DNA of 64,000 bases, from contig NZ_JACSYA010000022.1 in the NCBI RefSeq assembly GCF_029870285.1, positions 23,010-87,009 of the forward strand, given 5' to 3'. Within the stretch, counting starts at the first letter, position 1. The number at the start of each line of letters is the position of its first letter. This document shows, one piece after another, positions 1 to 64,000 of the stretch. The translations under genes were made by a program, and so were the position numbers. The stretch is from Delftia sp. PS-11 (GTDB lineage: Bacteria; Pseudomonadota; Gammaproteobacteria; Burkholderiales; Burkholderiaceae_C). The notes below the pieces were generated by a model. It was not told where the DNA came from. It saw only the letters and a list, made by a program, of their open reading frames with translations, and ran no database searches.

Positions 1-970
1 GCAGTTGCTCCACGTCCTGCACCGGTCCAGCCGTCACTTCCCATGCGCCGAAGTGCCGCAGGTTGTCCTGCAGGCTGTGCCGGGCCACAAAGCCGCCGAT
101 CAGCGCGTCCAGCGCATCGGCATGGCGCAGGCGCGCTGCGTTGGTGGCGAACCTGGGGTCGGCGCACAGGTCTGCGTGGCCGATGGCCTGCAGGATGCGC
201 TCGGCCATGCGCTGGGTGGAGCCCGAGATCACCAGCCAGCGCCCGTCGGCGCATGGGTAGGCGTTGCGCGGTGCGGCGATGCCTGCGCGGTTGCCCATGC
301 GCTGCGGCAGCCGCCCCGTGCGCCGGAAGATGGCCGGGTCTGGTCCCAGCACGGCCAGCAGGGGCTCCAGCAGCGACAGGTCCACGACCTGGCCCTGGCC
401 GCCGTGAACCTCCACTTCCCGCAGCGCGAACATGGCCGCGCCCGCGCCGGCCAGGCCCGCGATCATGTCGGCCAGCCCCAGGTTGGGCAGGGCGGGAGGC
501 TTGTCGGGAAAGCCGTTTTTCTCGGCAAAGCCCGAGAACGCTTCGACCAGCGTGCCAAAGCCTGGGCGGCTGGCATACGGCCCCGTCTGGCCCCAGCCCG
601 AGATGCGCACGATGACCAGCCGGGGGTTGCGCTGCAGCAGCACATCGGGGCCCAGGCCGAATTGCTCCATGGCGCCGTGGCGAAAGCTCTCGACGAGGAT
701 CTGTGCGGTTTCTGCCAGCTGCAGCAGGCTTTGCACATCGGCGCTGTTGCGCAGGTCCAGGCAGATGCTTTTCTTGTTGCGCGCATAGATCTGCCACCAC
801 AGCGGCTGGCCGTCGTCCTTCCAGTCGCGCAGGGTGTCGCCGCCGGGGGCCTCGACCTTGATGACTTCGGCGCCGAAGTCGGCCAGTTGCAGCGTGAGCA
901 TGTTGCCTGCGGCCAGGCGCGAGAGGTCGAGCACGCGGATGCCGCGCAGGGGCAGGGCGGTGGCGGTCAT
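1..970 (-). CDS. CaiB/BaiF family III CoA-transferase (3' end outside window)
   Basis: The frame is open from an ATG at 970 down to the window edge, giving 323 residues of a family usually about 380-420 long. The N-terminus carries the family signature GIRVLDLSRLAAGNMLTLQL, then GAEVIKVEAPGGD and ARNKKSICLDLR. The segment NLGLADMIAGLAGAG contains the Asp expected to form the acyl-CoA anhydride intermediate. Known family role: moving CoA between carboxylic acids. Its start overlaps the stop of the upstream CitE-like gene by four bases, so the two are co-translated. Together they suggest activation of a dicarboxylic or branched acid followed by C-C cleavage (inference). The substrate cannot be read from sequence. 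Confidence 0.93.
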   Translation of the reverse strand, partial: MTATALPLRGIRVLDLSRLAAGNMLTLQLADFGAEVIKVEAPGGDTLRDWKDDGQPLWWQIYARNKKSICLDLRNSADVQSLLQLAETAQILVESFRHGAMEQFGLGPDVLLQRNPRLVIVRISGWGQTGPYASRPGFGTLVEAFSGFAEKNGFPDKPPALPNLGLADMIAGLAGAGAAMFALREVEVHGGQGQVVDLSLLEPLLAVLGPDPAIFRRTGRLPQRMGNRAGIAAPRNAYPCADGRWLVISGSTQRMAERILQAIGHADLCADPRFATNAARLRHADALDALIGGFVARHSLQDNLRHFGAWEVTAGPVQDVEQL

Positions 971-1812
971 GCGTGTTCTCCGGCATCTTGCAGCAGGCGG
1001 CGCGCGCGTTCTGCGATGGGGGCATCGACCATGCGGCCATCGACGGCCACGGCCCCCTGTCCCCGGGCGAGGGCGAGCCCGTAGGCCTGCACGATGCTGC
1101 GCGCCTGGTGCAGCTCTTGTGCGCTGGCGCCAAAGGCGGCATGCAGCGCGGGCAGCTGTGCCGGGTGGATGCATGCGGCACCGCGCATGCCCAGCGCGCG
1201 TGAGCGCCGGGCCAGTGCCGCGAAGTCCGCGAGGTCGGTGTAGTTGCCGATCGGGCCCGCCAGTCCCATGGGGTGCAGTCCTGCCGCCACAGCCGCAATG
1301 GCTACGGCCTGCGCGGGCAGTGCCAGCGTGTCCGGCATGGGCTCCATGCCCATCGCGGTGGCGAAGTCCTCGCCGCCGAAGGCCAGCGAGGCCAGCTGGG
1401 GCGAGGCCTGCGCGATTTCTGCGAGCCGCAGCAGCGCCCTGGGAGTCTCCACGATGGCGTGCAGCGGCATGTGGCCTGCGCCCAGGGCATCGGCCAGTGC
1501 TGCAATGCCCTGTATGTCGGCGGCCGATTCGGCCTTGGGGATGATCAGGCCGTCGCAGCCCGCGCGCAGCGCGGCCCCGGTGTCTGCCTGTCGCAGTGCC
1601 GGGTCGGCATTGATGCGCACGAGCACGGGGACCTGCCCACGCAGGCGGGCGATGGCCGCAGGCAGCATGGCGCGGGCCTGGGCCTTTTGTGCGGGAGCGA
1701 TGGCATCTTCGAGGTCGAGCACGATGGCGTCGGCGCCGCGCTGGCCGGCGCGCTCCAGCAGCCGCGTGGCGGTGGCAGGGATGTAGAGCAGGGATCGGGG
1801 ATGCAAGTTCAT
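967..1812 (-). CDS. CitE-like CoA-ester lyase (HpcH/HpaI superfamily)
   Basis: 281 residues forming one TIM-barrel domain of the citrate lyase beta/malyl-CoA lyase type. Visible hallmarks are RSLLYIPA at the N-terminus, DAIVLDLEDAI (metal and substrate loop), VLVRINA (conserved Arg), IVETPRALL (metal-ligand Glu) and FGGEDFATAMG. The length suits stand-alone CitE-like enzymes, which cleave acyl-CoA thioesters such as citramalyl-CoA or malyl-CoA into acetyl-CoA and an oxo acid. Its stop overlaps the CoA-transferase start (ATGA), and a LysR gene diverges 126 bases upstream. Citramalyl-CoA, malyl-CoA or a hydroxymethylglutaryl-CoA-like ester are all possible substrates. Confidence 0.9.
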   Translation of the reverse strand: MNLHPRSLLYIPATATRLLERAGQRGADAIVLDLEDAIAPAQKAQARAMLPAAIARLRGQVPVLVRINADPALRQADTGAALRAGCDGLIIPKAESAADIQGIAALADALGAGHMPLHAIVETPRALLRLAEIAQASPQLASLAFGGEDFATAMGMEPMPDTLALPAQAVAIAAVAAGLHPMGLAGPIGNYTDLADFAALARRSRALGMRGAACIHPAQLPALHAAFGASAQELHQARSIVQAYGLALARGQGAVAVDGRMVDAPIAERARRLLQDAGEHA

Positions 1813-1938
1813 GGGGCGGGCGCTGTGGCGCTGGCAGGGGCGGTCCGCACAATGTAGGCAGCCGCCCGCCCGCCGTGGCTGAGGAATTCAGAACCGGCCT
1901 TCTCGCAAACCGAACAGGCTCCAGCAGGGAGATACGCC

Positions 1939-2856
1939 ATGGAATTGCGCCAGCTCCGTTACCTCGTCGCCGTGATCGATGCCCAGAGCATCACGCGCGC
2001 CTGCGATGCGCTGCATGTGGTGCCCTCCGCCGTGAGCCACCAGCTCAGGCTGCTGGAGCAGGAGCTGGGCAGCACGCTGCTGGTGCGCGGGCCGCTGGGC
2101 ATGCAGCCCACGGCCACGGGCCGGCTGCTGTACGGCCAGGCCCAGGCCATCCTGCGCCAGGTGGCCGATGCCCGCGCCCAGGTGCAGGCGGGCGGGGCGC
2201 AGGTGGCGGGCGCCGTGTCCGTGGCGATTGCGGGCAGTATTGCCCGGGCGCTGTCCGTGCAGCTGCTGGCGGCCTGCCGCGAGCGCTGGCCGGCCATCGC
2301 GCTGTCCATCCACGAAGGGCTGAGCGGCCATCTGGTGGAAGGGGTGCACAGCGGCCGCTTCGATATGGGCGTGCTTTACGCCTCGCAGGCTACCGAGAAG
2401 CTGCAGACCCGGCAGGTCGTGCGCGAGCCGTTCTTTTTCGGCTGCATGCGGGCGCTGGCGCCAGAGGGCGGCCATGCGCCAATGCCCTTGCAGGAGCTGG
2501 CGCGCCAGCCGCTGCTGCTGCCCAGCCAGCCCAATGCCACGCGCGGCGCCCTGGACCGGGCCTTTGCGCCGCTGGACATCCGCTACCAGGTGGCGGGCGA
2601 GGTCAATTCCACGGCCACCCAGGTCGGCGCGGTGCTGGCGGGCCTGGGCGCCAGCGTGTTTCCCTGGGTCAGCCTGGAGCTGCTGCGGCCGCGCCGCGCC
2701 CTGGTGGTCCGGCCCCTGGATGCGCAGCGCATGTACCGCGATGTGGTCATGGCCACCCGGCCCCAGGGCCTGCGCAGCCGTGCCGCCGAGGCGGTGCAGG
2801 AGACCGCCGGGCAGTTGCTGGCCGCGCTTTACCGGCCGCTGCTGGCCGCAGCCTGA
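1939..2856 (+). CDS. LysR-family transcriptional regulator
   Basis: 305 residues. The N-terminal winged helix-turn-helix spans about residues 1-60 (MELRQLRYLVAVIDAQSITR, then a recognition helix in VVPSAVSHQLRLLEQELG). The remainder is the usual periplasmic-binding-protein-like effector domain. The ATG at 1939 follows CAGGGAGA. It is divergent from the CitE-like/CoA-transferase pair across 126 bases, the standard geometry for a LysR protein controlling its neighbour, so it is probably that operon's regulator (inference). Sequence style is Nac/Cbl-like. Its 3' end overlaps the convergent channel gene by 28 bases. Confidence 0.93.
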   Translation: MELRQLRYLVAVIDAQSITRACDALHVVPSAVSHQLRLLEQELGSTLLVRGPLGMQPTATGRLLYGQAQAILRQVADARAQVQAGGAQVAGAVSVAIAGSIARALSVQLLAACRERWPAIALSIHEGLSGHLVEGVHSGRFDMGVLYASQATEKLQTRQVVREPFFFGCMRALAPEGGHAPMPLQELARQPLLLPSQPNATRGALDRAFAPLDIRYQVAGEVNSTATQVGAVLAGLGASVFPWVSLELLRPRRALVVRPLDAQRMYRDVVMATRPQGLRSRAAEAVQETAGQLLAALYRPLLAAA

Positions 2857-5800
2857 GGCGCAGGTCCGTGTGCCGCCTGTGCCGTCTGGGCGGGCGGCAG
2901 GTCGCGCACATGCAGGTCCAGCTGGGGGAAGGCCACGGCAATGCCGGCGGCCTTGAGCCGCTCGTTGATGCGCTGGTTGAGTTCGCTGCGCACCGGCAGC
3001 CGGTGGTCCACCTTGCCCACGTAGGCGCGCAGCTCGAACCTCTGGCCCTGGCCCTCCAGCGCCATGAACCAGCAGTTGGGCTCGGGTTCGCGCAGCACCT
3101 GCGGATGCTCATGGGCCACGGCCAGCAGCATGTCGCGCACTTGCTGGGGGTCGTTGCCGTGGGCCACTGCCACGTCGATGACCAGGCGGGTCACATCGTC
3201 GCTCAGGGTCCAGTTCGTCACCTGGCCGGTGATGAAGGTCTTGTTGGGGATGACGATTTCCTTGTTGTCGAAGTCCAGCACCGTAGTGGCGCGCGTGCGG
3301 ATGCGCGTCACGGTGCCGGTGAGCGTGTCGATGGTGATGACATCGCCCACGCGGAAGGGGCGCTCGACCAGCAGGATCAGCCCCGAGACGAAGTTGGCGA
3401 AGATTTCCTGCAGGCCGAAGCCCAGGCCCACGGTCAGCGCGGCCACCATCCACTGCAGCTGGCCCCAGCGCAGGCCCAGCAGCGTGAAGGCGCCGACCGT
3501 GCCCGCAATGGTGATGGCGTAGCGCGCCAGCGTGGCCACGGTGTAGCGCGCCGAGCTGCTGATGCGCGAGGACGCCGACAGCATCACTTCCAGCAGGCCA
3601 GGCAGGTTGCGCGCCAGGCTGAGCGTGAGCAGCAGCACCAGCACGCCCAGCAGGGCATCCATGAGGCTCACGGGCGCGGCCTGCGCCACGCCGTCGGCGG
3701 CGGTGTTCGTGGTGTACCACAGCACCACGCCGTCGGTGCGCAGCAGGGCGGGCAGCACCGGCAGCCAGGCGTAGATCAGGGTCAGCACGATCAGCACCTT
3801 TTGCAGCAGGCCCAGCAGCCGGTGGGCCTGGTTGCCCACGGTCACCAGTGCCATCTGGCGCGCTTCGTCTGCGGGGGCTTTGCCGGTGTCGGGCGCCGCG
3901 CTGCCCGGCAGCTGCAGTGCGGCCTCGCGCAGCCGGTTCAGCGCCAGGCGGCGCTCGCCCAGCAGCAGCCAGCGCCGCAGCAGGCTGACCAGGACCTCGA
4001 CGGCGCCCAGGAAGACGAAGCTGGCCATCATGGCCTGGATGAATTCGGTGGCCGTATAGACATAGCCGAGCACGATGCCCACGGCCAGCGCGCTGAGCAG
4101 CAGCATGAGCACCACGCTCACGATCTGGCCCCAGTGGATGGCCGGGTGCTTTTGCCGGGAGACGCGCCGGAAGTACAGCCATGCCATCCAGGCCAGGCCC
4201 AGCAGCAGCATCAGCGTGGAGATGCGTCCCCAGGTGCTGATGGCGTGGTTGTCGCGGCTGTAGAAGGCCAGGCCGCCCAGCAGTTCGGCAGGCACGATCA
4301 GCCATGCGGCGCGGCGCACCATCTGGCGCAGCATCTGCACGCGCCCGGCAGGCCAGCCGAAGTGGGCCAGCGCCAGCCCGCCCGGGCAGAACAGGGCATT
4401 GAGCAAGGTGGCCACGAAGATGAAGTCGCTCAGCTGCACCAGGGTGGCGCCCAGCGGCTCCAGGGCCGTGCCCACGGCGTCCGGCCCCTGCAGCAGGCCG
4501 CCCAGTGCCGCCGTGGCAAAGCTCCAGGGCAGGGTGTAGAGCAGGCTCCAGCCCAGCGCCAGCAGGCTCAGCCCGAAATGGTCCCGCGTGAAATCGCCGA
4601 CGCGCACGGCAATGGCCTGCAGCTGGCGCAGCGCATGGCGACGCAGGCCCAGCAGCAGCGCCACGATCACGGCGACGCCGCCAAAAGCCCAGGGGTCGTT
4701 CCAGATGCTGGCGCCCAGGGCGCGTGCGGTTTTCCAGGGCGAGCTGCTGCCTTCGATGTCTTGCTCAAGCGCATGCCATTCATCGAGCCAGGCGCGGTCC
4801 ATGGGCCGGTGGCTGGGGAACCACAGCAGTTCCTTGTCCAGCACCTGGCGCAGTTCGCCGCCGCTGCGCAGGGCGGCTCGCAGCGCGTCGTCGGTCTGCT
4901 CCAGCACGGCGATGCGCCGCAGCAGCACGGGCTGCAGCTGGTCGGTCAGTGCGGCCTGCCGGTTCAGCAGCGCGGTCTGCCGCGCGGAGCCGGAGGCATC
5001 CTGCAGCGCCATGGCAGGGCCGGGGTCGGCCTCCGCTGCGGAGGCCTGCGTGCTGCCATCCGGTGCCTGACGCCACTTGTTGGCATTGAACAGCGCCAGC
5101 CGCAGCTCGGCCAGTTGGCGCTGCACGGCCTTTTGCCGTGCCTGGGTGGCGCTGGCCGATGACAGCGCCACCCGCTGCTGCCACAGCCACAGCCCCACGG
5201 CCGCGCTGCCGCCGCCCAGCCGCAGGCGGGCCTGGGTGTCGCGCAGGGTGGCGGTGAGCTGGTCGCGCAGGTATTCATCGCTGGCCAGGGTCTGGCGCTC
5301 CTGGGCCAGCAGGTTGGCGTTTTTCAGGATCTGGGCAGCCAGGGCCGCATTTTGCTGGGCCAGCTCACGGGTGGCCGGATCGGCCGTGGAGGCATGCGCG
5401 GCGGCCAGCTCGGCCTCCTGCACCTGCTGCTCCAGCCGCTGGCGGCTGCGCTCGGCGATGCGCTGGTTCAGCCAGGCCGCGCGCGGCATGCGCTCGAGCA
5501 GCTCGCGGCGCTGCGATTGCAGTTGCGCCGCCAGCAGGCGTTGGCGGGCCTCCAGGGTGGATTGCTCTTCCTGGCGCAGCGCCAGCTCCAGCAGGGCACG
5601 CCGGTGCTCGGCGCTGCGCCGCGACTGGCGCGCCTGTGTCAGAGCGGCCGGCTCGCCGGGTTCGGCCGTCACGGGCTCCGCGCTTTCCTGGATGCGCTGC
5701 TGCAGGATGGACAGGTCCAGCCTGCCCGGGCCGGGCTGGGACACCAGATTGGCCTGGTCTGCCGCGGATTTCTCGATGCCGGCCTTGAGCGTGGCGATGG

Positions 5801-6248
5801 CATCGCGCTCGTCGGTCAGCAGGCGCTCCAGCACCTCCTGGCTGGCATGTGCGGGGATGCGCTCTTTCCAGCGCTCGAACAGGCTGGCCAGCTGCTCTTC
5901 GCTCAGTGGCGGCGGCAGTGTGGGCACGGCGGCCCTGGCGCTGGCGCGCAGCCGGTCCAGCTCCTGCGCCAGGGCATCGGCCTCTTTGCTGGCCGAGGCC
6001 GCTGCATCGAGCTGTGCCTGGATGGTCTGGCTGCGCTGCGCATCCTTGCCGGATGTGCCTGTCAGCGCGCCCTGCAGCGGTCCCAGCGGGCCTGCTGGCG
6101 CCGCGCCGGCCATCCAGGGCTGCAGCAGCCCGGCAGCGCACAGCAGCCAGAGGGCCGCCAGCCGCCAGAGCGCGCACGGGCGCAGGGCCCGCAGTGCAAG
6201 GCCGGGCAGGGGCGCAGCGGCAAGGGATGGAGTACCGGCAGAAGGCAT
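2829..6248 (-). CDS. large mechanosensitive channel, MscK/KefA (YjeP) type
   Basis: 1139 residues from the ATG at 6248; an in-frame start at 6296 would add 16 unconvincing residues. Order: a signal-like hydrophobic stretch (about 20-50) ending near AGAAPAG, a long alpha-helical periplasmic region rich in Ala, Gln, Arg and Leu with coiled-coil character (about 60-480), roughly ten membrane segments, then the MscS core. The core is clear: LGFGLQEIFANFVSGLILLV and RPFRVGDVITID (pore-lining and beta domain), followed by NKEIVIPNKTFITGQVTNW. Known role: release of solutes or ions on osmotic downshock. Length matches KefA/MscK/YbdG-large proteins. It is monocistronic and convergent with the LysR gene. 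Confidence 0.94.
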   Translation of the reverse strand: MPSAGTPSLAAAPLPGLALRALRPCALWRLAALWLLCAAGLLQPWMAGAAPAGPLGPLQGALTGTSGKDAQRSQTIQAQLDAAASASKEADALAQELDRLRASARAAVPTLPPPLSEEQLASLFERWKERIPAHASQEVLERLLTDERDAIATLKAGIEKSAADQANLVSQPGPGRLDLSILQQRIQESAEPVTAEPGEPAALTQARQSRRSAEHRRALLELALRQEEQSTLEARQRLLAAQLQSQRRELLERMPRAAWLNQRIAERSRQRLEQQVQEAELAAAHASTADPATRELAQQNAALAAQILKNANLLAQERQTLASDEYLRDQLTATLRDTQARLRLGGGSAAVGLWLWQQRVALSSASATQARQKAVQRQLAELRLALFNANKWRQAPDGSTQASAAEADPGPAMALQDASGSARQTALLNRQAALTDQLQPVLLRRIAVLEQTDDALRAALRSGGELRQVLDKELLWFPSHRPMDRAWLDEWHALEQDIEGSSSPWKTARALGASIWNDPWAFGGVAVIVALLLGLRRHALRQLQAIAVRVGDFTRDHFGLSLLALGWSLLYTLPWSFATAALGGLLQGPDAVGTALEPLGATLVQLSDFIFVATLLNALFCPGGLALAHFGWPAGRVQMLRQMVRRAAWLIVPAELLGGLAFYSRDNHAISTWGRISTLMLLLGLAWMAWLYFRRVSRQKHPAIHWGQIVSVVLMLLLSALAVGIVLGYVYTATEFIQAMMASFVFLGAVEVLVSLLRRWLLLGERRLALNRLREAALQLPGSAAPDTGKAPADEARQMALVTVGNQAHRLLGLLQKVLIVLTLIYAWLPVLPALLRTDGVVLWYTTNTAADGVAQAAPVSLMDALLGVLVLLLTLSLARNLPGLLEVMLSASSRISSSARYTVATLARYAITIAGTVGAFTLLGLRWGQLQWMVAALTVGLGFGLQEIFANFVSGLILLVERPFRVGDVITIDTLTGTVTRIRTRATTVLDFDNKEIVIPNKTFITGQVTNWTLSDDVTRLVIDVAVAHGNDPQQVRDMLLAVAHEHPQVLREPEPNCWFMALEGQGQRFELRAYVGKVDHRLPVRSELNQRINERLKAAGIAVAFPQLDLHVRDLPPAQTAQAAHGPAPQAAASSGR

Positions 6249-6512
6249 GGTCGCAATATTCGGACAGTACGCCGCCCTGTCATTGCGGCGCATCATAGGT
6301 GCAGAAATGATAGCGCCTGGTCAAGGACACACAGGGACTGGGCGCAGCGCAGGGCAACAACAGGTCATTGTCTGTCAACAAGATGGCGCACAGTCCGGGC
6401 GTTGACGGCCTGTTCAAACCGGCGCCAAGGTGCTACAACGTTTGCATGTGGCAGCGATTGGATTGCAACTTTGCGGTACCGCCAGCCACCGCGTGCCGCC
6501 ATGGGAGGTCGT

Positions 6513-8435
6513 ATGGATGTCATCAGCAACTCCGCAGCCCGCTATGTCCGTCTGCGCGAAGAGGAAATGTCGCTGGACGAATACCTGGCCCTGTGCCAGC
6601 GCGACCCGATGGCCTACGAGAGCGCGTCCCATCGCATGCTGGCAGCCATCGGCGAGCCCGAGATGGTGGACACCCGCAACGATCCGCGCCTGTCGCGCCT
6701 GTTTGCCAACAAGGTCATCCGCCGCTACCCGGCCTTTGCCGAGTTCTACGGCATGGAGGACTCCATCGAGCAGGTGGTGAGTTTTTTCCGCCACGCGGCC
6801 CAGGGGCTGGAGGAGCGCAAGCAGATCCTGTACCTGCTGGGGCCTGTGGGCGGGGGCAAGAGCTCGATTGCCGAGCGGCTCAAGTACCTGATGCAGAAGG
6901 TGCCGTTCTATGCGCTCAAGGGCTCGCCGGTCAACGAGTCGCCGCTGGGGCTGTTCGACCCCGTCGAGGACGGTCCGATCCTGGAGTCGCAGTTCGGCAT
7001 TCCCCGGCGCTGCCTGCAGCATGTGCTGTCGCCCTGGGCCGTCAAGCGCCTCGATGAGCTGGGCGGCGATATCCGCCAGTTCCGCGTGGTCAAGCGCTAC
7101 CCCAGCATCCTCAAGCAGATCGCCATCGCCAAGACCGAACCAGGCGATGAGAACAACCAGGATATCTCCAGCCTGGTGGGCAAGGTGGATATCCGCCAGC
7201 TGGAGAATTTCGCCCAGGACGACACCGACGCCTACAGCTACTCGGGCGGCCTGTGCCTGGCCAACCAGGGGCTGCTGGAGTTCGTGGAGATGTTCAAGGC
7301 GCCCATCAAGGTGCTGCATCCGCTGCTGACCGCCACGCAGGAGGGCAACTACAAGGGCACGGAAGGCTTTGGCGCCATTCCCTTCGAGGGCATGGTGCTG
7401 GCGCACAGCAACGAAAGCGAGTGGAAGGCGTTTCGCAACAACCGCAACAACGAGGCCTTCCTGGACCGCATCTACATCGTCAAGGTGCCGTACTGCCTGC
7501 GCGTCTCCGAGGAGGTGCGCATCTACGAGAAGCTGATCCGCGAGTCGTCGCTGGCGCAGGCCGTGTGCGCACCCGGCACGCTCAAGATGATGGCGCAGTT
7601 CGCCGTGCTCACGCGGCTCAAGGAGCCCGAGAACTCCAGCATCTTCAGCAAGATGCAGGTCTATGACGGCGAGAGCCTCAAGGACACGGACCCGCGCGCC
7701 AAGAGCTACCAGGAGTACCGCGACTACGCGGGCGTGGACGAAGGCATGTCGGGCATTTCCACGCGCTTTGCCTTCAAGATCCTGTCCAAGGTGTTCAACT
7801 ACGACAGCACCGAGGTGGCGGCCAATCCCGTCCATCTGATGTATGTGCTGGAGCAGCAGATCGAGCGCGAGCAGTTTCCTGCCGAGCTGGAGACCAAGTA
7901 CACCAGCTACATCAAGGAGTATCTGTCGCCGCGCTATGCCGAGTTCATCGGCAAGGAAATCCAGACGGCCTATCTGGAGAGCTACAGCGAGTACGGCCAG
8001 AACATCTTCGACCGCTACGTCACCTATGCCGACTACTGGATCCAGGACAGCGAGTACCGCGACACCGACACCGGCGAGGTGTTCGACCGCAGCGCGCTCA
8101 ATGCCGAGCTGGAGAAGGTGGAGAAGCCCGCCGGCATTGCCAACGCCAAGGACTTCCGCAACGAGATCGTCAACTTCGTGCTGCGTGCGCGCGCCAACAA
8201 CCAGGGCAAGAACCCGAGCTGGACCAGCTACGAGAAGCTGCGCCTGGTGATCGAGAAGAAGATGTTCTCCAACACCGAGGAGCTGCTGCCGGTCATCAGC
8301 TTCAATGCCAAGGCCAGCGCCGAGGACGCGCGCAAGCATGAGGACTTTGTCACCCGCATGCAGTCCAAGGGCTACACGCCCAAGCAGGTGCGCCTGCTGT
8401 GCGAGTGGTATCTGCGCGTGCGCAAGAGCAGTTGA
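6513..8435 (+). CDS. prkA: PrkA-family serine protein kinase (YeaG)
   Basis: 640 residues, the usual family length. The ATG at 6513 is chosen because GGGAGGT lies eight bases upstream; the in-frame ATG at 6501 would place the ribosome site inside the gene. An AAA-like PrkA domain (about 20-390) has a Walker A motif GPVGGGKSS with Lys116 and the conserved stretches RRYPAFAEFYGMEDSIEQVV, KGSPVNESPLGLFDP and VGKVDIRQLENFAQDD. The C-terminal PrkA domain follows to the end. It is first in a prkA-yeaH-spoVR operon. In enterobacteria this cluster is induced by starvation and stationary phase, and PrkA has been reported as kinase and protease. A TGCTACAAC element at 6431-6439 resembles an RpoS-type -10 box (weak evidence). 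Confidence 0.97.
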   Translation: MDVISNSAARYVRLREEEMSLDEYLALCQRDPMAYESASHRMLAAIGEPEMVDTRNDPRLSRLFANKVIRRYPAFAEFYGMEDSIEQVVSFFRHAAQGLEERKQILYLLGPVGGGKSSIAERLKYLMQKVPFYALKGSPVNESPLGLFDPVEDGPILESQFGIPRRCLQHVLSPWAVKRLDELGGDIRQFRVVKRYPSILKQIAIAKTEPGDENNQDISSLVGKVDIRQLENFAQDDTDAYSYSGGLCLANQGLLEFVEMFKAPIKVLHPLLTATQEGNYKGTEGFGAIPFEGMVLAHSNESEWKAFRNNRNNEAFLDRIYIVKVPYCLRVSEEVRIYEKLIRESSLAQAVCAPGTLKMMAQFAVLTRLKEPENSSIFSKMQVYDGESLKDTDPRAKSYQEYRDYAGVDEGMSGISTRFAFKILSKVFNYDSTEVAANPVHLMYVLEQQIEREQFPAELETKYTSYIKEYLSPRYAEFIGKEIQTAYLESYSEYGQNIFDRYVTYADYWIQDSEYRDTDTGEVFDRSALNAELEKVEKPAGIANAKDFRNEIVNFVLRARANNQGKNPSWTSYEKLRLVIEKKMFSNTEELLPVISFNAKASAEDARKHEDFVTRMQSKGYTPKQVRLLCEWYLRVRKSS

Positions 8436-8482
8436 CGGGCGCCTCGCGCCGGCATCCGGCGCGTCCTGGCAGGGAGGCACAG

Positions 8483-9754
8483 ATGGCATTGCAAATCATC
8501 GATCGCAGGCTCGCGGGCAAGAACAAGTCGGTGGGCAACCGCGAGCGCTTCGTGCGCCGCTACAAGCAGCAGATTGCCGAGGCGGTGCGCCGCGCCGTGG
8601 CGCAGCGCGATATCCGCCATATCGAGCAGGCCGAGAACATCACCATTCCCCGCAAGGACATCCGCGAGCCCCTGTTCCGCCATGGCCAGGGCGGCGTGTC
8701 CGATACCGTGCATCCGGGCAACAGCGAGCATGTGCGCGGCGACCGCATTGCCCGGCCCCAGGGCGGGGCAGGCGGCGCAGGCGGGCAGGCCAGCGATTCG
8801 GGGCAGGGCGAAGATGACTTCACCTTCACCCTGACCAAGGAAGAGTTCATGGAACTGTTCTTTGAAGACCTGGCCCTGCCGCGCCTGCTGCGCACCCATA
8901 TCGGCAGCACGCCGCAGTACAAGACGCGCCGCGCCGGCTACCGCCAGGACGGCACGCCGCACAACCTGGCCCTGCTGCGCACCATGAGCGGGGCCCTGGG
9001 GCGGCGCATCGCCCTGACCAAGGCGCCGCAGCGCGAGCTGCAGGCCCTGCAGGAGCAGCTCGATGCCCTGCTGGCGCAGGACGGCAGCGGCGCCAGCGAA
9101 GATGTGGCTGCGCTGCAGCAGCGCATCAGCGTGCTCAGGTCGCGCATCGCCAAGGTGGCCTTTCTGGACCCCATCGACCTGCGCTTTCGCAACCGTGCGC
9201 GGCTGCCCCAGCCCAGCAGCCAGGCCGTGATGTTCTGCGTGATGGACGTGTCCGGCTCCATGGACCAGGCGCGCAAGGATCTGGCCAAGCGCTTTTTCAT
9301 CCTGCTGTACCTGTTCCTGACGCGCCATTACGAGAAGATCGACATCGTCTTCATCCGCCACCACACCCAGGCCTCGGAGGTCAGCGAGGATGCGTTCTTC
9401 CACTCGCAGGAAAGCGGCGGCACGGTGGTCAGCAGCGCCCTGGTGCTGCTCGAACAGATCATGCGCGCGCGCTACCCTGTGGGCGACTGGAACATCTACG
9501 TGGCCCAGGCCAGCGACGGCGACAATTTCGGCGACGACAACGTCCAGTGCCGCACCCTGCTGGCCGGCAAGATCCTGCCGCTGGTGCGCTACTTCGCCTA
9601 TCTGCAGGTGGCGCAGGAGGAGCAGGGCCTGTGGCAGGAGTACAGCCAGCTGGCACGGCTGTTTTCCCACTTTGCCATGCGCAAGGTGTCCGGTCCGGGC
9701 GAGATCTACCCTGTGTTTCGCGACCTGTTCAAGAAAGAGGGGGTGTCGGTATGA
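8483..9754 (+). CDS. yeaH: YeaH/YhbH family protein (DUF444)
   Basis: 423 residues from the ATG at 8483, preceded by AGGGAGG. The N-terminus (IIDRRLAGKNKSVGNRERF) and the central FTLTKEEFMELFFEDLALPR are family hallmarks. A von Willebrand A-like fold follows, with the metal-site-like motif VMDVSGSMD at Asp255. The middle has a Gly/Ala-rich linker (about 93-110). The biochemical function is unsettled; YeaH is thought to act with the PrkA kinase in the stress response. It sits 47 bases after prkA, and its stop overlaps the spoVR start (ATGA), so co-expression is very likely. Confidence 0.96.
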   Translation: MALQIIDRRLAGKNKSVGNRERFVRRYKQQIAEAVRRAVAQRDIRHIEQAENITIPRKDIREPLFRHGQGGVSDTVHPGNSEHVRGDRIARPQGGAGGAGGQASDSGQGEDDFTFTLTKEEFMELFFEDLALPRLLRTHIGSTPQYKTRRAGYRQDGTPHNLALLRTMSGALGRRIALTKAPQRELQALQEQLDALLAQDGSGASEDVAALQQRISVLRSRIAKVAFLDPIDLRFRNRARLPQPSSQAVMFCVMDVSGSMDQARKDLAKRFFILLYLFLTRHYEKIDIVFIRHHTQASEVSEDAFFHSQESGGTVVSSALVLLEQIMRARYPVGDWNIYVAQASDGDNFGDDNVQCRTLLAGKILPLVRYFAYLQVAQEEQGLWQEYSQLARLFSHFAMRKVSGPGEIYPVFRDLFKKEGVSV

Positions 9755-11382
9755 ACCTGTCACAGTACCCCGTGCTGGAGCCCCGCCAGAGCGCCCAGCA
9801 CTGGCGCCCGGCGCTTTCTGGCGAACGCATGCACCGGGGCGTGCCTGAAACCCCGCTGCCCGCCGGCCAGCGCCCGGCGCATCCGCTGCCGGACCCCAGC
9901 GACTGGACCTTCGAGCTGATCGAGCGCTACCACGCGGCGATTGCGGCCACGGCCGAGCGCTTCGGCCTGGACACCTATCCCAACCAGCTGGAGGTGATCT
10001 CCGCCGAACAGATGATGGATGCCTATGCCAGCGCCGGCATGCCAGTGGGCTACCGCCACTGGAGCTATGGCAAGGACTACCTGGCGACCGAGCGGCGCTA
10101 CCGGCGCGGCCACATGGGCCTGGCCTACGAAATCGTCATCAACTCCAACCCCTGCATCAGCTACCTGATGGAGGAGAACACCACCGCCATGCAGGCGCTG
10201 GTGATCGCCCATGCGGCCTACGGCCACAACAGCTTTTTCAAGAACAACTACCTGTTCGGCATGTGGACGGATGCGGGCGGCATCATCGACTATCTGGTCT
10301 ATGCGCGCGATTTCATTGCGCAGTGCGAGGACCGCTACGGGCTGGAGACCGTGGAGCAGTGGCTCGACTCCTGCCATGCCCTGGCCAACCTGGGGGTGGA
10401 CCGCTACCGCCGCCCTACCCGCAAGAGCCTGGCGCGTGAGCGCGCCGAGCGCGAACAGCGCGAGGCCTATGCCCAGCAGCAGATCAACGAGCTGTGGCGC
10501 ACCCTGCCAGCGCGCCCCGGCAAGGAGGACAGCGCTGCCCTGGCCCATGAGCGGTTTCCCAAGGAGCCGGAAGAAAATCTGCTGTATTTCATCGAGAAGA
10601 ATGCGCCGCTGCTGGAGTCCTGGCAGCGCGAGATCGTGCGCATCGTGCGCAAGATTGCCCAATACTTCTACCCGCAGCGCCAGACCCAGGTGATGAATGA
10701 GGGCTGGGCCACGTTCTGGCACTACACCCTGCTCAACACCATGTACGACGAGGGCTGGCTCACCGATGGCGTGATGATCGAGTGGCTGTCCTCGCACACC
10801 AACGTGATCTACCAGCCGCCGGCAGGGCACCGTGCCTACAGCGGCATCAACCCCTATGCGCTGGGCTTTGCCATGTACCGCGACATCCAGCGCATCTGCC
10901 AGGAACCGACCGAGGAAGACCGGCGCTGGTTCCCTGATCTGGCGGGCACGCCCTGGCTGCCCGCGCTGCACCATGCCATGCAGAACTTCAAGGACGAGAG
11001 CTTCATCGGCCAGTTCCTGAGCCCCCGGCTGATGCGCGACATGCGCCTGTTCGCCATCCACGACGACGCCCGGGAAAGGCAGCTGCTGGTCAGCGCCATC
11101 CATGACGAGGACGGCTACCGCACCCTGCGCCAGACCCTGTCCAGGCAGTACGACCTGGGCACGCGCGAGCCCAATATCCAGGTCTGGAACGTGAACCTGC
11201 GCGGCGACCGCTGCCTGACCCTGCGCCATACCCAGTACCATGGCCGGCCGCTGGCCGACGATGTGCTGGAAGTGCTGCGGCATGCCGCGCGCCTGTGGGG
11301 CTTTGGCGTGCGCCTGGAAAGCGTCCAGGGCGATGGCTCTGCGCCCGTGCTGCTGCATTCCGTGCCGGCTCCCGCTGGCTGA
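9751..11382 (+). CDS. spoVR: SpoVR family protein (YcgB)
   Basis: 543 residues. The ATG at 9751 overlaps the YeaH stop; a longer in-frame extension only reads through the yeaH gene. Recognised by WTFELIERYHAAIAATAERF, by the stretch around NQLEVISAEQMMDAYASAG, by the His-rich AHAAYGHNSFFKNNYLF and by NEGWATFWHYTLLNTMYDEG, which contain conserved His and Glu residues. Its function in non-sporulating bacteria is unknown; it is almost always encoded with PrkA and YeaH. It is the last gene of this operon, with 188 bases to the next gene. Confidence 0.96.
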   Translation: MNLSQYPVLEPRQSAQHWRPALSGERMHRGVPETPLPAGQRPAHPLPDPSDWTFELIERYHAAIAATAERFGLDTYPNQLEVISAEQMMDAYASAGMPVGYRHWSYGKDYLATERRYRRGHMGLAYEIVINSNPCISYLMEENTTAMQALVIAHAAYGHNSFFKNNYLFGMWTDAGGIIDYLVYARDFIAQCEDRYGLETVEQWLDSCHALANLGVDRYRRPTRKSLARERAEREQREAYAQQQINELWRTLPARPGKEDSAALAHERFPKEPEENLLYFIEKNAPLLESWQREIVRIVRKIAQYFYPQRQTQVMNEGWATFWHYTLLNTMYDEGWLTDGVMIEWLSSHTNVIYQPPAGHRAYSGINPYALGFAMYRDIQRICQEPTEEDRRWFPDLAGTPWLPALHHAMQNFKDESFIGQFLSPRLMRDMRLFAIHDDARERQLLVSAIHDEDGYRTLRQTLSRQYDLGTREPNIQVWNVNLRGDRCLTLRHTQYHGRPLADDVLEVLRHAARLWGFGVRLESVQGDGSAPVLLHSVPAPAG

Positions 11383-11570
11383 GGGCTGAGTGCGGCTGCC
11401 GATGCAGCGCTGTGCAGGGCCGTGTGGCCGGTGGTACAAACGCTGGGGGCGCATGCCACACCGGTCCGCCCTTTCATACCCCCCGCCATGCCCTCCTCCT
11501 ACTGTCTTTTGCCGGCGCAGCCGGCCTGCGCCTGCGGGCGTTCCATTGCCTGCCATGCGGGAGGTCCGGC

Positions 11571-12482
11571 ATGAGCGCCCCGCACCTGAGCCGGGGCGAC
11601 TGGGCGCGCGCGCTGCTGGTCATCGTCATCTGGGGCACCAACTTCGTGGCCATGAAGTTCGGCCTGCAGACCCTCTCGCCCATGCTGCTGAGCGCGCTGC
11701 GTTTCGTGGCGGCTTCGCTGCCGTTTTTGCTGTTCGTGCGTCCGCCCCGGTCCGTAGGCTGGCGCTACCTGGCTGCTTATGGCGTGGTCCAGGGCGTGGG
11801 CCAGTTCGGCCTGCTGTTTCTGGGGCTGAAGCTGGGCATGCCGGCCGGCATGGCTTCGGTCGTGCTGCAGACCCAGGCTTTTGTCACGCTGCTGCTGGCA
11901 GCCTTTTTTCTGAACGAGCCTGCGCGCCTGTGGCACTGGCTGGGGCTGGTGGTGTCGCTGTGCGGACTCATGGCCATCGGCAGCGCCCATGGCGAGGGCA
12001 GCGATGCGATGACCCTGGCGGGCTTTCTGCTGACCGTGGGCTCGGCCTGCATGTGGGCGGTGTCCAACCTGATCACGCGCTATGCGGCGCGCAGCGGCCC
12101 CTATGAGCCGTTTGCGTTCATTGTCTGGAGCAGCGTCTTTCCGATTGCACCGCTGCTGGCGCTGGCGGTCTGGACTGATGGCGTCGATACCGTGGTGCGC
12201 CAGCTTCAGGGCATTGACCTGACGGCGATTGCCGCCATCCTCTATCTGGCGCTCCTGGCCACGCTGCTGGGCTATGGCCTGTGGACACGGCTGCTGCAGC
12301 GCTACTCGGCCGGCACGGTGGCGCCGCTGTCGCTGATGGTGCCCGTGGTCGGCCTGCTGTCGGCCATGCTGCTGCTGGGCGAGCGGCCCACGCCCATGCA
12401 GTGGCTGGGCACGCTGGCCGTGCTGGCGGGCATGTGCATCAACCAGTTCGGCGGACGCTGGCTGGCCACGGGCCGGCGCTGA
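11571..12482 (+). CDS. EamA/DMT-family inner-membrane exporter
   Basis: 303 residues, nearly all hydrophobic, with about ten predicted transmembrane helices arranged as two EamA repeats. The first begins at LLVIVIWGTNFVAMKFG and the second near FLLTVGSACMWAVSNLITRY. The ATG at 11571 is preceded by GGGAGGTCC. The family exports amino-acid-like metabolites, for example cysteine/O-acetylserine by EamA. The two repeats and overall length fit that subgroup, but substrate is unassigned. It stands alone, 188 bases after spoVR and upstream of the Fur-box region. Confidence 0.92.
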   Translation: MSAPHLSRGDWARALLVIVIWGTNFVAMKFGLQTLSPMLLSALRFVAASLPFLLFVRPPRSVGWRYLAAYGVVQGVGQFGLLFLGLKLGMPAGMASVVLQTQAFVTLLLAAFFLNEPARLWHWLGLVVSLCGLMAIGSAHGEGSDAMTLAGFLLTVGSACMWAVSNLITRYAARSGPYEPFAFIVWSSVFPIAPLLALAVWTDGVDTVVRQLQGIDLTAIAAILYLALLATLLGYGLWTRLLQRYSAGTVAPLSLMVPVVGLLSAMLLLGERPTPMQWLGTLAVLAGMCINQFGGRWLATGRR

Positions 12483-12547
12483 GGGGCAGGGGAGGATGCC
12501 CCCTTGCTGGCCGCAGGGGCATGCTTTGCATTTCTTCAAGTGACTTT

Positions 12548-12566
12548 GGTAATAAAAATCATTATC
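12548..12566. promoter_or_regulatory. Fur box
   Basis: The 19 bases GGTAATAAAAATCATTATC match the classical Fur consensus GATAATGATAATCATTATC at 16 of 19 positions and lie in an unusually AT-rich patch. It is 148 bases upstream of the DUF3649-PepSY-DUF3325 operon, so that operon is probably repressed by Fur when iron is plentiful. The match is seen directly; the regulation is inferred. Confidence 0.85.
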
Positions 12567-12714
12567 ATTGTTTTTATTTGATGCGGCAGACCCTGGGGCC
12601 TGCCACCTGTCGGCGCCGCGCAGGCCAGTCCTGTGGCGGCGCCTTGTGCGTCCGGGGGCGGACGCTCCGCCATCGTGCGGGGCGCGGGCCGCCGGGCCGA
12701 GAAAGGCCATCCTC

Positions 12715-13038
12715 ATGCAAGCTCCCTCCATCGGGGGAACCCCTTCGCTGCTGCGCTACCGCGCGGCCGTGGCGTCGCGCGCCGTGGCTGCCATCGGCGG
12801 CGGCTATCTACTGTCGGCCGCCTGCGCCGCCACCGGCGCGCGCGCCCTGGTCTGGCTGGGCATGGAGCGCGCCGATGCGGCGCTGGCTTCGACCATGCTG
12901 GCTTTCATCATCCATGCCGTGGCTGCGATGTGGGCTTTCGGCTGCGCCAGCGCCTGGCGCGCCTGGGCCGTGATCGGCCTGCCGGGCGCAGGGCTGGCGG
13001 CGCTGGCCTGGATGCTGGCGCGTGGAGCGGCGGCATGA
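12715..13038 (+). CDS. DUF3649 small membrane protein, iron-uptake operon
   Basis: 107 residues with three hydrophobic segments: ASRAVAAIGGGYLLSAACAA, the stretch around TMLAFIIHAVAAMWAFG, and AVIGLPGAGLAALAWML. The ATG at 12715 is chosen because the hydrophobic protein starts soon after it; the same frame upstream is low-complexity and not membrane-like. DUF3649 proteins are typically encoded beside siderophore receptors and PepSY proteins. It is the first gene after the Fur box, and its stop overlaps the start of the PepSY gene. Molecular function is unknown. Confidence 0.85.
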   Translation: MQAPSIGGTPSLLRYRAAVASRAVAAIGGGYLLSAACAATGARALVWLGMERADAALASTMLAFIIHAVAAMWAFGCASAWRAWAVIGLPGAGLAALAWMLARGAAA

Positions 13039-14678
13039 GGGCGGACGGCAAACCCGAAGGACTGCGCCAGTCCATGTCCTGGCTGCATACCTGGAGCGGC
13101 CTGCTGCTGGGGTGGCTGCTGTACGCGGTGTTCTTCACCGGCACCCTGAGCTATTTCCGCGAGGAGATCAGCGACTGGATGCGGCCTGAACTGCACGGCT
13201 CGGTGCAGGACGCAGCAACCGCGCAGCGCGCGCTGGATGCGATGGAGCACATCGCTGCCGGCGCCACCACCTGGACCCTGGGCCTGCCCGGCCCGCGCCA
13301 GGTGGCAGTGGCGGCCTCCTGGCGCCAGCCCGGCGCTGCGGCGGGCCGCGCCGGCACCCAGCGCGCGGAGATCGATGCGGCCACGGGCGAGAGGCTGCAG
13401 CCGCGCGAGACGCGCGGCGGCAATTTCTTCTACCGCTTCCACTTCGAGCTGCATGCCATGCCGCGCATCTGGGGCCGCTGGATCGTGGGCTTTGCGACCA
13501 TGATGATGTTCGTGGCCATTCTCAGCGGCGTGATCACGCACAAGAAAATCTTCACGGACTTCTTCACCTTCCGCCCGCGCAAGGGCCAGCGCTCCTGGCT
13601 GGATGCGCACAACGCCACGGCCGTGCTGGCGCTGCCTTTCCATATCGTCATCACCTTCAGCGGCCTGGTGCTGCTGATGTTCATCCTCATGCCCTGGGGC
13701 GTGCAGGGCGCCTACAACGGCGACAGCGAGGCCTATTTCGCCGATGTGCGCGCCTCGCGCGGACAGGCCCCGGCCCAGGGCGGCCGCCCCGGGCGCGAGG
13801 CTTCCGGGCCTGCGCCGCTGGCGCGCATCGCGCCCATGATGGCCGAGGCCGGGCGCCGCTGGCCCGAGCATGGCGTAGGCAGCATCACCGTGACTGCGCC
13901 GGGCACGTCGCGCGCGGTCATCGAGCTGCGCGAGGGCGGGGCCGAAAGCCTGATCAACCGGGGCCAGCCTGACAGACTGGTGTTCGATGGCGTCACGGGT
14001 CAGCTGCGCGAGCCGCCCGAGGCGCCTCCCATCTCCTGGGTGCGCGCCACGGGCAATGTGGTCACCGGCGTGCACATGGGGCGCTTTGCCGATCCCGCCG
14101 TGCGCTGGCTGCTGCTGATCAGCGGGCTGATCGGCACCTGCATGGCCGCATCGGGCATGGTGCTGTGGGTGATCAAGCGCCTGCCCGAGCGGCGCAAGCT
14201 GGGCCGCACGCCTTTCGGCCACCGTCTGGTCGAGGTGCTCAACGTGGGGTCGATCGCGGGGCTGTCGGTGGCCGTGGCCAGCTATTTCTGGCTCAACCGC
14301 CTGCTGCCCGTGTCCCTGCCGGAGCGCGCCGATGCGGAGATCAGCGGCTTTTTCATCGTCTGGCTGCTGTGCCTGCTGCACCCGCTGCTGGTGCGCCACC
14401 GCACCGCCTGGCTGCAGCAGATGGGACTGGCCGCGCTGATGTATGCGCTGCTGCCGCTGCTGGGCATGTGGACGGGTGGCGCTTCGCTGGCCTCCAGCGT
14501 GCTCAACGGTCAGTGGAGCCTTGCCAACTTCGAGCTGCTGGCGCTGGCGCTGGCCGCCATCCATGCCAGCGTGGCCTGGTGGCTGCTGCGGGGCAAGCCG
14601 GCCGCTGCTGCACAGAAGGCAGCGCACCATGCGCCGAAAGCGGCGGCGGTGGCCCAGCCTGTGGAGCGCGCATCATGA
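13035..14678 (+). CDS. PepSY-associated membrane protein, iron-uptake type
   Basis: 547 residues from the ATG at 13035, which overlaps the previous stop. The N-terminus has the family motif SMSWLHTWSGLLLGWLLYAV, followed by a periplasmic PepSY-like region, HFELHAMPRIWGRWIVGFAT, and a conserved HNATAVLALPFHIVITFSG. The C-terminal third adds at least four further membrane helices. Conserved His residues in the helices suggest haem or metal handling, as proposed for FpvG/FoxB-like ferric-siderophore reductases of this family. With DUF3649 and DUF3325 it forms a compact Fur-controlled operon. Inner-membrane ferrisiderophore reduction is the likely role (inference). Confidence 0.9.
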   Translation: MRADGKPEGLRQSMSWLHTWSGLLLGWLLYAVFFTGTLSYFREEISDWMRPELHGSVQDAATAQRALDAMEHIAAGATTWTLGLPGPRQVAVAASWRQPGAAAGRAGTQRAEIDAATGERLQPRETRGGNFFYRFHFELHAMPRIWGRWIVGFATMMMFVAILSGVITHKKIFTDFFTFRPRKGQRSWLDAHNATAVLALPFHIVITFSGLVLLMFILMPWGVQGAYNGDSEAYFADVRASRGQAPAQGGRPGREASGPAPLARIAPMMAEAGRRWPEHGVGSITVTAPGTSRAVIELREGGAESLINRGQPDRLVFDGVTGQLREPPEAPPISWVRATGNVVTGVHMGRFADPAVRWLLLISGLIGTCMAASGMVLWVIKRLPERRKLGRTPFGHRLVEVLNVGSIAGLSVAVASYFWLNRLLPVSLPERADAEISGFFIVWLLCLLHPLLVRHRTAWLQQMGLAALMYALLPLLGMWTGGASLASSVLNGQWSLANFELLALALAAIHASVAWWLLRGKPAAAAQKAAHHAPKAAAVAQPVERAS

Positions 14679-15007
14679 TGGCGCTGGCTGCGGCTCTCCT
14701 GGCCTTTGCGGCCTTTACCGTCATCGCCGCTTGCATGGAGCGGCACCAGGATCAGCTGGGCACGCAGCAGTTGCTGCCTGCGCGCCTGCTGGCCTGGCGC
14801 TGGGCCGGCTTCGCGCTGCTGGCCGTGTCACTGGCGCCGTGCCTGGGACGCTGGGGCCCCTCGGTGGCCGTCACCGCCTGGCTGGGCCTACTGACGCTGG
14901 CGGCCATGGCCCTGGGCCTGCTGCTGACCTATGCGCCGCAGTGGGGGCGGCGCGTGGCGCCTGTGGCGGCGGCAGCGGGCCTGCTGGTCTGGGTGCTGGC
15001 GCTCTGA
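14675..15007 (+). CDS. DUF3325 small membrane protein
   Basis: 110 residues, with three to four transmembrane segments: ALAAALLAFAAFTVIAA, the stretch LLAWRWAGFALLAVSLA, a third near WLGLLTLAAMALGLLLTYA, and a C-terminal AAAAGLLVWVLAL. The ATG overlaps the PepSY gene stop (ATGA). DUF3325 proteins usually close this kind of siderophore-associated operon. No catalytic motif is visible. A strong terminator begins 33 bases after its stop. Confidence 0.88.
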   Translation: MMALAAALLAFAAFTVIAACMERHQDQLGTQQLLPARLLAWRWAGFALLAVSLAPCLGRWGPSVAVTAWLGLLTLAAMALGLLLTYAPQWGRRVAPVAAAAGLLVWVLAL

Positions 15008-15039
15008 AGCCGAGGCCGGTTGGCTGACCCCGCAATGGC

Positions 15040-15080
15040 AAAGGGCCTGCCCCGCGATGCAGCGCGGGACAGGCCCTTTT
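15040..15080. terminator. strong bidirectional intrinsic terminator
   Basis: A 17-base inverted repeat (AAAGGGCCTGCCCCGCG against CGCGGGACAGGCCCTTT, one mismatch) with a six-base loop, flanked by A on one side and TTTT on the other. It separates the rightward iron operon from the leftward acid-sugar operon that ends at 15100, and can serve both. Confidence 0.9.
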
Positions 15081-15099
15081 CACGCCTTGAACGGCCGTG

Positions 15100-15903
15100 T
15101 CAGTAGGCGGCGCCGGGGCGTGCGGGCTCGGCAACAGGCGAGTCCGGGAATTGCGTGCGCAGCTTGCGTGCCGCGTTGGCGAACAGCAGCACATCCACGC
15201 CCACGGCCACGAAGCTGCAGCCCAGGCCGAGGTAGCGCTGCGCCAGGGCCGGGTCTGAGGTCAGGGTGCCTGCGGCCTTGCCGCTGGCGATAATGGTCTT
15301 CATGGCGCCTTCGATGGCCGCCTGCACCTCGGGGTGCCCCGGGTTACCTCGGTGGCCCATCGATGCTGCGAGATCGGCCGGCCCGATGAAGACGCCATGC
15401 ACGCCGTCCACCGCGCAGATGGCCTCCAGATTGTTCAGCGCGGCCACGGTTTCGGCCTGCACCAGCAGGCAGACCTCGTCATCGGCCACCTGCAGGTAGT
15501 CGGCGCGGGCGCTCCATTGCGAGGCGCGGCCCACGGCGCTGCCCACGCCGCGCACGCCCAGGGGCGGGTAGCGTGTGGCGGCGACCACGGCGCGCGCCTG
15601 TTCGGCGGTATCGACCATGGGCACGAGCAGGGTCTTGGCGCCGATGTCCAGCATCTGCTTGATCAGCGCCGTGCTGCCTTCGACCACGCGCACCACGGCC
15701 TGGGCCGGGTACGGCGCCACAGCCTGCAGCGCGGCCAGCGTGCTGCGCAGGTCATTGGGCGCGTGCTCACCATCGATCAGCAGCCAGTCGTAGCCGCAGG
15801 TGGCGGCGGCTTCTGCCAGGTACGGGTCGGCCATGGAAAGCCACAGGCCGATCCGGGGCTGGCGTGCGGCCAGTGCGGTCTTGAAGGGGTTGTGTGCGGG
15901 CAT
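15100..15903 (-). CDS. HpaI-type 2-oxo-acid aldolase (HpcH/HpaI family)
   Basis: 267 residues from the ATG at 15903, matching the usual length. A GTG at 15927 overlaps the upstream stop (GTGA) and is the alternative start. Family motifs are [29 protein letters not shown] (catalytic-type His), [17 protein letters not shown] (conserved Arg), [26 protein letters not shown] (metal Glu) and [12 protein letters not shown] (metal Asp). Such class II aldolases release pyruvate from 4-hydroxy-2-oxo acids or 2-keto-3-deoxy sugar acids. It is last in a seven-gene operon, where cleavage of the dehydratase product to pyruvate plus an aldehyde fits. Closest style: E. coli HpaI, GarL or RhmA. Confidence 0.92.
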
Positions 15904-15923
15904 GGAACGTATGGGAAAAGGGG

Positions 15924-16889
15924 TCACAACAGGTGGCCGGCCGGCAGGGGCCTGCCAGCCAGATGATCCACGATATTGGCCGCAGTGAGCGTGGCCACGC
16001 GCAAAGCAGCCTGGCGCGTCACGCCCGCCACGTGCGGGGTCAGCAGCACCTGAGGCAGCCGTGTCAGGGGGTGGCCCTGCGGCAGCGGCTCGGTGTCGAA
16101 GGTGTCCAATCCGGCGCCCGCCAGATGGCCGCTGTCCAGTGCAGTCAGCAGCGCGGCTTCGTCCACCACGGGACCGCGCGCGGTGTTGATCAGCAGGCTG
16201 CCGGGGCGCAGCAGCGCCAGTTCGCGCGCGCCGATCATGCCCCGGGTCTGCTCGGTCAGCGGGCAGTGCAGGCTCAGGATGTCCACCTGGGGCAGCAGTT
16301 GCTGCAGATCGGGGGCGGTCCCGAAGCCGTCGGCCTCGCCCTGCGGGCGCAGGACCAGCACCTTCGCGCCCAGGGCTGCGGCCAGCTGCGCCGTGGCGCG
16401 GCCGATGGCGCCGTAGCCGATGATGCCTACGGTGCTGCCCCGAAAGTCGCGCCCCTGCCAGCTGCTGCCGGCCCAGCCGCCAGCGCGCACCATGTGGTCT
16501 AGCTGGGGCAGCTGGCGCACCAGGGCCAGCATCAGCGCCAGCGCATGTTCGGCCACGGCCGGGGCATTGGCCGCCAGTGCCACGGCCACGGCCACGCCTT
16601 GCGCGCGGGCGGCCTGCCGGTCCACGCTGTCCACGCCAGCGCCGTTCTTGGCCACGATGCGCAGGGCCGGTGCCGCCTGTAGCACCTTGGCCGTTACCGG
16701 CCAGGAGCCGCGCAGCACCAGGGCCTGGGCGCCCGTCTGCGCGAGCTGCTCAGCCAGGCTGTCTTCGGTGATGGGGCCGGTCATCCAGTGGATCTGGCCG
16801 CCAGCGGCATGGATCATGGCCTGGGCTTCGGGCGCCCAGTGCCCGGCGGTGACGAGCACCTGCAATGAGGAGGATGGAGTAGATGTCAT
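15924..16889 (-). CDS. D-isomer-specific 2-hydroxyacid dehydrogenase
   Basis: 321 residues. The NAD(P)-binding motif [14 protein letters not shown] lies near the centre. The catalytic set is visible: Arg in [10 protein letters not shown], Glu in [10 protein letters not shown] and His in [10 protein letters not shown]. The protein resembles glyoxylate/hydroxypyruvate reductases and phosphoglycerate-dehydrogenase-like enzymes. Its start overlaps the stop of the beta-propeller gene (ATGA). In this operon it could interconvert a 2-oxo acid and a D-2-hydroxy acid, for example reducing hydroxypyruvate or tartronate-type products (inference). Confidence 0.93.
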
Positions 16890-18037
16890 GGTTGTGCGGT
16901 CACCCAGTCCGGCTGCACGCGCACATGGCGGATGTGCTGGCGGAACACGGTGTAGGCCAGGTGCAGCGCGCCGTCTGCGCCTTGCCGGATCGAGGGATAG
17001 GAGTATTCGCGGTTGCGCCCGCGTTCGGAGTCATTGCTCATGCACCAGCCGTCGCCCACTTCGAGGTTGCGCTGCCAGGGCCAGGTCAGGCCGTCATCCG
17101 CCGACAGGGCCAGCGTCATGGGCGCCCGGGGGGCGCCCCAGAAGGCGCGGCGGCCTGTGGCCTGGGCCGCAGAGGGCGATGATGCGTCGTCGAGCTCGTC
17201 ATACAGCGACTCGCGCCGCTCGGTGGCGTCGGCGGCGCTGCTGGCATTGAAGATCATGGCCAGGCGCCCGTCGGCCAGCCGCAGGGCCTGGATGGACGAG
17301 TTGTTGTTGGGCAGCGGCGTGGGCTCGGGGGCCTGCCAGGTCAGGCCGCCGTCATCGCTGCGGCTGCGGTACACATGGTCGGCCCAGCGGCTGCGGAAAA
17401 ATGCCAGCAGGCCGCCGTCCGAGGCCGCCACGATGTTCATGTGCACGCAGCCCAGGCTGCCGGGCACGTCGATGCGCTGCCAGCTTTGGCCCTGGTCCGT
17501 GGAGCGCAGCACGCCGCTGTCGTCATGGCTGCCATCCCAGGCCTGACCGGGCAGGGCGCGGCAGTGAAAGACCGGCAGCAGCCAGCTGCCGTCGGTATGG
17601 ACATGGATGGGCTGGCGCACGAAGGTGCCTGTGGCTACATCGTTCAGTGTCTCGGTGGGCTCCCAGTTCAGGCCCTGGTCGCGCGACAGGCGCCGGCGCA
17701 CCACGGCGGTATCCTGGTGGCCCGAGCGCTGCGCCGTGTGCAGCAGCCACAGCTGGCCGCCGGGGGCCGGGAACAGGATGGGGTTCTGTTCCGAGCGCTC
17801 GGCGTCGTGCGACAGCTGTACTGGCTGCGACCACTGGCCGCTGCCCGGCTCCAGCCGCGACATGAACACCGAGATGTCACTGCGGCCTTCCATGGAGCCG
17901 CCAAACCAGACGCAGCCCAGCGCGCCGCCGTCCAGTTCCATGAGGTTTGCGGCGTGGGCCTGCACGCAAAGCGATGGCAGGTCGGCCACCAGGCGGGACG
18001 GGTCTTCGGGGTGCGGGCGCAGCAATCCATCGTTCAT
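16886..18037 (-). CDS. BNR/Asp-box six-bladed beta-propeller (sialidase-like) protein
   Basis: 383 residues. Four Asp-box repeats (S-x-D-x-G-x-x-W) are visible: SRDQGLNW, STDQGQSW, SDDGGLTW and SADDGLTW. This places it in the BNR_2 sialidase-like superfamily. There is no signal peptide (it begins MNDGLLRPHPEDPS), so it is probably cytoplasmic, unlike secreted sialidases. The operon contains no sialic-acid genes; it lies between a Bug receptor and a hydroxyacid dehydrogenase in a sugar-acid pathway. It may be a glycoside hydrolase, lyase, lactonase or epimerase acting on an imported acidic sugar. The fold call is firm; activity is unknown. Confidence 0.85.
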   Translation of the reverse strand: MNDGLLRPHPEDPSRLVADLPSLCVQAHAANLMELDGGALGCVWFGGSMEGRSDISVFMSRLEPGSGQWSQPVQLSHDAERSEQNPILFPAPGGQLWLLHTAQRSGHQDTAVVRRRLSRDQGLNWEPTETLNDVATGTFVRQPIHVHTDGSWLLPVFHCRALPGQAWDGSHDDSGVLRSTDQGQSWQRIDVPGSLGCVHMNIVAASDGGLLAFFRSRWADHVYRSRSDDGGLTWQAPEPTPLPNNNSSIQALRLADGRLAMIFNASSAADATERRESLYDELDDASSPSAAQATGRRAFWGAPRAPMTLALSADDGLTWPWQRNLEVGDGWCMSNDSERGRNREYSYPSIRQGADGALHLAYTVFRQHIRHVRVQPDWVTAQP

Positions 18038-18047
18038 GGGTGTTTCC

Positions 18048-19040
18048 TCAGTCTGCCTTGATCTTGGCGGTTTTGATCAGATCGCCGACGCGCTGGTACT
18101 CGCGGGGCACGAAGGCGCGCAGCTCGGCGGCATCGCCGCTGCCCGGGCTCACGCCCAGCTCGCGCAGCTTGCCGGCCACATCGGGTTGTTTCAGGGTCTT
18201 GGCCAGCGCGCCGGAGAGCTTGGCGGTGACGGCGGCCGGGGTCTTGGCCGGAGCGAACATCGCATACCAGGCCGAGAACTCGAACTGCGGGTAGCCGGAC
18301 TCGGCGAAGGTGGGCACGTTGGGCAGATCGGGCAGGCGGGCCGCAGCGCCCACGGCCAGCGCGCGCACCTTGCCGCCGCGCAGCAGCGGCATGGAGTTGG
18401 TGGCCGTATCGAAGATGACCGGCACGCGGCCACCGATCAGGTCCACGATGTGGGCGTTGCCGCCCTTGTAGGGAATGTGCGTCATCTCGACCTTGGCGAT
18501 CGAGACGAACAGCTCGCCGGCCAGGTGCAGCGGCGAGCCGTTGCCCGAGGAGCCGTACATCATCGCCTGTGGATCCTTGCGCGCGGCGTCCACCACATCC
18601 TTGAGCGACTTGTAAGGCGAGTCGGCGGCCGTGATGACAATGATGGGTGCGCTGCCGATCATGCCAATGGGTTCGAAGTCCTTGAGCGGGTCGTACTCGG
18701 CCTTGATCAGGTGCGGGCTGGCAGCATGGGTGGCCAGGCCGCCCACCAGCACCGTGTGGCCGTCGGCCGGCGCGCGCGCCACGATGCCCGCGCCCAGCAG
18801 CGCGCCTGCGCCCGGGCGGTTGTCCACGATGCCGCTGGTTCCCAGGGTCTCCGCCATCTTCTGGCCCAGCAGCCGGCCCAGCATGTCATTGGCGCCACCG
18901 GCAGGGTAGGGCACCACGAAGGTGATGGGCTTGCTGGGGAAGGCGTTTTGCGCATGCGCCAGGGGCATGGCGCCGGCAAGCGCCAGCGCCGCCAGGGCGC
19001 CCAGCACGGGCCTGCGGGAGAGGTGTGGGAAGTGGCTCAT
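18048..19040 (-). CDS. Bug/TctC-family periplasmic substrate-binding protein
   Basis: 330 residues. The N-terminal signal peptide contains twin arginines (LSRRPVLGALAALALAG) and ends near AHAQ, so Tat or Sec export is possible. The mature start FPSKPITFVVPYPAGGANDM and the GGLATHAASPHL and HIPYKGGNAHIVDLIGG segments are typical of the tripartite tricarboxylate transporter receptor family. Such receptors bind carboxylates in the periplasm. No TctA/TctB membrane genes are nearby, so it must work with a distant permease or as an orphan receptor. It is one of two Bug proteins in this operon, suggesting that the substrate is an organic or sugar acid. Confidence 0.95.
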   Translation of the reverse strand: MSHFPHLSRRPVLGALAALALAGAMPLAHAQNAFPSKPITFVVPYPAGGANDMLGRLLGQKMAETLGTSGIVDNRPGAGALLGAGIVARAPADGHTVLVGGLATHAASPHLIKAEYDPLKDFEPIGMIGSAPIIVITAADSPYKSLKDVVDAARKDPQAMMYGSSGNGSPLHLAGELFVSIAKVEMTHIPYKGGNAHIVDLIGGRVPVIFDTATNSMPLLRGGKVRALAVGAAARLPDLPNVPTFAESGYPQFEFSAWYAMFAPAKTPAAVTAKLSGALAKTLKQPDVAGKLRELGVSPGSGDAAELRAFVPREYQRVGDLIKTAKIKAD

Positions 19041-19105
19041 GGTTTTTGTCTCCTGTGATGAATGGTTCTGGCGACCGTTTGGGGTAACTGCTGCTTTGCT
19101 GCGTG

Positions 19106-20575
19106 TCAGTCCAGCAGGCCCTGGCAGACGTATTTGGTGTGCAGGTAGTCGTCGAGGCCGTGGGTCGAGCCCTCGCGGCCATAGCCCGATTCCTTGACGC
19201 CGCCGAAAGGCGCTGCCTCGGCGGCCAGCGCACCTTCGTTGATGCCGACGATGCCGCTCTCCAGCGCATCGGCCACGCGCCAGATGCGGCGCACGTCGTT
19301 GCTGTAGAAGTAGGCGGCCAGGCCGAACGGTGTGTCGTTGGCGGCGGCGATGACCTCGGCTTCGTGGTCGAAGACGGTCAGCGGCGCCACGGGGCCGAAG
19401 GTTTCCTCGCAGGCGCAGGCCATGGTGGCATCAGCGCCGGTCAGCACCGTGGGCGCGTAGTAGTTCGGACCCAGCGCCTGAAGGCGTTGGCCGCCTGCGA
19501 GCACGGTGGCGCCGCGTGCCACGGCGTCCTGCACATGGCGTTCGATCTTTTCGACGGCGCGCGCATTGATCATGGGGCCGATCTGCGAGGCCGGGTCGCT
19601 GGCCGGGCCGACATGCAGGGCCTGCACGCGGGCGGCCAGCTTCTGCGCGAATGCATCGTGCACCGTGCGGTGCACGAAGACGCGGTTGGGGCAGACGCAG
19701 GTCTGGCCGCCGTTGCGGAACTTGGCGGCCATGAAGCCTTCGACGGCGGCGTCGATGTCGGCATCCTCGAAGACGATGAAGGGCGCGTTGCCGCCCAGCT
19801 CCAGCGACAGTTTCTTGAGCGTGTCGGCGCTGCGCCGCGCCAGGTGCTTGCCCACGGGGGTGGAACCGGTGAAGGTGATCTTGCGCACGCGGGCGTCATC
19901 GAGCCAGACATCGACCACTTCGGGCGTCTTCTCGCGCGAGGCGGTGACGATATTGAGCACGCCGTCAGGCACGCCCGCTTCCTGGGCCAGCAGCACCAGG
20001 GCCAGCGAGGTCAGCGGCGTGTCTTCGGCGGGCTTGCAGACCACGGTGCAGCCTGCAGCCAGCGCGGGCGCGATCTTGCGCGCAATCATGGCGGCCGGGA
20101 AATTCCAGGGCGTGATGGCGGCGACCACGCCCACGGGCTCGCGCAGGGCGAACATGCGCCGGCCCGGCACGGGCGCGGGAATGATCTCGCCGTTCATGCG
20201 CGTGGCTTCCTCGCCAAACCACTCGATGTAGCTGGCCGCATAGGCGACCTCACCCTTGCCTTCGGCCAGGGGCTTGCCCTGTTCGCGGCTGATGAGGCGC
20301 CCCAGGTCTTCCTGGTGGGCCAGCACCAGATCGTTCCAGCGCTTGATGATGGCGGCGCGCTGCTTGGCCGGGACCTTGCGCCAGGCGGGAAAGGCCGCAT
20401 GGGCGGCGTCCAGTGCGGCGCGCGCCTGGGCAGCGCCCGAGTCGGGCACTTCGGTGATCACGGCGCCCGTGGCCGGGTCGGTCACGGCCAGGCGCGCGGC
20501 CGGCTCGGCCGTCCATTGGCCGGCGATGAAGTTGGCGCTGCGCAGCAGCTCGGAGCGGGTCAGGGTCAGTGGCAT
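19106..20575 (-). CDS. NAD(P)-dependent aldehyde dehydrogenase, succinate-semialdehyde/ketoglutarate-semialdehyde type
   Basis: 489 residues. The core motifs are TPWNFPAAMIARKIAPALAA, FTGSTPVGKHLA (cofactor loop), LELGGNAPFIVFEDAD (catalytic Glu) and FRNGGQTCVCPNR (catalytic Cys). The C-terminus has PFGGVKESGYGREGS. It aligns in style with GabD. In sugar-acid operons close relatives oxidise 2-oxoglutarate semialdehyde to 2-oxoglutarate, so the substrate could be either semialdehyde. It is 37 bases downstream of the UxaA-type dehydratase gene and 65 bases upstream of the Bug gene, in one transcript. Confidence 0.95.
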   Translation of the reverse strand: MPLTLTRSELLRSANFIAGQWTAEPAARLAVTDPATGAVITEVPDSGAAQARAALDAAHAAFPAWRKVPAKQRAAIIKRWNDLVLAHQEDLGRLISREQGKPLAEGKGEVAYAASYIEWFGEEATRMNGEIIPAPVPGRRMFALREPVGVVAAITPWNFPAAMIARKIAPALAAGCTVVCKPAEDTPLTSLALVLLAQEAGVPDGVLNIVTASREKTPEVVDVWLDDARVRKITFTGSTPVGKHLARRSADTLKKLSLELGGNAPFIVFEDADIDAAVEGFMAAKFRNGGQTCVCPNRVFVHRTVHDAFAQKLAARVQALHVGPASDPASQIGPMINARAVEKIERHVQDAVARGATVLAGGQRLQALGPNYYAPTVLTGADATMACACEETFGPVAPLTVFDHEAEVIAAANDTPFGLAAYFYSNDVRRIWRVADALESGIVGINEGALAAEAAPFGGVKESGYGREGSTHGLDDYLHTKYVCQGLLD

Positions 20576-20612
20576 GGTGCAGGCAATGAAATAAAAAGAA
20601 GAACCTTAGCGC

Positions 20613-22142
20613 TTAGCTGACGATGCCCATATGCCAGGGCACGAACTCATGGTCGCCCAGGCCCAGGATTTCGCTCTTGGTGGCTTCGCCGCTGGCGTGG
20701 CGCAGGATCTGCTCGAAAATGCGCTGCCCCATCTCGGGCACGCTGCACTCGCCGTCCACGATCAGGCCGCAGTTGATGTCCATGTCTTCCTCCAGCCTCT
20801 GGTACATGGGCGTGTTGCTGGCCAGCTTGATGGTGGGCGCGGGCTTGCTGCCGAACATGGAGCCGCGTCCCGTGGTGAAGCAGATCAGCTGGGCGCCGCT
20901 GGCAATCTGGCCGGTCGAGGCCACGGGGTCGTAGCCCGGCGAGTCCATGAAGACGAAACCGTGCTCGGTGATGGGCTCGGCGTATTCATAGACCGCGCGC
21001 AGCGGCGTGGTGCCGCCCTTCATGGCCGAGCCCAGCGATTTCTCGAAGATGTTGGCCAGGCCGCCGGCCTGATTGCCGTGGCCGACCACGCCGTTGAACT
21101 GCGCGTTCTGGCCTGCTGTATAGCGCTCCCACCAGGCCAGGCGGTCCAGCAGCTTCTGGCCCACGGCCTGCGAGATGGCGCGGCGCGTGAGCATGAACTC
21201 CACGCCGTGGATTTCGGGCGTCTCGGACAGGATGGCCGTGCCGCCGTGGCGCACCAGGATGTCCATGGCCGCGCCCAGCGCCGGGTTGGCCGTGATGCCC
21301 GAAAAGCCATCGGAGCCGCCGCACTCCAGCCCGATCTTCAGATGGCTGGCGCTGACCGTGCTGCGCCGCGCGGTATCGGCCTCGGGCAGCATCTCCTCGA
21401 TGGCGCGGATGCCCGCTTCAATGGTGGCGCGCGTGCCGCCCACATCCTGCATCACCAGCGTGCGCATCAGGCGCCCCTCGGTCAGGCCCTGGGATTCGAC
21501 CAGTGCATCGACCTGGTTGCGCTCGCAGCCCAGGCCCACGATGAGCACGCCCGCCAGGTTGGGGTGGCGCGCGTAGCCTGCCAGCGTGCGCCGCAGCACG
21601 TCGAAATGCTCGCTGGGCGAGGACATGCCGCAGCCGCTGGTCTGTGCAAAGGCCACCACGCCGTCCACGTTCGGAAATGCCGCCATGCGCTCGGCCGTGA
21701 AATGCGCGGCAATGTTCTTGATCACCGTAGCCGAGCAGTTCACCGACGACAGAATGCCGATGAAGTTGCGCGTGCCCACGCCGCCGCCGGGGCGCACAAA
21801 GCCCTGGAAGCTGGCGCGCTCGCCTTCGGGCACATAGTCCACGGGGCGCACATCGGCGCCGAAGGCCGGGTCGCGGTAGTAGTCCACCAGGCGCAGGTTG
21901 TGGCTGTGCACGTAGTCGCCGGGTTCGAGGTCGCGCGTGGCGACGCCGATCACGGTGTCGTACTTTTTCACCTGCTCGCCTTCGGCGATGCGGCGCGCGG
22001 CGATCTTGTGGCCAGCGGGCACCTGGGCGCGCGTGCGCACGCCCAGTCCGGGGATTTCCTGGCCCAGCGACAGCGCGGATCGGGCGACCAGGACATTGTC
22101 GTTGGGGTGCAGGTGCAGAAAGGGGCTATCGGTACGGGACAT
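20613..22142 (-). CDS. UxaA/GarD-family sugar-acid dehydratase
   Basis: 509 residues. An N-terminal SAF domain (about 10-90, LHPNDNVLVARSALSLGQEI to EPGDYVHSHNL) precedes the large UxaA/GarD catalytic domain, with FVRPGGGVGTRNFIGILSSV, FAQTSGCGMSS, GLGCERNQ, GLECGGSDGFSGITANPALG and FTTGRGSMFGSKPAPTIKLA. Family members are iron-dependent dehydratases of altronate or galactarate, or related lyases. It is second in the operon, after a Bug receptor and before an aldehyde dehydrogenase. Dehydration of an imported sugar acid to a 2-keto-3-deoxy acid, later cut by the HpaI-type aldolase, is the simplest reading. Confidence 0.94.
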   Translation of the reverse strand: MSRTDSPFLHLHPNDNVLVARSALSLGQEIPGLGVRTRAQVPAGHKIAARRIAEGEQVKKYDTVIGVATRDLEPGDYVHSHNLRLVDYYRDPAFGADVRPVDYVPEGERASFQGFVRPGGGVGTRNFIGILSSVNCSATVIKNIAAHFTAERMAAFPNVDGVVAFAQTSGCGMSSPSEHFDVLRRTLAGYARHPNLAGVLIVGLGCERNQVDALVESQGLTEGRLMRTLVMQDVGGTRATIEAGIRAIEEMLPEADTARRSTVSASHLKIGLECGGSDGFSGITANPALGAAMDILVRHGGTAILSETPEIHGVEFMLTRRAISQAVGQKLLDRLAWWERYTAGQNAQFNGVVGHGNQAGGLANIFEKSLGSAMKGGTTPLRAVYEYAEPITEHGFVFMDSPGYDPVASTGQIASGAQLICFTTGRGSMFGSKPAPTIKLASNTPMYQRLEEDMDINCGLIVDGECSVPEMGQRIFEQILRHASGEATKSEILGLGDHEFVPWHMGIVS

Positions 22143-22177
22143 GCGCAGCTTTCATCGTTGTTTGCCGGGAGGGGGCA

Positions 22178-23164
22178 TCAGCCCTTCATCAACTCGCGCA
22201 GTTTCAGCTTGTCGATGAGTACGGTCTCTTTCTGATAGACCGCGTTCACGTATTTCTCATAGTCGGGGCCGTCCAGGTACAGCAGCGGCGCATCGAGCTT
22301 GTCGGCCACGGCCTTGAACTCGGGGCTGGCGACAGCCGTGCGGAAGGCTTCGCGCAGCCTGGTGGCGATGGCCGGGTCGATGCCGCGCGGCGCGCCGATG
22401 CCGTTGGGCGCATCGACCACCACGTCGTAGCCGCTCTCGCGCAGCGTGGGCACATCCTTGAAGCGCAGGGTGCGCTGCTCGCCCCAGGTGGCCAGCAGGC
22501 GCAGCTTGCCGGCTTCCACGTGCGGCGCCCAGGAGCTGGAGTCCGCCAGCGCATCCACATGGCCGCCGAGCACGCCCTGCAGCGCCTCGGCGCCGCCCTT
22601 GTAGGGCACATGGTTGAGCCGTATGCCAGCCACGCCCGCGAACTCTTCCATGCCCACATGCGTGGCGCCACCCACACCCGCATGGGCGTAGGTCACCTGC
22701 CCGGGCCTGGCCTTGGCGGCGGCCACGAAGTCCTTGAGCGTCTTGAAGGGCGAGTTGGCCGGCACGGCGATGCCGAAGGTCTGACCCGAGGTGCGCGCGA
22801 TATAGGTGAAGTCCTTGCGCGGATCGGCCTGCAGGCTGCCCAGCTGCGAAAAGCGCGTGACCGAGATGGGGATCTGGCCGATGGTGTAGCCGTCGGCCTT
22901 GGCCGCCGCCAGCGCCTTGGCGCCAATCATGCCCGAGGCACCCGCACGGTTTTCGACGGCAATGGCCTGGCCCAGTACCTTGGCGGCCACGGCGCACAGC
23001 GCGCGCATGGACTGGTCAGCCGTGCCGCCTGCAGGCCAGGGGCAGATGAAGGTGATGGGGCGCTCGGGCCAGTTCTGTGCCCGCAGCGGGCCTGCTGCCG
23101 CCAGCGCGCTGGCGCCAAGGCTGGCGAGCACGAAGCTGCGCCGGCTGGTGCGTGGTGTATTCAT
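22178..23164 (-). CDS. Bug/TctC-family periplasmic substrate-binding protein
   Basis: 328 residues. The signal peptide has a near-consensus Tat motif (SRRSFVLASLG) and ends near LRAQ. The mature region starts WPERPITFICPWPAGGTADQ and contains HAGVGGATHVGMEEFA and NHVPYKGGAEALQGVLGG, typical of Bug receptors. It is the promoter-proximal gene of the acid-sugar operon, 35 bases before the dehydratase, and divergent from a LysR gene. It is clearly distinct in sequence from the second Bug protein of the same operon, so the two probably bind different ligands or different forms of one ligand. Confidence 0.95.
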   Translation of the reverse strand: MNTPRTSRRSFVLASLGASALAAAGPLRAQNWPERPITFICPWPAGGTADQSMRALCAVAAKVLGQAIAVENRAGASGMIGAKALAAAKADGYTIGQIPISVTRFSQLGSLQADPRKDFTYIARTSGQTFGIAVPANSPFKTLKDFVAAAKARPGQVTYAHAGVGGATHVGMEEFAGVAGIRLNHVPYKGGAEALQGVLGGHVDALADSSSWAPHVEAGKLRLLATWGEQRTLRFKDVPTLRESGYDVVVDAPNGIGAPRGIDPAIATRLREAFRTAVASPEFKAVADKLDAPLLYLDGPDYEKYVNAVYQKETVLIDKLKLRELMKG

Positions 23165-23273
23165 CGCTTGTCTCCTGTGTGGGCCTGGCAGTCCTGTGGT
23201 CCGGACTGTGTGCCTATGGCGCGATTGTTCAGCGCCTGATCATGACAATCCAATGAAAAGATAGACTTGCTGC

Positions 23274-23289
23274 ATAACCAAAAGGTAAT
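23274..23289. promoter_or_regulatory. candidate LysR (PcaQ/GbpR-type) operator
   Basis: ATAACC-AAAA-GGTAAT resembles the ATAACC-N4-GGTTAA site described for PcaQ-like LysR regulators, with two changes in the second half. It ends nine bases before the LysR start codon in the 133-base divergent region, so it suits autoregulation and control of the divergent operon. Weight is limited because the second half-site is imperfect. Confidence 0.5.
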
Positions 23290-23297
23290 GAAGCCCC

Positions 23298-24236
23298 ATG
23301 AGCAAGATCGATCGCGTGCTGCGCTCCAATCTCAAGCTGCGCCATCTGCAGCTGCTGGTCGCGCTGGACCAGTTCCGCCACCTGGGCCGCGCCGCCGAAT
23401 TCCTGGCCGTGACCCAGCCGGCCGTCTCCAAAACCCTGGCCGAGGTCGAGCGCATGCTGGGGATGGCGCTGTTCGAGCGCTCCACGCGCGGCACCGAGCC
23501 CACGGCAGCCGGTGTCAGCATGGTGCGCTTTGCGCGCTCGGTGCTGGCCGGCTTCGAGCGCACGCGCGATGAGATGGCCGCCGAGGCCAGCGGCGCGCGC
23601 GGGCGCACCAGCGTGGGTGCCATGGTGGTGGCCACGCCCGTGCTGCTGGCACGCGCCGTCGAGCAGCTCAAGGCGCGCTCGGCCCAGACCACGGTGCTGG
23701 TCGAGGAAGGGGACCTCACCCGGCTGCTGCCCAAGCTGCGCATGGGCGAGCTGGACCTGTTCGTGGGCCGGCTGGAGCCCGGCTACGCTGCCCCCGACCT
23801 GGAAACCGAGGCCCTGTACGACGAGCCCATGGTGGCCGTCGTGCGGCCGGACCATGCCTTGCTGCAGGCCCCGGCCAGCTGGCAGGCGCTGGTGGATCTG
23901 CCCTGCGTCATGCCGCCGCCCTGGGCGTCGCTGCGCGTCAAGCTGGAGCAGCAGTTCTTCGCCCATGGGCTGCATCCGCCGGCCGATCTGGTCGAGTCCG
24001 CTTCGTTCCTGAGCCAGATCAGCTTCATCCACCAGCGCGGCGCCGTCGCCTTCATGGCGCGCGGCGTGGCAAGGCATTTCGCGGCGCAGGGTCAGCTGGC
24101 CGTGCTGGATCTGTCCGTGCCCATCGAACTGCCGCCCGTGGGGCTGATCACGCTGCGGGGTCAGCCCATGACGGCGACCACGGGGCTGCTGGTCGATGGC
24201 CTGCGGGAGGTGGGGCTCAGCCTGGCGAGCGGGTAG
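23298..24236 (+). CDS. LysR-family regulator, PcaQ/GbpR-like
   Basis: 312 residues. It begins with the motif SNLKLRHLQLLVALDQFRHL shared by the GbpR/PcaQ/CbhL branch, then AAEFLAVTQPAVSKTLAEVE (recognition helix). The effector domain follows (VGAMVVATPVLLARAVEQLK onward). It is divergent from the acid-sugar operon, which it most likely activates in response to a pathway intermediate (inference). This branch typically senses sugar acids or aromatic-pathway carboxylates, consistent with the neighbours. Confidence 0.94.
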   Translation: MSKIDRVLRSNLKLRHLQLLVALDQFRHLGRAAEFLAVTQPAVSKTLAEVERMLGMALFERSTRGTEPTAAGVSMVRFARSVLAGFERTRDEMAAEASGARGRTSVGAMVVATPVLLARAVEQLKARSAQTTVLVEEGDLTRLLPKLRMGELDLFVGRLEPGYAAPDLETEALYDEPMVAVVRPDHALLQAPASWQALVDLPCVMPPPWASLRVKLEQQFFAHGLHPPADLVESASFLSQISFIHQRGAVAFMARGVARHFAAQGQLAVLDLSVPIELPPVGLITLRGQPMTATTGLLVDGLREVGLSLASG

Positions 24237-24361
24237 GGCGGCGGCCTTGACATGGCGCAGGTCCGGGGCCCCGGGCGCCTGCTGCCCTGTGCTAAATTGC
24301 CCTGGCACCCGCAGTGGTGCATACGGCCCGTGCTGGCGGTGCCCGAGCGAGATCCAGCCCT

Positions 24362-25783
24362 ATGCAAATGACTTTCCATGGCGCGGCCCAGCAGGTGACG
24401 GGCTCGTGCTTTCTGGTGGAGGCCGGCAGCTGCCGCTTCCTGATCGACTGCGGCATGGTGCAAGGCGGGCGCGAGGCCCGCGACCGCAACTACCTGCCGT
24501 TTGCCTTCGATCCCCGGCATATCGATTTTGTGCTGCTGACGCATGCGCACATCGATCATTGCGGCCTGCTGCCCCGGCTGGTTGCGCAGGGCTTTGCCGG
24601 GCCGGTGTATGCCACTGGCGCCACGGCCGACCTGCTGGAGGTCCTGCTCAAGGACAGCGCCCATATCCAGGAGATGGAATTCGAGCGCAGCGAAAAGCGC
24701 GCCGGCAAGGGCAAGGCCGCGGGCCGGGGCCGCCATGCGCCCGTGCGCCCGCCCCTGTACACGCTGCGCGATGTGGACCGCTGCCTGGCGCGGGTGCGCC
24801 CCGCAGACTATGGCCAGGAGTTCATGCCGCATGCGGGCGTGCGGGCGCGCTTTCGCGATGCCGGGCATATCCTGGGCTCGGCAATTGCCGAGATCTGGGT
24901 CACGGACGCCGGGGGCGCCACCCGCAAGATCGTTGCCAGCGGCGACCTGGGCCAGCCGGGCCGCCCCATCCTGCGCGATCCCGAACCCATTGACGAGGCC
25001 GATGTGCTGCTGATCGAGTCCACCTACGGCGACCGCCTGCACAAGGACATGCCGTCCACGCTGGACGAACTGGTGGCCGTGGTGCAGGGCACGCTGGCCA
25101 GGGGCAATGTGGTGATTCCGGCCTTTGCCGTCGGCCGCACGCAGGAGATGCTCTACCACTTCCTGCAGCTGTCGGCCCAGGAGCGTCTGGGTCCGCTGGA
25201 CATTTTTGTCGATTCGCCCATGGCCGTGGCTGCCACGGAGATCACCCTGCGGCATTTCGAAATGTTCGATGACGAGGCGCGCCAGCTGTTTGCGCAGGCC
25301 CGGCAACTGCAGCAAAAGCTGCGCATCCATTTCGTCAGCGATGTGCAGGACTCCATGCGCCTGAACCGTGTGGGCGCGGGCGCGGTGATCATCTCGGCCA
25401 GCGGCATGTGCGATGCCGGCCGCGTCATGCACCACCTGCACAACAACCTCGGGCGCCGCGAGTGCGCCGTGGTGATCGCAGGCTTCCAGGCCCAGGGCAC
25501 GCTGGGGCGCCGCCTGGTGGACGGAGAGCGCCATGTGCGCCTGCTGGGCGACGATATCGAGGTGCGGGCTTCGGTGCACACTTTGGGCGGTTTTTCGGCC
25601 CATGCCGACCAGAAAGCCCTGCTGGGCTGGGCGGGTGCATTCAAGCGCGCGCCAGCGCGGACCTTCGTGGTGCACGGCGAGGCCGCCGCATCCCAGGCGC
25701 TGGCGGCGGCGCTGCGCCAGCAGTCCGGCTGGCAGGCCGCCGAGGTGGTGGTGCCGCGCGAGGGCGAATCCTTCGCGCTTTAA
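24362..25783 (+). CDS. beta-CASP metallo-beta-lactamase-fold RNase/exonuclease-like protein
   Basis: 473 residues from the ATG at 24362. The metallo-beta-lactamase motif LLTHAHIDHCGLLPRL is intact, as are GHILGSA (third metal His) and LLIESTYGDRLH. The beta-CASP insert follows, with PAFAVGRTQEMLYH and the late motifs ISASGMCDAGRVMHHL and GGFSAHADQKALLGW. The family includes RNA-processing enzymes such as YsiL/CPSF73-like nucleases, and the bacterial members are usually called RNA-specific exonucleases. It is not in an obvious operon: the next gene is convergent. Function in this clade is not established. Confidence 0.92.
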   Translation: MQMTFHGAAQQVTGSCFLVEAGSCRFLIDCGMVQGGREARDRNYLPFAFDPRHIDFVLLTHAHIDHCGLLPRLVAQGFAGPVYATGATADLLEVLLKDSAHIQEMEFERSEKRAGKGKAAGRGRHAPVRPPLYTLRDVDRCLARVRPADYGQEFMPHAGVRARFRDAGHILGSAIAEIWVTDAGGATRKIVASGDLGQPGRPILRDPEPIDEADVLLIESTYGDRLHKDMPSTLDELVAVVQGTLARGNVVIPAFAVGRTQEMLYHFLQLSAQERLGPLDIFVDSPMAVAATEITLRHFEMFDDEARQLFAQARQLQQKLRIHFVSDVQDSMRLNRVGAGAVIISASGMCDAGRVMHHLHNNLGRRECAVVIAGFQAQGTLGRRLVDGERHVRLLGDDIEVRASVHTLGGFSAHADQKALLGWAGAFKRAPARTFVVHGEAAASQALAAALRQQSGWQAAEVVVPREGESFAL

Positions 25784-25891
25784 GGCCAGCCCAGGTCTTG
25801 CTGCAAGGCTTGCCGTAGGCTTGCCATCGGCTTGCGCAGGGCAGACGGCTGGCAGGCTGAACGCGGCGGACCCGCTTGCCGGCGTGCCGGC

Positions 25892-26215
25892 TCAGTGGGC
25901 GGCCGCTTCGAGGTGCCGCTGCCTGACCCACAGGAAAAGTGGCAGGGCGAACGACACACCGACCATCAACCCCAGCAGGCACCAGGGGCCCGAACGCAGC
26001 GAAAGGCGCCGCGATTCCAGCAGCGTGAAGGCGATGGTGACGGCGCCGGAGACCAGCACATCCATCGCGAAAAAGCCGCTGATCCGGTTGGCGAACAGCT
26101 GTGCCAGGAATAACGGCACATCCGGGCCCTCTGCAGCTACGAATGGGAGCAGGAAGGCCAGGGGCAGGACCGCCCCCAGGATCGTCAGTATCAGATACAG
26201 CGTGCTTTTGTTCAT
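25892..26215 (-). CDS. small membrane protein, DUF2834-like
   Basis: 107 residues from the ATG at 26215. Three hydrophobic segments are visible: LYLILTILGAVLPLAFLLPF, the stretch around FFAMDVLVSGAVTIAFTLLE, and WCLLGLMVGVSFALPLFLWV. The arrangement FLAQLFANRISGFFAMDVLV is typical of DUF2834 proteins. The frame upstream of 26215 is Arg-rich and unlike a protein start. It is convergent with the beta-CASP gene and lies 58 bases downstream of the metal-dependent hydrolase gene. Function unknown. Confidence 0.82.
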   Translation of the reverse strand: MNKSTLYLILTILGAVLPLAFLLPFVAAEGPDVPLFLAQLFANRISGFFAMDVLVSGAVTIAFTLLESRRLSLRSGPWCLLGLMVGVSFALPLFLWVRQRHLEAAAH

Positions 26216-26273
26216 TGGCCTGCAGGGATTGCTGGGGAAAGTGTACCCATCCCCATGGCGTGCCTGCGCCCTC

Positions 26274-27452
26274 TCAGCCGCAAACCTCCGGCGCAGCAGG
26301 AGATGGCGCCATGGGCGCCTGGCGCGGCGGCAGCAGGACCGTTTCGCCAATCGCCAGCGTACCGAAGGCCTGCTGCGCTATCCCGGCCTCGCAGCGTGCC
26401 CGCTGCAGGTCTTTGGGCGCCTGGTCCAGGGGCTCGTCTGTCAGGGGGAAGGTCCCCCAGTGGATGCCGATGCTGCGCTGGGCTCCCAGGTTGCGGTGTA
26501 TCTGCAGGGCCTGCGCCGGATCGACATGCTGGCGCTGCATGAACCACCGGGGCTCGTAGGCTCCGATCGGGATGAGCGCCAGATCGAACCCCGTGCCCGG
26601 CTCGGGCCAGCGCTCCTGGAAATGCCTCCGTGTATCGGCGAAATCCTGGCTGTAGCCAGTGTCGCCGGCAAAATACCAGTGCAGTGTCGGGCCGAACACC
26701 GACCATGCGCCCCACAGCGTCTCCTCGGCGTCATGCAGGCTGCGTGCCGACCAGTGCTGTGTGGGCGTGAAGTGAAATTCCGTGCCCTGCACGACGGTCT
26801 TGTCCCACCAGTCCAGCTCCTGCACGGACTCGATGCCCCAGCTTTGCAGGAGCGGCTTGACTCCGAGAGGGACCAGAAACACCGTGGTGCCACTGCGTTG
26901 GTCTGCCAGGGCCTTCAACTGCACCACGCTCGCCTTGTCCAGATGGTCAAAGTGGTTGTGGGACACGACCACCACATCGATCGGCGGCAGATCCGCCAGC
27001 GCGACGCCGGGCGGCTGGGCCCTGCGGGGGCCTGCAAACTGCACCGGCGAGGCCCGTTCGCTGAATATCGGGTCCGTCAGTATGTTCAAGCCACCGGCCT
27101 GCACCAGCACGGTGGCATGTCCAATCCAGGTCAGCATGGGCGCGTCGGGGCCGTGGCTTGCAGGGCTGCCGTGGCGTGGGTAGCCGGCCAGTGCCTGCAC
27201 ATCTGCAGCCACGGCAGGCGTTGGTGCTTGCGGCGGCAGCGGCAGTCCATTGAGCCAGGCGTTCCATTTCCATCGCACAAGATTCGGCAGGCTCTGGCGC
27301 ACGCTTTCCACATGGTTGTTGCGAAACCCCGTTGGCGTGTGGTGTGCCTTTTCCGGGTCGAAGTAGGGGTTGGACGCGGCGTGCGCCGCCGCCATACACC
27401 CGAGGGCTGCCAGGGCAAATGCTTTTCTGAACATGCTGAAGATCAAACCCAT
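26274..27452 (-). CDS. exported MBL-fold hydrolase, NAPE-PLD/UlaG-like
   Basis: 392 residues from the ATG at 27452; an ATG at 27434 is a close alternative. A signal peptide (FRKAFALAALGCMAAAHA) precedes a lactamase_B_2 domain. Key metal motifs are WIGHATVLVQAGGLNILTDP, VVSHNHFDHLD and YFAGDTGYSQDF, and IGIHWGTFPLTDEP contributes the last His. This architecture is that of NAPE-hydrolysing phospholipase D homologues, whose bacterial substrates are mostly unknown. Its start lies within the last ten bases of the methyltransferase gene, so it is translationally coupled to it. Confidence 0.92.
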   Translation of the reverse strand: MGLIFSMFRKAFALAALGCMAAAHAASNPYFDPEKAHHTPTGFRNNHVESVRQSLPNLVRWKWNAWLNGLPLPPQAPTPAVAADVQALAGYPRHGSPASHGPDAPMLTWIGHATVLVQAGGLNILTDPIFSERASPVQFAGPRRAQPPGVALADLPPIDVVVVSHNHFDHLDKASVVQLKALADQRSGTTVFLVPLGVKPLLQSWGIESVQELDWWDKTVVQGTEFHFTPTQHWSARSLHDAEETLWGAWSVFGPTLHWYFAGDTGYSQDFADTRRHFQERWPEPGTGFDLALIPIGAYEPRWFMQRQHVDPAQALQIHRNLGAQRSIGIHWGTFPLTDEPLDQAPKDLQRARCEAGIAQQAFGTLAIGETVLLPPRQAPMAPSPAAPEVCG

Positions 27453-28195
27453 GAAGATGCTGTGATTGTCCCGTTCTGCGGCGCCTGCTGCGCTGCATCG
27501 GGCCATGGCGTGCCTTGCGGGCGCTGACCATCGGCCATCAGCCGCACATGCGCGGCCTGGACCATTCCGCCCAGGAGCGGCCATGCCTGCACGCGCGCAT
27601 GGCCGATGCCGGCTTCGTCCACCCATTGCTGCAGCCGGGCGGCGGGGATTTTCCTGGCCAGGCGATGCCATGCCATGTAGGCGGCGGCCTCCCGGGGGGA
27701 GAGTGCCTGCGCTGCCGTCCAGCGCCGGGCCTGTGCGGTGCCGAATCCTTCCACTGGCACCAGGATCACCAGCACCCCCGCCGGGCGGCAGACGCGGGCC
27801 ATCTCGCGCAGCACCCTCACGGGGTCATCCACCACATTGAGCAGGGAGGCGGCATAGACGATGTCGAACCCGGACTCCCCGAAGGGCAGCGCCAGGGCAT
27901 CGGCCTCGGTGAAGCGCACGCCGGGATGGGCCTGCCGGGCGCGGCGCACCATGTCCGGCGACCGGTCGATGCCATGCACGCGGGCTCCCTGCGCCGCCAG
28001 GCCGCCGCAGAAGTCGCCTGTGGCGCAGCCGATTTCCAGGCAGGAGGTCGCGGCCAGATCAGCCGGGGCGAGGCGCAGGGCTTCCCACAGGGCGTGGCGG
28101 TACCAGTCCAGGCCATGCAAATGATGAAACAGCGCAGGCGGGTGCAGCAGCAGCCTTGCCATCTCCAGCCAGGCGGCCCAATCGGCAGGGCGCAT
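27443..28195 (-). CDS. class I SAM-dependent methyltransferase
   Basis: 250 residues from the ATG at 28195. Motif I is CLEIGCATGDFCGGLA, followed by VHGIDRSPDMV (acidic ribose-binding residue in motif II), DALALPFGESGFDIVYAASL (motif IV) and REMARVCRPAGVLVILV. This is the Methyltransf_11 type. Upstream in-frame codons lack methyltransferase character. The C-terminal part after residue 160 does not identify a substrate. It forms a two-gene unit with the exported hydrolase and is divergent from an HxlR regulator. Confidence 0.9.
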   Translation of the reverse strand: MRPADWAAWLEMARLLLHPPALFHHLHGLDWYRHALWEALRLAPADLAATSCLEIGCATGDFCGGLAAQGARVHGIDRSPDMVRRARQAHPGVRFTEADALALPFGESGFDIVYAASLLNVVDDPVRVLREMARVCRPAGVLVILVPVEGFGTAQARRWTAAQALSPREAAAYMAWHRLARKIPAARLQQWVDEAGIGHARVQAWPLLGGMVQAAHVRLMADGQRPQGTPWPDAAQQAPQNGTITASSWV

Positions 28196-28332
28196 CACAG
28201 GGCCTTCGGGGAAGTGCGCTCCCGGCCCGACGGCCAGAGGCGGCCGGTGGTGCCAGGACAGACAGCATGGGACACGGGTGAGGTCGAAACGGGATGCATG
28301 GCAAGCGGCAGGCAAAGTCGAGAGGAGCCCAT

Positions 28333-28368
28333 GGTATGGACTAGACTTCCCATAGTGAAGTAGTTACC
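28333..28368. promoter_or_regulatory. candidate HxlR operator (interrupted inverted repeat)
   Basis: GGTA...ACTA...CTTC on one side is mirrored by GAAG-TAGT-TACC on the other, giving an interrupted inverted repeat just upstream of the HxlR gene start at 28381 and in the promoter region of the divergent methyltransferase gene. HxlR proteins bind such repeats as dimers. The arms differ in spacing (TGG and G insertions), so this remains a candidate. Confidence 0.4.
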
Positions 28369-28380
28369 GAAAGGGAAGCC

Positions 28381-28800
28381 ATGGAAGAGCCCACCCGGCA
28401 AGCCGCCTGCGATGCGGGCTGTCCCGTGCAGCGGGCGGCACAGGTTCTGGATGGAAAGTGGACCATTCTGGTGCTGCGTGACCTGCTGGGCGGTACCCGG
28501 CGCTATTCGGAGCTGCAAAGAAGCCTGTCTGGCATCAGCCCCCGCCTGCTGGCAGCCAGGCTCAAGACGCTGGAGCAGCAAGGCCTGGTCAGGCGCACGG
28601 CGTTTGCCACCGTGCCGCCCACGACCGAGTACGCCCTGACCGCGCAGGGCCTGCAGATCATGCCGGTGGTGCAGGCGATGGCGGCCTATGGGCAGACGCT
28701 GCTGCAGGCGGACGCGCAGGCCGCATCCGCCCCCGCGCCTGCAACCCGGGCCGCAGCGGGCGTGACCCGGGTGCGTGCAGGCAAGGTGCTGTCGCGTTAG
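28381..28800 (+). CDS. HxlR-family transcriptional regulator
   Basis: 139 residues. The winged-helix core is clear: CPVQRAAQVLDGKWTILVLR, DLLGGTRRYSELQRSLSGIS, then RLLAARLKTLEQQGLVRRTA and TEYALTAQGLQIMPVVQAM. Two Cys in the N-terminal AACDAGCPV could act as a redox or electrophile sensor, as in HypR/QorR-type members (inference). A 30-residue Ala-rich tail is longer than in typical 100-120-residue members. It is divergent from the methyltransferase/hydrolase pair, its likely target. Confidence 0.93.
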   Translation: MEEPTRQAACDAGCPVQRAAQVLDGKWTILVLRDLLGGTRRYSELQRSLSGISPRLLAARLKTLEQQGLVRRTAFATVPPTTEYALTAQGLQIMPVVQAMAAYGQTLLQADAQAASAPAPATRAAAGVTRVRAGKVLSR

Positions 28801-28812
28801 CGCATCAGCGCA

Positions 28813-30162
28813 TCAGCGCATGGTCACGAATTCCTCGGCGGCCGTCGGGTGAATGGCCACGGTGTTGTCGAAGTCGCGCTTGGTGGCGCCCATCTTGAGG
28901 GCGACGGCAAAGCCCTGCAGCATCTCGTCCATGCCGAAGCCGATGCCATGGATGCCCACGATGCGTTCTTCGGCGCCCACGCACACCAGCTTCATGCGTG
29001 CGGGCTGGCGGTGGCGTGTGACGGCCGTGTACATGGCCGTGAAGGCTGACTGGTAGGCCCTGACCTGGCTGTCGCCAAAGCGCTCGCGCGCCTGGGGCTC
29101 AGTCAGGCCCACGGTGCCTATGGGCGGGTGGCTGAAGACCACGGTGGGCACATTCTCGTAGTCCAGGTGCTCATCGGCCTTGCCGTTGAACAGGCGCTCG
29201 GACAGGCGCCTGCCCGCAGCCACGGCCACGGGCGTGAGTTCCACGCGGCCTGTGATGTCGCCCACGGCGTGGATGCCGGGCACATTGGTGTCCTGGAATT
29301 TGTCCACGGCGATGTGGCCGCTGTCCGTCAGGGCCACGCCTGCCGCCTGCAGGTTCAGGCCCGAGGTGTCGGGCCTGCGGCCAATTGCCCAGACCACGCA
29401 GTCCACCGTATGGCTGCTGCCGTCCTGCAGCTGAAGCTGCAGACTGCCGTCGGGGTTGCGCACCACGGCCTTGGGCGTGGCCTGGCGGTGCAGGGTGGGG
29501 CCTTCGGCGGCCATGATTTCCATCAGGGTCTCGCTCAGCAGCGGATCGAAGCCTCGCAGCGCCGCATCCTGGCGCATGAACAGATGGGTGTCCGAGCCCA
29601 GGGCGTGCAGCACGCCGGCGATCTCCACAGCGATATAGCCTGCGCCGACCACTGCCGTGCGCCGTGGCAGGGCCTGCAGGGCGAAGAAGCCGTCCGAGTC
29701 GATGCCCAGGTCCGCGCCCGGAATGTCGGGCCATGCGGGGCGCGTGCCGGTGGCGATGAGGATGTGGTCCGCCGTCAGGCGCTGGCCGCCGGCCTCGACG
29801 GTACGGGCGTCCACAAAGCGGCCGAAGCCCTGGATGACATCGACCTTGTTGCGTGCCAGCCCGCTCTCGTAGGAGCCATGGATGCGCCCGATATAGGCGC
29901 TGCGGCTGTCCACCAGACGCTGCCAGTCCAGGCGCTGTACGGTGGCCTCCCAGCCGTAATCGGGGCCGTAGCGGTGCATGGCCTCGGCAATCTGGGCCGC
30001 ATGCCACATCACCTTCTTGGGCACGCAGCCCACGTTGACGCAGGTGCCGCCAATGGCGCCGGCCTCGATCAGGGCGCAGCTGCGCCCGTGCAGGGCCGCG
30101 CGGTTGGCCGAGGCGATGCCGCCGCTGCCGCCGCCGATGACGATGTAGTCGTAGTGCTTCAT
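28813..30162 (-). CDS. gor: glutathione-disulfide reductase
   Basis: 449 residues, essentially the length of E. coli Gor (450). FAD-binding [15 protein letters not shown] is followed by the redox disulfide [13 protein letters not shown] (Cys41, Cys46). The NADPH site [20 protein letters not shown], the FAD motif [20 protein letters not shown] and the C-terminal [19 protein letters not shown] (catalytic His-Glu dyad of the partner subunit) are all present. It reduces GSSG to GSH with NADPH in the cytoplasm. The gene appears monocistronic, is convergent with the HxlR gene with a 12-base gap, and ends beside a short run of repeated GCGCATCA units. Confidence 0.97.
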
Positions 30163-30254
30163 GGAAGATCCCAGCTCCTTGTGGGCGGCTCACATGCCGC
30201 CAGCGCAGGATCTTGCCTTCTTGTGCGCACCAGGGCGCTGGCTGGGGGCAATCC

Positions 30255-31838
30255 TCAAGCGCGCTGCGGCTCCAGGGTCTTCGTATAGAGGGCCTTGCCG
30301 TCCAGGTCCTTGAGCACCACGGTCAGTGCCTGGCTGCGGTGGTCGATGTCGAGCTGGCCGAAGAACTGGAAGCCTTCGCTGGGCGCTGAGTTGTCATAGC
30401 CAGCGCTTTTTTGGAACACCACCTCGCCGCCAAAGGTCTTGTCCATGGCGTTGGGGCCGAAGCCGCCTGCGTTCAGCGGACCCGAGACAAATTCCCAGAA
30501 CGGGTCGAACTCCTGGAAGCTGGCGCGTTCGGGGCTGAAATGGTGGGCCGCCGTGTAGTGCACATCGGCGGTGAGCCAGACCACGTTCCTGATGCCGGCG
30601 TCCTTGATGCCCTTGAGCAGGCGGGCCATCTCCAGCTCGCGGCCTTTGGGCGCGCCGTGATCGCCGTTGGCCACGGCTTCCCATTGGGCACGGCCTTCGG
30701 CATCCTTGCCATCGGGCACGAAGAGGCTGATGGGCATGTCGCTGGCGATCAGCTTCCAGGTGGCGCGGCTGCGCTTGAGGCCGTCCAGCAGCCATTCGAT
30801 CTGGGGGCGGCCCAGCATGTCGGTATCCGGCCCTTCGCTGGCCTGCAGATTGTGGCTGTTGGGGCCCCGGTGACTGCGCATGTCGATGACGAAGATGTCC
30901 GCCAGCGGGCCCTGGGGCAGGTGCCGGTACAGGCGCTGGTGCGTGGCCGCGCCGAAGGGGCGCATGGGCGCGTATTCCATGAAGGCGCGCTGGCCGCGCG
31001 CAGCCAGCAACTGCACGTTTTTCTCGGTGTAGCGCGCGTCGTGGATCACGCTTTTGCTGTCCGAATAATTGTTGGTGACCTCGTGGTCGTCCCATTGCCA
31101 GATCTGGGCCACTTCGCTGCCCAGGGCGCGCACATTGGCATCCATGAGGTTGTAGCGGTGGCGGCCCCGGAATTCATCCAGCGTCTCGGCCACCTTGGCG
31201 ACCTCGGGCGTGACCAGGTTCTTCCACAGCGTGCCGTCGCGCAGCCTGACTTCGGCGGCGATGGGGCCGTCAGCATAGATGGTGTCGCCGCTGTGCAGAA
31301 AGACATCGGGGTTGGTGCGGCGCATGGCTTCGTAGATGCGCATGCCGCCAAAGGCTTCGTTGATGCCGAAGCCCTGGCCTGCGGTGTCGCCGCTCCAGAC
31401 CAGACGCAGTGGCCGCGTGGCGGGCATGCCCGCAGCCTGCGGCGTACGAAAGTGTCCCTGCATGGCCGGGGAGCGCACATTGGCGCTGGCCAGGTCTTCC
31501 AGCACCACGCGGTAGAAAATGTCCTGGCCTGCAGGCAGTCCCAGCAGGTCGATGCGGCCCGTGCCATCGGCGCTGCCGGTCAGCAGGTCGGGGCCACGCA
31601 CGCGCGTCGGGTCGGCGAAGCCGGAAGTGGTGGACCATTCCAGCCACATGCGCGCATCGCGGCTGGCGCGCGCCCAGACGATGGCGCGGTCGGCCAGCAC
31701 ATCGCCGCTTTGCAGGCCCGAGGGCAGCAGCGGGCGTGCGCTATCGCGCGTGATGGCTGCGGGCGCAGTCTGGGCCCGCAGAATGGAAGGCAGCAGACAG
31801 GCGCCTGTGGCGCTGATCAGAAGGTGGCGACGGTCCAT
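30255..31838 (-). CDS. PhoD-like alkaline phosphatase/phosphodiesterase, Tat-exported
   Basis: 527 residues from the ATG at 31838 (a TTG two codons upstream is less likely). The N-terminus MDRRHLLISATGACLLPSIL is a Tat signal. An Fn3-like N-terminal PhoD domain (LQSGDVLADRAIVWARASR) precedes the catalytic domain: WSGDTAGQGFG, FLHSGDTIYADGP, QIWQWDDHEVTNNY, VIDMRSHRGPNS and VWLTADVHYTAAHHF, which hold the metal-binding Asp, Asn and His. PhoD enzymes are Ca/Fe phosphomonoesterases or diesterases in the periplasm. No Pho-box search was possible. It is monocistronic and lies between gor and the tartrate dehydrogenase gene. Confidence 0.94.
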   Translation of the reverse strand: MDRRHLLISATGACLLPSILRAQTAPAAITRDSARPLLPSGLQSGDVLADRAIVWARASRDARMWLEWSTTSGFADPTRVRGPDLLTGSADGTGRIDLLGLPAGQDIFYRVVLEDLASANVRSPAMQGHFRTPQAAGMPATRPLRLVWSGDTAGQGFGINEAFGGMRIYEAMRRTNPDVFLHSGDTIYADGPIAAEVRLRDGTLWKNLVTPEVAKVAETLDEFRGRHRYNLMDANVRALGSEVAQIWQWDDHEVTNNYSDSKSVIHDARYTEKNVQLLAARGQRAFMEYAPMRPFGAATHQRLYRHLPQGPLADIFVIDMRSHRGPNSHNLQASEGPDTDMLGRPQIEWLLDGLKRSRATWKLIASDMPISLFVPDGKDAEGRAQWEAVANGDHGAPKGRELEMARLLKGIKDAGIRNVVWLTADVHYTAAHHFSPERASFQEFDPFWEFVSGPLNAGGFGPNAMDKTFGGEVVFQKSAGYDNSAPSEGFQFFGQLDIDHRSQALTVVLKDLDGKALYTKTLEPQRA

Positions 31839-31901
31839 GGGCAAGGCATAGGAGCAGGAAGATCCTGCCAGCCTATGCGCGCCACATGACCGCGCCGTGA
31901 C

Positions 31902-32990
31902 TCAGCCCCGCGCGATGGCGTCCGCGATGGCCTGGCCCACTTCGGTGGTGTTGGCCGTGCCGCCCAGGTCGGGTGTGCGCGGGCCGCTCTTGATGACTTC
32001 CTCGATGGCGGCGACGATGGCGTCATGCGCGGCGCGGCCTGCGCCCTGGCCCTGGGTCAGGAAGTCCAGCATCAGCGCTGCCGACCAGACCATGGCGATG
32101 GGGTTGGCGATGTTCTTGCCATAGATGTCGGGCGCCGAGCCGTGCACGGGCTCGAACAGGCTGGGGAAGGTGCGGTCGGGGTTGAGGTTGGCCGAGGGCG
32201 CCAGGCCGATGGTGCCCGTGGTGGCGGGGCCCAGGTCGCTGAGGATGTCGCCGAACAGGTTGGTGGCGGCCACCACGTCGAAGCGGCCCGGCTGCAGCAC
32301 GAAGCGCGCGGTCAGGATGTCGATGTGCTGCTTGTCCAGGGTGACCTCGGGGTAGCTCTTGGCCACGTCTTCGGCGCGCTGGTCCCACCAGGGCATGCTG
32401 ATGGCGATGCCGTTGCTCTTGGTGGCCAGGGTGACATGCTTGCGCTGGCGGCTTTGGGCCAGATCGAATGCGTACTTGAGCAGGCGCTCAGCGCCCTTGC
32501 GTGAGTAGACCGACTCCTGGATCACGATCTCGCGGTCCGTGCCTTCGTACATGATGCCGCCCAGCGAGGTGTATTCGCCTTCGGTGTTTTCGCGCACCAC
32601 GTAGTAGTCGATGTCGCCGGGCTTGCGGCCGGCCAGCGGGCAGGGCACGCCCTCGAACAGGCGCACGGGGCGCAGGTTGATGTACTGGTCGAACTCGCGG
32701 CGGAACTTGAGCAGCGAGCCCCACAGCGAGATGTGGTCAGGCACGGTGGCCGGCCAGCCCACGGCGCCGAAGAAGATGGCATCCATGCCCGACAGTTGGG
32801 CCTTCCAGTCGTCGGGCATCATCTTGCCGTGGGCCAGGTAGTAGTCGCAGTGCGCCCAGTCGAAGTGGTGGAATTCGAGTGGCAGCGCAAAGCGCCTGGC
32901 GGCTGCTTCCAGGGCGCGCAGGCCCTCGGGCATGACTTCCTTGCCAATGCCGTCGCCGGCGATGACGGCAATCTTGAATGCGTTTTGCAT
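31902..32990 (-). CDS. tartrate/D-malate dehydrogenase (isopropylmalate dehydrogenase family)
   Basis: 362 residues from the ATG at 32990. Signature stretches: IAVIAGDGIGKEVMPEGLRA, FFGAVGWPATVPDHISLWGS, LRPVRLFEGVPCPL, YVVRENTEGEYTSLGG (substrate loop), ATKSNGIAISM, NLFGDILSDL (metal Asp) and EPVHGSAPDIYGKNIANP. The GWPATVPDHISLWG segment is characteristic of TtuC/DmlA proteins rather than LeuB. They oxidise D-malate or L-/meso-tartrate with NAD. A LysR gene diverges 116 bases away, exactly as dmlA-dmlR or ttuC-ttuA are arranged. Confidence 0.94.
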   Translation of the reverse strand: MQNAFKIAVIAGDGIGKEVMPEGLRALEAAARRFALPLEFHHFDWAHCDYYLAHGKMMPDDWKAQLSGMDAIFFGAVGWPATVPDHISLWGSLLKFRREFDQYINLRPVRLFEGVPCPLAGRKPGDIDYYVVRENTEGEYTSLGGIMYEGTDREIVIQESVYSRKGAERLLKYAFDLAQSRQRKHVTLATKSNGIAISMPWWDQRAEDVAKSYPEVTLDKQHIDILTARFVLQPGRFDVVAATNLFGDILSDLGPATTGTIGLAPSANLNPDRTFPSLFEPVHGSAPDIYGKNIANPIAMVWSAALMLDFLTQGQGAGRAAHDAIVAAIEEVIKSGPRTPDLGGTANTTEVGQAIADAIARG

Positions 32991-33106
32991 GGTGTGTGTC
33001 CTTGGATCGGTGGGTGCAGTGAATGGCCGTGGCCGCATGGATGGCATTGTTGGCCCTTCTGACACCAAATACAATCGGCCGACTGTGGTTCCATTGTTTA
33101 CAGATC

Positions 33107-34024
33107 GTGAATAAACAGCCTGCGCCCGAGGATTTGCGCGTCTTCACCGTGGTGGCCCGCAAGTCGGGTTTTGCAGCAGCCGCCCAGGAACTGGGCGCCT
33201 CACCTGCCTATGTCAGCAAGCGCATCCGCCTGCTGGAAGATGAACTGGGCGTGAAGCTGCTGCACCGCACGACGCGGCGCGTGGCCGTGACCGAAGAGGG
33301 CGAGCGCGTCTTCCATTGGGCGCAGCGCATCCTGGATGACATGGATCAGCTCATGCAGGAGGTGGCTGTCACCCGCAGCGAGCCGCGCGGCCTGCTGCGC
33401 GTGAGCAGCAGCTTCGGCTTCGGGCGCCATGTGGTCGCGCCCGCGCTGTCGCGCCTGGTGGAGCGCCATCCGGGCCTGCAGGTGCGGCTGGATGTGTTCG
33501 ACCGGCTCGTGGACGTGGCGGGCGAGGGGTTTGATCTGGATGTGCGCGTGGGCGATGAGATCGCGCCGCACCTCATTGCGCGGCGGCTGGCCGACAACCA
33601 CCGCGTGCTGTGCGCGGCGCCGGCCTATCTGGCGCGCCGTGGCATGCCGCGCACGCCGGCCGAGCTGTCAGCGCACGACTGCCTGGCCATCAAGGAGCGT
33701 GACCAGGCCTTTGGCGTGTGGCGCCTGCGTTGCGGCGCCATGGAGCAGACCGTGAAGGTCACAGGGCCGCTGTCGGCCAACAACGGCGAGATGGTGGTGC
33801 AGTGGGCCGTGGACGGGCGCGGCATCGCGCTGCGCTCGCTGTGGGATGTGGGAGCGCACCTGCAGGCCGGGCGCCTGGTGCAGCTGCTGCCCGAGTGGCG
33901 CCAGGAGGCCAATGTCTGGGCGGTGTATCCGACGCGGCTGCAGCTGTCGGCCAAGGTGCGGGTGTGTGTGGAGTTCCTGCAGGAGCATTTCCAGCAGGAG
34001 CAGTGGGCAGCCGCACCCCGATAG
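33107..34024 (+). CDS. LysR-family regulator, TtuA/DmlR-like
   Basis: 305 residues from a GTG at 33107 (VNKQPAPEDLRVFTVVARKS). An in-frame extension to 33023 would add residues unlike a LysR N-terminus. The HTH contains GFAAAAQELGASPAYVSKRI. The inducer-binding domain has the CrgA/DmlR-type features RGLLRVSSSFGFGRHVVAPA and DVRVGDEIAPHLIARRLADN. It is divergent from the tartrate/malate dehydrogenase gene and probably activates it in the presence of the substrate (inference). Confidence 0.9.
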   Translation: MNKQPAPEDLRVFTVVARKSGFAAAAQELGASPAYVSKRIRLLEDELGVKLLHRTTRRVAVTEEGERVFHWAQRILDDMDQLMQEVAVTRSEPRGLLRVSSSFGFGRHVVAPALSRLVERHPGLQVRLDVFDRLVDVAGEGFDLDVRVGDEIAPHLIARRLADNHRVLCAAPAYLARRGMPRTPAELSAHDCLAIKERDQAFGVWRLRCGAMEQTVKVTGPLSANNGEMVVQWAVDGRGIALRSLWDVGAHLQAGRLVQLLPEWRQEANVWAVYPTRLQLSAKVRVCVEFLQEHFQQEQWAAAPR

Positions 34025-34045
34025 AGGGGCGGCTGCCTGCAAGGC

Positions 34046-34492
34046 TTAGCCTGCCAGAGCGGCCTTGACGGCGGCGGAGACCTGGCCCATGTCGGCCTTG
34101 CCGGCCAGCTGGGTCTTGGCAGCACCCATGACCTTGCCCATGTCGCCAGGGCCCGAGGCGCCCAGTCCGGCCACGATGGCCTTGACGGCGGCAGCCACTT
34201 CCTCGGCCGACATGCGCTCGGGCAGGTAGGTGGTCAGCACGGCCATTTCGGCCTTTTCCTTGTCGGCCAGGTCCTGGCGGCCTGCGCTTTCAAAAGCGGC
34301 AATGCTGTCCTTGCGCTGCTTGATCAGCTTGTCCACGATGGCGACGATGGCGGCATCGTCGAGTTCGATGCGCTCATCGACTTCCTTTTGCTTCATCGCG
34401 GCCTGCAGCAGGCGGATGGTGCCCAGGCGCTCGCTGTCCTTGGCGCGCATGGCGGTCTTCATGTCTTCGGTGATCTGGGCCTTGAGGCTCAT
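34046..34492 (-). CDS. GatB/YqeY domain protein
   Basis: 148 residues, matching stand-alone YqeY proteins. The family signature is present: MSLKAQITEDMKTAMRAKDS, RLGTIRLLQAAMKQKEVDER and the C-terminal GDMGKVMGAAKTQLAGKADM. YqeY resembles the tRNA-binding tail of GatB, but the function of the free protein is not known. It lies downstream of rpsU in the arrangement conserved in many proteobacteria, yet a strong terminator sits between the two genes. Confidence 0.95.
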   Translation of the reverse strand: MSLKAQITEDMKTAMRAKDSERLGTIRLLQAAMKQKEVDERIELDDAAIVAIVDKLIKQRKDSIAAFESAGRQDLADKEKAEMAVLTTYLPERMSAEEVAAAVKAIVAGLGASGPGDMGKVMGAAKTQLAGKADMGQVSAAVKAALAG

Positions 34493-34522
34493 GGCGTTTC
34501 TCCTGAGAGGGTGGCGAAAAAC

Positions 34523-34558
34523 AAAAAACCCGCGCCTGGCGTCCCGAGCGCGGGTTTT
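34523..34558 (-). terminator. intrinsic terminator after rpsU
   Basis: On the minus strand an 11-base perfect stem (AAAACCCGCGC against GCGCGGGTTTT) is followed by TTTTTTGTTTTT. It lies 34 bases after the rpsU stop and 31 bases before the YqeY start, so most rpsU transcripts should end here. Confidence 0.9.
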
Positions 34559-34591
34559 GCGGCTGACGAGAGCCGGCTGGTCAAGAGCTGA

Positions 34592-34804
34592 TTAGTACAG
34601 CTTCTTGGGCAGCTGCATGCTGCGAACGCGCTTGTAGTGGCGCTTGACGGCGGCAGCCTTCTTGCGCTTGCGTTCGGCAGTGGGCTTCTCGTAGAACTCG
34701 CGAGCGCGCAGGTCGGTCAGCAGGCCGAGCTTTTCGATGGTGCGCTTGAAGCGGCGCAGGGCAACTTCATAGGGCTCGTTTTCTTTAACGCGGATGGTGG
34801 TCAT
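34592..34804 (-). CDS. rpsU: 30S ribosomal protein S21
   Basis: 70 residues, with the full S21 signature: [60 protein letters not shown]. Lys/Arg content and length match the family. S21 binds near the anti-Shine-Dalgarno end of 16S rRNA on the 30S platform and is needed for initiation on structured messages. Unlike in E. coli it is not followed by dnaG and rpoD, but by a terminator and yqeY. Confidence 0.98.
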
Positions 34805-34969
34805 TAGCTAGATTTCCAGATATCTGTGCTGACAGCGGGTTCCCGGGAAGATCGGGCCTGGGAGCCATGAACAGCGGTTTGTGCCCGTCATGAGTTAACT
34901 AGTATTGGCCGACGGGGCAATTGCCAGCAAAGCCGGTCATTATACGCGAGTCAGATGCGGCGTGACAAA

Positions 34970-36190
34970 TCAGGCCAGGGGCAGCGCCTGGGCACACGCA
35001 TGCCCGCTGGCCCATGCCCACTGGAAGTTGTAGCCGCCCAGCCAGCCCGTGATGTCCACCACCTCGCCAATGCAGTACAGGCCCGGCTGGGCCTTGCATT
35101 CCATGGTCTGCTGGGACAGTGCGCGTGTATCCACGCCTCCCAGCGTGACCTCGGCCTTTTTGTAGCCCTCGGTGCCCGTGGGCACGATCTCCCAGCGCGA
35201 CAGGCGCTCGGCCAGCTGGTTCAGGGCCTTGTCCGAGGCTTCGGCAATCGGACGCTGCCATGCGCTGTCCTGCTGAACCCAGGCATCGGCCAGCCGCGCG
35301 GGCAGCCACTGCGCCAGTTCGTTGGCGATGAGCTTGCGCGAGCGCGACTTGGCCTTGAGCAGCTCGGCCTGCAGATCCACCTCGGGGGCAAGGTTGATGC
35401 ACAGGGGCGTGCCGGGCTTCCAGTAGCTCGATATCTGCAGCACGGCCGGACCCGACAGCCCCCGGTGGGTGAACAGCAGGTCTTCCATGAAGGCGATGCG
35501 CTCTTTCCTGCTGCCCGTGCTGATTTCTACGGGCAGGGCCAGGCCGGCGAGCTGGGCGTAGGGCGCCCAGGCGTCGCCGTCGAAGGTCAGCGGCACCAGG
35601 CCCGGTGTGCGCTCGACCAGGGGCAGGCCGAACTGCTGGGCCAGGCGGTAGCCGAAGTCGGTGGCGCCGATCTTGGGAATGGACAGGCCGCCCGTGGCGA
35701 TGACCAGGCTGGGCGCCTGCACTGCGCCCCGGCTGGTGCGCAGGCGGTACAGGCCATCCGCGTGCTCGACGGACTCCACCTTGCAGGGCTGCCAGCGCTG
35801 CACGCCACCGGCCTGGCACTCTGCCTGCAGCATGGCGATGATGTCCTCGGCCGAGCGGTCGGCAAACAGCTGGCCCTTGTGCTTTTCATGGTGGGCAATG
35901 CCGTGGCGGTCCATCAGCGCGATGAAGTCGGCCGGCGTGTATCGTGACAGCGCCGAGCGGCAGAACTGCGGATTGGCGCCCACGAAGTGCTTGTGCGGCG
36001 CACGCACGTCCAGATCGCGGTTGGTGAAGTTGCAGCGGCCGCCACCCGAGATGCGGATTTTTTCGGCCACTTTTTCCGCATGGTCGATGAGCAGCACGGA
36101 CAGGCCGCGCTGGCCGGCCTGGGCCGCGCAGAACAGGCCGGCAGCGCCGGCGCCGATGATGACGGCGTCGAATGGGAGTGCAGTGGTCAC
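34970..36190 (-). CDS. YhiN/HI0933-family FAD oxidoreductase
   Basis: 406 residues from a GTG at 36190 (no better in-frame ATG). The dinucleotide motif AVIIGAGAAGLFCAAQAGQR is N-terminal. SGGGRCNFTN is the HI0933-family signature, followed by GQLFADRSAEDII, SLVIATGGLSIPKIGATDFG and the C-terminal CIGEVVDITGWLGGYNFQWA. The protein is soluble and its substrate and partner are not known for the family. It is monocistronic, divergent from the thioesterase gene by 70 bases. Confidence 0.94.
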   Translation of the reverse strand: MTTALPFDAVIIGAGAAGLFCAAQAGQRGLSVLLIDHAEKVAEKIRISGGGRCNFTNRDLDVRAPHKHFVGANPQFCRSALSRYTPADFIALMDRHGIAHHEKHKGQLFADRSAEDIIAMLQAECQAGGVQRWQPCKVESVEHADGLYRLRTSRGAVQAPSLVIATGGLSIPKIGATDFGYRLAQQFGLPLVERTPGLVPLTFDGDAWAPYAQLAGLALPVEISTGSRKERIAFMEDLLFTHRGLSGPAVLQISSYWKPGTPLCINLAPEVDLQAELLKAKSRSRKLIANELAQWLPARLADAWVQQDSAWQRPIAEASDKALNQLAERLSRWEIVPTGTEGYKKAEVTLGGVDTRALSQQTMECKAQPGLYCIGEVVDITGWLGGYNFQWAWASGHACAQALPLA

Positions 36191-36260
36191 GGGGGTGTCA
36201 CATTGGGGGCAAAAAGGGCGCCCATTCTCGCGTACAGCGGCTTTTTCCTAGAATCACACC

Positions 36261-36764
36261 ATGAATTTTCCCTCGCATCAGCTGAGCATGACCGTGCTCA
36301 TGTCGCCCGATATGGCGAATTTTTCGGGCAACGTCCACGGCGGTGCCATTCTCAAGCAGCTCGACCAGGTGGCCTATGCCTGCGCCAGCCGCTATGCGGG
36401 CCGCTATGTGGTCACGCTCAGCGTGGACCAGGTGATGTTCCTGCAGCCCATCCATGTGGGCGAGCTGGTTACCTTTCTGGCCAGCGTCAACCACACGGGT
36501 AAGTCGTCGATGGAAATCGGCATCAAGGTGGTGGCCGAGGACATCCGCACCCAGGTGGTGCGCCATGTCAACAGCTGCTTTTTCACCATGGTGGCCGTGG
36601 ACGAGAACAAGCAGCCTGTGACGGTGCCCGCGCTGGTGCCGTCCACCGACGAGGAAAAGCGCCGCTGGCAGGCTGCCTTGATCCGCAAGGACCTGCGCCG
36701 CGAGCTGGCCCAGCGCTTTGAGCAAAGCCGCGTGACGGCCAGCAGTTCGGTCCGGCCCGCCTGA
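36261..36764 (+). CDS. acyl-CoA thioesterase, YciA-like hotdog fold
   Basis: 167 residues forming one hotdog domain. The motif NFSGNVHGGAILKQLDQVAY carries the catalytic-type Asp/Asn region, followed by VVTLSVDQVMFLQPIHVGEL and the C-terminal EEKRRWQAALIRK tail common to cytosolic acyl-CoA hydrolases. It hydrolyses acyl-CoA to free acid and CoA in the cytoplasm; chain-length preference cannot be read. The ATG at 36261 is 70 bases from the divergent YhiN-like gene. Its 3' end is convergent with the hybrid kinase gene. Confidence 0.94.
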   Translation: MNFPSHQLSMTVLMSPDMANFSGNVHGGAILKQLDQVAYACASRYAGRYVVTLSVDQVMFLQPIHVGELVTFLASVNHTGKSSMEIGIKVVAEDIRTQVVRHVNSCFFTMVAVDENKQPVTVPALVPSTDEEKRRWQAALIRKDLRRELAQRFEQSRVTASSSVRPA

Positions 36765-36786
36765 ATCCCCGGGCGCCGCCCTGGCT

Positions 36787-39738
36787 TCAGAGCGGGCTGG
36801 CTGTGGGCTTGATGTGCGGCGCCATCATGGTGTCGAAGTGGCGTGAGCCGTCGGGCGCGCCCGGCGCGGCGGCGCCCGGCACAGCACCGGCACGCAACCG
36901 GTTCGCCACGTCCAGGATGATGCGGGCAAGGTCGTGCGTGGTGATGGGTTTGCACAGCACCTCGTCGGCGCCTGCGTCCAGGTAGCGTTGCACTTCCTCG
37001 GCTTCGGTGCTGGCCGTCAGCGCGACGATATGGCATGGCGGCTGATCGCCGTGCGGGTGGCTGCGGATCTGGCGGATCAGTTCGGCACCATCCATGTTCG
37101 GCATGCGCCCATCGGTGATCAGCAGCTGGAAATCACCGCGCTGCCACAGCTCCCAGGCCTGCAGGCCATCGTGCGCCATGGCCGGCGCCTGGCCCAGTGC
37201 GACCAGCTGGCTCTTGAGCAGTTCCCGGTTGAACAGGTAGTCCTCTGCGGCCAGGATATCGAGCCGCGGCTGCGGCTGCGGCTGCCCGCTGCCCTCCGGC
37301 ACGGGCTGCTGGGGCAGCGCCGCCGGCGAAGCCAGCGGCAGGCACAGGTGCACGCGAAAGCATGACCCCTTGCCAGGGGTGCTGTCCAGCGTCACCCTGC
37401 CGCCCATGTGCTCCACCAGCCTGCGCGTGATGCTCAGGCCCAGGCCGCTGCCCTGCCGGGCGTGATCCACCTGTGTGAACGGCTCGAACAGGCGGGCCTG
37501 GTCCTGCGCAGAGATGCCGATGCCCGTGTCGGTGACATCGATGCACAGCTGCAGCTGCCCGTCACTGCGCTGCCCTGTGGCGCGCAGATGCACGCCGCCG
37601 CGTTCCGTGAACTTGATGGCATTGCCCAGCAGGTTGAACAGCACCTGCTTGATGTGCAGCGGATCGGCCCGCACCCAATGGTCGGCCGATGGCTCCACCA
37701 GCGTGTCCAGCGACAGCTGCTTGCGCAGTGCCAGTCCCTTGAGCAGCGGCGCCATGTCCTCGATCAGCGGCTTGAGCGCGAAATCCTGGGGGGTCGAGTC
37801 GATGTGGCCTGATTCGATGCGGTGCAGGTCCAGCACGTTGCCCAGCAGCAGCAGCATGCCTTGCGCAGCCTCCTGTGCCGTGCGCAGCGAGCGGCGGTCT
37901 GGCAGGCCGACCTCTGCCTTTTTCTGGGCGATCTCCAGCAGGCCGATGATTGCGCTCAGCGGCGTGCGGATCTCATGGCTGGCCGTTGAAAGAAAGACGC
38001 TCTTGGCCTGGTTGGCGGCATCGGCCCGCCGCTCCGCCTGGCGCGTGCGGCGGATCTGGCGCATCAGGTAAAAGCCCCAGACCAGGGAGACGGCTGCCAG
38101 CAGTGCCAGCAGCAGCACGCCGCGCAGCATCTGCTGGCGGTAGTCCCGCCAGAGGCGGCTGCTGCCCATGGGGTGGCGCGGCTGCCAGTGGTGCACGATG
38201 CTGGCGACTTCCTCGGGAGAGATCGACAGCTGGGCTTTCTCCAGGATGCCCAGCAGCTCGGGCGCGCTGGCTTGCACTGCCATGCTGATGGGGCGCGTGT
38301 AGTCGTCGAGGATGTCGGCCAGCTGCAGCCGGCTGCCGAACTGCTCGGCATTGGCATAGCGGGCTGCATAGTCGTTGCCGATGAAAGCGTCGTTTCTGCC
38401 TTCATCCACGCTGCGCAGCGCCTGCGTGAGGTCCGGGTAGGCCTGTATCCGTATGGAGGGGTGCTGCTGGCGCAGGGTTTCGGTCAGGAAGAAGCCTTCC
38501 ACCAGTGCCACGCGCTGGCCGGCCAGCTCGTCGAGGCGGCGGGTGCGCAGATGCCCGGACTGCGCAGCCTGGGTGCGTGTCATGACCACTACCGAGGTGC
38601 GCAGATAGGGGGGCAGCAGTTCGAGGTCAGGCGGCGCGCCAGGCGCTGGCGCATACACGGGCGTCATCGATACCTTGCCCTCGCGCAGCAGCGCATCGAG
38701 TTCCGTGTAGTTGCGAGCCTGTACGTACTCGAAGACCAGTCCGGTGCGGCGGGCGATCAGTTCCATGTAGTCAGGGCCTATGCCATGGGCCTGGTTGTCC
38801 GCATCGAACTGCCCCAGTGCGCCCAGCGAGCCATTCAGCGCGACCCGTATGCGCGGGTGCGCCGACAGCCAGCGGCGTTCGGCAGGCGTCAGGGCCACGC
38901 GCTCGTCGCTGAGCCGGGGGCGTCCACCGCTCCAGCTGCGCATGATGTCATCGCCATGCTGTGCGGAGATCTGGGGCAGGGCCTGATTGAGGTAGCTCAG
39001 CAGCCTGTCGTCGCCCGGCGCCAGCAGAAAGCCCATGCCGGTGCTTTCTATGGGGGCGAAACCCTGGATCCGCAGGTTGAGCATGTAGTTGGCCTGCAGC
39101 AGGTAGTTGGCCGATACCGCGTCGCCGACGAAGGCATCGGCTTCACCCAGGCTCAGCGCCTCCAGCGCCTGTTTGGGGCTGTCATAGACCTGCAGCCGGC
39201 TGTTCGGGTAGGCGCTGACCAGCAGCGGTGCCGGCAGGCGGTCCTGTGTCACGGCCAGCCGTGTTGCGGGCCGGGATGCATCGAAGGGCGCATCGACCAC
39301 AGAGACCAGCACCTGCTGGCTGCGCAGGTAGGCTGCGCTCAGCTGCAGGCCGGCACGCCAGGCTTCCTGTGGCGTGCCCCCGCCCAGCAGATCGACTTCA
39401 CCATGCAGCAGCGCCTCCAGCGCCGCCTGCCGCGAAGGATAGGCGCGAATTCTGACCGGCGCGGGCAGCAGCAGCCCCAGGTAGTCTGCCGTGATACCCT
39501 GAAAGCGCTGTGCGTCGAGGATGGACAGCGGGGGCGAGTCGCGCATTGCAACACCCAGCGTCAGCGGGCCGCGCTCGTCCAGCCACTGCCGCTGTGCCGC
39601 CTTGATCCATGGCTGGGCGGCCGATGCGGTGCGCGGCGCCGGCGTGAAGTGGGGGTCGGCCCCGGCGTTGCGCGCCTGCGCCGCCATCGCGATGACCATG
39701 GCGCAGCACGCCAGTGCGCGCCCTATTCGAGCCCTCAT
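36787..39738 (-). CDS. BvgS/EvgS-like hybrid sensor histidine kinase
   Basis: 983 residues from the ATG at 39738, which has GAGGGA nine bases upstream. Order: signal peptide (about 1-25), two periplasmic SBP_bac_3 (Venus-flytrap) domains (about 40-270 and 285-520), a transmembrane helix (LRGVLLLALLAAVSLVWGFY, about 540-560), HisKA with His588 in STASHEIRTPLS, HATPase_c (NLLGNAIKFTE, DTGIGIS, GSGLGLS), and a receiver domain with Asp876 in LLITDGRMPNMDG and a conserved LTAS...KPI. No PAS between membrane and kinase and no C-terminal HPt, both usual in BvgS/EvgS. No response regulator gene is adjacent. The two-flytrap design points to a small-molecule ligand. Confidence 0.94.
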   Translation of the reverse strand: MRARIGRALACCAMVIAMAAQARNAGADPHFTPAPRTASAAQPWIKAAQRQWLDERGPLTLGVAMRDSPPLSILDAQRFQGITADYLGLLLPAPVRIRAYPSRQAALEALLHGEVDLLGGGTPQEAWRAGLQLSAAYLRSQQVLVSVVDAPFDASRPATRLAVTQDRLPAPLLVSAYPNSRLQVYDSPKQALEALSLGEADAFVGDAVSANYLLQANYMLNLRIQGFAPIESTGMGFLLAPGDDRLLSYLNQALPQISAQHGDDIMRSWSGGRPRLSDERVALTPAERRWLSAHPRIRVALNGSLGALGQFDADNQAHGIGPDYMELIARRTGLVFEYVQARNYTELDALLREGKVSMTPVYAPAPGAPPDLELLPPYLRTSVVVMTRTQAAQSGHLRTRRLDELAGQRVALVEGFFLTETLRQQHPSIRIQAYPDLTQALRSVDEGRNDAFIGNDYAARYANAEQFGSRLQLADILDDYTRPISMAVQASAPELLGILEKAQLSISPEEVASIVHHWQPRHPMGSSRLWRDYRQQMLRGVLLLALLAAVSLVWGFYLMRQIRRTRQAERRADAANQAKSVFLSTASHEIRTPLSAIIGLLEIAQKKAEVGLPDRRSLRTAQEAAQGMLLLLGNVLDLHRIESGHIDSTPQDFALKPLIEDMAPLLKGLALRKQLSLDTLVEPSADHWVRADPLHIKQVLFNLLGNAIKFTERGGVHLRATGQRSDGQLQLCIDVTDTGIGISAQDQARLFEPFTQVDHARQGSGLGLSITRRLVEHMGGRVTLDSTPGKGSCFRVHLCLPLASPAALPQQPVPEGSGQPQPQPRLDILAAEDYLFNRELLKSQLVALGQAPAMAHDGLQAWELWQRGDFQLLITDGRMPNMDGAELIRQIRSHPHGDQPPCHIVALTASTEAEEVQRYLDAGADEVLCKPITTHDLARIILDVANRLRAGAVPGAAAPGAPDGSRHFDTMMAPHIKPTASPL

Positions 39739-39857
39739 GGTGAATCCCTCGTTGTGCCAACGCCTTGTGAGGGCGATGGAACATTGCTGCAGACATCGCC
39801 CGGGTGGCGTTTTAAAAAAACAATTCAACTTCTAGTTTAATAGCTAAAAGCAATTGT

Positions 39858-39880
39858 CTGCAGTAACCCCCTTACTGCAG
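39858..39880. repeat. perfect inverted repeat upstream of the hybrid kinase gene
   Basis: CTGCAGTAA-CCCCC-TTACTGCAG is a perfect 9-base inverted repeat with a 5-base spacer, 48 bases downstream of the cobA stop and beside an AT-rich tract (39810-39860) upstream of the kinase gene. Read on the minus strand it could end the cobA transcript, though only TTTT follows eight bases later. It could equally be an operator. The rest of 39739-39927 shows no gene. Confidence 0.55.
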
Positions 39881-39927
39881 GGGGTGAGGGATTCCGTGGC
39901 GGACAGGTGCGTGCGGCCCGCGCTGCT

Positions 39928-40746
39928 TCAGGCTGTGGCCGCTGCCAGGGCCGTCATGGCGGTCGTGTCGGTAGCGGCAAGGGCCCGCACACCGCGCACC
40001 ACATCACCGACGACGATGACGCTGGGGCTGCCCAGCCCTGTCGTGGCCAGGCAGGCCGGCAGTTCACCCAGCGTGGTGATGGCATGGCGTTGGTGCGCCA
40101 GGCTGGCATGCTGGATGACGGCGACGGGCGTTTCACCGGGCAGGCCATGCATCAGCTCGGTGCTGATATGGTCCACGCTGCTGACGCCCATGTAGATCAC
40201 CAGGGTCAGCCGTGCATCGCGCGCCGTGGCTGCCAGCTGTCGCCAGTCTGTCCCCCGGTCGCCGGGTTTGGCATGGCCTGTGATGAAGACCACGCCATGC
40301 GCGTGATCACGGTGGGTGAGCGGCGCGCCCAGGCTGGTCAGGCCGGCCAGGCCTGCCGTGATTCCGTTGACGACCTGTACCTCGATGCCGGCTTCGCGCA
40401 GGTGCTCCACTTCCTCGCCGCCACGGCCGAAGATGAAGGGATCGCCCCCCTTGAGCCGCACCACGGTCTCGCCTTCCTGCACGGCGGACAGCATGAGTTT
40501 TTCGATGAAGGCCTGCGGCGTGCTCTTGCAGCCGCCGCGCTTGCCCACGTAGACGATGCGGGCCGTGGGCGAGGCGTGGGCGACGATGGCGTCGCTGACC
40601 AGGTCATCGACCAGCAGCACGGTGGCCGCCTCGATGGCCCTGAGCGCCTTGATGGTCAGCAGTTCCGGGTCGCCGGGGCCGGCGCCGACCAGGGTGCAGC
40701 TGCCGCGGCGTGCGGCATTCACGGGAGTGTGGGACGGGGTCGTCAT
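39928..40746 (-). CDS. cobA: uroporphyrinogen-III C-methyltransferase
   Basis: 272 residues, single-domain SUMT. It shows the family motifs TLVGAGPGDPELLTIKALRA, DDLVSDAI, YVGKRGGCKSTPQ, VRLKGGDPFIFGRGGEEVEH, NGITAGLAGL and LTHRDHAHGVVFITGH. It transfers two methyl groups from SAM to uroporphyrinogen III, giving precorrin-2 for sirohaem or cobalamin. As the last gene of the nitrate-assimilation operon, its likely job here is sirohaem supply for nitrite (and sulfite) reductase. It lacks the CysG dehydrogenase/chelatase half, so those steps must be encoded elsewhere. Confidence 0.96.
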   Translation of the reverse strand: MTTPSHTPVNAARRGSCTLVGAGPGDPELLTIKALRAIEAATVLLVDDLVSDAIVAHASPTARIVYVGKRGGCKSTPQAFIEKLMLSAVQEGETVVRLKGGDPFIFGRGGEEVEHLREAGIEVQVVNGITAGLAGLTSLGAPLTHRDHAHGVVFITGHAKPGDRGTDWRQLAATARDARLTLVIYMGVSSVDHISTELMHGLPGETPVAVIQHASLAHQRHAITTLGELPACLATTGLGSPSVIVVGDVVRGVRALAATDTTAMTALAAATA

Positions 40747-40771
40747 GGCATGGCTCCGTTATCTGTATGTT

Positions 40772-41680
40772 TCAGCGGATCTGGTCGGCAAGGTGCACGA
40801 TGTGCGCCACCTGGCGCATGAGGGCGGGCGGCACGGGAAGCCGGCCTGCGAGCACGGCCTCGGTGTAGCGCGCCGTGGTATCCACGTCGATGGCGATGGG
40901 CAGGCCGGGCACTTCGCTGGCTGTGCCGCTTTGCTGCTCGGCCAGCAGCTGGTGCGTGCCTGCGATGAAGCCGTCATAGCGTGGCAGCCGGCGCGGGTCG
41001 GCTGCCACCTCGCCTTCGAGTCCGCGCGAGAGCAGGGCGTTCATGCGCAGCGCCTCGAAGCTGCCATGCAGCATGGGCAGGTATTCAGGATGGGTGTATG
41101 CGCTCACCAGCAGATGGGGCCCGTCGCAGGGCGCCAGCAGCTTGACCACGCTGTGGCCGGGGTTGCGCAGTCCGATGACCTCGCGCACGGACAGCAGCCG
41201 GGCCAGCCCCGGATGCAGGAGCCTGGTGTGGATGTGCGCAACCTCGCCGCCTGCGAGCTGCCGGGGCGCCTGCAGCGGCGCGATGCCCAGGGCCTGCAGC
41301 ACGTCGCTGGCCAGGATGCGGCGCGCCTCGGTGCGCATGCCGTGCAGCAGCACGGGCAGGCCCTCGCGGGCCAGTAGCAGCGCCAGCAGGGGCGTGAGCA
41401 CGGGCAGCTTGCGCGCGCCGTTGTAGCTGGGCAGCACGACGACGGGGCGGTCCATCGAGGCCAGGCGTGCTGTGCGGGCCTGTATCGCATCGATGAAGCC
41501 GCACATCTCTTCGCTGGTTTCACCCTTGATGCGCATGGCGATGCAGAAGGCGCCGGTTTCGAGGTCGCTGACGCGGCCGTCCAGCACCTGGCCGAACAGG
41601 TCTGCTGCCTGTGCGCGGTCCAGTGCCTTGGCGCCGCGTGCGCCGCGGCCTATTTCCTTGATGTAGTGGCTGATGCCCAT
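40772..41680 (-). CDS. ybiB: YbiB/TrpD2-family protein
   Basis: 302 residues, TrpD-like fold. MGISHYIKEIGRGARGAKAL, LFGQVLDGRVSDLETGAFCI and AMRIKGETSEEMCGFIDAIQ form the N-terminal helical domain. VVVLPSYNGARKLPVLTPLL, where a phosphoribosyl-transferase would bind PRPP, lacks the canonical GTGGD motif, and that absence defines TrpD2/YbiB proteins. E. coli YbiB binds nucleic acid non-specifically and is not a PRPP transferase. It lies between nasA and cobA in the nas operon. Why it is there is not obvious. Confidence 0.9.
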   Translation of the reverse strand: MGISHYIKEIGRGARGAKALDRAQAADLFGQVLDGRVSDLETGAFCIAMRIKGETSEEMCGFIDAIQARTARLASMDRPVVVLPSYNGARKLPVLTPLLALLLAREGLPVLLHGMRTEARRILASDVLQALGIAPLQAPRQLAGGEVAHIHTRLLHPGLARLLSVREVIGLRNPGHSVVKLLAPCDGPHLLVSAYTHPEYLPMLHGSFEALRMNALLSRGLEGEVAADPRRLPRYDGFIAGTHQLLAEQQSGTASEVPGLPIAIDVDTTARYTEAVLAGRLPVPPALMRQVAHIVHLADQIR

Positions 41681-41764
41681 GGCGTAGTCGTGGGGGAAGA
41701 ATCCTGTGGGGGCATATTTTCAGGCAGGTTTCATTACTTTCCGATATATGTGCAAATCCCCAAC

Positions 41765-44608
41765 TCATTCAGTGGCCATGTCTGCCGTCGCCGGTATCTG
41801 GCGCACGAGCTGCTTGAGCTCGGGCAGGCACGAGCCGCAGCGGGTGCCGCAGTGCAGCCTGGCCTGCAGCGCACCCAGGCGCTGCGCATCGCCACCTTCG
41901 CCGTGGGCGCTGCAGGGCAGCGTGGCGAGCACGCTCCGGATGGCGTCCTCGTCCACATTCAGGCAGGCGCAGACCTGGCGTGCGCGCGGCTTGAGCGCCA
42001 GCGGGGCCGTGCCGCCTGGCTGCAGTAGCAACAGCCCGAAGTCCTGGGCCGGCAACTGGTCGCGCAGCAGCGTGGCGAGCCAGCTTTCAGCACGTGTGTC
42101 ACCGGCCAGCATCAGGGCCTGCACCCGCGTCACGGTGGGGCTGCGCTCCAGCCGCAGCGCCCGGCTGTGCTGGCGGCTGCTGTCGCTATAGCGCAGCGTG
42201 TCGGCGCTGTCCAGGCCCAGCAGCGAGGCGATGCGCTGCAGCAGCTGCGCATCCGGCGCCTCTGTGGCGGCGGCGCGCAGCAGCACGCCGTGGCGTGCCT
42301 GCTGTGCGGCCAGCTCCAGGGGAACGGCATTGCCGAAAGGCACGCAGCTGGCGAAGGCGAACCCGGGCATGAGCGCGGCCAGCGTCTGGCGGGTGGCCAG
42401 GACCTGGTCTTCGGGCAGCCAGGCCATGGCCAGCAGGGTCCAGGGCAGCTCTGCCTTGATCACCTGCACGGCAGTGTGCTTGAGTTCGGGCTGCTTGGAG
42501 CTGGGGCAAAAAGCGGGCGTGGTCAGCGTGTTCACGCCGGCGCCGCCGCCCAGGTATTCCCCGCCCCAGTGCATGGCCAGGAAGGCCTGGGCCGGTGCCA
42601 GGCCGGCATCGGCCTGCACGGGCACGACAAGTGCGCCGCGCCGGCTGCTGACCTGCACCAGGTCGCCATCGCGCAGCTGGCGCTGCTGCATGTCGCCGGC
42701 ATGCATCTGCAGGCAGGGCTCGGCGGCGTGGCCGAACAGGCGCCCGAGCTGGCCGGTGCGGCTCATGCCATGCCACTGGTCGCGCAGCCGGCCCGTGGTC
42801 AGTGCCAGCGGATAGCGGTCATCGGCTGGCTCCGCCAGGGGCTGCCAGGGCAGGGTGCAAAAGCGCGCGCGGCCATCGGGGGTGGGAAAGCGCCCGTCCT
42901 CGTAAAGCCGGGCGCGGCCCGTGTCCGCGCCCTGCGGGAAGGGCCACTGCTGGGGGCCGCGCTCTTCGAGCAGCGCCCATGACAGTCCGGTGATGTCCAG
43001 ATCGCGGCCGCGCGTGCTCTCGCGGTGCTCGTTCCAGATGGCTTCGGCCCCCGCCGCCGCATTGCCGGTGTCGTAGGCAAACAGGCTGGGCAGGCCCGGG
43101 CGCAGCCTGCGCTCCAGGCGCCGCGCGCACTGGACGGCGATTTGCCAGTCGTGGCGCGCGGCGCCCGTCGCCGGCACGGCGGGGCGCACGCGGGAGATGC
43201 GCCGTTCACTGTTGGTGACGGTGCCGATTTTCTCGCCCCAGGTGGTGGCCGGCAGCAGCAGGTCGGCATAGGCGCAGGTGGCTGTGGTGGCGAAGGCCTC
43301 CTGCACGATGACGAATTCGGCGCGCTGCAGCGCGCGCCGCACCAGTGCCTGGTCGGGCATGCTTTGCGCGGGATTGGTGCAGGCGATCCACAGCGCGCGG
43401 ATTTCGCCTTCGGCGGCAGCCTCGAACATCTCGACGGCGGTCTTGCCAGGCCGTGCCGGCACATCGGGCACGCCCCACAGCGCAGCCACCTCGGCGCGGT
43501 GCGCAGGGTTGGCGAGATCGCGGTGGGCCGACAGCAGGTTGGCCAGCCCGCCAACCTCACGCCCGCCCATGGCATTGGGCTGGCCCGTGAGTGAGAAGGG
43601 GCCCGCACCCGCCCGGCCGATCTGGCCCGTGGCCAGGTGCAGGTTGACCAGGGCTGCGTTTTTGGCCGTGCCATTGCTGCTCTGGTTCAGCCCCTGGCAG
43701 TACAGGCTCAGCGTGGCGCCCCGTTGCACCGCATTGCCGCCCTGCGCCATCCAGCGCGCAGCCAGGAACAAATCGCCTGGCGGCAGGCCGCAGGCCTCGG
43801 ACACGCGCTCCGGCGTGGCGCCGTGCACCAGGGCTTCGAGTTCGGCAAAGCCGCTGGTGTGGCGGGCGATGTAGCCGGCATCGGTCCAGCCTTCGCGCAG
43901 CATGATGTGCAGCAGTCCGTGAAACAGCAGCGTGTCGCTGCCGGGGCGCAGCGGCAGATGCAGGTCGGCCAGGGCGGCTGTGTCCGTGCGGCGCGGATCG
44001 GCCACGATGATCTTCATGCCAGGGCGTGCCGCGCGCGCCTGCTCCAGCCGCCGCAGCAGCACGGGATGGGCCCAGGCCATGTTGCTGCCGGCAATGAACA
44101 GGCAGTCCGCATGGTCCAGGTCTTCGTAGCAGGCGGGCGGGGCGTCTGCACCCAGGGTGAGCTTGTAGCCGGCCACGGCGCTGCTCATGCACAGGCGCGA
44201 GTTGGTGTCGATGTTGTTGGTGCCGATCAGGCCCTTGGCCAGCTTGTTGAAGACGTAGTAGTCCTCGGTCAGCAACTGGCCGCTGACGTAAAAGCCCACG
44301 GCGTCCGGGCCATGGCGCTGCACGATGTCTGCCAGGCGCGTGGCGGCCATGTCCAGCGCTGCGTCCCAGCCCAGAGGCTGCGGCTCGGCGCCGCGCCCGG
44401 CACGCAGCGCAGGCTGCAGCAGCCGTGTCTGGCGGGCAAGCGCGGGGGCGGCCGTCAGGTGCAGGGTACTGCCTTTGGTGCACAGCCGGCCGAAGTTGGC
44501 CGGGTGGGCGGGGTCGCCGCGCACGCCCGTGATGCCTTGGCCATCGCTTTCGATGATGACGCCGCAGCCTACGCCGCAGTAGGGACAGGTGGACTTGGTT
44601 TCTTGCAT
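41765..44608 (-). CDS. nasA: assimilatory nitrate reductase catalytic subunit, BFD-fused
   Basis: 947 residues. The N-terminal 4Fe-4S site is C8-x2-C11-x3-C15-x27-C43. The Mo-bisMGD region includes NSRLCMSSAVAGYKLTLGAD with the expected Mo-ligand Cys. Molybdopterin dinucleotide-binding domains occupy the middle, and the last 150 residues hold a BFD-like [2Fe-2S] domain (VCACLNVDED and HCGTRCGSCLPELK). The length exceeds the 866 of Klebsiella NasA because of that domain. It reduces nitrate to nitrite in the cytoplasm. It follows the FAD subunit gene by 34 bases in the same operon. Confidence 0.97.
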   Translation of the reverse strand: MQETKSTCPYCGVGCGVIIESDGQGITGVRGDPAHPANFGRLCTKGSTLHLTAAPALARQTRLLQPALRAGRGAEPQPLGWDAALDMAATRLADIVQRHGPDAVGFYVSGQLLTEDYYVFNKLAKGLIGTNNIDTNSRLCMSSAVAGYKLTLGADAPPACYEDLDHADCLFIAGSNMAWAHPVLLRRLEQARAARPGMKIIVADPRRTDTAALADLHLPLRPGSDTLLFHGLLHIMLREGWTDAGYIARHTSGFAELEALVHGATPERVSEACGLPPGDLFLAARWMAQGGNAVQRGATLSLYCQGLNQSSNGTAKNAALVNLHLATGQIGRAGAGPFSLTGQPNAMGGREVGGLANLLSAHRDLANPAHRAEVAALWGVPDVPARPGKTAVEMFEAAAEGEIRALWIACTNPAQSMPDQALVRRALQRAEFVIVQEAFATTATCAYADLLLPATTWGEKIGTVTNSERRISRVRPAVPATGAARHDWQIAVQCARRLERRLRPGLPSLFAYDTGNAAAGAEAIWNEHRESTRGRDLDITGLSWALLEERGPQQWPFPQGADTGRARLYEDGRFPTPDGRARFCTLPWQPLAEPADDRYPLALTTGRLRDQWHGMSRTGQLGRLFGHAAEPCLQMHAGDMQQRQLRDGDLVQVSSRRGALVVPVQADAGLAPAQAFLAMHWGGEYLGGGAGVNTLTTPAFCPSSKQPELKHTAVQVIKAELPWTLLAMAWLPEDQVLATRQTLAALMPGFAFASCVPFGNAVPLELAAQQARHGVLLRAAATEAPDAQLLQRIASLLGLDSADTLRYSDSSRQHSRALRLERSPTVTRVQALMLAGDTRAESWLATLLRDQLPAQDFGLLLLQPGGTAPLALKPRARQVCACLNVDEDAIRSVLATLPCSAHGEGGDAQRLGALQARLHCGTRCGSCLPELKQLVRQIPATADMATE

Positions 44609-44642
44609 GGCATGCTGGGGTAGAGGGTGGCAGGAATGGCGC

Positions 44643-45875
44643 TCAGCGTGCCGCCTGGTCGGGGCCGAACATCAGGGCATCCCGGATGGCGGCGATGTCG
44701 CGGCCCGAGCGCAGCAGCTCGAAATACCAGGCACTGTCGCCGGTGTCGCCGTACAGGCAGGCGCCGACGAGCCGGTCTGCGCGCAGCACCAGCTTCTTGT
44801 AGATGCCGCCTGCAGGGTCGCTGAGCACGATTTCCTCCGTGCCGGCGCCTCCCCGGAAGTCGCCGGCGCTGAACAGGTGAATGCCCGTGACCTTGAGCTT
44901 GGCCGAAACCTGCGATCCCGGATAGCGGCCGATGCCGATCCCGGCCAGATGGTTGGCCAGCACCCGGCCCTGTTCAAACAGCGGCGCCACCAGGCCGTAG
45001 GCAATGCCGCGATGGGCTGCGCATTCCCCTACGGCATAAATGCGCGGGTCGGTGACCGTCTGCAGCGTATCGCTGACCACAATGCCACGGTCCACATGCA
45101 GGTGCATCTGCTCGGCCAGGGCGGTGTCTGGACGGATGCCCACGGCCATGACCACGAGTTCGGCGTCTGCCTGCCGGCCGTCTTGCAGGTGGACCGAAGC
45201 CACCCGGCCCTGGCCATCGCCCATCAGGGCCTTGGTCTGTGCCTTCATCAGAAAGCGCATGCCCTGCCCGGCCAGCGTCTGCTGCAGCATGGCGGCTGCC
45301 GTATCGTCGAGCTGGCGGTCCAGCAGCCGCTCTCCGGCATGGACCACGGTGACCTGCATCCCCCGCTTCATCAGGCCATTGGCTGCCTCCAGCCCCAGCA
45401 GGCCGCCGCCGATGACCACGGCATGGCGGTAACTGGCGGCCGCATCGATCATGGCCTGCGTATCGGCGATGTCGCGGTAACCCAGCACGCCTTCGAGCTC
45501 GCGCCCCGGCACGGGCAGCATGAAGGGCCGCGAGCCGGTGGCCAGCACCAGCCGGTCGTAGCCTGCGCTCACGGGCTGCCCCTGTGCATCTGTGGCATGA
45601 ACGACCCGGCGCGCGCGGTCCACCCCGTGCACGCGGCAGCCCGCATGCAGCCGTATGCCGTGCCGGGTGTACCAGGCCCAGTCGTTGAGGATGATGTCTT
45701 CGAGCTGCTGCTCTCCAGCCAGCACCGGCGACAGCAGGATGCGGTTGTAGTTAGGGTGCGGCTCTGCGCCGAACACGGTGATGTCGTAGCGCTCGGGCGC
45801 GATCGCCAGCAGTTCCTCCAGCATGCGCACGCCGGCCATGCCGTTGCCCACCACCACCAGCCTTGGCTTGTCCAT
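44643..45875 (-). CDS. NirB N-terminal-like FAD oxidoreductase, nitrate reductase electron-transfer subunit
   Basis: 410 residues from the ATG at 45875 (GGAGG eight bases upstream). FAD motif VVVGNGMAGVRMLEELLAIA, then EPHPNYNRILLSPVLAGEQ (as in NirB/NasB), the NAD motif AVVIGGGLLGLEAANGLMKR and YAVGECAAHRGIAYGLVAPL. The protein resembles only the FAD/NAD half of NirB and has no sirohaem-binding C-terminus, so it is not nitrite reductase. It probably passes electrons from NAD(P)H to NasA, as NasB/NasC-type subunits do. It is the first gene of the nas operon, downstream of the attenuator. Confidence 0.93.
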   Translation of the reverse strand: MDKPRLVVVGNGMAGVRMLEELLAIAPERYDITVFGAEPHPNYNRILLSPVLAGEQQLEDIILNDWAWYTRHGIRLHAGCRVHGVDRARRVVHATDAQGQPVSAGYDRLVLATGSRPFMLPVPGRELEGVLGYRDIADTQAMIDAAASYRHAVVIGGGLLGLEAANGLMKRGMQVTVVHAGERLLDRQLDDTAAAMLQQTLAGQGMRFLMKAQTKALMGDGQGRVASVHLQDGRQADAELVVMAVGIRPDTALAEQMHLHVDRGIVVSDTLQTVTDPRIYAVGECAAHRGIAYGLVAPLFEQGRVLANHLAGIGIGRYPGSQVSAKLKVTGIHLFSAGDFRGGAGTEEIVLSDPAGGIYKKLVLRADRLVGACLYGDTGDSAWYFELLRSGRDIAAIRDALMFGPDQAAR

Positions 45876-45898
45876 GGAGCCTCCGTCGATTCCAGTGC

Positions 45899-45957
45899 AA
45901 AAAAAGGCGTCCACACCCTGGGCCCCGGGTTGCGAGACCGCCAGTGTGGACGCCTTT
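45899..45957 (-). terminator. nas leader attenuator (intrinsic terminator)
   Basis: On the minus strand a perfect 14-base stem (AAAGGCGTCCACAC against GTGTGGACGCCTTT) is followed by an uninterrupted run of seven T (45899-45905). It lies 24 bases before the first nas start codon and downstream of the promoter, so it would block the operon unless overridden. A leader terminator of this sort is the target of NasR antitermination in Klebsiella nasF. Confidence 0.92.
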
Positions 45958-45964
45958 GTCCGTG

Positions 45965-46013
45965 CTCTCCAGGTGCGCCGTTGCACGCAGAGTGCCTGGC
46001 CCGTGCTGGGCCA
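45965..46013 (-). promoter_or_regulatory. nas leader hairpins, ANTAR-type recognition element
   Basis: On the minus strand two hairpins lie between the sigma-54 promoter and the terminator. The first (45997-46013) has a TGGCCC/GGGCCA stem. The second (45965-45992) has a GTGC/GCAC stem with a hexaloop AACGGC, extended by CTCT/AGAG. ANTAR proteins bind paired hairpins with a hexanucleotide loop having A at 1 and G at 4; the second loop fits and the first does not clearly do so. Confidence 0.65.
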
Positions 46014-46026
46014 TCAACAATTCATA

Positions 46027-46042
46027 AGCAATATGCATGCCA
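46027..46042 (-). promoter_or_regulatory. sigma-54 promoter of the nas operon
   Basis: TGGCATGCATATTGCT on the minus strand matches the consensus TGGCACG-N4-TTGCW with one change and the exact GG-N10-GC spacing. Transcription should start about 12 bases further on, leaving a leader of roughly 140 bases before the FAD subunit gene. Confidence 0.8.
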
Positions 46043-46050
46043 GATTTTTG

Positions 46051-46065
46051 GCACCTGTTCGGTGC
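46051..46065. promoter_or_regulatory. NtrC-type binding site, nas promoter
   Basis: GCACC-TGTTC-GGTGC is a perfect dyad of the GCACC-N5-GGTGC type seen in the E. coli glnA NtrC site. It lies only about 10 bases upstream of the -24 element, closer than most enhancers, so a second site or a different geometry may be involved. Confidence 0.75.
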
Positions 46066-46430
46066 ATTTCTGGGGGCATCGGAGTGCTGGTTGCCGTGCT
46101 CCCGCAGCGTCTTGCACAGCAGCGGGGCGTGTTGTCCACGCACGCGCAGATGTGCAAAAAATCCAACATGTCTCAAGGATTTTGCTGATGGTGATCAATT
46201 TGCTCAGGTTTTTTAAGTCCTTGCCCTTATCAAATAAAATGATAAAAATAATAAAAATGGAAAAAAGGAAGTGTGCAAACTCAAGGCATGCGTACGCTTC
46301 TACGGCCCATTTGGTTTTTTGTCATCCCACAAATAGCGCTTGCTGCCTGCATCACTCTGTCTGTAAGCTCATTGCAACGCGTAGGTACTGCTGGGATGTT
46401 GGTCAACGGCATTTTTCGAGGAGATAGCCG

Positions 46431-48098
46431 ATGAGAGTGAATCTGCCTGTCAGCACGCATGAGTACGCTTTTCCCAAAGGGCAGACGCTGGTGTCCACCA
46501 CCGATCTCAAGGGGCGCATCCTTTACTGCAACCCGATGTTCATCGAGGTCAGCGGCTATGCACGCGATGAGTTGCTGGGCCAGCCGCACAGCATGATCCG
46601 CCACCCCGACATGCCGGAGGAGGCCTTCCGCGACATGTGGGAGACCATCGCCAGCGGTCTGCCCTGGTCGGCGCCCGTCAAGAACCGGCGCAAGAACGGC
46701 GATTTCTACTGGGTCATGGCCAATGTGACGCCGCTGATGGACGGTGACCAGCCCACGGGCTACATGTCGGTGCGTACCGAGGCCACGCGCGAGCAGATCC
46801 AGGCCGCAGAGAGTCTTTACCAGACCATGCGTGCCGAGAAGGACGCCGGCAGGAAAATCCATGTGCTGCACCGCGGACACCTGCTGCGCAACAACCTGCG
46901 CGGCCGTCTGGGCCGTGCGCTGAGCCTGGGCCTGGCTGGCAAGCTGGGGCTGGTGTTTTCACTGGTGATGGCTGCTGCCTTCGGGGCGGCCACCGCAGGC
47001 GGGCAGACCCTGGGCCTGTGGTCCGGACTGGCCTGGCTGGCCGCCTGCGCGGTCATGGTTCTGGCCGTCTCCTGGGCCTACCGGCTCACCGTGGCGCCGC
47101 TGGGCCAGATGGTGCGCCTGGCCAACCGCATGGCTGCCGGAGACCTCACGCAGACCATCCGCAATACGCGCAATGATGTGGTGGGTGATCTGGAGAAGGC
47201 GCTGGCACAGCTCAATGTCAACCTGCTGTCCATCGTGCGCGATGCGCGTGAGGAAAGCGAAAAGATGAGGGTTTCCGCCCGCGAGATTGCCGCCGGCAAC
47301 CAGGACCTGTCCTCGCGCACGGAAAGCCAGGCCAGCAATCTGCAGCAGACGGCTGCCTCGATGGAGGAGATCACGGGCACGGTCAAGCTGACAGCGGATG
47401 CCGCGCGCCAGGCCAGCGATCTGGCGACCCGCGCCACCGATGTGGCCGAGCGCAGCAGCGGCGCGGTCGATGGCGTGGCCGACACCATGCGGCAAATCCA
47501 GGCCGCCTCGGGGCGCATCGGCGAGATCACCCAGCTGATCGATTCCATCGCCTTCCAGACGAACATCCTGGCGCTGAACGCGGCCGTGGAGGCGGCCCGG
47601 GCGGGCGAGCAGGGCCGGGGCTTTGCCGTGGTGGCCACCGAGGTGCGCAGCCTTTCGCACCGCACGCTGGCGGCTGCCAAGGAGATCCGCCAGCTCATCG
47701 ATGACTCTGCTGCCAAGGTACTCGATGGCAACCAGCGCACGGGGCTGGCGCAAAAGACCATGGCCGAGTCACTGGATCTGGTGCGGCGCGTGAACCTGCT
47801 GATTGGCGAGATCAACAGCGCTTCCGGCGAGCAGCTCAGCGGCATCTCCCAGGTCAACTCTGCTGTCTCGCATCTGGACAGCATCACGCAGCAGAATGCT
47901 GCCCTGGTCGAGCAAAATGCGGCTTCCGCCATGTCTTTGCAGCTTCAGGCGCAGACGGTGGCCGAAACCGTGCAGGTTTTCCGCCTGTCGGGCCAGCCCC
48001 AGGGCGAGGCGGCCGATGCGGTGGCGCTGCGCCGCGCCATGAAGACCCAGAGGTCCGCCTTGCCGGGCCAGACACCGCCTGCGCTGCGCGCAGCCTGA
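46431..48098 (+). CDS. PAS-containing methyl-accepting chemotaxis protein (Aer-like)
   Basis: 555 residues from the ATG at 46431. An N-terminal PAS domain (about 20-120, LYCNPMFIEVSGYARDELLG and GDFYWVMANVTPLMDGD) replaces a periplasmic sensor. Two hydrophobic segments near residues 165-205 (LGLVFSLVMAAAFGAATA and LAWLAACAVMVLAVSWA) precede a HAMP region and a long methyl-accepting coiled coil. The signalling tip DSIAFQTNILALNAAVEAAR and the sequence AGEQGRGFAVVATEVRSL are intact. It is architecturally like Aer, a redox or energy taxis receptor with FAD in the PAS domain. It is divergent from the nas operon. Confidence 0.95.
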   Translation: MRVNLPVSTHEYAFPKGQTLVSTTDLKGRILYCNPMFIEVSGYARDELLGQPHSMIRHPDMPEEAFRDMWETIASGLPWSAPVKNRRKNGDFYWVMANVTPLMDGDQPTGYMSVRTEATREQIQAAESLYQTMRAEKDAGRKIHVLHRGHLLRNNLRGRLGRALSLGLAGKLGLVFSLVMAAAFGAATAGGQTLGLWSGLAWLAACAVMVLAVSWAYRLTVAPLGQMVRLANRMAAGDLTQTIRNTRNDVVGDLEKALAQLNVNLLSIVRDAREESEKMRVSAREIAAGNQDLSSRTESQASNLQQTAASMEEITGTVKLTADAARQASDLATRATDVAERSSGAVDGVADTMRQIQAASGRIGEITQLIDSIAFQTNILALNAAVEAARAGEQGRGFAVVATEVRSLSHRTLAAAKEIRQLIDDSAAKVLDGNQRTGLAQKTMAESLDLVRRVNLLIGEINSASGEQLSGISQVNSAVSHLDSITQQNAALVEQNAASAMSLQLQAQTVAETVQVFRLSGQPQGEAADAVALRRAMKTQRSALPGQTPPALRAA

Positions 48099-48156
48099 CC
48101 GGCTGGCAGTGCCTGCGGCTGGCGGCTGGCGGCTGCGGCCCCGCTGTGCCGGGGGC

Positions 48157-48963
48157 TCAGGCGGCTTTTTCCACGTGCGCCTGGCGCGTGTAGAGGAAGT
48201 CGATGACGGCCTTGCGGCACTGCAGGTAGCGCGGGTCCTCGGCCAGGGCCACGCGGCTGCGCGGGCGGGCGATGCCGACTTCCAGCACCTCCCCGATGGT
48301 GGCGGCCGGGCCGTTGGTCATCATCACGATCTTGTCGGACAGCAGCACGGCTTCATCCACATCATGGGTGACCATGACCACAGTGCTTTGCGTGCGCGCC
48401 ACGATCTCCAGCAGCTCGTCCTGCAGCTTGGCGCGCGTGAGCGCATCCAGCGCGCCGAAGGGCTCATCCATCAGCAGCACCTGGGGCTCCATGGACAGGG
48501 CACGGGCAATGCCCACGCGCTGCTTCATGCCACCCGAAATTTCGCCGGGGCGCTTGTGCGCGGCATGCGCCAGGCCCACCAGCTGCAGCGCAGCCATGGT
48601 GCGCTCCTTGAGCTGGGCGCGGCTTTCTGTGCGGCCGAAGACGCGCTCCACCGCCAGGTGGATATTGCCTTCGCAGGTCAGCCAGGGCAGCAGCGAGTGG
48701 TTCTGGAACACCACGGCGCGCTCGGGTCCCGGGCCCTTGATCTCCTTGTTGCCGCACAGCAGCACACCGGCCGTGGGCGTGGTCAGCCCCGCGATCAGGT
48801 TCAGCAGCGTGGACTTGCCGCAGCCCGAGTGGCCGATCAGGGCCACGAACTCGCCCTTGGCAATCGTCAGGTGGATGTCGCGCAGCGCAAGGAATACGCC
48901 CTTGGCGGTCTTGAAGCTTTGCTCCACGGACTGGATTTCGATGAATTTTGCCGATGCGCTCAT
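48157..48963 (-). CDS. nitrate ABC transporter ATP-binding protein
   Basis: 268 residues from the ATG at 48963, overlapping the permease stop (ATGA). Walker A is GHSGCGKSTLL, the signature ISGGMKQRVGIARAL and Walker B VLLMDEPFGALD, followed by the H-loop VTHDVDEAVLLSD. It belongs to the NrtD/SsuB/TauB group of ABC ATPases and lacks the extra NrtC-type substrate-binding tail of cyanobacteria. It powers uptake of nitrate at the inner membrane. It is the last gene in the nrtA-permease-ATPase operon. Confidence 0.95.
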   Translation of the reverse strand: MSASAKFIEIQSVEQSFKTAKGVFLALRDIHLTIAKGEFVALIGHSGCGKSTLLNLIAGLTTPTAGVLLCGNKEIKGPGPERAVVFQNHSLLPWLTCEGNIHLAVERVFGRTESRAQLKERTMAALQLVGLAHAAHKRPGEISGGMKQRVGIARALSMEPQVLLMDEPFGALDALTRAKLQDELLEIVARTQSTVVMVTHDVDEAVLLSDKIVMMTNGPAATIGEVLEVGIARPRSRVALAEDPRYLQCRKAVIDFLYTRQAHVEKAA

Positions 48964-49913
48964 GATTTCACCTCTTCGAAAGTAAAGGCCGTTGCCAGCT
49001 TGACCAGCGCCATCTCCAGCAGCAGGCCCACGATGCCGATCACGAAGATGGCAATGATGATGTTCTTGACGTTGAGGTTGTTCCACTCATCCCAGACCCA
49101 GAAGCCGATGCCCACGCCGCCCGTCAGCATCTCTGCCGCGACGATGACCAGCCAGGCCGTTCCCACGGCCAGACGCACGCCCGTCAGCATGTAGGGCAGC
49201 ACGGAGGGGAACAGGATGGTGGTGGCGATCTTCCACTCGCTGAGGTTGAGCACGCGCGCCACGTTCATGTAGTCCTGGGGCACGCGCTGCACGCCCACGG
49301 CGGTGTTGATGATCATGGGCCAGATGGAGCAGATGAAAATGGTCCAGATGGCCGCCGGGTTGGCGCCTTTGAACACCAGCAGGCCAATGGGCAGCCAGGC
49401 CAGGGGCGAGACCGGGCGCAGCAGGCTGATGAGCGGGTTGAACATGCGCGACAGAAAGGTGAAGCGGCCGATCACAAAGCCTGCCGGGATGCCCACCACA
49501 GCCGCAAGGCCGAAGCCCACGGCCACACGCTGCAGCGAGGCCAGCACATTCCAGCCCACGCCCTGGTCGTTGGGGCCGTTGCTATAGAAGGGGTCGCTGA
49601 AGACCTCCAGCGCCTGCAGCCAGGTTTCGTGGGGGCCGGGGATGCTCTGGCCCGAGCCGGCTGCAACCAGGGACCACAGTCCCACAAGCAGGCCCAGGCC
49701 GCACAGCGGCGGCAGCACGGCCAGCCAGAAGGCGCGCGATAGCGCATGCCAGTCGCGCGCTGGGGCAGAGGGGGGCTGGGGCTTGGCGGATGCGGCTGGC
49801 ATGGCGGATGTGGCTGGCATGGCGGATGTGGCTGGGGCTGCGCTGGGCGTTTGCGTGCTGGTGGCCACCTGTTCGGCGGGCTCTGTGGAGAAGTGGAAGA
49901 CGGCGCTGACCAT
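48960..49913 (-). CDS. nrtB: nitrate ABC transporter permease
   Basis: 317 residues from the ATG at 49913. After a roughly 50-residue soluble tail rich in Ala, Pro and Ser there are six membrane helices (FWLAVLPPLCGLGLLVGLWS is the first) and the ABC-permease EAA region near DYMNVARVLNLSEWKIATTI. It forms the inner-membrane channel for nitrate brought by NrtA and is 26 bases downstream of nrtA. The N-terminal tail is partly encoded by a tandem 18-base repeat and is longer than in typical NrtB proteins. Confidence 0.95.
   Translation of the reverse strand: MVSAVFHFSTEPAEQVATSTQTPSAAPATSAMPATSAMPAASAKPQPPSAPARDWHALSRAFWLAVLPPLCGLGLLVGLWSLVAAGSGQSIPGPHETWLQALEVFSDPFYSNGPNDQGVGWNVLASLQRVAVGFGLAAVVGIPAGFVIGRFTFLSRMFNPLISLLRPVSPLAWLPIGLLVFKGANPAAIWTIFICSIWPMIINTAVGVQRVPQDYMNVARVLNLSEWKIATTILFPSVLPYMLTGVRLAVGTAWLVIVAAEMLTGGVGIGFWVWDEWNNLNVKNIIIAIFVIGIVGLLLEMALVKLATAFTFEEVKS
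49783..49836. repeat. three tandem 18-base units inside nrtB
   Basis: Three copies of a unit reading ATGGCGGATGTGGCTGGC (with single-base differences) lie head to tail. On the coding strand they encode the repeated peptide ATSAMP in the soluble N-terminal tail of the permease, so unit number can vary without breaking the frame. Confidence 0.9.
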
Positions 49914-49939
49914 GGTGGGTTCCTCTATGGAGTGGGGCG

Positions 49940-51229
49940 TCATGCCTTGATGGAGAAGCTGTCGGCGTACTTGCGCGGGTCCTTGCCATCCCAGACCGTG
50001 CCGTCCATGAGCTTGCTGCTGCGCATCTCTGCCTTTGGCAGCGGCGCCTTGGCGACGGCCGCAGCCTGCTGGTAGATATCGGTGCGGTTGACCGCCCTGG
50101 CCACGGCCAGGTAGTCGGGATGCTCCTTGAGCAGGCCCCAGCGCTTGTGCTGGGTCAGAAACCACATGCCATCGGACAGATAGGGAAAGCCCACGCTGCC
50201 GTCGCCGTAGAACTTCATGTGGTCGGGGTCGTCCCAGGTCTTGCCCATGCCGTCCTGGTAGCGGCCCAGGATGCGCTGGTTGATGGCGTCCACGCCGGTA
50301 TTGACATAGGCCTTGCCCGCGATGGTGTCGGCCATGCGGCTCTTGTTGGCCAGGCTTTCGTCGATCCAGCGGCCGGCCTCGATGATGGCTGCCGTCACGG
50401 CACGCGCCGTGTGGGGGTTCTGGCGCGCGAAGTCCGACGTGGTGCCCAGCACCTTCTCGGGGTGGTCTTTCCAGATCGCTTGCGACGTCGTGGCGGTCAC
50501 ACCGATGCCATCCATGATGGCGCGGTGGTTCCATGGCTCACCCACGCAAAAACCGTCCATGTTGCCCACGCGCATGTTGGCGACCATCTGCGGCGGCGGC
50601 ACGGTGATGACCTTGGCATCCTTGAGCGGATGGATGCCGTGGGCCGCCATCCAGTAGTACAGCCACATGGCGTGCGTGCCGGTGGGGAAGGTCTGGGCAA
50701 AGGTGTATTCGCGCTTGTCACTGGCCATCAGCTTGGCCAGCCCTGCACCGTTGACCGCACCCTTGTCGGCCAGCTTCTTGGACAGCGTGATGGCCTGGCC
50801 GTTGTGGTTGAGCGTCATGAGCACGGCCATGTCTTTCTTGGGTCCGCCCAGGCCCAGGTGCAGGCCATAAACCAGGCCGTAGAGCACATGGGCAAAGTCC
50901 AGCTCGCCGTTGACCAGCTTGTCGCGCACGCCGGCCCAGCTGGCCTCCTTGGACAGCACGAACTTGACGCCGTGCTTGACGTCCAGCCCCAGCACCGACG
51001 CCATGACGACACTGGCGCAGTCGGTCAGCGGAATGAAGCCGATGCGCACCTCTTTCTTTTCGGGGGCGTCCGAGCCCGCAGCCCAGGCGCCGTGGTGGCC
51101 CAGGCTGGTGTACAGCGCTGCGCCACCAGCGAGTGCACCGGCCTGGCGCAGGAAGCCGCGCCGGGGCAGTGCCGGGGCTGCGGGCGTGGTGCGGCCAGTG
51201 TCTTCGGGGGACGGGTGTGAATGCGCCAT
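49940..51229 (-). CDS. nrtA: nitrate-binding protein of ABC transporter, Tat-exported
   Basis: 429 residues from the ATG at 51229 (AAGGAG upstream). The N-terminus PRRGFLRQAGALAGGAALYT is a Tat signal. The mature protein starts near EVRIGFIPLTDCASVVMASV and has the NrtA/CmpA landmarks LVNGELDFAHVLYGLVYGLH, FPTGTHAMWLYYWMAAHGIH and GFCVGEPWNHRAIMDGIGV. It binds nitrate (and possibly nitrite) in the periplasm and delivers it to NrtB. It is the first gene of the transporter operon and sits behind its own leader attenuator. Confidence 0.96.
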   Translation of the reverse strand: MAHSHPSPEDTGRTTPAAPALPRRGFLRQAGALAGGAALYTSLGHHGAWAAGSDAPEKKEVRIGFIPLTDCASVVMASVLGLDVKHGVKFVLSKEASWAGVRDKLVNGELDFAHVLYGLVYGLHLGLGGPKKDMAVLMTLNHNGQAITLSKKLADKGAVNGAGLAKLMASDKREYTFAQTFPTGTHAMWLYYWMAAHGIHPLKDAKVITVPPPQMVANMRVGNMDGFCVGEPWNHRAIMDGIGVTATTSQAIWKDHPEKVLGTTSDFARQNPHTARAVTAAIIEAGRWIDESLANKSRMADTIAGKAYVNTGVDAINQRILGRYQDGMGKTWDDPDHMKFYGDGSVGFPYLSDGMWFLTQHKRWGLLKEHPDYLAVARAVNRTDIYQQAAAVAKAPLPKAEMRSSKLMDGTVWDGKDPRKYADSFSIKA

Positions 51230-51283
51230 GGTCGGACTCCTTCGATCGTGAGAGTGGAATGCGGTCAAGCCGGGGCTCCATGC

Positions 51284-51333
51284 AAAACGGCGTCTTTTCC
51301 TGCCCGCACGCAGCGGGGGAAAGAGACGCCGTT
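51284..51333 (-). terminator. nrt leader attenuator (intrinsic terminator-like hairpin)
   Basis: On the minus strand AACGGCGTCT pairs perfectly with AGACGCCGTT, extended by TTTCC/GGAAA after one bulged base and capped by CCCGC/GCGGG, giving a hairpin of about 20 pairs. Only four T follow, so termination is plausible but weaker than at the nas attenuator. It lies 55 bases before the nrtA start. Confidence 0.75.
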
Positions 51334-51360
51334 GTCATGTGGCCCTTGGCAGAGCCGGGT

Positions 51361-51380
51361 CCCGACCGCCTTTGGCCGGG
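51361..51380 (-). promoter_or_regulatory. nrt leader hairpin, ANTAR-type recognition element
   Basis: On the minus strand CCCGGCC pairs with GGTCGGG (seven pairs, one G-T) around the hexaloop AAAGGC, which has A at position 1 and G at 4 as expected for ANTAR-bound RNA. The loop differs from the nas leader loop AACGGC at one base. A second hairpin (51343-51359, CCCGGC/GCC..GGG) follows before the attenuator. Confidence 0.75.
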
Positions 51381-51395
51381 GATTGCAAAGATCAA

Positions 51396-51411
51396 AGCAC
51401 AGAGCGTGCCA
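51396..51411 (-). promoter_or_regulatory. sigma-54 promoter of the nrt operon
   Basis: TGGCACGCTCTGTGCT on the minus strand matches TGGCACG exactly, with GTGCT in place of TTGCW and the strict GG-N10-GC spacing. It would give a leader of about 155 bases to nrtA. Confidence 0.8.
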
Positions 51412-51486
51412 GCCTGGATTCCGCAGAGGCCGCTCTGGGACAAGGCTCCTGGTTCAGTGCCTGGGCCGCGTTCTGGTGCGTGCTGC

Positions 51487-51501
51487 GCACCATGCCGGTG
51501 C
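51487..51501. promoter_or_regulatory. NtrC-type enhancer site, nrt promoter
   Basis: GCACC-ATGCC-GGTGC is a perfect dyad of the same type as the site at the nas promoter. It lies about 76 bases upstream of the -24 element, at usual enhancer distance, in the gap between the nrt operon and nasR. Confidence 0.75.
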
Positions 51502-51537
51502 TGCGCTGCAACATGATGCGCGGCGGCGGTCCGCGCA

Positions 51538-52797
51538 TCAGCCTGCAGGCGGCAGCAGATCCGCCATGGCCAGCACGGCCTCGGCCACATCGATCAGGCG
51601 CCGGTTCTGGTTCATGGCGGTCTGGCGCAGCAGCTTGTGGGCCTCGCCCTCGCCGAGCTGCCGCCGGGCCATGAGCAGGCCCTTGGCGCGCTCGACCGTC
51701 TTGCGCTCGCCGAGTGCGGCGCGCACGGTCTCCAGCTCTGCCTGCATGGCCAGCAGGCGCTGCGACTGGTCCTGCACCAGCTCGATCACCGAGCGGTCCA
51801 GCTGCGGGCCCAGCCGGGCGGAATGTGCTTGTCCATCCCCATCGGCCAGGAAGCCGCTGGCCTGAGGCATTGCAGCCTGCGATGGCTCGGCCTGCAGCGC
51901 CTGCAGCGCGGCACGGGCCTCGGTGATGCGGCGCGCGCATTGCTGCTGCAGCTCAGTGGCCAGCAAGGCCTCGATGGCCTGCATGGCGTCCATGCGCAGT
52001 GTGTAGCTGTCGAACCACGGCATGGCCATGTCGCCATCCAGGGGCATGCCCGGCGCTGCCGTGCAGCCCACGCGGCGCAGGCGTTCGATCACGGCCACGG
52101 TGGCATCGGCTGCACAGGCTTCGCGCCACAGCGCCAGCGGCAGCGGCGGTGAAAACTCGGCAAAGACCTGCAGGCACCGTTCCTGCGAGGCGATCAGGTG
52201 CAGCCAGTGCTGCTGGCGCTGCGCATCGCTGATGCCTGCGCCAAAGGCTGCAACGCCCGTTGCGCGCTCCTGGCCTGCGAACTCCTTGCCCTGCATGAAG
52301 TTGAACATCGCCACCAGCAGCCGTGAGATGCCGGGGTCGGGCGCGCTGTCGGCGGCTTCAAAAACCACGGCCAGCAGCCCGGCCACCAGTTGGATGAAGG
52401 CGGCCGTAGCCGCTTCGGGCGACAGGTCGCGGGCATCGATGCGCGCGCGCAGCGCGGGCAGGGCGTCCAGCTCCTGCAGCACGTAGGCAATGCGGCTGAA
52501 CAGCCTGGCGCCATGGCCCCAGTGACCGGCGGTGGTGTCCATCCCGAAAAAACTCTCGCGCACGGCTTCGGCAATGGCATCACATTCAGCCATCTGTGCC
52601 TGCCGGGCATCTCCATGCCGGGCATCGCCATGCCCGCCGGCGTTGTAAAGGAAAACGTTGGAAAGTCCTCGCTCTTTCTGCAGCGCGTGAATGAACTGGC
52701 TCAGCCGCTCCACCAGAGCGCTGGTGCGCTGCAACTGTTCCAGCTCGGCGATTTCGCATTGGCGTGCTGCCACGAGGAAATGGAGTGCGGATTTCAT
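51538..52797 (-). CDS. nasR: NIT-ANTAR nitrate-responsive antitermination regulator
   Basis: 419 residues from the ATG at 52797. The NIT sensor domain (about 20-300) is shown by LVERLSQFIHALQKERGLSN, the signature region that binds nitrate/nitrite in Klebsiella NasR. The C-terminal ANTAR RNA-binding domain (about 360-415) contains RKTVERAKGLLMARRQLGEG and EAHKLLRQTAMNQNRRLIDV. In Klebsiella, NasR prevents termination in the nasF leader when nitrate is present. Here it is encoded next to two operons, both with leader attenuators, so it most likely controls both. Confidence 0.94.
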   Translation of the reverse strand: MKSALHFLVAARQCEIAELEQLQRTSALVERLSQFIHALQKERGLSNVFLYNAGGHGDARHGDARQAQMAECDAIAEAVRESFFGMDTTAGHWGHGARLFSRIAYVLQELDALPALRARIDARDLSPEAATAAFIQLVAGLLAVVFEAADSAPDPGISRLLVAMFNFMQGKEFAGQERATGVAAFGAGISDAQRQQHWLHLIASQERCLQVFAEFSPPLPLALWREACAADATVAVIERLRRVGCTAAPGMPLDGDMAMPWFDSYTLRMDAMQAIEALLATELQQQCARRITEARAALQALQAEPSQAAMPQASGFLADGDGQAHSARLGPQLDRSVIELVQDQSQRLLAMQAELETVRAALGERKTVERAKGLLMARRQLGEGEAHKLLRQTAMNQNRRLIDVAEAVLAMADLLPPAG

Positions 52798-52944
52798 GGG
52801 ATGGTGCCTGTATAAGCTTGTTTGCTGCAATTCTCATGCCTGTGCGGCAGGGTTGTCCCCGGTGGCGCAGACATTGCATTCGGGCGCGCAGCCCGCGACA
52901 CTGGCATGTGTGCGCAGCTTGCGCGGACTTTCAAGGAGGATCCC

Positions 52945-53397
52945 ATGACCACAGTGGCCGACATCCTGCGATCCAAGGGCCATGGCGCCATTCACAGCGT
53001 TGCCCCCTCGGACACCATGCTCCTGGCGCTGCAGCGCATGGCGGACCAGAGCATCGGCGCCCTGCTGGTGCTGGAGGGCCCGGGCATCGCCGGCATCGTC
53101 ACCGAGCGCGACTACGCGCGCAAGATCGCGCTGCACGGGCGCAGCTCTGCCAGCACGACGGTGGGCGAGGTGATGACGCGCAAGGTGCACTGCGTCGCTC
53201 CCCACCAGACCAGCGAGGAGTGCATGTCGCTGATGACCACGCACCGCATCCGCCACCTGCCGGTGGTCGATGGCCACCAGCAGTTGCTGGGCCTCATCTC
53301 CATCGGCGATATCGTCAAGGAGATCATCTCAGCGCAGCAGTTCACGATCCAGCAGCTGGAGCACTACATCTCCGGAACACCTGCCGTCCAGCCCTGA
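52945..53397 (+). CDS. two-CBS-domain protein
   Basis: 150 residues from the ATG at 52945 (AAGGAGGA upstream). Two CBS motifs follow, DTMLLALQRMADQSIGALLV with GIVTERDYARKIA, and VGEVMTRKVHCVAPHQTSEE with RIRHLPVVDGHQQLLGLIS. The arrangement matches the widespread stand-alone CBS-pair proteins that bind adenine nucleotides and regulate unknown partners. It is divergent from nasR and 60 bases before tsaD. Confidence 0.94.
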   Translation: MTTVADILRSKGHGAIHSVAPSDTMLLALQRMADQSIGALLVLEGPGIAGIVTERDYARKIALHGRSSASTTVGEVMTRKVHCVAPHQTSEECMSLMTTHRIRHLPVVDGHQQLLGLISIGDIVKEIISAQQFTIQQLEHYISGTPAVQP

Positions 53398-53457
53398 GCC
53401 AAGGGCCATTGCCTGCTCAGCCGTGGACCGGGCTGCGCAGGTTCTACACTTCAGGGC

Positions 53458-54498
53458 ATGAGTTTGCTGATCCTGGGAATAGAGTCCTCCTGCGATGAAA
53501 CCGGCGTGGCCCTGGTGCGCGCGCCTGGCGATGGCGCCGTGCCGGTGCTGCTGTCGCATGCACTGCACAGCCAGATCGAAATGCACCGCGCCTATGGCGG
53601 CGTGGTGCCCGAGCTGGCCAGCCGCGACCATATCCGCCGCGTGCTGCCACTGACCGAGCATGTGCTCGGCGAAGCCGGCCAGTCGCTGTCCCAGGTGGAC
53701 GTGGTGGCCTTCACGCGCGGGCCGGGCCTGGCCGGCGCGCTGCTCGTGGGAGCGGGCGTGGCTTGTGCCATGGCGGCTGCGCTGGACAAGCCCGTGCTGG
53801 GCGTGCATCACCTCGAAGGCCACCTGCTGTCGCCCTTCCTGAGCGCCGATCCGCCCGAGTTTCCTTTTGTGGCCCTGCTGGTCTCGGGGGGGCACACCCA
53901 GCTGATGCGCGTGGACGGCGTCGGCCGCTATGCCATCCTGGGCGAGACCATCGATGACGCGGCAGGCGAGGCTTTCGACAAGTCGGCCAAGCTCATGGGC
54001 CTGCCCTACCCGGGCGGTCCCGTGCTCTCGCGCCTGGCCGAGGGCGGCGACGCCCAGGCCTTCAAGCTGCCCCGGCCGCTGCTGCACTCGGGCGACCTGG
54101 ATTTTTCGTTCGCGGGCCTCAAGACGGCCGTGCTGACCCAGGCCAAGAAGCTGGGCGCTGACCTGCAGGCGCGCAAAGCTGATCTGGCGGCGAGCACACA
54201 GGCAGCGATTGTCGAGGTGCTGGTCAAAAAGACACTGGCGGCGCTGCAGCAGACCGGCATGCGGCGCGTGGTCGTGGCGGGTGGCGTAGGAGCCAACCGG
54301 CTGCTGCGCGAGCAACTCAACGCAGCCTGTGCCAAGCGCCAGCTGCGCGTGCATTACCCCGAGCTGCACCTGTGCACCGACAACGGCGCCATGATCGCCA
54401 TGGCCGCCGCCATGCGCCTGCAGGCAGGGCGCGAAACGGCGCAAAAGCACTACGCCTTCGACGTCAAGCCACGCTGGCCGCTGGATTCGCTGGCCTGA
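53458..54498 (+). CDS. tsaD: tRNA N6-adenosine threonylcarbamoyltransferase
   Basis: 346 residues. [16 protein letters not shown] starts the ASKHA fold, and [13 protein letters not shown] gives the metal-binding His118 and His122. [56 protein letters not shown] and [15 protein letters not shown] complete the signature. It transfers threonylcarbamoyl to A37 of ANN-decoding tRNAs, with TsaB and TsaE encoded elsewhere. It is essential in most bacteria. It follows the CBS gene on the same strand. Confidence 0.98.
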
Positions 54499-54578
54499 TA
54501 CTGTTGCCGGGGCGCTGTGCCCCGCTGGTTGGCGCAGGTTTCACCCCACCGAGGCGCTGCGCCACGGGTGGCAGGATG

Positions 54579-54604
54579 AAAAAAAGCCCGGCATGTGCCG
54601 GGCT
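54579..54604 (-). terminator. intrinsic terminator after hsp20
   Basis: A perfect nine-base stem (AGCCCGGCA/TGCCGGGCT) with a two-base loop is followed on the minus strand by seven T. It sits about 70 bases beyond the stop of the leftward hsp20 gene and also faces the tsaD 3' end. Confidence 0.88.
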
Positions 54605-54675
54605 CTGAAAACGGGCTGCCACCTTGCCAAGAGGATGGAAGAAAGGGTGGCCGGCAGCCCGGGGTGCGGGGTGGT

Positions 54676-55056
54676 TCAGTCGATGCGCAGCGCGACGGCC
54701 TTGCTCTGGGGCTCCAGGCGGGCCAGGGTCAGCGTCAGCACACCGTGTTCGAGCCTGGCGCTGCTGGCTGCGGCATCGATTTCATGGTCCAGCTCCCAGG
54801 CGCGCTGCACCTGGCGGGGCGCGCCTTCGACGCTGGACAGGCGGACCACGGCGCCTTCGATGTGCAGCTGCAGCTGTTCGCGGGACAGGCCGGGCACATC
54901 CAGCTGCAAGGTGGTGGTTTTGTCGCCGCGCTGCACCTGAACCGGAGAGGCCGAGGGCGCTGTGGCGCCCAGGGTGCCTTGCAGGAAGCGTTGCAGCGCC
55001 AGATCGGCGGCTTGGGGGGCGAAGGCGTTGCGGCGGAGAACGGGTGTGAAGATCAT
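54676..55056 (-). CDS. Hsp20/alpha-crystallin family small heat-shock protein
   Basis: 126 residues, at the short end of the family. The alpha-crystallin domain spans about residues 38-126 (TTTLQLDVPGLSREQLQLHI, then EIDAAASSARLEHGVLTLTL with the usual L-x-x-G-V-L-T). The N-terminal arm of about 38 residues is short, and the C-terminal I-x-I/V tail is absent, ending KAVALRID. Holdase chaperone for unfolding proteins in the cytoplasm. The absence of the tail motif may limit oligomer size. Confidence 0.92.
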   Translation of the reverse strand: MIFTPVLRRNAFAPQAADLALQRFLQGTLGATAPSASPVQVQRGDKTTTLQLDVPGLSREQLQLHIEGAVVRLSSVEGAPRQVQRAWELDHEIDAAASSARLEHGVLTLTLARLEPQSKAVALRID

Positions 55057-55110
55057 GGTGTACAGGCTCCTATGGGCTGGGCGGCTTCGTCATGTTGTTG
55101 CCGCATGGTC

Positions 55111-55142
55111 CATAGTTAAGCGGTGTTGATGGCATTTCAAGG
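55111..55142 (-). promoter_or_regulatory. candidate heat-shock (sigma-32) promoter of hsp20
   Basis: On the minus strand CTTGAAA matches the sigma-32 -35 consensus exactly, but the region 13-17 bases downstream (GCTTAACTATG) only poorly resembles the CCCCATNT -10 element. It lies about 60 bases upstream of the hsp20 start. Confidence 0.45.
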
Positions 55143-55244
55143 GGTTTTCGATGCAGAAACAATGATTTTTTCCAGCCTTGAAAACCACTGCCATGGCGCC
55201 ATATGGTTTGCCCGCCATGGTTTGCTCACCGCCCGCCAGGCCTG

Positions 55245-56315
55245 TCAGCGCCTCATGGCTGCCGCCACTTCCTGGCCCAGTTCTGTCACGGACAGCGCGT
55301 AGTAGCTCGACCAGTTGTAGCGTGTGATCGCATAGAAGTTCTCGGTGCCGGCGATGTACAGCGGCTGGCCTTCGGCGCCGTTTTCGAGCTTGACCAGGGC
55401 CAGCGGCCCCGGGTGGGCTGCGGCGCCGGATGGCAGTTGCACGCCGCGCGCCGCCATGTCGCTGGCCGTGAACTGCGGCAGGATGTCCGGTGCCAGCAGG
55501 GCGGCCAGATCGCTGCCCTGGGCCCGCATGACCACAGGGTAGTGGGTCGGCATGCCGGGCTTCCAGCCATGGGCCACAAAGTAGTTGGCGACCGAGCCGA
55601 TGGCATCGGCGGCGCTGCCGAACAGGTCGATGCGGTTGTCGCCGTCGAAATCCACGGCCCATTTGACCCAGCTGCTGGGCATGAACTGGCCCATGCCCAT
55701 GGCGCCTGCATAGCTGCCGCGCAGAGAGAACGGGTCCATGCCCGCGCGGTGCGTGAAGCGCAGGAACTGCTCCAGCTCGCCCCGGAAGTACTCGGTGCGT
55801 GCCGCTGCGCGCGGATGGGCGGCAGGGAAGTCGAAGGACAGGGTGGCCAGGGCGTCGATGACACGGAAATTGCCCATCTGCTGGCCGTAGATGGTTTCCA
55901 CGCCGATGATGCCAACGATGATTTCCGCCGGAACGCCATAGGTTTTTTCCGCGCGCGCCAGCGCTGCGGCGTTGGCCTGCCAAAAGCGCACGCCTGCGCG
56001 GATGCGCACGGGCTCGACAAAGCGGCTGCGGTAGACGGTCCAGTTCTTGGCTGCGCCCTGTGCAGCAGGGGTCATCAGGCGCGGCACCTGTGGCAGAAAA
56101 CGTGCCTGTGCCATGGTGGAGCGCACCCACTCCACTGGCAGGTCGTGGCGCGCGGCAATGTCGGCGGCCATCTGCATGGCGTCGGCGCGCTCGCCGTAGG
56201 GGGTGCTGCCCTGGACGGTCTTGGCCGCCGGGGCTGGCTGCGCTGCGCCAGCGCCAAGGCTCAGGGCACTGGCGAGGCCCAGCAGGCAGGAGGAAATCAG
56301 TCGTTGCGTGGTCAT
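55245..56315 (-). CDS. mltB: lytic murein transglycosylase B
   Basis: 356 residues from the ATG at 56315. A Sec signal peptide (LISSCLLGLASALSLGAGAA) precedes the SLT_2 domain. VGIIGVETIYGQQMGNFRV carries the catalytic-type Glu140. AGAMGMGQFMPSSWVKWAVD and FDGDNRIDLFGSAADAIGSV are the other hallmarks. It cleaves peptidoglycan glycan strands to 1,6-anhydro ends in the periplasm. The Cys at residue 10 is too early for a normal lipobox, so it is probably soluble or periplasmic rather than a lipoprotein. Confidence 0.95.
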   Translation of the reverse strand: MTTQRLISSCLLGLASALSLGAGAAQPAPAAKTVQGSTPYGERADAMQMAADIAARHDLPVEWVRSTMAQARFLPQVPRLMTPAAQGAAKNWTVYRSRFVEPVRIRAGVRFWQANAAALARAEKTYGVPAEIIVGIIGVETIYGQQMGNFRVIDALATLSFDFPAAHPRAAARTEYFRGELEQFLRFTHRAGMDPFSLRGSYAGAMGMGQFMPSSWVKWAVDFDGDNRIDLFGSAADAIGSVANYFVAHGWKPGMPTHYPVVMRAQGSDLAALLAPDILPQFTASDMAARGVQLPSGAAAHPGPLALVKLENGAEGQPLYIAGTENFYAITRYNWSSYYALSVTELGQEVAAAMRR

Positions 56316-56409
56316 TGATTCGAAGCGTGATGGTATCGGTGCTGGCGCAGGCAGGGTGGGGCAGGCGGCTTGGCCAGGGGGGAACGCCGCTGTATCCTGC
56401 TTGCGCCAG

Positions 56410-58500
56410 TCATGGGTGTCGGTCGGACGGTGTGCGCAGGGGGCGTGGCCAGCGCAAAGCCTTCCATTGGCGGCGCAGCGCGCGCAGGTCGCCGTGCTCC
56501 CCCGGGGGGGCGTAGCGCTGGCGTTCCATGCGCAGCAGCCAGTCGCACAGGGCCTGTATCTGCGTGGCCTGCAGTTCGTCTTGCGCGAAATGCGCACGCA
56601 GCCGCAGGGCCAGCGCCCTGGGCGGCAGGCTGGCATCGGTCGGCAGGCCCAGGCGCCGCAGCCGCAGGCGCGTTGCATCCATGAGCCGCAGCCATTCGTC
56701 GCGGCCCCGCTGGGCCCAGGCCATCCAGCCCAGCCACAGCAGGGCTGCGATGCCAGCGCACGCGCCCAGCAGGCGCATCAGGTCCACCCAGGAGGGAGCC
56801 TCTACGCCCAGATTGCGCAGCAGATCCAACTGGCGGCTTTGCGTGTAGTTGAGTACCCATTGGTTCCAGCCGTTGTTCATGGCTTCCCAGACGGCGCGCA
56901 GCTGCTGCAGCCGGCCCTGGCCCACGAAACCGTCCACGGCAGCGGCCACGGCGCCGCGCGGCACTGCCAGCCGCTGGAACTGGCCGACGCGGCCCGGTGC
57001 CACCGCGCCCGTGGGGTCGATCCGCACCCAGCCCTCGCCCTGCAGCCAGACTTCGGTCCAGGCGTGGGCGTCGGCATTGCGCACGGTCCAGTAGCCATCG
57101 ACGGGGTTGCGGTCGCCGCCCTGAAAGCCTGTGACGATGCGTGCCGGCACGCCCATGCCGCGCATCAGCACGGCAAAGGCCGAGGCGATGTGCTCGCAAA
57201 AGCCCTGCTTGCTGTCGAACCAGAAGACATCGGCCGTGTGCGGGCCGTCCACCACGCCGGGCTCCAGCGTGTAGGTGTAGCCGCCGTCGCGCAGGCGCTG
57301 CAGCGCCGCTTCGACCCAGGCCCTGGCGGGGGCGTCGGCCAGGGCGGGGTCTGCACGCATCTGCCGCGCCAGCGCCAGCGTGCGCGGGTTGCTGCCCTGG
57401 GGCAGGTCGGTATAGCGGCGCAGGGCCGGCGTGGGCTGCAGCGGGCCGTGGCGAAAGTCCGTGTAGCTTTGCGCTTCGGTGCGCAGCACATCGGTGATGG
57501 GCCGGGGCGTCAGCCACTGCAGCTGCGGCGTCATGCGCGCCCGGCCCATGCCCTCTGGAAGCTGCGGGGCCTGGGGGGCTGCGTCCAGCAGCGTCAGCCA
57601 GGGGCGGCGGCTGGGCTCCAGGGTCATCTGGTAGCGCACGGGCTCGCCCGCCACGCGCAGCTGTGCATCCTCCAGCATGGCCGAGGGGTCGGCCTGCCAC
57701 TGGCGGCCATCGAATTGCGACAGCACGGGCCCCCGGAAGTACATCATGCTGGCGGGCGGCGCCGCAAGCGGGGGCTCGAAGCGCAGCCGCAGCGCAATGC
57801 CTTCATCGAGCGCCAGCGAGGCCATTGAACCCACGGTCATGCTTTCCGACAGGCCGCTGCGTCCGGCCAGGTCGTTGCCTGGAACGCCCCACAGCGGTGC
57901 CATGCGCGGGAAGAACAGGAACAGCGCCACCATGACGGGCGTGCCCCACAGTGTGAGCAGCGCCGCCGTGCGCAGCGATTGCGCCAGTGGGGGGCGGCCC
58001 ACGGTCATGTGTGCATTGACCAGGGCGGTGAGCAGCCCCAGCAGGCCCAGCACCATGGCCAATGCCAGCGGCAGCGACTGCGAGTGCATGAAGTTGGCCA
58101 GCAGCGCGAAAAAGCCCAGGAAGAAAATCACCATGGCATCCCGGCGCGCGCGCAGCTCCAGTGTCTTGAGCGCCAGCAGCAGCACGACCATGGTCACGCC
58201 CGCGTCGCGCCCCACAAAGCTGCCGTGCGAGGACCAGGTGGCGGCCATGGCGGCCAGCAGCATGGCCGCCAGCATCCAGCGGCCGGGCAGCGGGCGGCCA
58301 CTCCAGGCCAGCCACCCCCGCCACAGCAGGATGCCGGCCGTGAAGGCCGTGGTCCACCAGGGGGTGTGCGCCGCCTGGGGCGCCAGCACCCAGGCGATGA
58401 CGGTCAGCAGGAACAGGGTGTCGCGTGCGTCGCGGGGCAGGGTGGACAGCCGCTGGCGCCAGCCAGGGCGGGGCAGGGAGGATGTCGGCATCGGGGTCAT
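56410..58500 (-). CDS. TgpA-like transglutaminase membrane protein
   Basis: 696 residues. About seven helices in the first 200 residues anchor it, a periplasmic transglutaminase domain follows, and one more helix and a cytoplasmic tail end the protein (GIAALLWLGWMAWAQRG). The catalytic triad is visible: Cys in SKQGFCEHIASAFAVLM, His in RNADAHAWTEVWL and Asp in WVRIDPTGAVAPG. Family members such as Pseudomonas TgpA have transglutaminase activity and are important for viability. Its start overlaps the stop of the DUF58 gene by four bases, making a moxR-DUF58-tgpA operon. Confidence 0.95.
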   Translation of the reverse strand: MTPMPTSSLPRPGWRQRLSTLPRDARDTLFLLTVIAWVLAPQAAHTPWWTTAFTAGILLWRGWLAWSGRPLPGRWMLAAMLLAAMAATWSSHGSFVGRDAGVTMVVLLLALKTLELRARRDAMVIFFLGFFALLANFMHSQSLPLALAMVLGLLGLLTALVNAHMTVGRPPLAQSLRTAALLTLWGTPVMVALFLFFPRMAPLWGVPGNDLAGRSGLSESMTVGSMASLALDEGIALRLRFEPPLAAPPASMMYFRGPVLSQFDGRQWQADPSAMLEDAQLRVAGEPVRYQMTLEPSRRPWLTLLDAAPQAPQLPEGMGRARMTPQLQWLTPRPITDVLRTEAQSYTDFRHGPLQPTPALRRYTDLPQGSNPRTLALARQMRADPALADAPARAWVEAALQRLRDGGYTYTLEPGVVDGPHTADVFWFDSKQGFCEHIASAFAVLMRGMGVPARIVTGFQGGDRNPVDGYWTVRNADAHAWTEVWLQGEGWVRIDPTGAVAPGRVGQFQRLAVPRGAVAAAVDGFVGQGRLQQLRAVWEAMNNGWNQWVLNYTQSRQLDLLRNLGVEAPSWVDLMRLLGACAGIAALLWLGWMAWAQRGRDEWLRLMDATRLRLRRLGLPTDASLPPRALALRLRAHFAQDELQATQIQALCDWLLRMERQRYAPPGEHGDLRALRRQWKALRWPRPLRTPSDRHP

Positions 58501-59534
58501 GGGCAGGCGGCCAGGGCTTCGAGGCAGCGCGTGGCATGGGCCGCGCCCTGGTCGGGCGCGATCTCGCGCCCGTCGGGCAGGCGCAGGCCCCAGGTCAGGT
58601 CCTGCTGGCGGGCCATCAGCACCCAGGCCGCGAGCCGGCTCAGGCGTGCTTCGGGGTCAGCCAGGCCCGTGGCCCTGGCGTCGAGCCACAGGCGGTGGTG
58701 CTGTGCCAGGGGGCGGTCGCGGCTGATGAGCTGGCCGCTGCCTGTGGCAAACGCCTGTGCGGCCTTCTTCCACACCACAAGCTTGAGCGGGTCGCCGCGC
58801 CGGTAGGCGCGCACGCCATCAAATTCATCGCCATGCCGCGTGGCCGCCGCGCTGCGGCCGCCGGCATCTGCACTGGCGGCAGGCAGCGGGGGGGGATTGT
58901 GCTCGGGGGCTGGATAGATCCAGACCTCGCTGGCGGGGCGCCACAGCGCCCAGACACGGAAAGTGCCCAGCGGATAGCGCGTGGCCGCCGTCAGCGTGGG
59001 CAGCGGCTGCAGGCCACGGCGCACAGGGGTGAAGGCCAGATGCGCCGTGGCGCTGCCCTGTCCTGGCACATCGACCCATGCCCAGTGGGTGTCGCCCTCA
59101 CTGCCGTGCACTGCCAGGCCCAGGCCCCAGCGGGTCTTGCGCTGCGGGTTGTGCAGCACGACTTCGATGCGGCAGGGCTGGCCCGCGAAGCTGCCGGCAG
59201 GCTGCTGCAGGTGCAGCGCCGTGCCGCGCAGGTTGCCATGGCCCACGACCATGCCTGCGGCGGCGCTGCCGGCCAGCAGGAAGGTCAGCAGGTAGCCGAG
59301 GTTGAGCTGGTAGTTGATAGAGGCCAGCAGCAGCACGCACAGCGTCAGCGCCAGCGCCCACCCCGCGCGCGAAGGCAGGATGTAGACGTTGCGCTGCGTC
59401 AGCTGCAACTGGTCGGTGCGCGGCAGGCGCAGATGCCACCACTGGCGCAGCCGGCGTGCCGGCGACCAGCGCTCAGGGCCGGACGATGGCCGGGCCGGAG
59501 TGGGGTGGGCCTGGGGCGCTGAAGGTGGGCGCAT
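58497..59534 (-). CDS. DUF58 family membrane protein
   Basis: 345 residues from the ATG at 59534, which shares one base with the moxR stop (TGATG). Two hydrophobic segments lie near residues 45-95 (WALALTLCVLLLASINYQL, LGYLLTFLLAGSAAAGMVV), then a beta-rich domain and the DUF58 core EFDGVRAYRRGDPLKLVVWK with the conserved Asp. It almost always pairs with a MoxR ATPase and a transglutaminase-like protein. Function is unknown, possibly a substrate adaptor of the MoxR chaperone. Confidence 0.93.
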   Translation of the reverse strand: MRPPSAPQAHPTPARPSSGPERWSPARRLRQWWHLRLPRTDQLQLTQRNVYILPSRAGWALALTLCVLLLASINYQLNLGYLLTFLLAGSAAAGMVVGHGNLRGTALHLQQPAGSFAGQPCRIEVVLHNPQRKTRWGLGLAVHGSEGDTHWAWVDVPGQGSATAHLAFTPVRRGLQPLPTLTAATRYPLGTFRVWALWRPASEVWIYPAPEHNPPPLPAASADAGGRSAAATRHGDEFDGVRAYRRGDPLKLVVWKKAAQAFATGSGQLISRDRPLAQHHRLWLDARATGLADPEARLSRLAAWVLMARQQDLTWGLRLPDGREIAPDQGAAHATRCLEALAACP

Positions 59535-60454
59535 CAGCGCAGCGCCACTGCGTCCAGCATGGCGCGCACCTGCTCCAGGGCGCCACGGCCAGAGGAGCCG
59601 ACAGGCACCAGCCTGTGGGCCGCCGTCTGCGGCAGGATGGCCTGCACATCGTCGGGCGCCACATAGTCGCGCCCCTCGATCAGCGCCACGGCCCTGGCGG
59701 CGCGCAGCAGCGCGATGCCCGCGCGCGGCGACAGCCCCTGCACGAACCACTGGCCCGAGCGCGTGGCATCGAGCAGGTCCTGGACATAGTCGAGCAGCGC
59801 ATCGCTGGCATGGACCTGCAGCACGGCGGCCTGCAGCTGCTGCAGCTCGTCCGTGGTCAGCAGCGGCGCCAGCGCGTCGGCCTGGGCGCGCCGTCCGTTG
59901 CCGGCCAGCAGCGCACGCTCGGCTGCACGGTCGGGGTAGCCCAGGCTGATGCGCATCAGGAAACGGTCGAGCTGGCTCTCGGGCAGAGGGAAGGTTCCCA
60001 ACTGCTCCTGGGGGTTTTGCGTGGCGATCACAAAAAACGGCTCGGGCAGGCGGTGCGTGCGGCCTTCGGCCGAGACCTGGTGCTCTTCCATGGCCTCCAG
60101 CAATGCGCTCTGGGTCTTAGGGCTTGCGCGGTTGATCTCGTCGGCCAGCAGCAGTTGTGCGAAGACAGGGCCTGGGTGGAAGACGAAGGATTCACTGGCA
60201 CGCTCATAGACCGACACCCCTGTGAGGTCGCTGGGCATGAGGTCGGCCGTGAACTGCACACGCGAGAACTGCAGTCCGAAGCTGTGCGCCAGCGCATGGG
60301 CCAGCGTGGTCTTGCCCACGCCGGGCACGTCTTCCAGCAGCAGGTGGCCTCCCGCCAGCAGGCAGGCCACGCTGTCGCGCACCTGTGCCGGTTTCCCCAC
60401 AACCACCGTGTTAAGCTGGTCCAGAAGCGCTCTGATCTTTTTCTGTGCTTGCAT
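59534..60454 (-). CDS. MoxR-family AAA+ ATPase
   Basis: 306 residues, a single AAA_3 domain. Walker A is EDVPGVGKTTLAHALAHS, Walker B LLLADEINRASPKTQSALLE, and sensor 1 lies in FFVIATQNPQEQLGTFPLPE. Sensor 2 and the helical lid follow in SPRAGIALLRAARAVALIEG. The family is thought to assist maturation or metal insertion of partner proteins. First gene of the moxR-DUF58-tgpA operon. It is divergent from the deacetylase-like gene by 36 bases. Confidence 0.95.
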   Translation of the reverse strand: MQAQKKIRALLDQLNTVVVGKPAQVRDSVACLLAGGHLLLEDVPGVGKTTLAHALAHSFGLQFSRVQFTADLMPSDLTGVSVYERASESFVFHPGPVFAQLLLADEINRASPKTQSALLEAMEEHQVSAEGRTHRLPEPFFVIATQNPQEQLGTFPLPESQLDRFLMRISLGYPDRAAERALLAGNGRRAQADALAPLLTTDELQQLQAAVLQVHASDALLDYVQDLLDATRSGQWFVQGLSPRAGIALLRAARAVALIEGRDYVAPDDVQAILPQTAAHRLVPVGSSGRGALEQVRAMLDAVALR

Positions 60455-60490
60455 GGCGCGACGTTATCCTAAAAAAATCACTGCGGAGAC

Positions 60491-61450
60491 ATGACTGTGG
60501 GCAAGACGGGTTATTTCACCCATAGGGAATGCTGGCGGCATGAAATGGGGCCGGGGCATCCCGAGTGCCCGGCACGGCTCGATGCCATCGAGGACCGGCT
60601 GCTGGTAACGGGTGTGGGCGATGCGCTGGAGCGCTATGACGCGCCGCAGGCGTCGCTGGCGGATATCGAGCTGGCGCACGACCGCATGCATGTGGCGGCG
60701 CTGCAGGGGCTGACCCAGCGATTGATCGAGGAGCAGCAGGCTGGCGGGCCTGCATATTCGCAGATCGACACGGACACCTCGATCAACAGCCATACCTTCT
60801 CTGCGGCCCTGCATTCGGCGGGGGCTGCTCTGGCAGCCGTCGATGCCGTGATGGCCGGCGAGCTGGAAAACGCCTTCTGCGCCGTGCGCCCGCCAGGCCA
60901 CCATGCCACGCGCCATCAGGCCATGGGTTTTTGCTTCTTCAACAATGTGGCCGTGGCGGCCCGGTACGCCCTCAGCCGCCACCATCTGCGGCGCGTGGCC
61001 ATCGTGGACTTCGATGTGCACCATGGCAACGGCACCGAGGACATTCTGGCCGGTGACGAGCGCGTGCTCATGTGCGGCATCTTCCAGCATCCGTTCTATC
61101 CGTTCTGCGGCGACCACGATCCTGCGCCCAACATGGTCAATGTGCCCGTGGCGGCCTATACCAAGGGCATGGATATCCGCGAGATCGTCGAGATGATGTG
61201 GATTCCGCGCCTGGAGGCCTTCAAGCCCGAGCTGATCCTGATCAGCGCGGGCTTCGATGCCCACCGTGACGATGACATGGGACAGCTGGGCATGACCGAG
61301 CAGGACTTTGCCTGGATCACGATGCGCGTCAAGGATATCGCACGCCGTTTCGCCAAGGGACGCATCGTCTCCTGCCTTGAGGGCGGCTATGTCATGGAGC
61401 CGCTGGCGCGCAGCGTGGAGGCCCATGTGCGCGTTCTGGCCGACCTGTGA
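60491..61450 (+). CDS. histone deacetylase-family (class II/AcuC-like) hydrolase
   Basis: 319 residues. RPPGHHATRHQAMGFCFFNN gives the catalytic His pair, VDFDVHHGNGTEDIL the zinc-binding Asp and His, and ISAGFDAHRDDDMGQLGMTE the second zinc Asp. SCLEGGYVMEPLARSVEAHV closes the fold. Bacterial members deacetylate small acetylpolyamines or acetylated proteins such as acetyl-CoA synthetase. The N-terminus reads YFTHRECWRHEMGPGHPECP, typical of the family. The next gene starts 21 bases after its stop, so the two may be co-transcribed. Confidence 0.94.
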   Translation: MTVGKTGYFTHRECWRHEMGPGHPECPARLDAIEDRLLVTGVGDALERYDAPQASLADIELAHDRMHVAALQGLTQRLIEEQQAGGPAYSQIDTDTSINSHTFSAALHSAGAALAAVDAVMAGELENAFCAVRPPGHHATRHQAMGFCFFNNVAVAARYALSRHHLRRVAIVDFDVHHGNGTEDILAGDERVLMCGIFQHPFYPFCGDHDPAPNMVNVPVAAYTKGMDIREIVEMMWIPRLEAFKPELILISAGFDAHRDDDMGQLGMTEQDFAWITMRVKDIARRFAKGRIVSCLEGGYVMEPLARSVEAHVRVLADL

Positions 61451-61470
61451 CCTCACTGAAGGAGCCCGCG

Positions 61471-62274
61471 ATGCACACTGACAACGTTTCTGGCGAGGCC
61501 CTGGTGGACGTGCGGCGCGATGCGCGGGGCGCCGTCTGGCTCACACTCAACGATCCGCAGCGCTTCAATGCGCTGGGCGAGCAGATGCTGTCCCAGCTGC
61601 AGCAGGCGCTGGATGCCGTGGCGCGCGACGCGTCGGCGCGCGTGGTCGTGCTGGCCGCTGCCGGCAAGGCATTCTGCGCCGGGCACAACCTCAAGGACAT
61701 GGCGGCCCATCCGCAGCTGGCCTACTACCAGGCGCTGTTTGCGCAGTGCAGCCGGGTGATGCTGAGCATCCAGCAACTGCCCGTGCCCGTGATTGCGCGT
61801 GTGCAGGGCATTGCCACGGCGGCAGGCTGCCAGCTCGTGGCCCAGTGCGATCTGGCCGTGGCCAGCGAACAGGCGCGCTTTGCCACCAGCGGCATCCACT
61901 ATGGCCTGTTCTGCGCCACGCCCAGCGTGCCGCTGGTGCGCAATGTGCCTGCCAAGCAGGCCATGGAAATGCTGCTCACGGGCGACTTCATCGACGCGCG
62001 CCAGGCCTTGCAGCAGGGGCTGCTCAACCGCGTGGTGGCCGAGGATGCGCTGGACGATGCCGTCGAGTACTTCGTGCAGTCCATTGTCAGCAAGCCCCGC
62101 GCAGCCGTGGCCATGGGCAAGGCCCTGGTCTACCGCCAGCGGGAAATGGGCACCGAGGCGGCCTACCAGCTGGCGGGCCAGACCATGGCTGCCAACATGA
62201 TGGATGCCGACGCCCAGGAAGGCGCGCAGGCCTTTGCGCAAAAGCGCCCGCCGGTCTGGAAGCAGGGCTCCTGA
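61471..62274 (+). CDS. ECHDC3-like enoyl-CoA hydratase/isomerase homologue
   Basis: 267 residues from the ATG at 61471 (GAAGGAG upstream; a GTG at 61447 is less likely). The crotonase fold is clear: VVLAAAGKAFCAGHNLKDMA (oxyanion hole and CoA site) and GIATAAGCQLVAQCDLAVAS. The two catalytic Glu of classic hydratases are replaced: Gln in GCQLVAQCD, and no Glu in FATSGIHYGLFCATP. The sequence follows the human ECHDC3 pattern, including the C-terminal AFAQKRPPVWK. Hydratase activity is doubtful. It may be co-transcribed with the deacetylase-like gene. Confidence 0.9.
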   Translation: MHTDNVSGEALVDVRRDARGAVWLTLNDPQRFNALGEQMLSQLQQALDAVARDASARVVVLAAAGKAFCAGHNLKDMAAHPQLAYYQALFAQCSRVMLSIQQLPVPVIARVQGIATAAGCQLVAQCDLAVASEQARFATSGIHYGLFCATPSVPLVRNVPAKQAMEMLLTGDFIDARQALQQGLLNRVVAEDALDDAVEYFVQSIVSKPRAAVAMGKALVYRQREMGTEAAYQLAGQTMAANMMDADAQEGAQAFAQKRPPVWKQGS

Positions 62275-62384
62275 CCGGGGACCTTGCCGGTGCCTGTCGC
62301 TGCGGCGGCGGGGCACCCCAGCGGGCAGCGAATCTGCGCGATGATGTCGGCCTCGCGCCAGCCATGGCGCACTGACCCGCACCC

Positions 62385-63665
62385 ATGGACATCTTCGACA
62401 AGCTCCTGCATGACTTCCAAAGCTCCAGCGCCTGGCTGGAGTTCTCCGTACTGATCGGCTGCCTGCTGCTGGCCTACGCCGCCATGCGCGGCTTGCAGGC
62501 GCATATGGGCCCCTGGGACGAGGCCAGGCCTTCGGTATGGATCGGGCGCCATGCCATGGATGGCGCCCTGTTTCCGCTGCTGGCGCTGGCACTGGTCTTC
62601 ACGGGCCAGGAGATCCTGGTGCGCTTTTCCCCGGTATTCTGGCTGCGTGTGGCCGTATCGCTGCTGGTGTCGCTGTCGGTGATCCGCTTTGTGGCGCGCG
62701 TGCTCAGCCGCACTTTCCCGGACTCCACGGTTGTGCGGCTGATCGAGCGCATTGTTTCGTGGCTGGCCTGGGGCGCTGCCGTGCTGCACAGCATTGGCCT
62801 GCTGCCGCAGGTGCTGGATGAACTGCAGGCCCTGCAGTTGAGCATCGGCAAGACGCCTGTCAGCCTGCTCAACCTGATCGAGGGCACGCTGTCGGCGGGC
62901 CTGATGATGGTGGCTGTGTTGTGGCTGTCCACGCTGCTGGAGCAAAAGCTCATCAACCCGTGGGTCAGCGATCTGTCCATGCGCAAGGTGGCCATGAACC
63001 TCATGCGCAGCCTGCTCATTCTGGTGGGCCTGCTGGTGTCACTGTCCATGGTGGGGGTTGACCTGACGGCGCTGTCTGTCATGGGCGGCGCCCTTGGCGT
63101 GGGCCTGGGCTTTGGCATGCAAAAGATTGCCTCCAACTACGTCAGCGGCTTTCTGGTGCTGATAGAGCGTGCGCTGCGCATTGGCGACAACGTGCGCGTG
63201 GACGGCTTCGAGGGCCGCATCACCGATATCCGCACGCGCTACACCGTGATCCGTGCATCGAACGGGCGCGAATCCATCGTGCCCAACGAGAGCCTGATCA
63301 CCCAGCGGGTGGAAAACCTCACGGGCTTCGACAGCCGCTTCGGCCTGTCCACGACCATCGTGGTGGGCATGGACAGCGATGTGGACCAGGTGCGCTCCAT
63401 CCTGCTGGCCGCAGCCTCCTCCCAGCCCCGTGTGCTCGATACGCCCGCGCCCTCGGTCAATCTGGTCGATTTCGTCGAGCATGGACTGCAATTCAGCCTG
63501 GGCTATTACATCAATGATCCCCACAACGGCCAGGCCAATGTACGCTCGGATGTCAATCTGGCCGTGCTGCGTGGCCTGCGGGAGGCGGGCATCAGTCTGC
63601 CAACGCCCAGGCCGATGGCGCCTATCGCCGAGCGCGTGGGGTCGGTGTCCGAGAAAAAGGGCTAG
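62385..63665 (+). CDS. MscS-family mechanosensitive channel
   Basis: 426 residues. Six or so N-terminal helices ([20 protein letters not shown], then several more) precede the pore helix [20 protein letters not shown] and the MscS beta domain [20 protein letters not shown], then [20 protein letters not shown] and a cytoplasmic alpha-beta domain. It is longer than E. coli MscS (286) because of extra helices, as in YnaI/YbdG types. Role: solute efflux on hypo-osmotic shock. It is 110 bases from the previous gene and has 209 bases to etfB. Confidence 0.94.
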
Positions 63666-63830
63666 GATTTGTTCTAAGTGGATACCCTGATTTTCCCCCT
63701 TTCCTCTGGGTCAAATCACAGGGTCCATGCTTAAAATGGCACGGTCGTTCGTTTTTGTGCGCACATGTGCTGGCAGCGGCTGCCAAGGATTCCTGTCACA
63801 GCTGCTGCAGTGCCGCATACAATGAATCCG

Positions 63831-63842
63831 GTTTACGTAAAC
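63831..63842. promoter_or_regulatory. palindrome upstream of etfB
   Basis: GTTTACGTAAAC is a perfect 12-base palindrome, 32 bases before the etfB start and continued by GTCAATC. It resembles binding sites of MerR/LiuR-type regulators of acyl-CoA and branched-chain catabolism (recalled motif, low certainty). The 209-base gap also contains a GGCACGGTCGTTCG element near 63749. Confidence 0.5.
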
Positions 63843-63874
63843 GTCAATCTATCAATCAATCAGGAGCCGCTGCA

Positions 63875-64000
63875 ATGAAGGTTTTGGTCCCGGTCAAGCG
63901 CGTGGTGGACTACAACGTGAAGGTCCGCGTGAAGTCGGACGGCACGGGTGTGGACATCGCCAACGTCAAGATGAGCATGAACCCCTTCGACGAAATCGCT
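63875..64000 (+). CDS. etfB: electron transfer flavoprotein subunit beta (N-terminal part, cut by window end)
   Basis: 42 codons to the window edge: [20 protein letters not shown] followed by [20 protein letters not shown]. The motif [19 protein letters not shown] and the N-P-FDE core identify EtfB. It accepts electrons from acyl-CoA dehydrogenases together with EtfA and passes them to ETF:ubiquinone oxidoreductase. CAGGAG lies nine bases upstream. The etfA gene is expected just to the right. Confidence 0.95.

Follow-up and report, generated by a model that had tools for sequence, protein, structure and literature searches.

Initiation at Klebsiella oxytoca nasF is under Ntr/sigma54 control. 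The ligand of NasR, as described in published accounts, consists of two hairpins with a closing C:G pair and a hexaloop carrying A1 and G4, the second hairpin overlapping the terminator (PMC7496416, PMC3369931, PMC3369936). These accounts, together with one further report, already describe this ligand for NasR and EutV and its exclusion of the terminator (PMC7496416, PMC3369931, PMC3369936, PMC8934654). Targets of ANTAR proteins ahead of genes for nitrate transporters and nitrite reductases were reported by Ramesh et al. for a variety of bacteria. Since ligand, exclusion and nitrate-gene targets have thus been published, the leader found in the 64-kb stretch of DNA analyzed here (the window) belongs to a known kind. 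Like nasF/NasR of K. oxytoca, the window contains a NIT-ANTAR regulator, a two-hairpin motif with the C:G, A1 and G4 features, an overlap with the terminator and nitrate assimilation genes behind it (PMC7496416, PMC3369936). Unlike nasF, its transport and reductase genes are predicted to form two separately attenuated units, an extra stem lies ahead of P1, and the first gene encodes a NirB-N-terminal-like oxidoreductase, with full NirB on another contig.

The eut leaders of Enterococcus share with the window a two-hairpin ANTAR ligand that is exclusive with a terminator, as well as the placing of several leaders under a single ANTAR protein (PMC3369931); EutV is a two-component REC-ANTAR protein, whereas the regulator of the window is of the NIT-ANTAR type. 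The inter-hairpin length of the eut leaders is described as strict, a 20-nt extension abolishing activity (PMC8934654), in contrast to the two leaders of the window, whose loop-start spacings are 25 (nas) and 40 (nrtA). In the NasS-NasT systems of Paracoccus and Bradyrhizobium, the ANTAR-type NasT likewise controls nitrate-related genes, and antitermination was reported (PMC5424462, PMC6759348, PMC3795266); these systems differ from the window in having a sensor, NasS, and a separate NasT.

The genes of the locus are arranged as follows.

39928..40746, minus strand: uroporphyrinogen-III C-methyltransferase (siroheme supply)
40772..41680, minus strand: YbiB-type protein
41765..44608, minus strand: molybdopterin oxidoreductase with a C-terminal BFD-like [2Fe-2S] domain, NCBIfam hits all below cut-off
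44643..45875, minus strand: first gene, NirB-N-terminal-like FAD/NAD oxidoreductase of 410 aa, below the NirB cut-off
46431-48098, plus strand: PAS-type methyl-accepting chemotaxis receptor, divergent, separating the nas unit from the transporter genes
48157..49086, minus strand: nitrate ABC transporter ATP-binding protein, over cut-off
48960..49937, minus strand: nitrate ABC transporter permease, over cut-off
49940..51268, minus strand: substrate-binding protein of the NMT1_2 family, probable ATG at 51229
51538..52797, minus strand: nasR-type gene (NIT and ANTAR), probable ATG at 52797

The molybdopterin enzyme scored 498 bits for formate dehydrogenase alpha, 462 for NasA and 453 for NasC, and from its gene context we read it as a NasA-like nitrate reductase; the NMT1_2 protein is read as NrtA from the neighboring genes. 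The gene for a complete nitrite reductase of the NirB type lies on another contig. NtrC is also encoded in the genome, scoring 660.7 bits over the frame against a cut-off of 558.6, and a single RpoN gene was found. For the first nas protein, the best-ranked named locus belongs to Delftia tsuruhatensis (84%).

We consider it very probable that transcription at this locus starts from a sigma54-dependent nas promoter activated by NtrC and then meets an attenuator under the control of NasR, a reading carried by the sequence elements, their conservation and covariation, mutually exclusive folds and co-occurrence with NasR. The elements upstream of the first gene are the following.

46065-46051, minus strand: NtrC-like dyad GCACC-GAACA-GGTGC (GCACCGAACAGGTGC) with perfect arms, upstream of the nas promoter
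46042-46027, minus strand: sigma54 promoter TGGCATG-CATA-TTGCT (TGGCATGCATATTGCT), predicted start at about 46016
45997..46013, minus strand: hairpin A, TGGCCC-AGCAC-GGGCCA, near the predicted 5′ end, its loop departing from the ANTAR rule
45964..45995, minus strand: hairpin B, the P1 element of the ANTAR motif, with hexaloop AACGGC (45982-45977) closed by C:G
45961-45948, minus strand: hairpin C (P2 of the ANTAR motif, predicted antiterminator), GGAC-AAAGGC-GTCC, overlapping the terminator
45957-45899, minus strand: intrinsic terminator with 5′ arm AAAGGCGTCCACAC, 3′ arm GTGTGGACGCCTTT and T7, supported by sequence, fold and covariation

Every element that an earlier note on this DNA had listed was present: the perfect GCACC-N5-GGTGC dyad, the TGGCATG-N4-TTGCT promoter, two hairpins, one of them with the hexaloop AACGGC, and a terminator with seven T, which ends 23 bases before the ATG at 45875. 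That list had missed hairpin C and the second unit at 51501-51284, and of its two hairpins B is one of the two predicted NasR hairpins, C being the second, whereas the other (46013-45997) fails the ANTAR loop rule. Hairpins B and C stand in tandem, both with A1 and G4 in the hexaloop (AACGGC and AAAGGC) and with a C:G pair closing the loop. Folding of the leader, a check that the note had proposed, gave −64.3 kcal/mol for 46018-45898 (121 nt) compared to −47.5 (sd 3.5) for shuffled sequences (z −4.8; 0 of 200 as low). When the RNA was folded stepwise, hairpins A, B and C were present at seven of eight lengths between 70 and 105 nt, the pattern being absent at 85, and from 110 nt onward the terminator took the place of hairpin C. 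The two structures overlap (45961-45948 and from 45957) and are mutually exclusive by computed folding.

From these elements we infer NasR and NtrC binding, start sites and a response to nitrogen and nitrate. When nitrogen is short, phosphorylated NtrC would let the sigma54 polymerase initiate at about 46016, and the nascent nas RNA would fold hairpins A and B and then C. Without nitrate, the terminator, whose 5′ arm holds the loop and the 3′ strand of C, would displace C, and the polymerase would stop near 45899. In the presence of nitrate or nitrite, the NIT-ANTAR protein NasR would bind B and C at their C:G-closed AnnGnn loops and hold C in place; the terminator could then not form, and the genes from 45875 leftward would be transcribed. 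Transcription would thus be confined to nitrogen limitation with nitrate present, and the second unit, before nrtA, should be subject to this NasR as well.

Motif counts gave little support to this reading. TGGCATGCATATTGCT fits GG-N10-GC, and no other site in the window matches TGGCAYG-N4-TTGCW exactly; with one mismatch allowed, 3 sites were found where 3.2 were expected, so that the motif alone proves little. A simple terminator scan, which scores short stems only, found 1 terminator where 1.5 were expected and was not above chance, and no Rfam family matched at its gathering score anywhere in the 64 kb. Since shuffled sequences contain one-mismatch sigma54 sites and simple terminators just as often, the leader could be taken for a chance assembly of independent motifs in a G+C-rich intergenic region. 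We regard this as extremely unlikely in view of the related loci: order and spacing are kept in 32 leaders, the leader recurs across the genus, and the helices covary. It is this conservation, not the motif counts, that decides that the nas leader exceeds chance.

The comparison set comprised 80 related loci and the window, giving 81 upstream regions, of which 50 carried a sigma54 site (GG-N10-GC) at 10 or more of 12 positions; the site was similarly placed before the leaders of relatives, and in L048 it appears to lie in coding sequence. The hairpin C pattern was found in 34 of these 50 regions. L042 and L060, which have no terminator, were excluded, and hairpins B and C with a T-run terminator were present in the remaining 32 leaders. 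Alignment A1 and the model R1 were built from 30 of them, leaving out L007 (near-duplicate) and L026 (insert). For helix B and the terminator, the 30 aligned leaders showed 68 double-change cells compared to 21.5 in shuffled and 7 to 24 in slid alignments, the shuffles ignoring kinship. This covariation is the stronger evidence. Hairpin C was nearly invariant (3 of 4 pairs constant in the 30 aligned leaders), a constancy that is not independent since the hairpin C pattern had been used in picking the leaders. Hairpin B, initially sought with its loop letters in view, was chosen anew by stem alone, as the best hexaloop stem upstream of C, and it had A1 and G4 in 29 of the 32 leaders (all but L010, L014 and L026) and C:G closure in 30. 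Pairing in at least 22 of the 32 was seen at 10 of its 12 stem positions; the second pair was G-G in 10 leaders. The spacing from B to C was 20 to 32, with one leader at 67.

The computed stability of the terminator is far above that of hairpin C, so that it needs no factor to form. The leader might hence be a factor-independent attenuator or a plain terminator that merely lowers basal expression, with NasR acting on nrtA alone; we think this very unlikely, as the loop rule and C:G closure of hairpin B persist in 29 to 30 of the 32 leaders while the stem changes, and as the leader tracks NasR across the same-genus genomes.

A search with R1 matched 31 of 53 same-genus genomes at an E value of 0.05 or better, and across the class it matched 46 of 369 genomes, the own genome being included in both counts; as R1 was built in part from the window and same-genus leaders, these match by construction, and many of the same-genus loci are close relatives, so the counts do not represent independent events. 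With a leader this widespread, its occurrence in a betaproteobacterium, which the earlier note had singled out, is unsurprising. A NasR relative (E below 1e-60) was present in 28 of the 53 genomes. The leader was matched in 26 of these 28 and in 5 of the 25 genomes without such a relative (Fisher p 4.5e-8, not corrected for kinship). Four of the five, G003, G010, G027 and G038, contain a weaker ANTAR match; the fifth, G032, is 59% complete and had a weak leader match and no ANTAR match. The two NasR-bearing genomes in which no leader match was found were G034, whose intact NasR is not beside nrtA, and G035, whose nasR carries a stop. Together with the conserved promoter and leader, this co-occurrence with a NIT-ANTAR protein favors the stacked control of the Klebsiella nasF kind that had been proposed.

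In the genome studied here, the ANTAR domain of NasR is the sole ANTAR match, and nasR lies 5.5 kb from the nas leader; the distance was about 3.6 to 3.7 kb in genomes such as G019, G030, G036 and G043 and 6.7 to 6.9 kb in G001, G002, G051 and G052. At L028 and L030, a NasR-like frame appears divergent from the nas unit, in a gene order unlike that of the window. L110 of genome G010 encodes, at 1495-2289 (minus strand), a REC-like ANTAR protein, of the NasT type by eye, that adjoins an nrtA leader of the same kind, which suggests from the sequence that the leader RNA was retained while the sensor was exchanged. Upstream of nasR we found a further promoter-like element.

52826..52841, minus strand: sigma54-like site AGGCATGAGAATTGCA before nasR, conserved in relatives

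Such a site, at 10 or more of 12 positions, preceded nasR in 25 of the 26 located loci (of 27), compared to 1% in mononucleotide shuffles; L099 scored 9, and L087, outside the 26, scored 10 in a separate scan. With nasR behind a sigma54-like site, nitrogen shortage would raise the sensor and its targets alike, constituting a coherent feed-forward AND gate.

By its elements, a second full attenuator unit precedes nrtA (51501-51284).

51501-51487, minus strand: NtrC-like dyad GCACC-GGCAT-GGTGC, centered at about −109
51411-51396, minus strand: nrtA sigma54 promoter TGGCACGCTCTGTGCT, motif match
51361..51380, minus strand: P1 of the nrtA leader, hexaloop hairpin CCCGGCC-AAAGGC-GGTCGGG
51325..51336, minus strand: P2 of the nrtA leader, GAC-AACGGC-GTC, overlapping the terminator
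51284..51333, minus strand: nrtA leader terminator, from sequence and fold

The dyad starts 90 nt before the TGG of the promoter, the leader folds with a z of −4.9, and a further stem-loop lies between P1 and P2. R1 matched this leader weakly, with 26.0 bits compared to 27.4 for the reverse strand of the nas terminator, and not within an E value of 0.05 genome-wide, so that the case for the nrtA unit rests on its elements. A script scan for a sigma54 site combined with hexaloop hairpins closed by C:G and an overlapping terminator was positive in 26 of 28 NasR loci, including the window; the exceptions were L103, where the neighbor is not nrtA, and L109.

The NtrC enhancer consensus is TGCACY-N5-RGTGCA, and NtrC enhancers usually lie upstream of about −80. 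The dyad before the nas promoter fits this consensus at 11 of 12 positions; its 17-mer begins at 46066, 24 nt upstream of the promoter TGG, which places its center at about −42 from the predicted start. GCACC-N5-GGTGC-type dyads occurred 3 times in the 64 kb compared to 0.50 expected (2 of 100 shuffles attained 3), and GCACY-N5-RGTGC was found in 70 copies genome-wide compared to 30 for the reversed control. The dyad read earlier as an NtrC site is present, but its role in control appears weaker than claimed, as it lies just upstream of the −24 element, an unusual position for an enhancer and well inside −80. One other candidate was seen.

46113..46129, minus strand: weak NtrC-like dyad CGCCCCGCTGCTGTGCA, 9/12, near −105

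This site may be a chance match, and a scan of 400 bases revealed no second site better than 9/12. Of 15 other dyads inspected in the genome, the ones followed by a sigma54-like site begin 68 to 219 nt ahead of that site.

A survey of upstream regions (60 of 78 kept, after short ones and those more than 70% identical were dropped) yielded 52 NtrC-like dyads at 10 or more of 12 positions compared to 1.8 in mononucleotide shuffles. They clustered at promoter offsets of 24 (8 dyads), 56 to 59 (9) and 66 to 68 (5), the remainder being scattered; some distal dyads at offsets of 162 to 212 fall in coding sequence, at the end of the transporter gene as recognized by eye. The offset-24 dyad was thus present at that threshold in 8 of the 60 distinct regions, the window included, and in 11 at 9/12. 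Six of the eight (L015, L026, L028, L030, L043 and L068) have a second 10/12 site at an offset of 127 to 163, which in L028 and L030 sits within the divergent NasR-like frame; in the other two, the window and L016, no second 10/12 dyad was found.

Since the nas dyad abuts the −24 element, a simple enhancer role is uncertain, and it may be a proximal or damping site. NtrC governor sites lie close to E. coli glnAp2. The attenuator could accordingly be NasR controlled and the promoter sigma54 dependent, with the abutting dyad acting as a governor-like damper at high NtrC-P or belonging to another regulator and with activation coming from sites further upstream. The proximal center, compared to about −109 for the nrtA dyad of the same genome, the 9/12 dyad near −105 and the second sites of the six relatives speak for this arrangement, which is possible, though we lean against it: the offset of 24 is kept to the base in the eight regions and is separated by about three helical turns from the 56 to 59 cluster, as if it were part of the usual set, and the window has no second site above 9/12 in the bases scanned.

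The pair of hairpins listed in the earlier note, A and B, was considered as the NasR ligand of the window and was rejected, the loop of A (AGCAC or CAGCACG) lacking the A1 and G4 that B and C possess. A hairpin A with the ANTAR signature (C:G closure and an AnnGnn hexaloop) was found in 16 of the 32 related leaders and in 23 of 41 distinct leaders, after same-genus leaders had been added and near-duplicates removed, compared to 2% in shuffled sequences. In the related leaders, 24 to 30 nt separate its loop from that of B, and the predicted transcript start is a few bases at most from the beginning of its stem. In a mostly Acidovorax group, as in the window, the stem has been kept with a loop that departs from the rule; among the 41 leaders, no hairpin A was found in L028, L030 and L164.

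We scanned 29 loci of the class search, out of matches in 46 genomes; 6 gave no B and C, and 23 showed both. These distant leaders had a third hexaloop hairpin in 6 of 23 cases, which weakens the idea that a three-hairpin array is exclusive to the family of the window. A sigma54 site at 10 or more of 12 positions lay within 140 nt in 13 of the 23; of the 17 with B and C alone, 7 had a site at 9/12 or better 35 to 42 nt before the B loop.

As a tentative and rather unlikely proposal, the nas leader of many Comamonadaceae would be a three-hairpin ANTAR array, A-B-C in steps of about 25 nt, with A at the predicted 5′ end, where a second NasR dimer could be loaded or one passed on to the antiterminator. 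On this view, the window would represent the array after loss of the A loop, and together with a promoter-locked NtrC site and a sigma54-driven nasR, this would amount to a regulatory variant distinct from Klebsiella nasF. In the open-licence literature searched, we found neither three-hairpin ANTAR leaders nor a report of the nas leader in Comamonadaceae. Three predicted features may be new: the three-hairpin array in the family of the window, the NtrC dyad locked to the promoter and a nasR driven by sigma54.

The nas/nrtA locus would constitute a compact, sequence-complete example of an AND gate, with nitrogen state read at initiation and nitrate at elongation, and it places two leaders of different hairpin spacing under one predicted NasR. 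As leaders in nature carry three ANTAR hairpins, two, or a third one in decay, it can be tested directly how many hairpins an ANTAR dimer needs and at what spacing.

Other arrangements were seen among the related loci. In L024, L029, L032, L034, L042, L060 and L072, mostly from Hydrogenophaga, the region before the first gene contains a sigma54 site and hairpins with hexaloop-like loops; no terminator was seen there, and these loci possibly use another mode of ANTAR control. Neither hairpin C nor a terminator was found in the sigma54-bearing regions of L011, L012, L013, L023, L025, L047, L050 and L053, some of which retain a single GGCC hairpin. In the window, a putative FNR-like box (TTGATCACCATCAG, 46185-46198, minus strand) lies between the chemotaxis-receptor gene and the nas leader.
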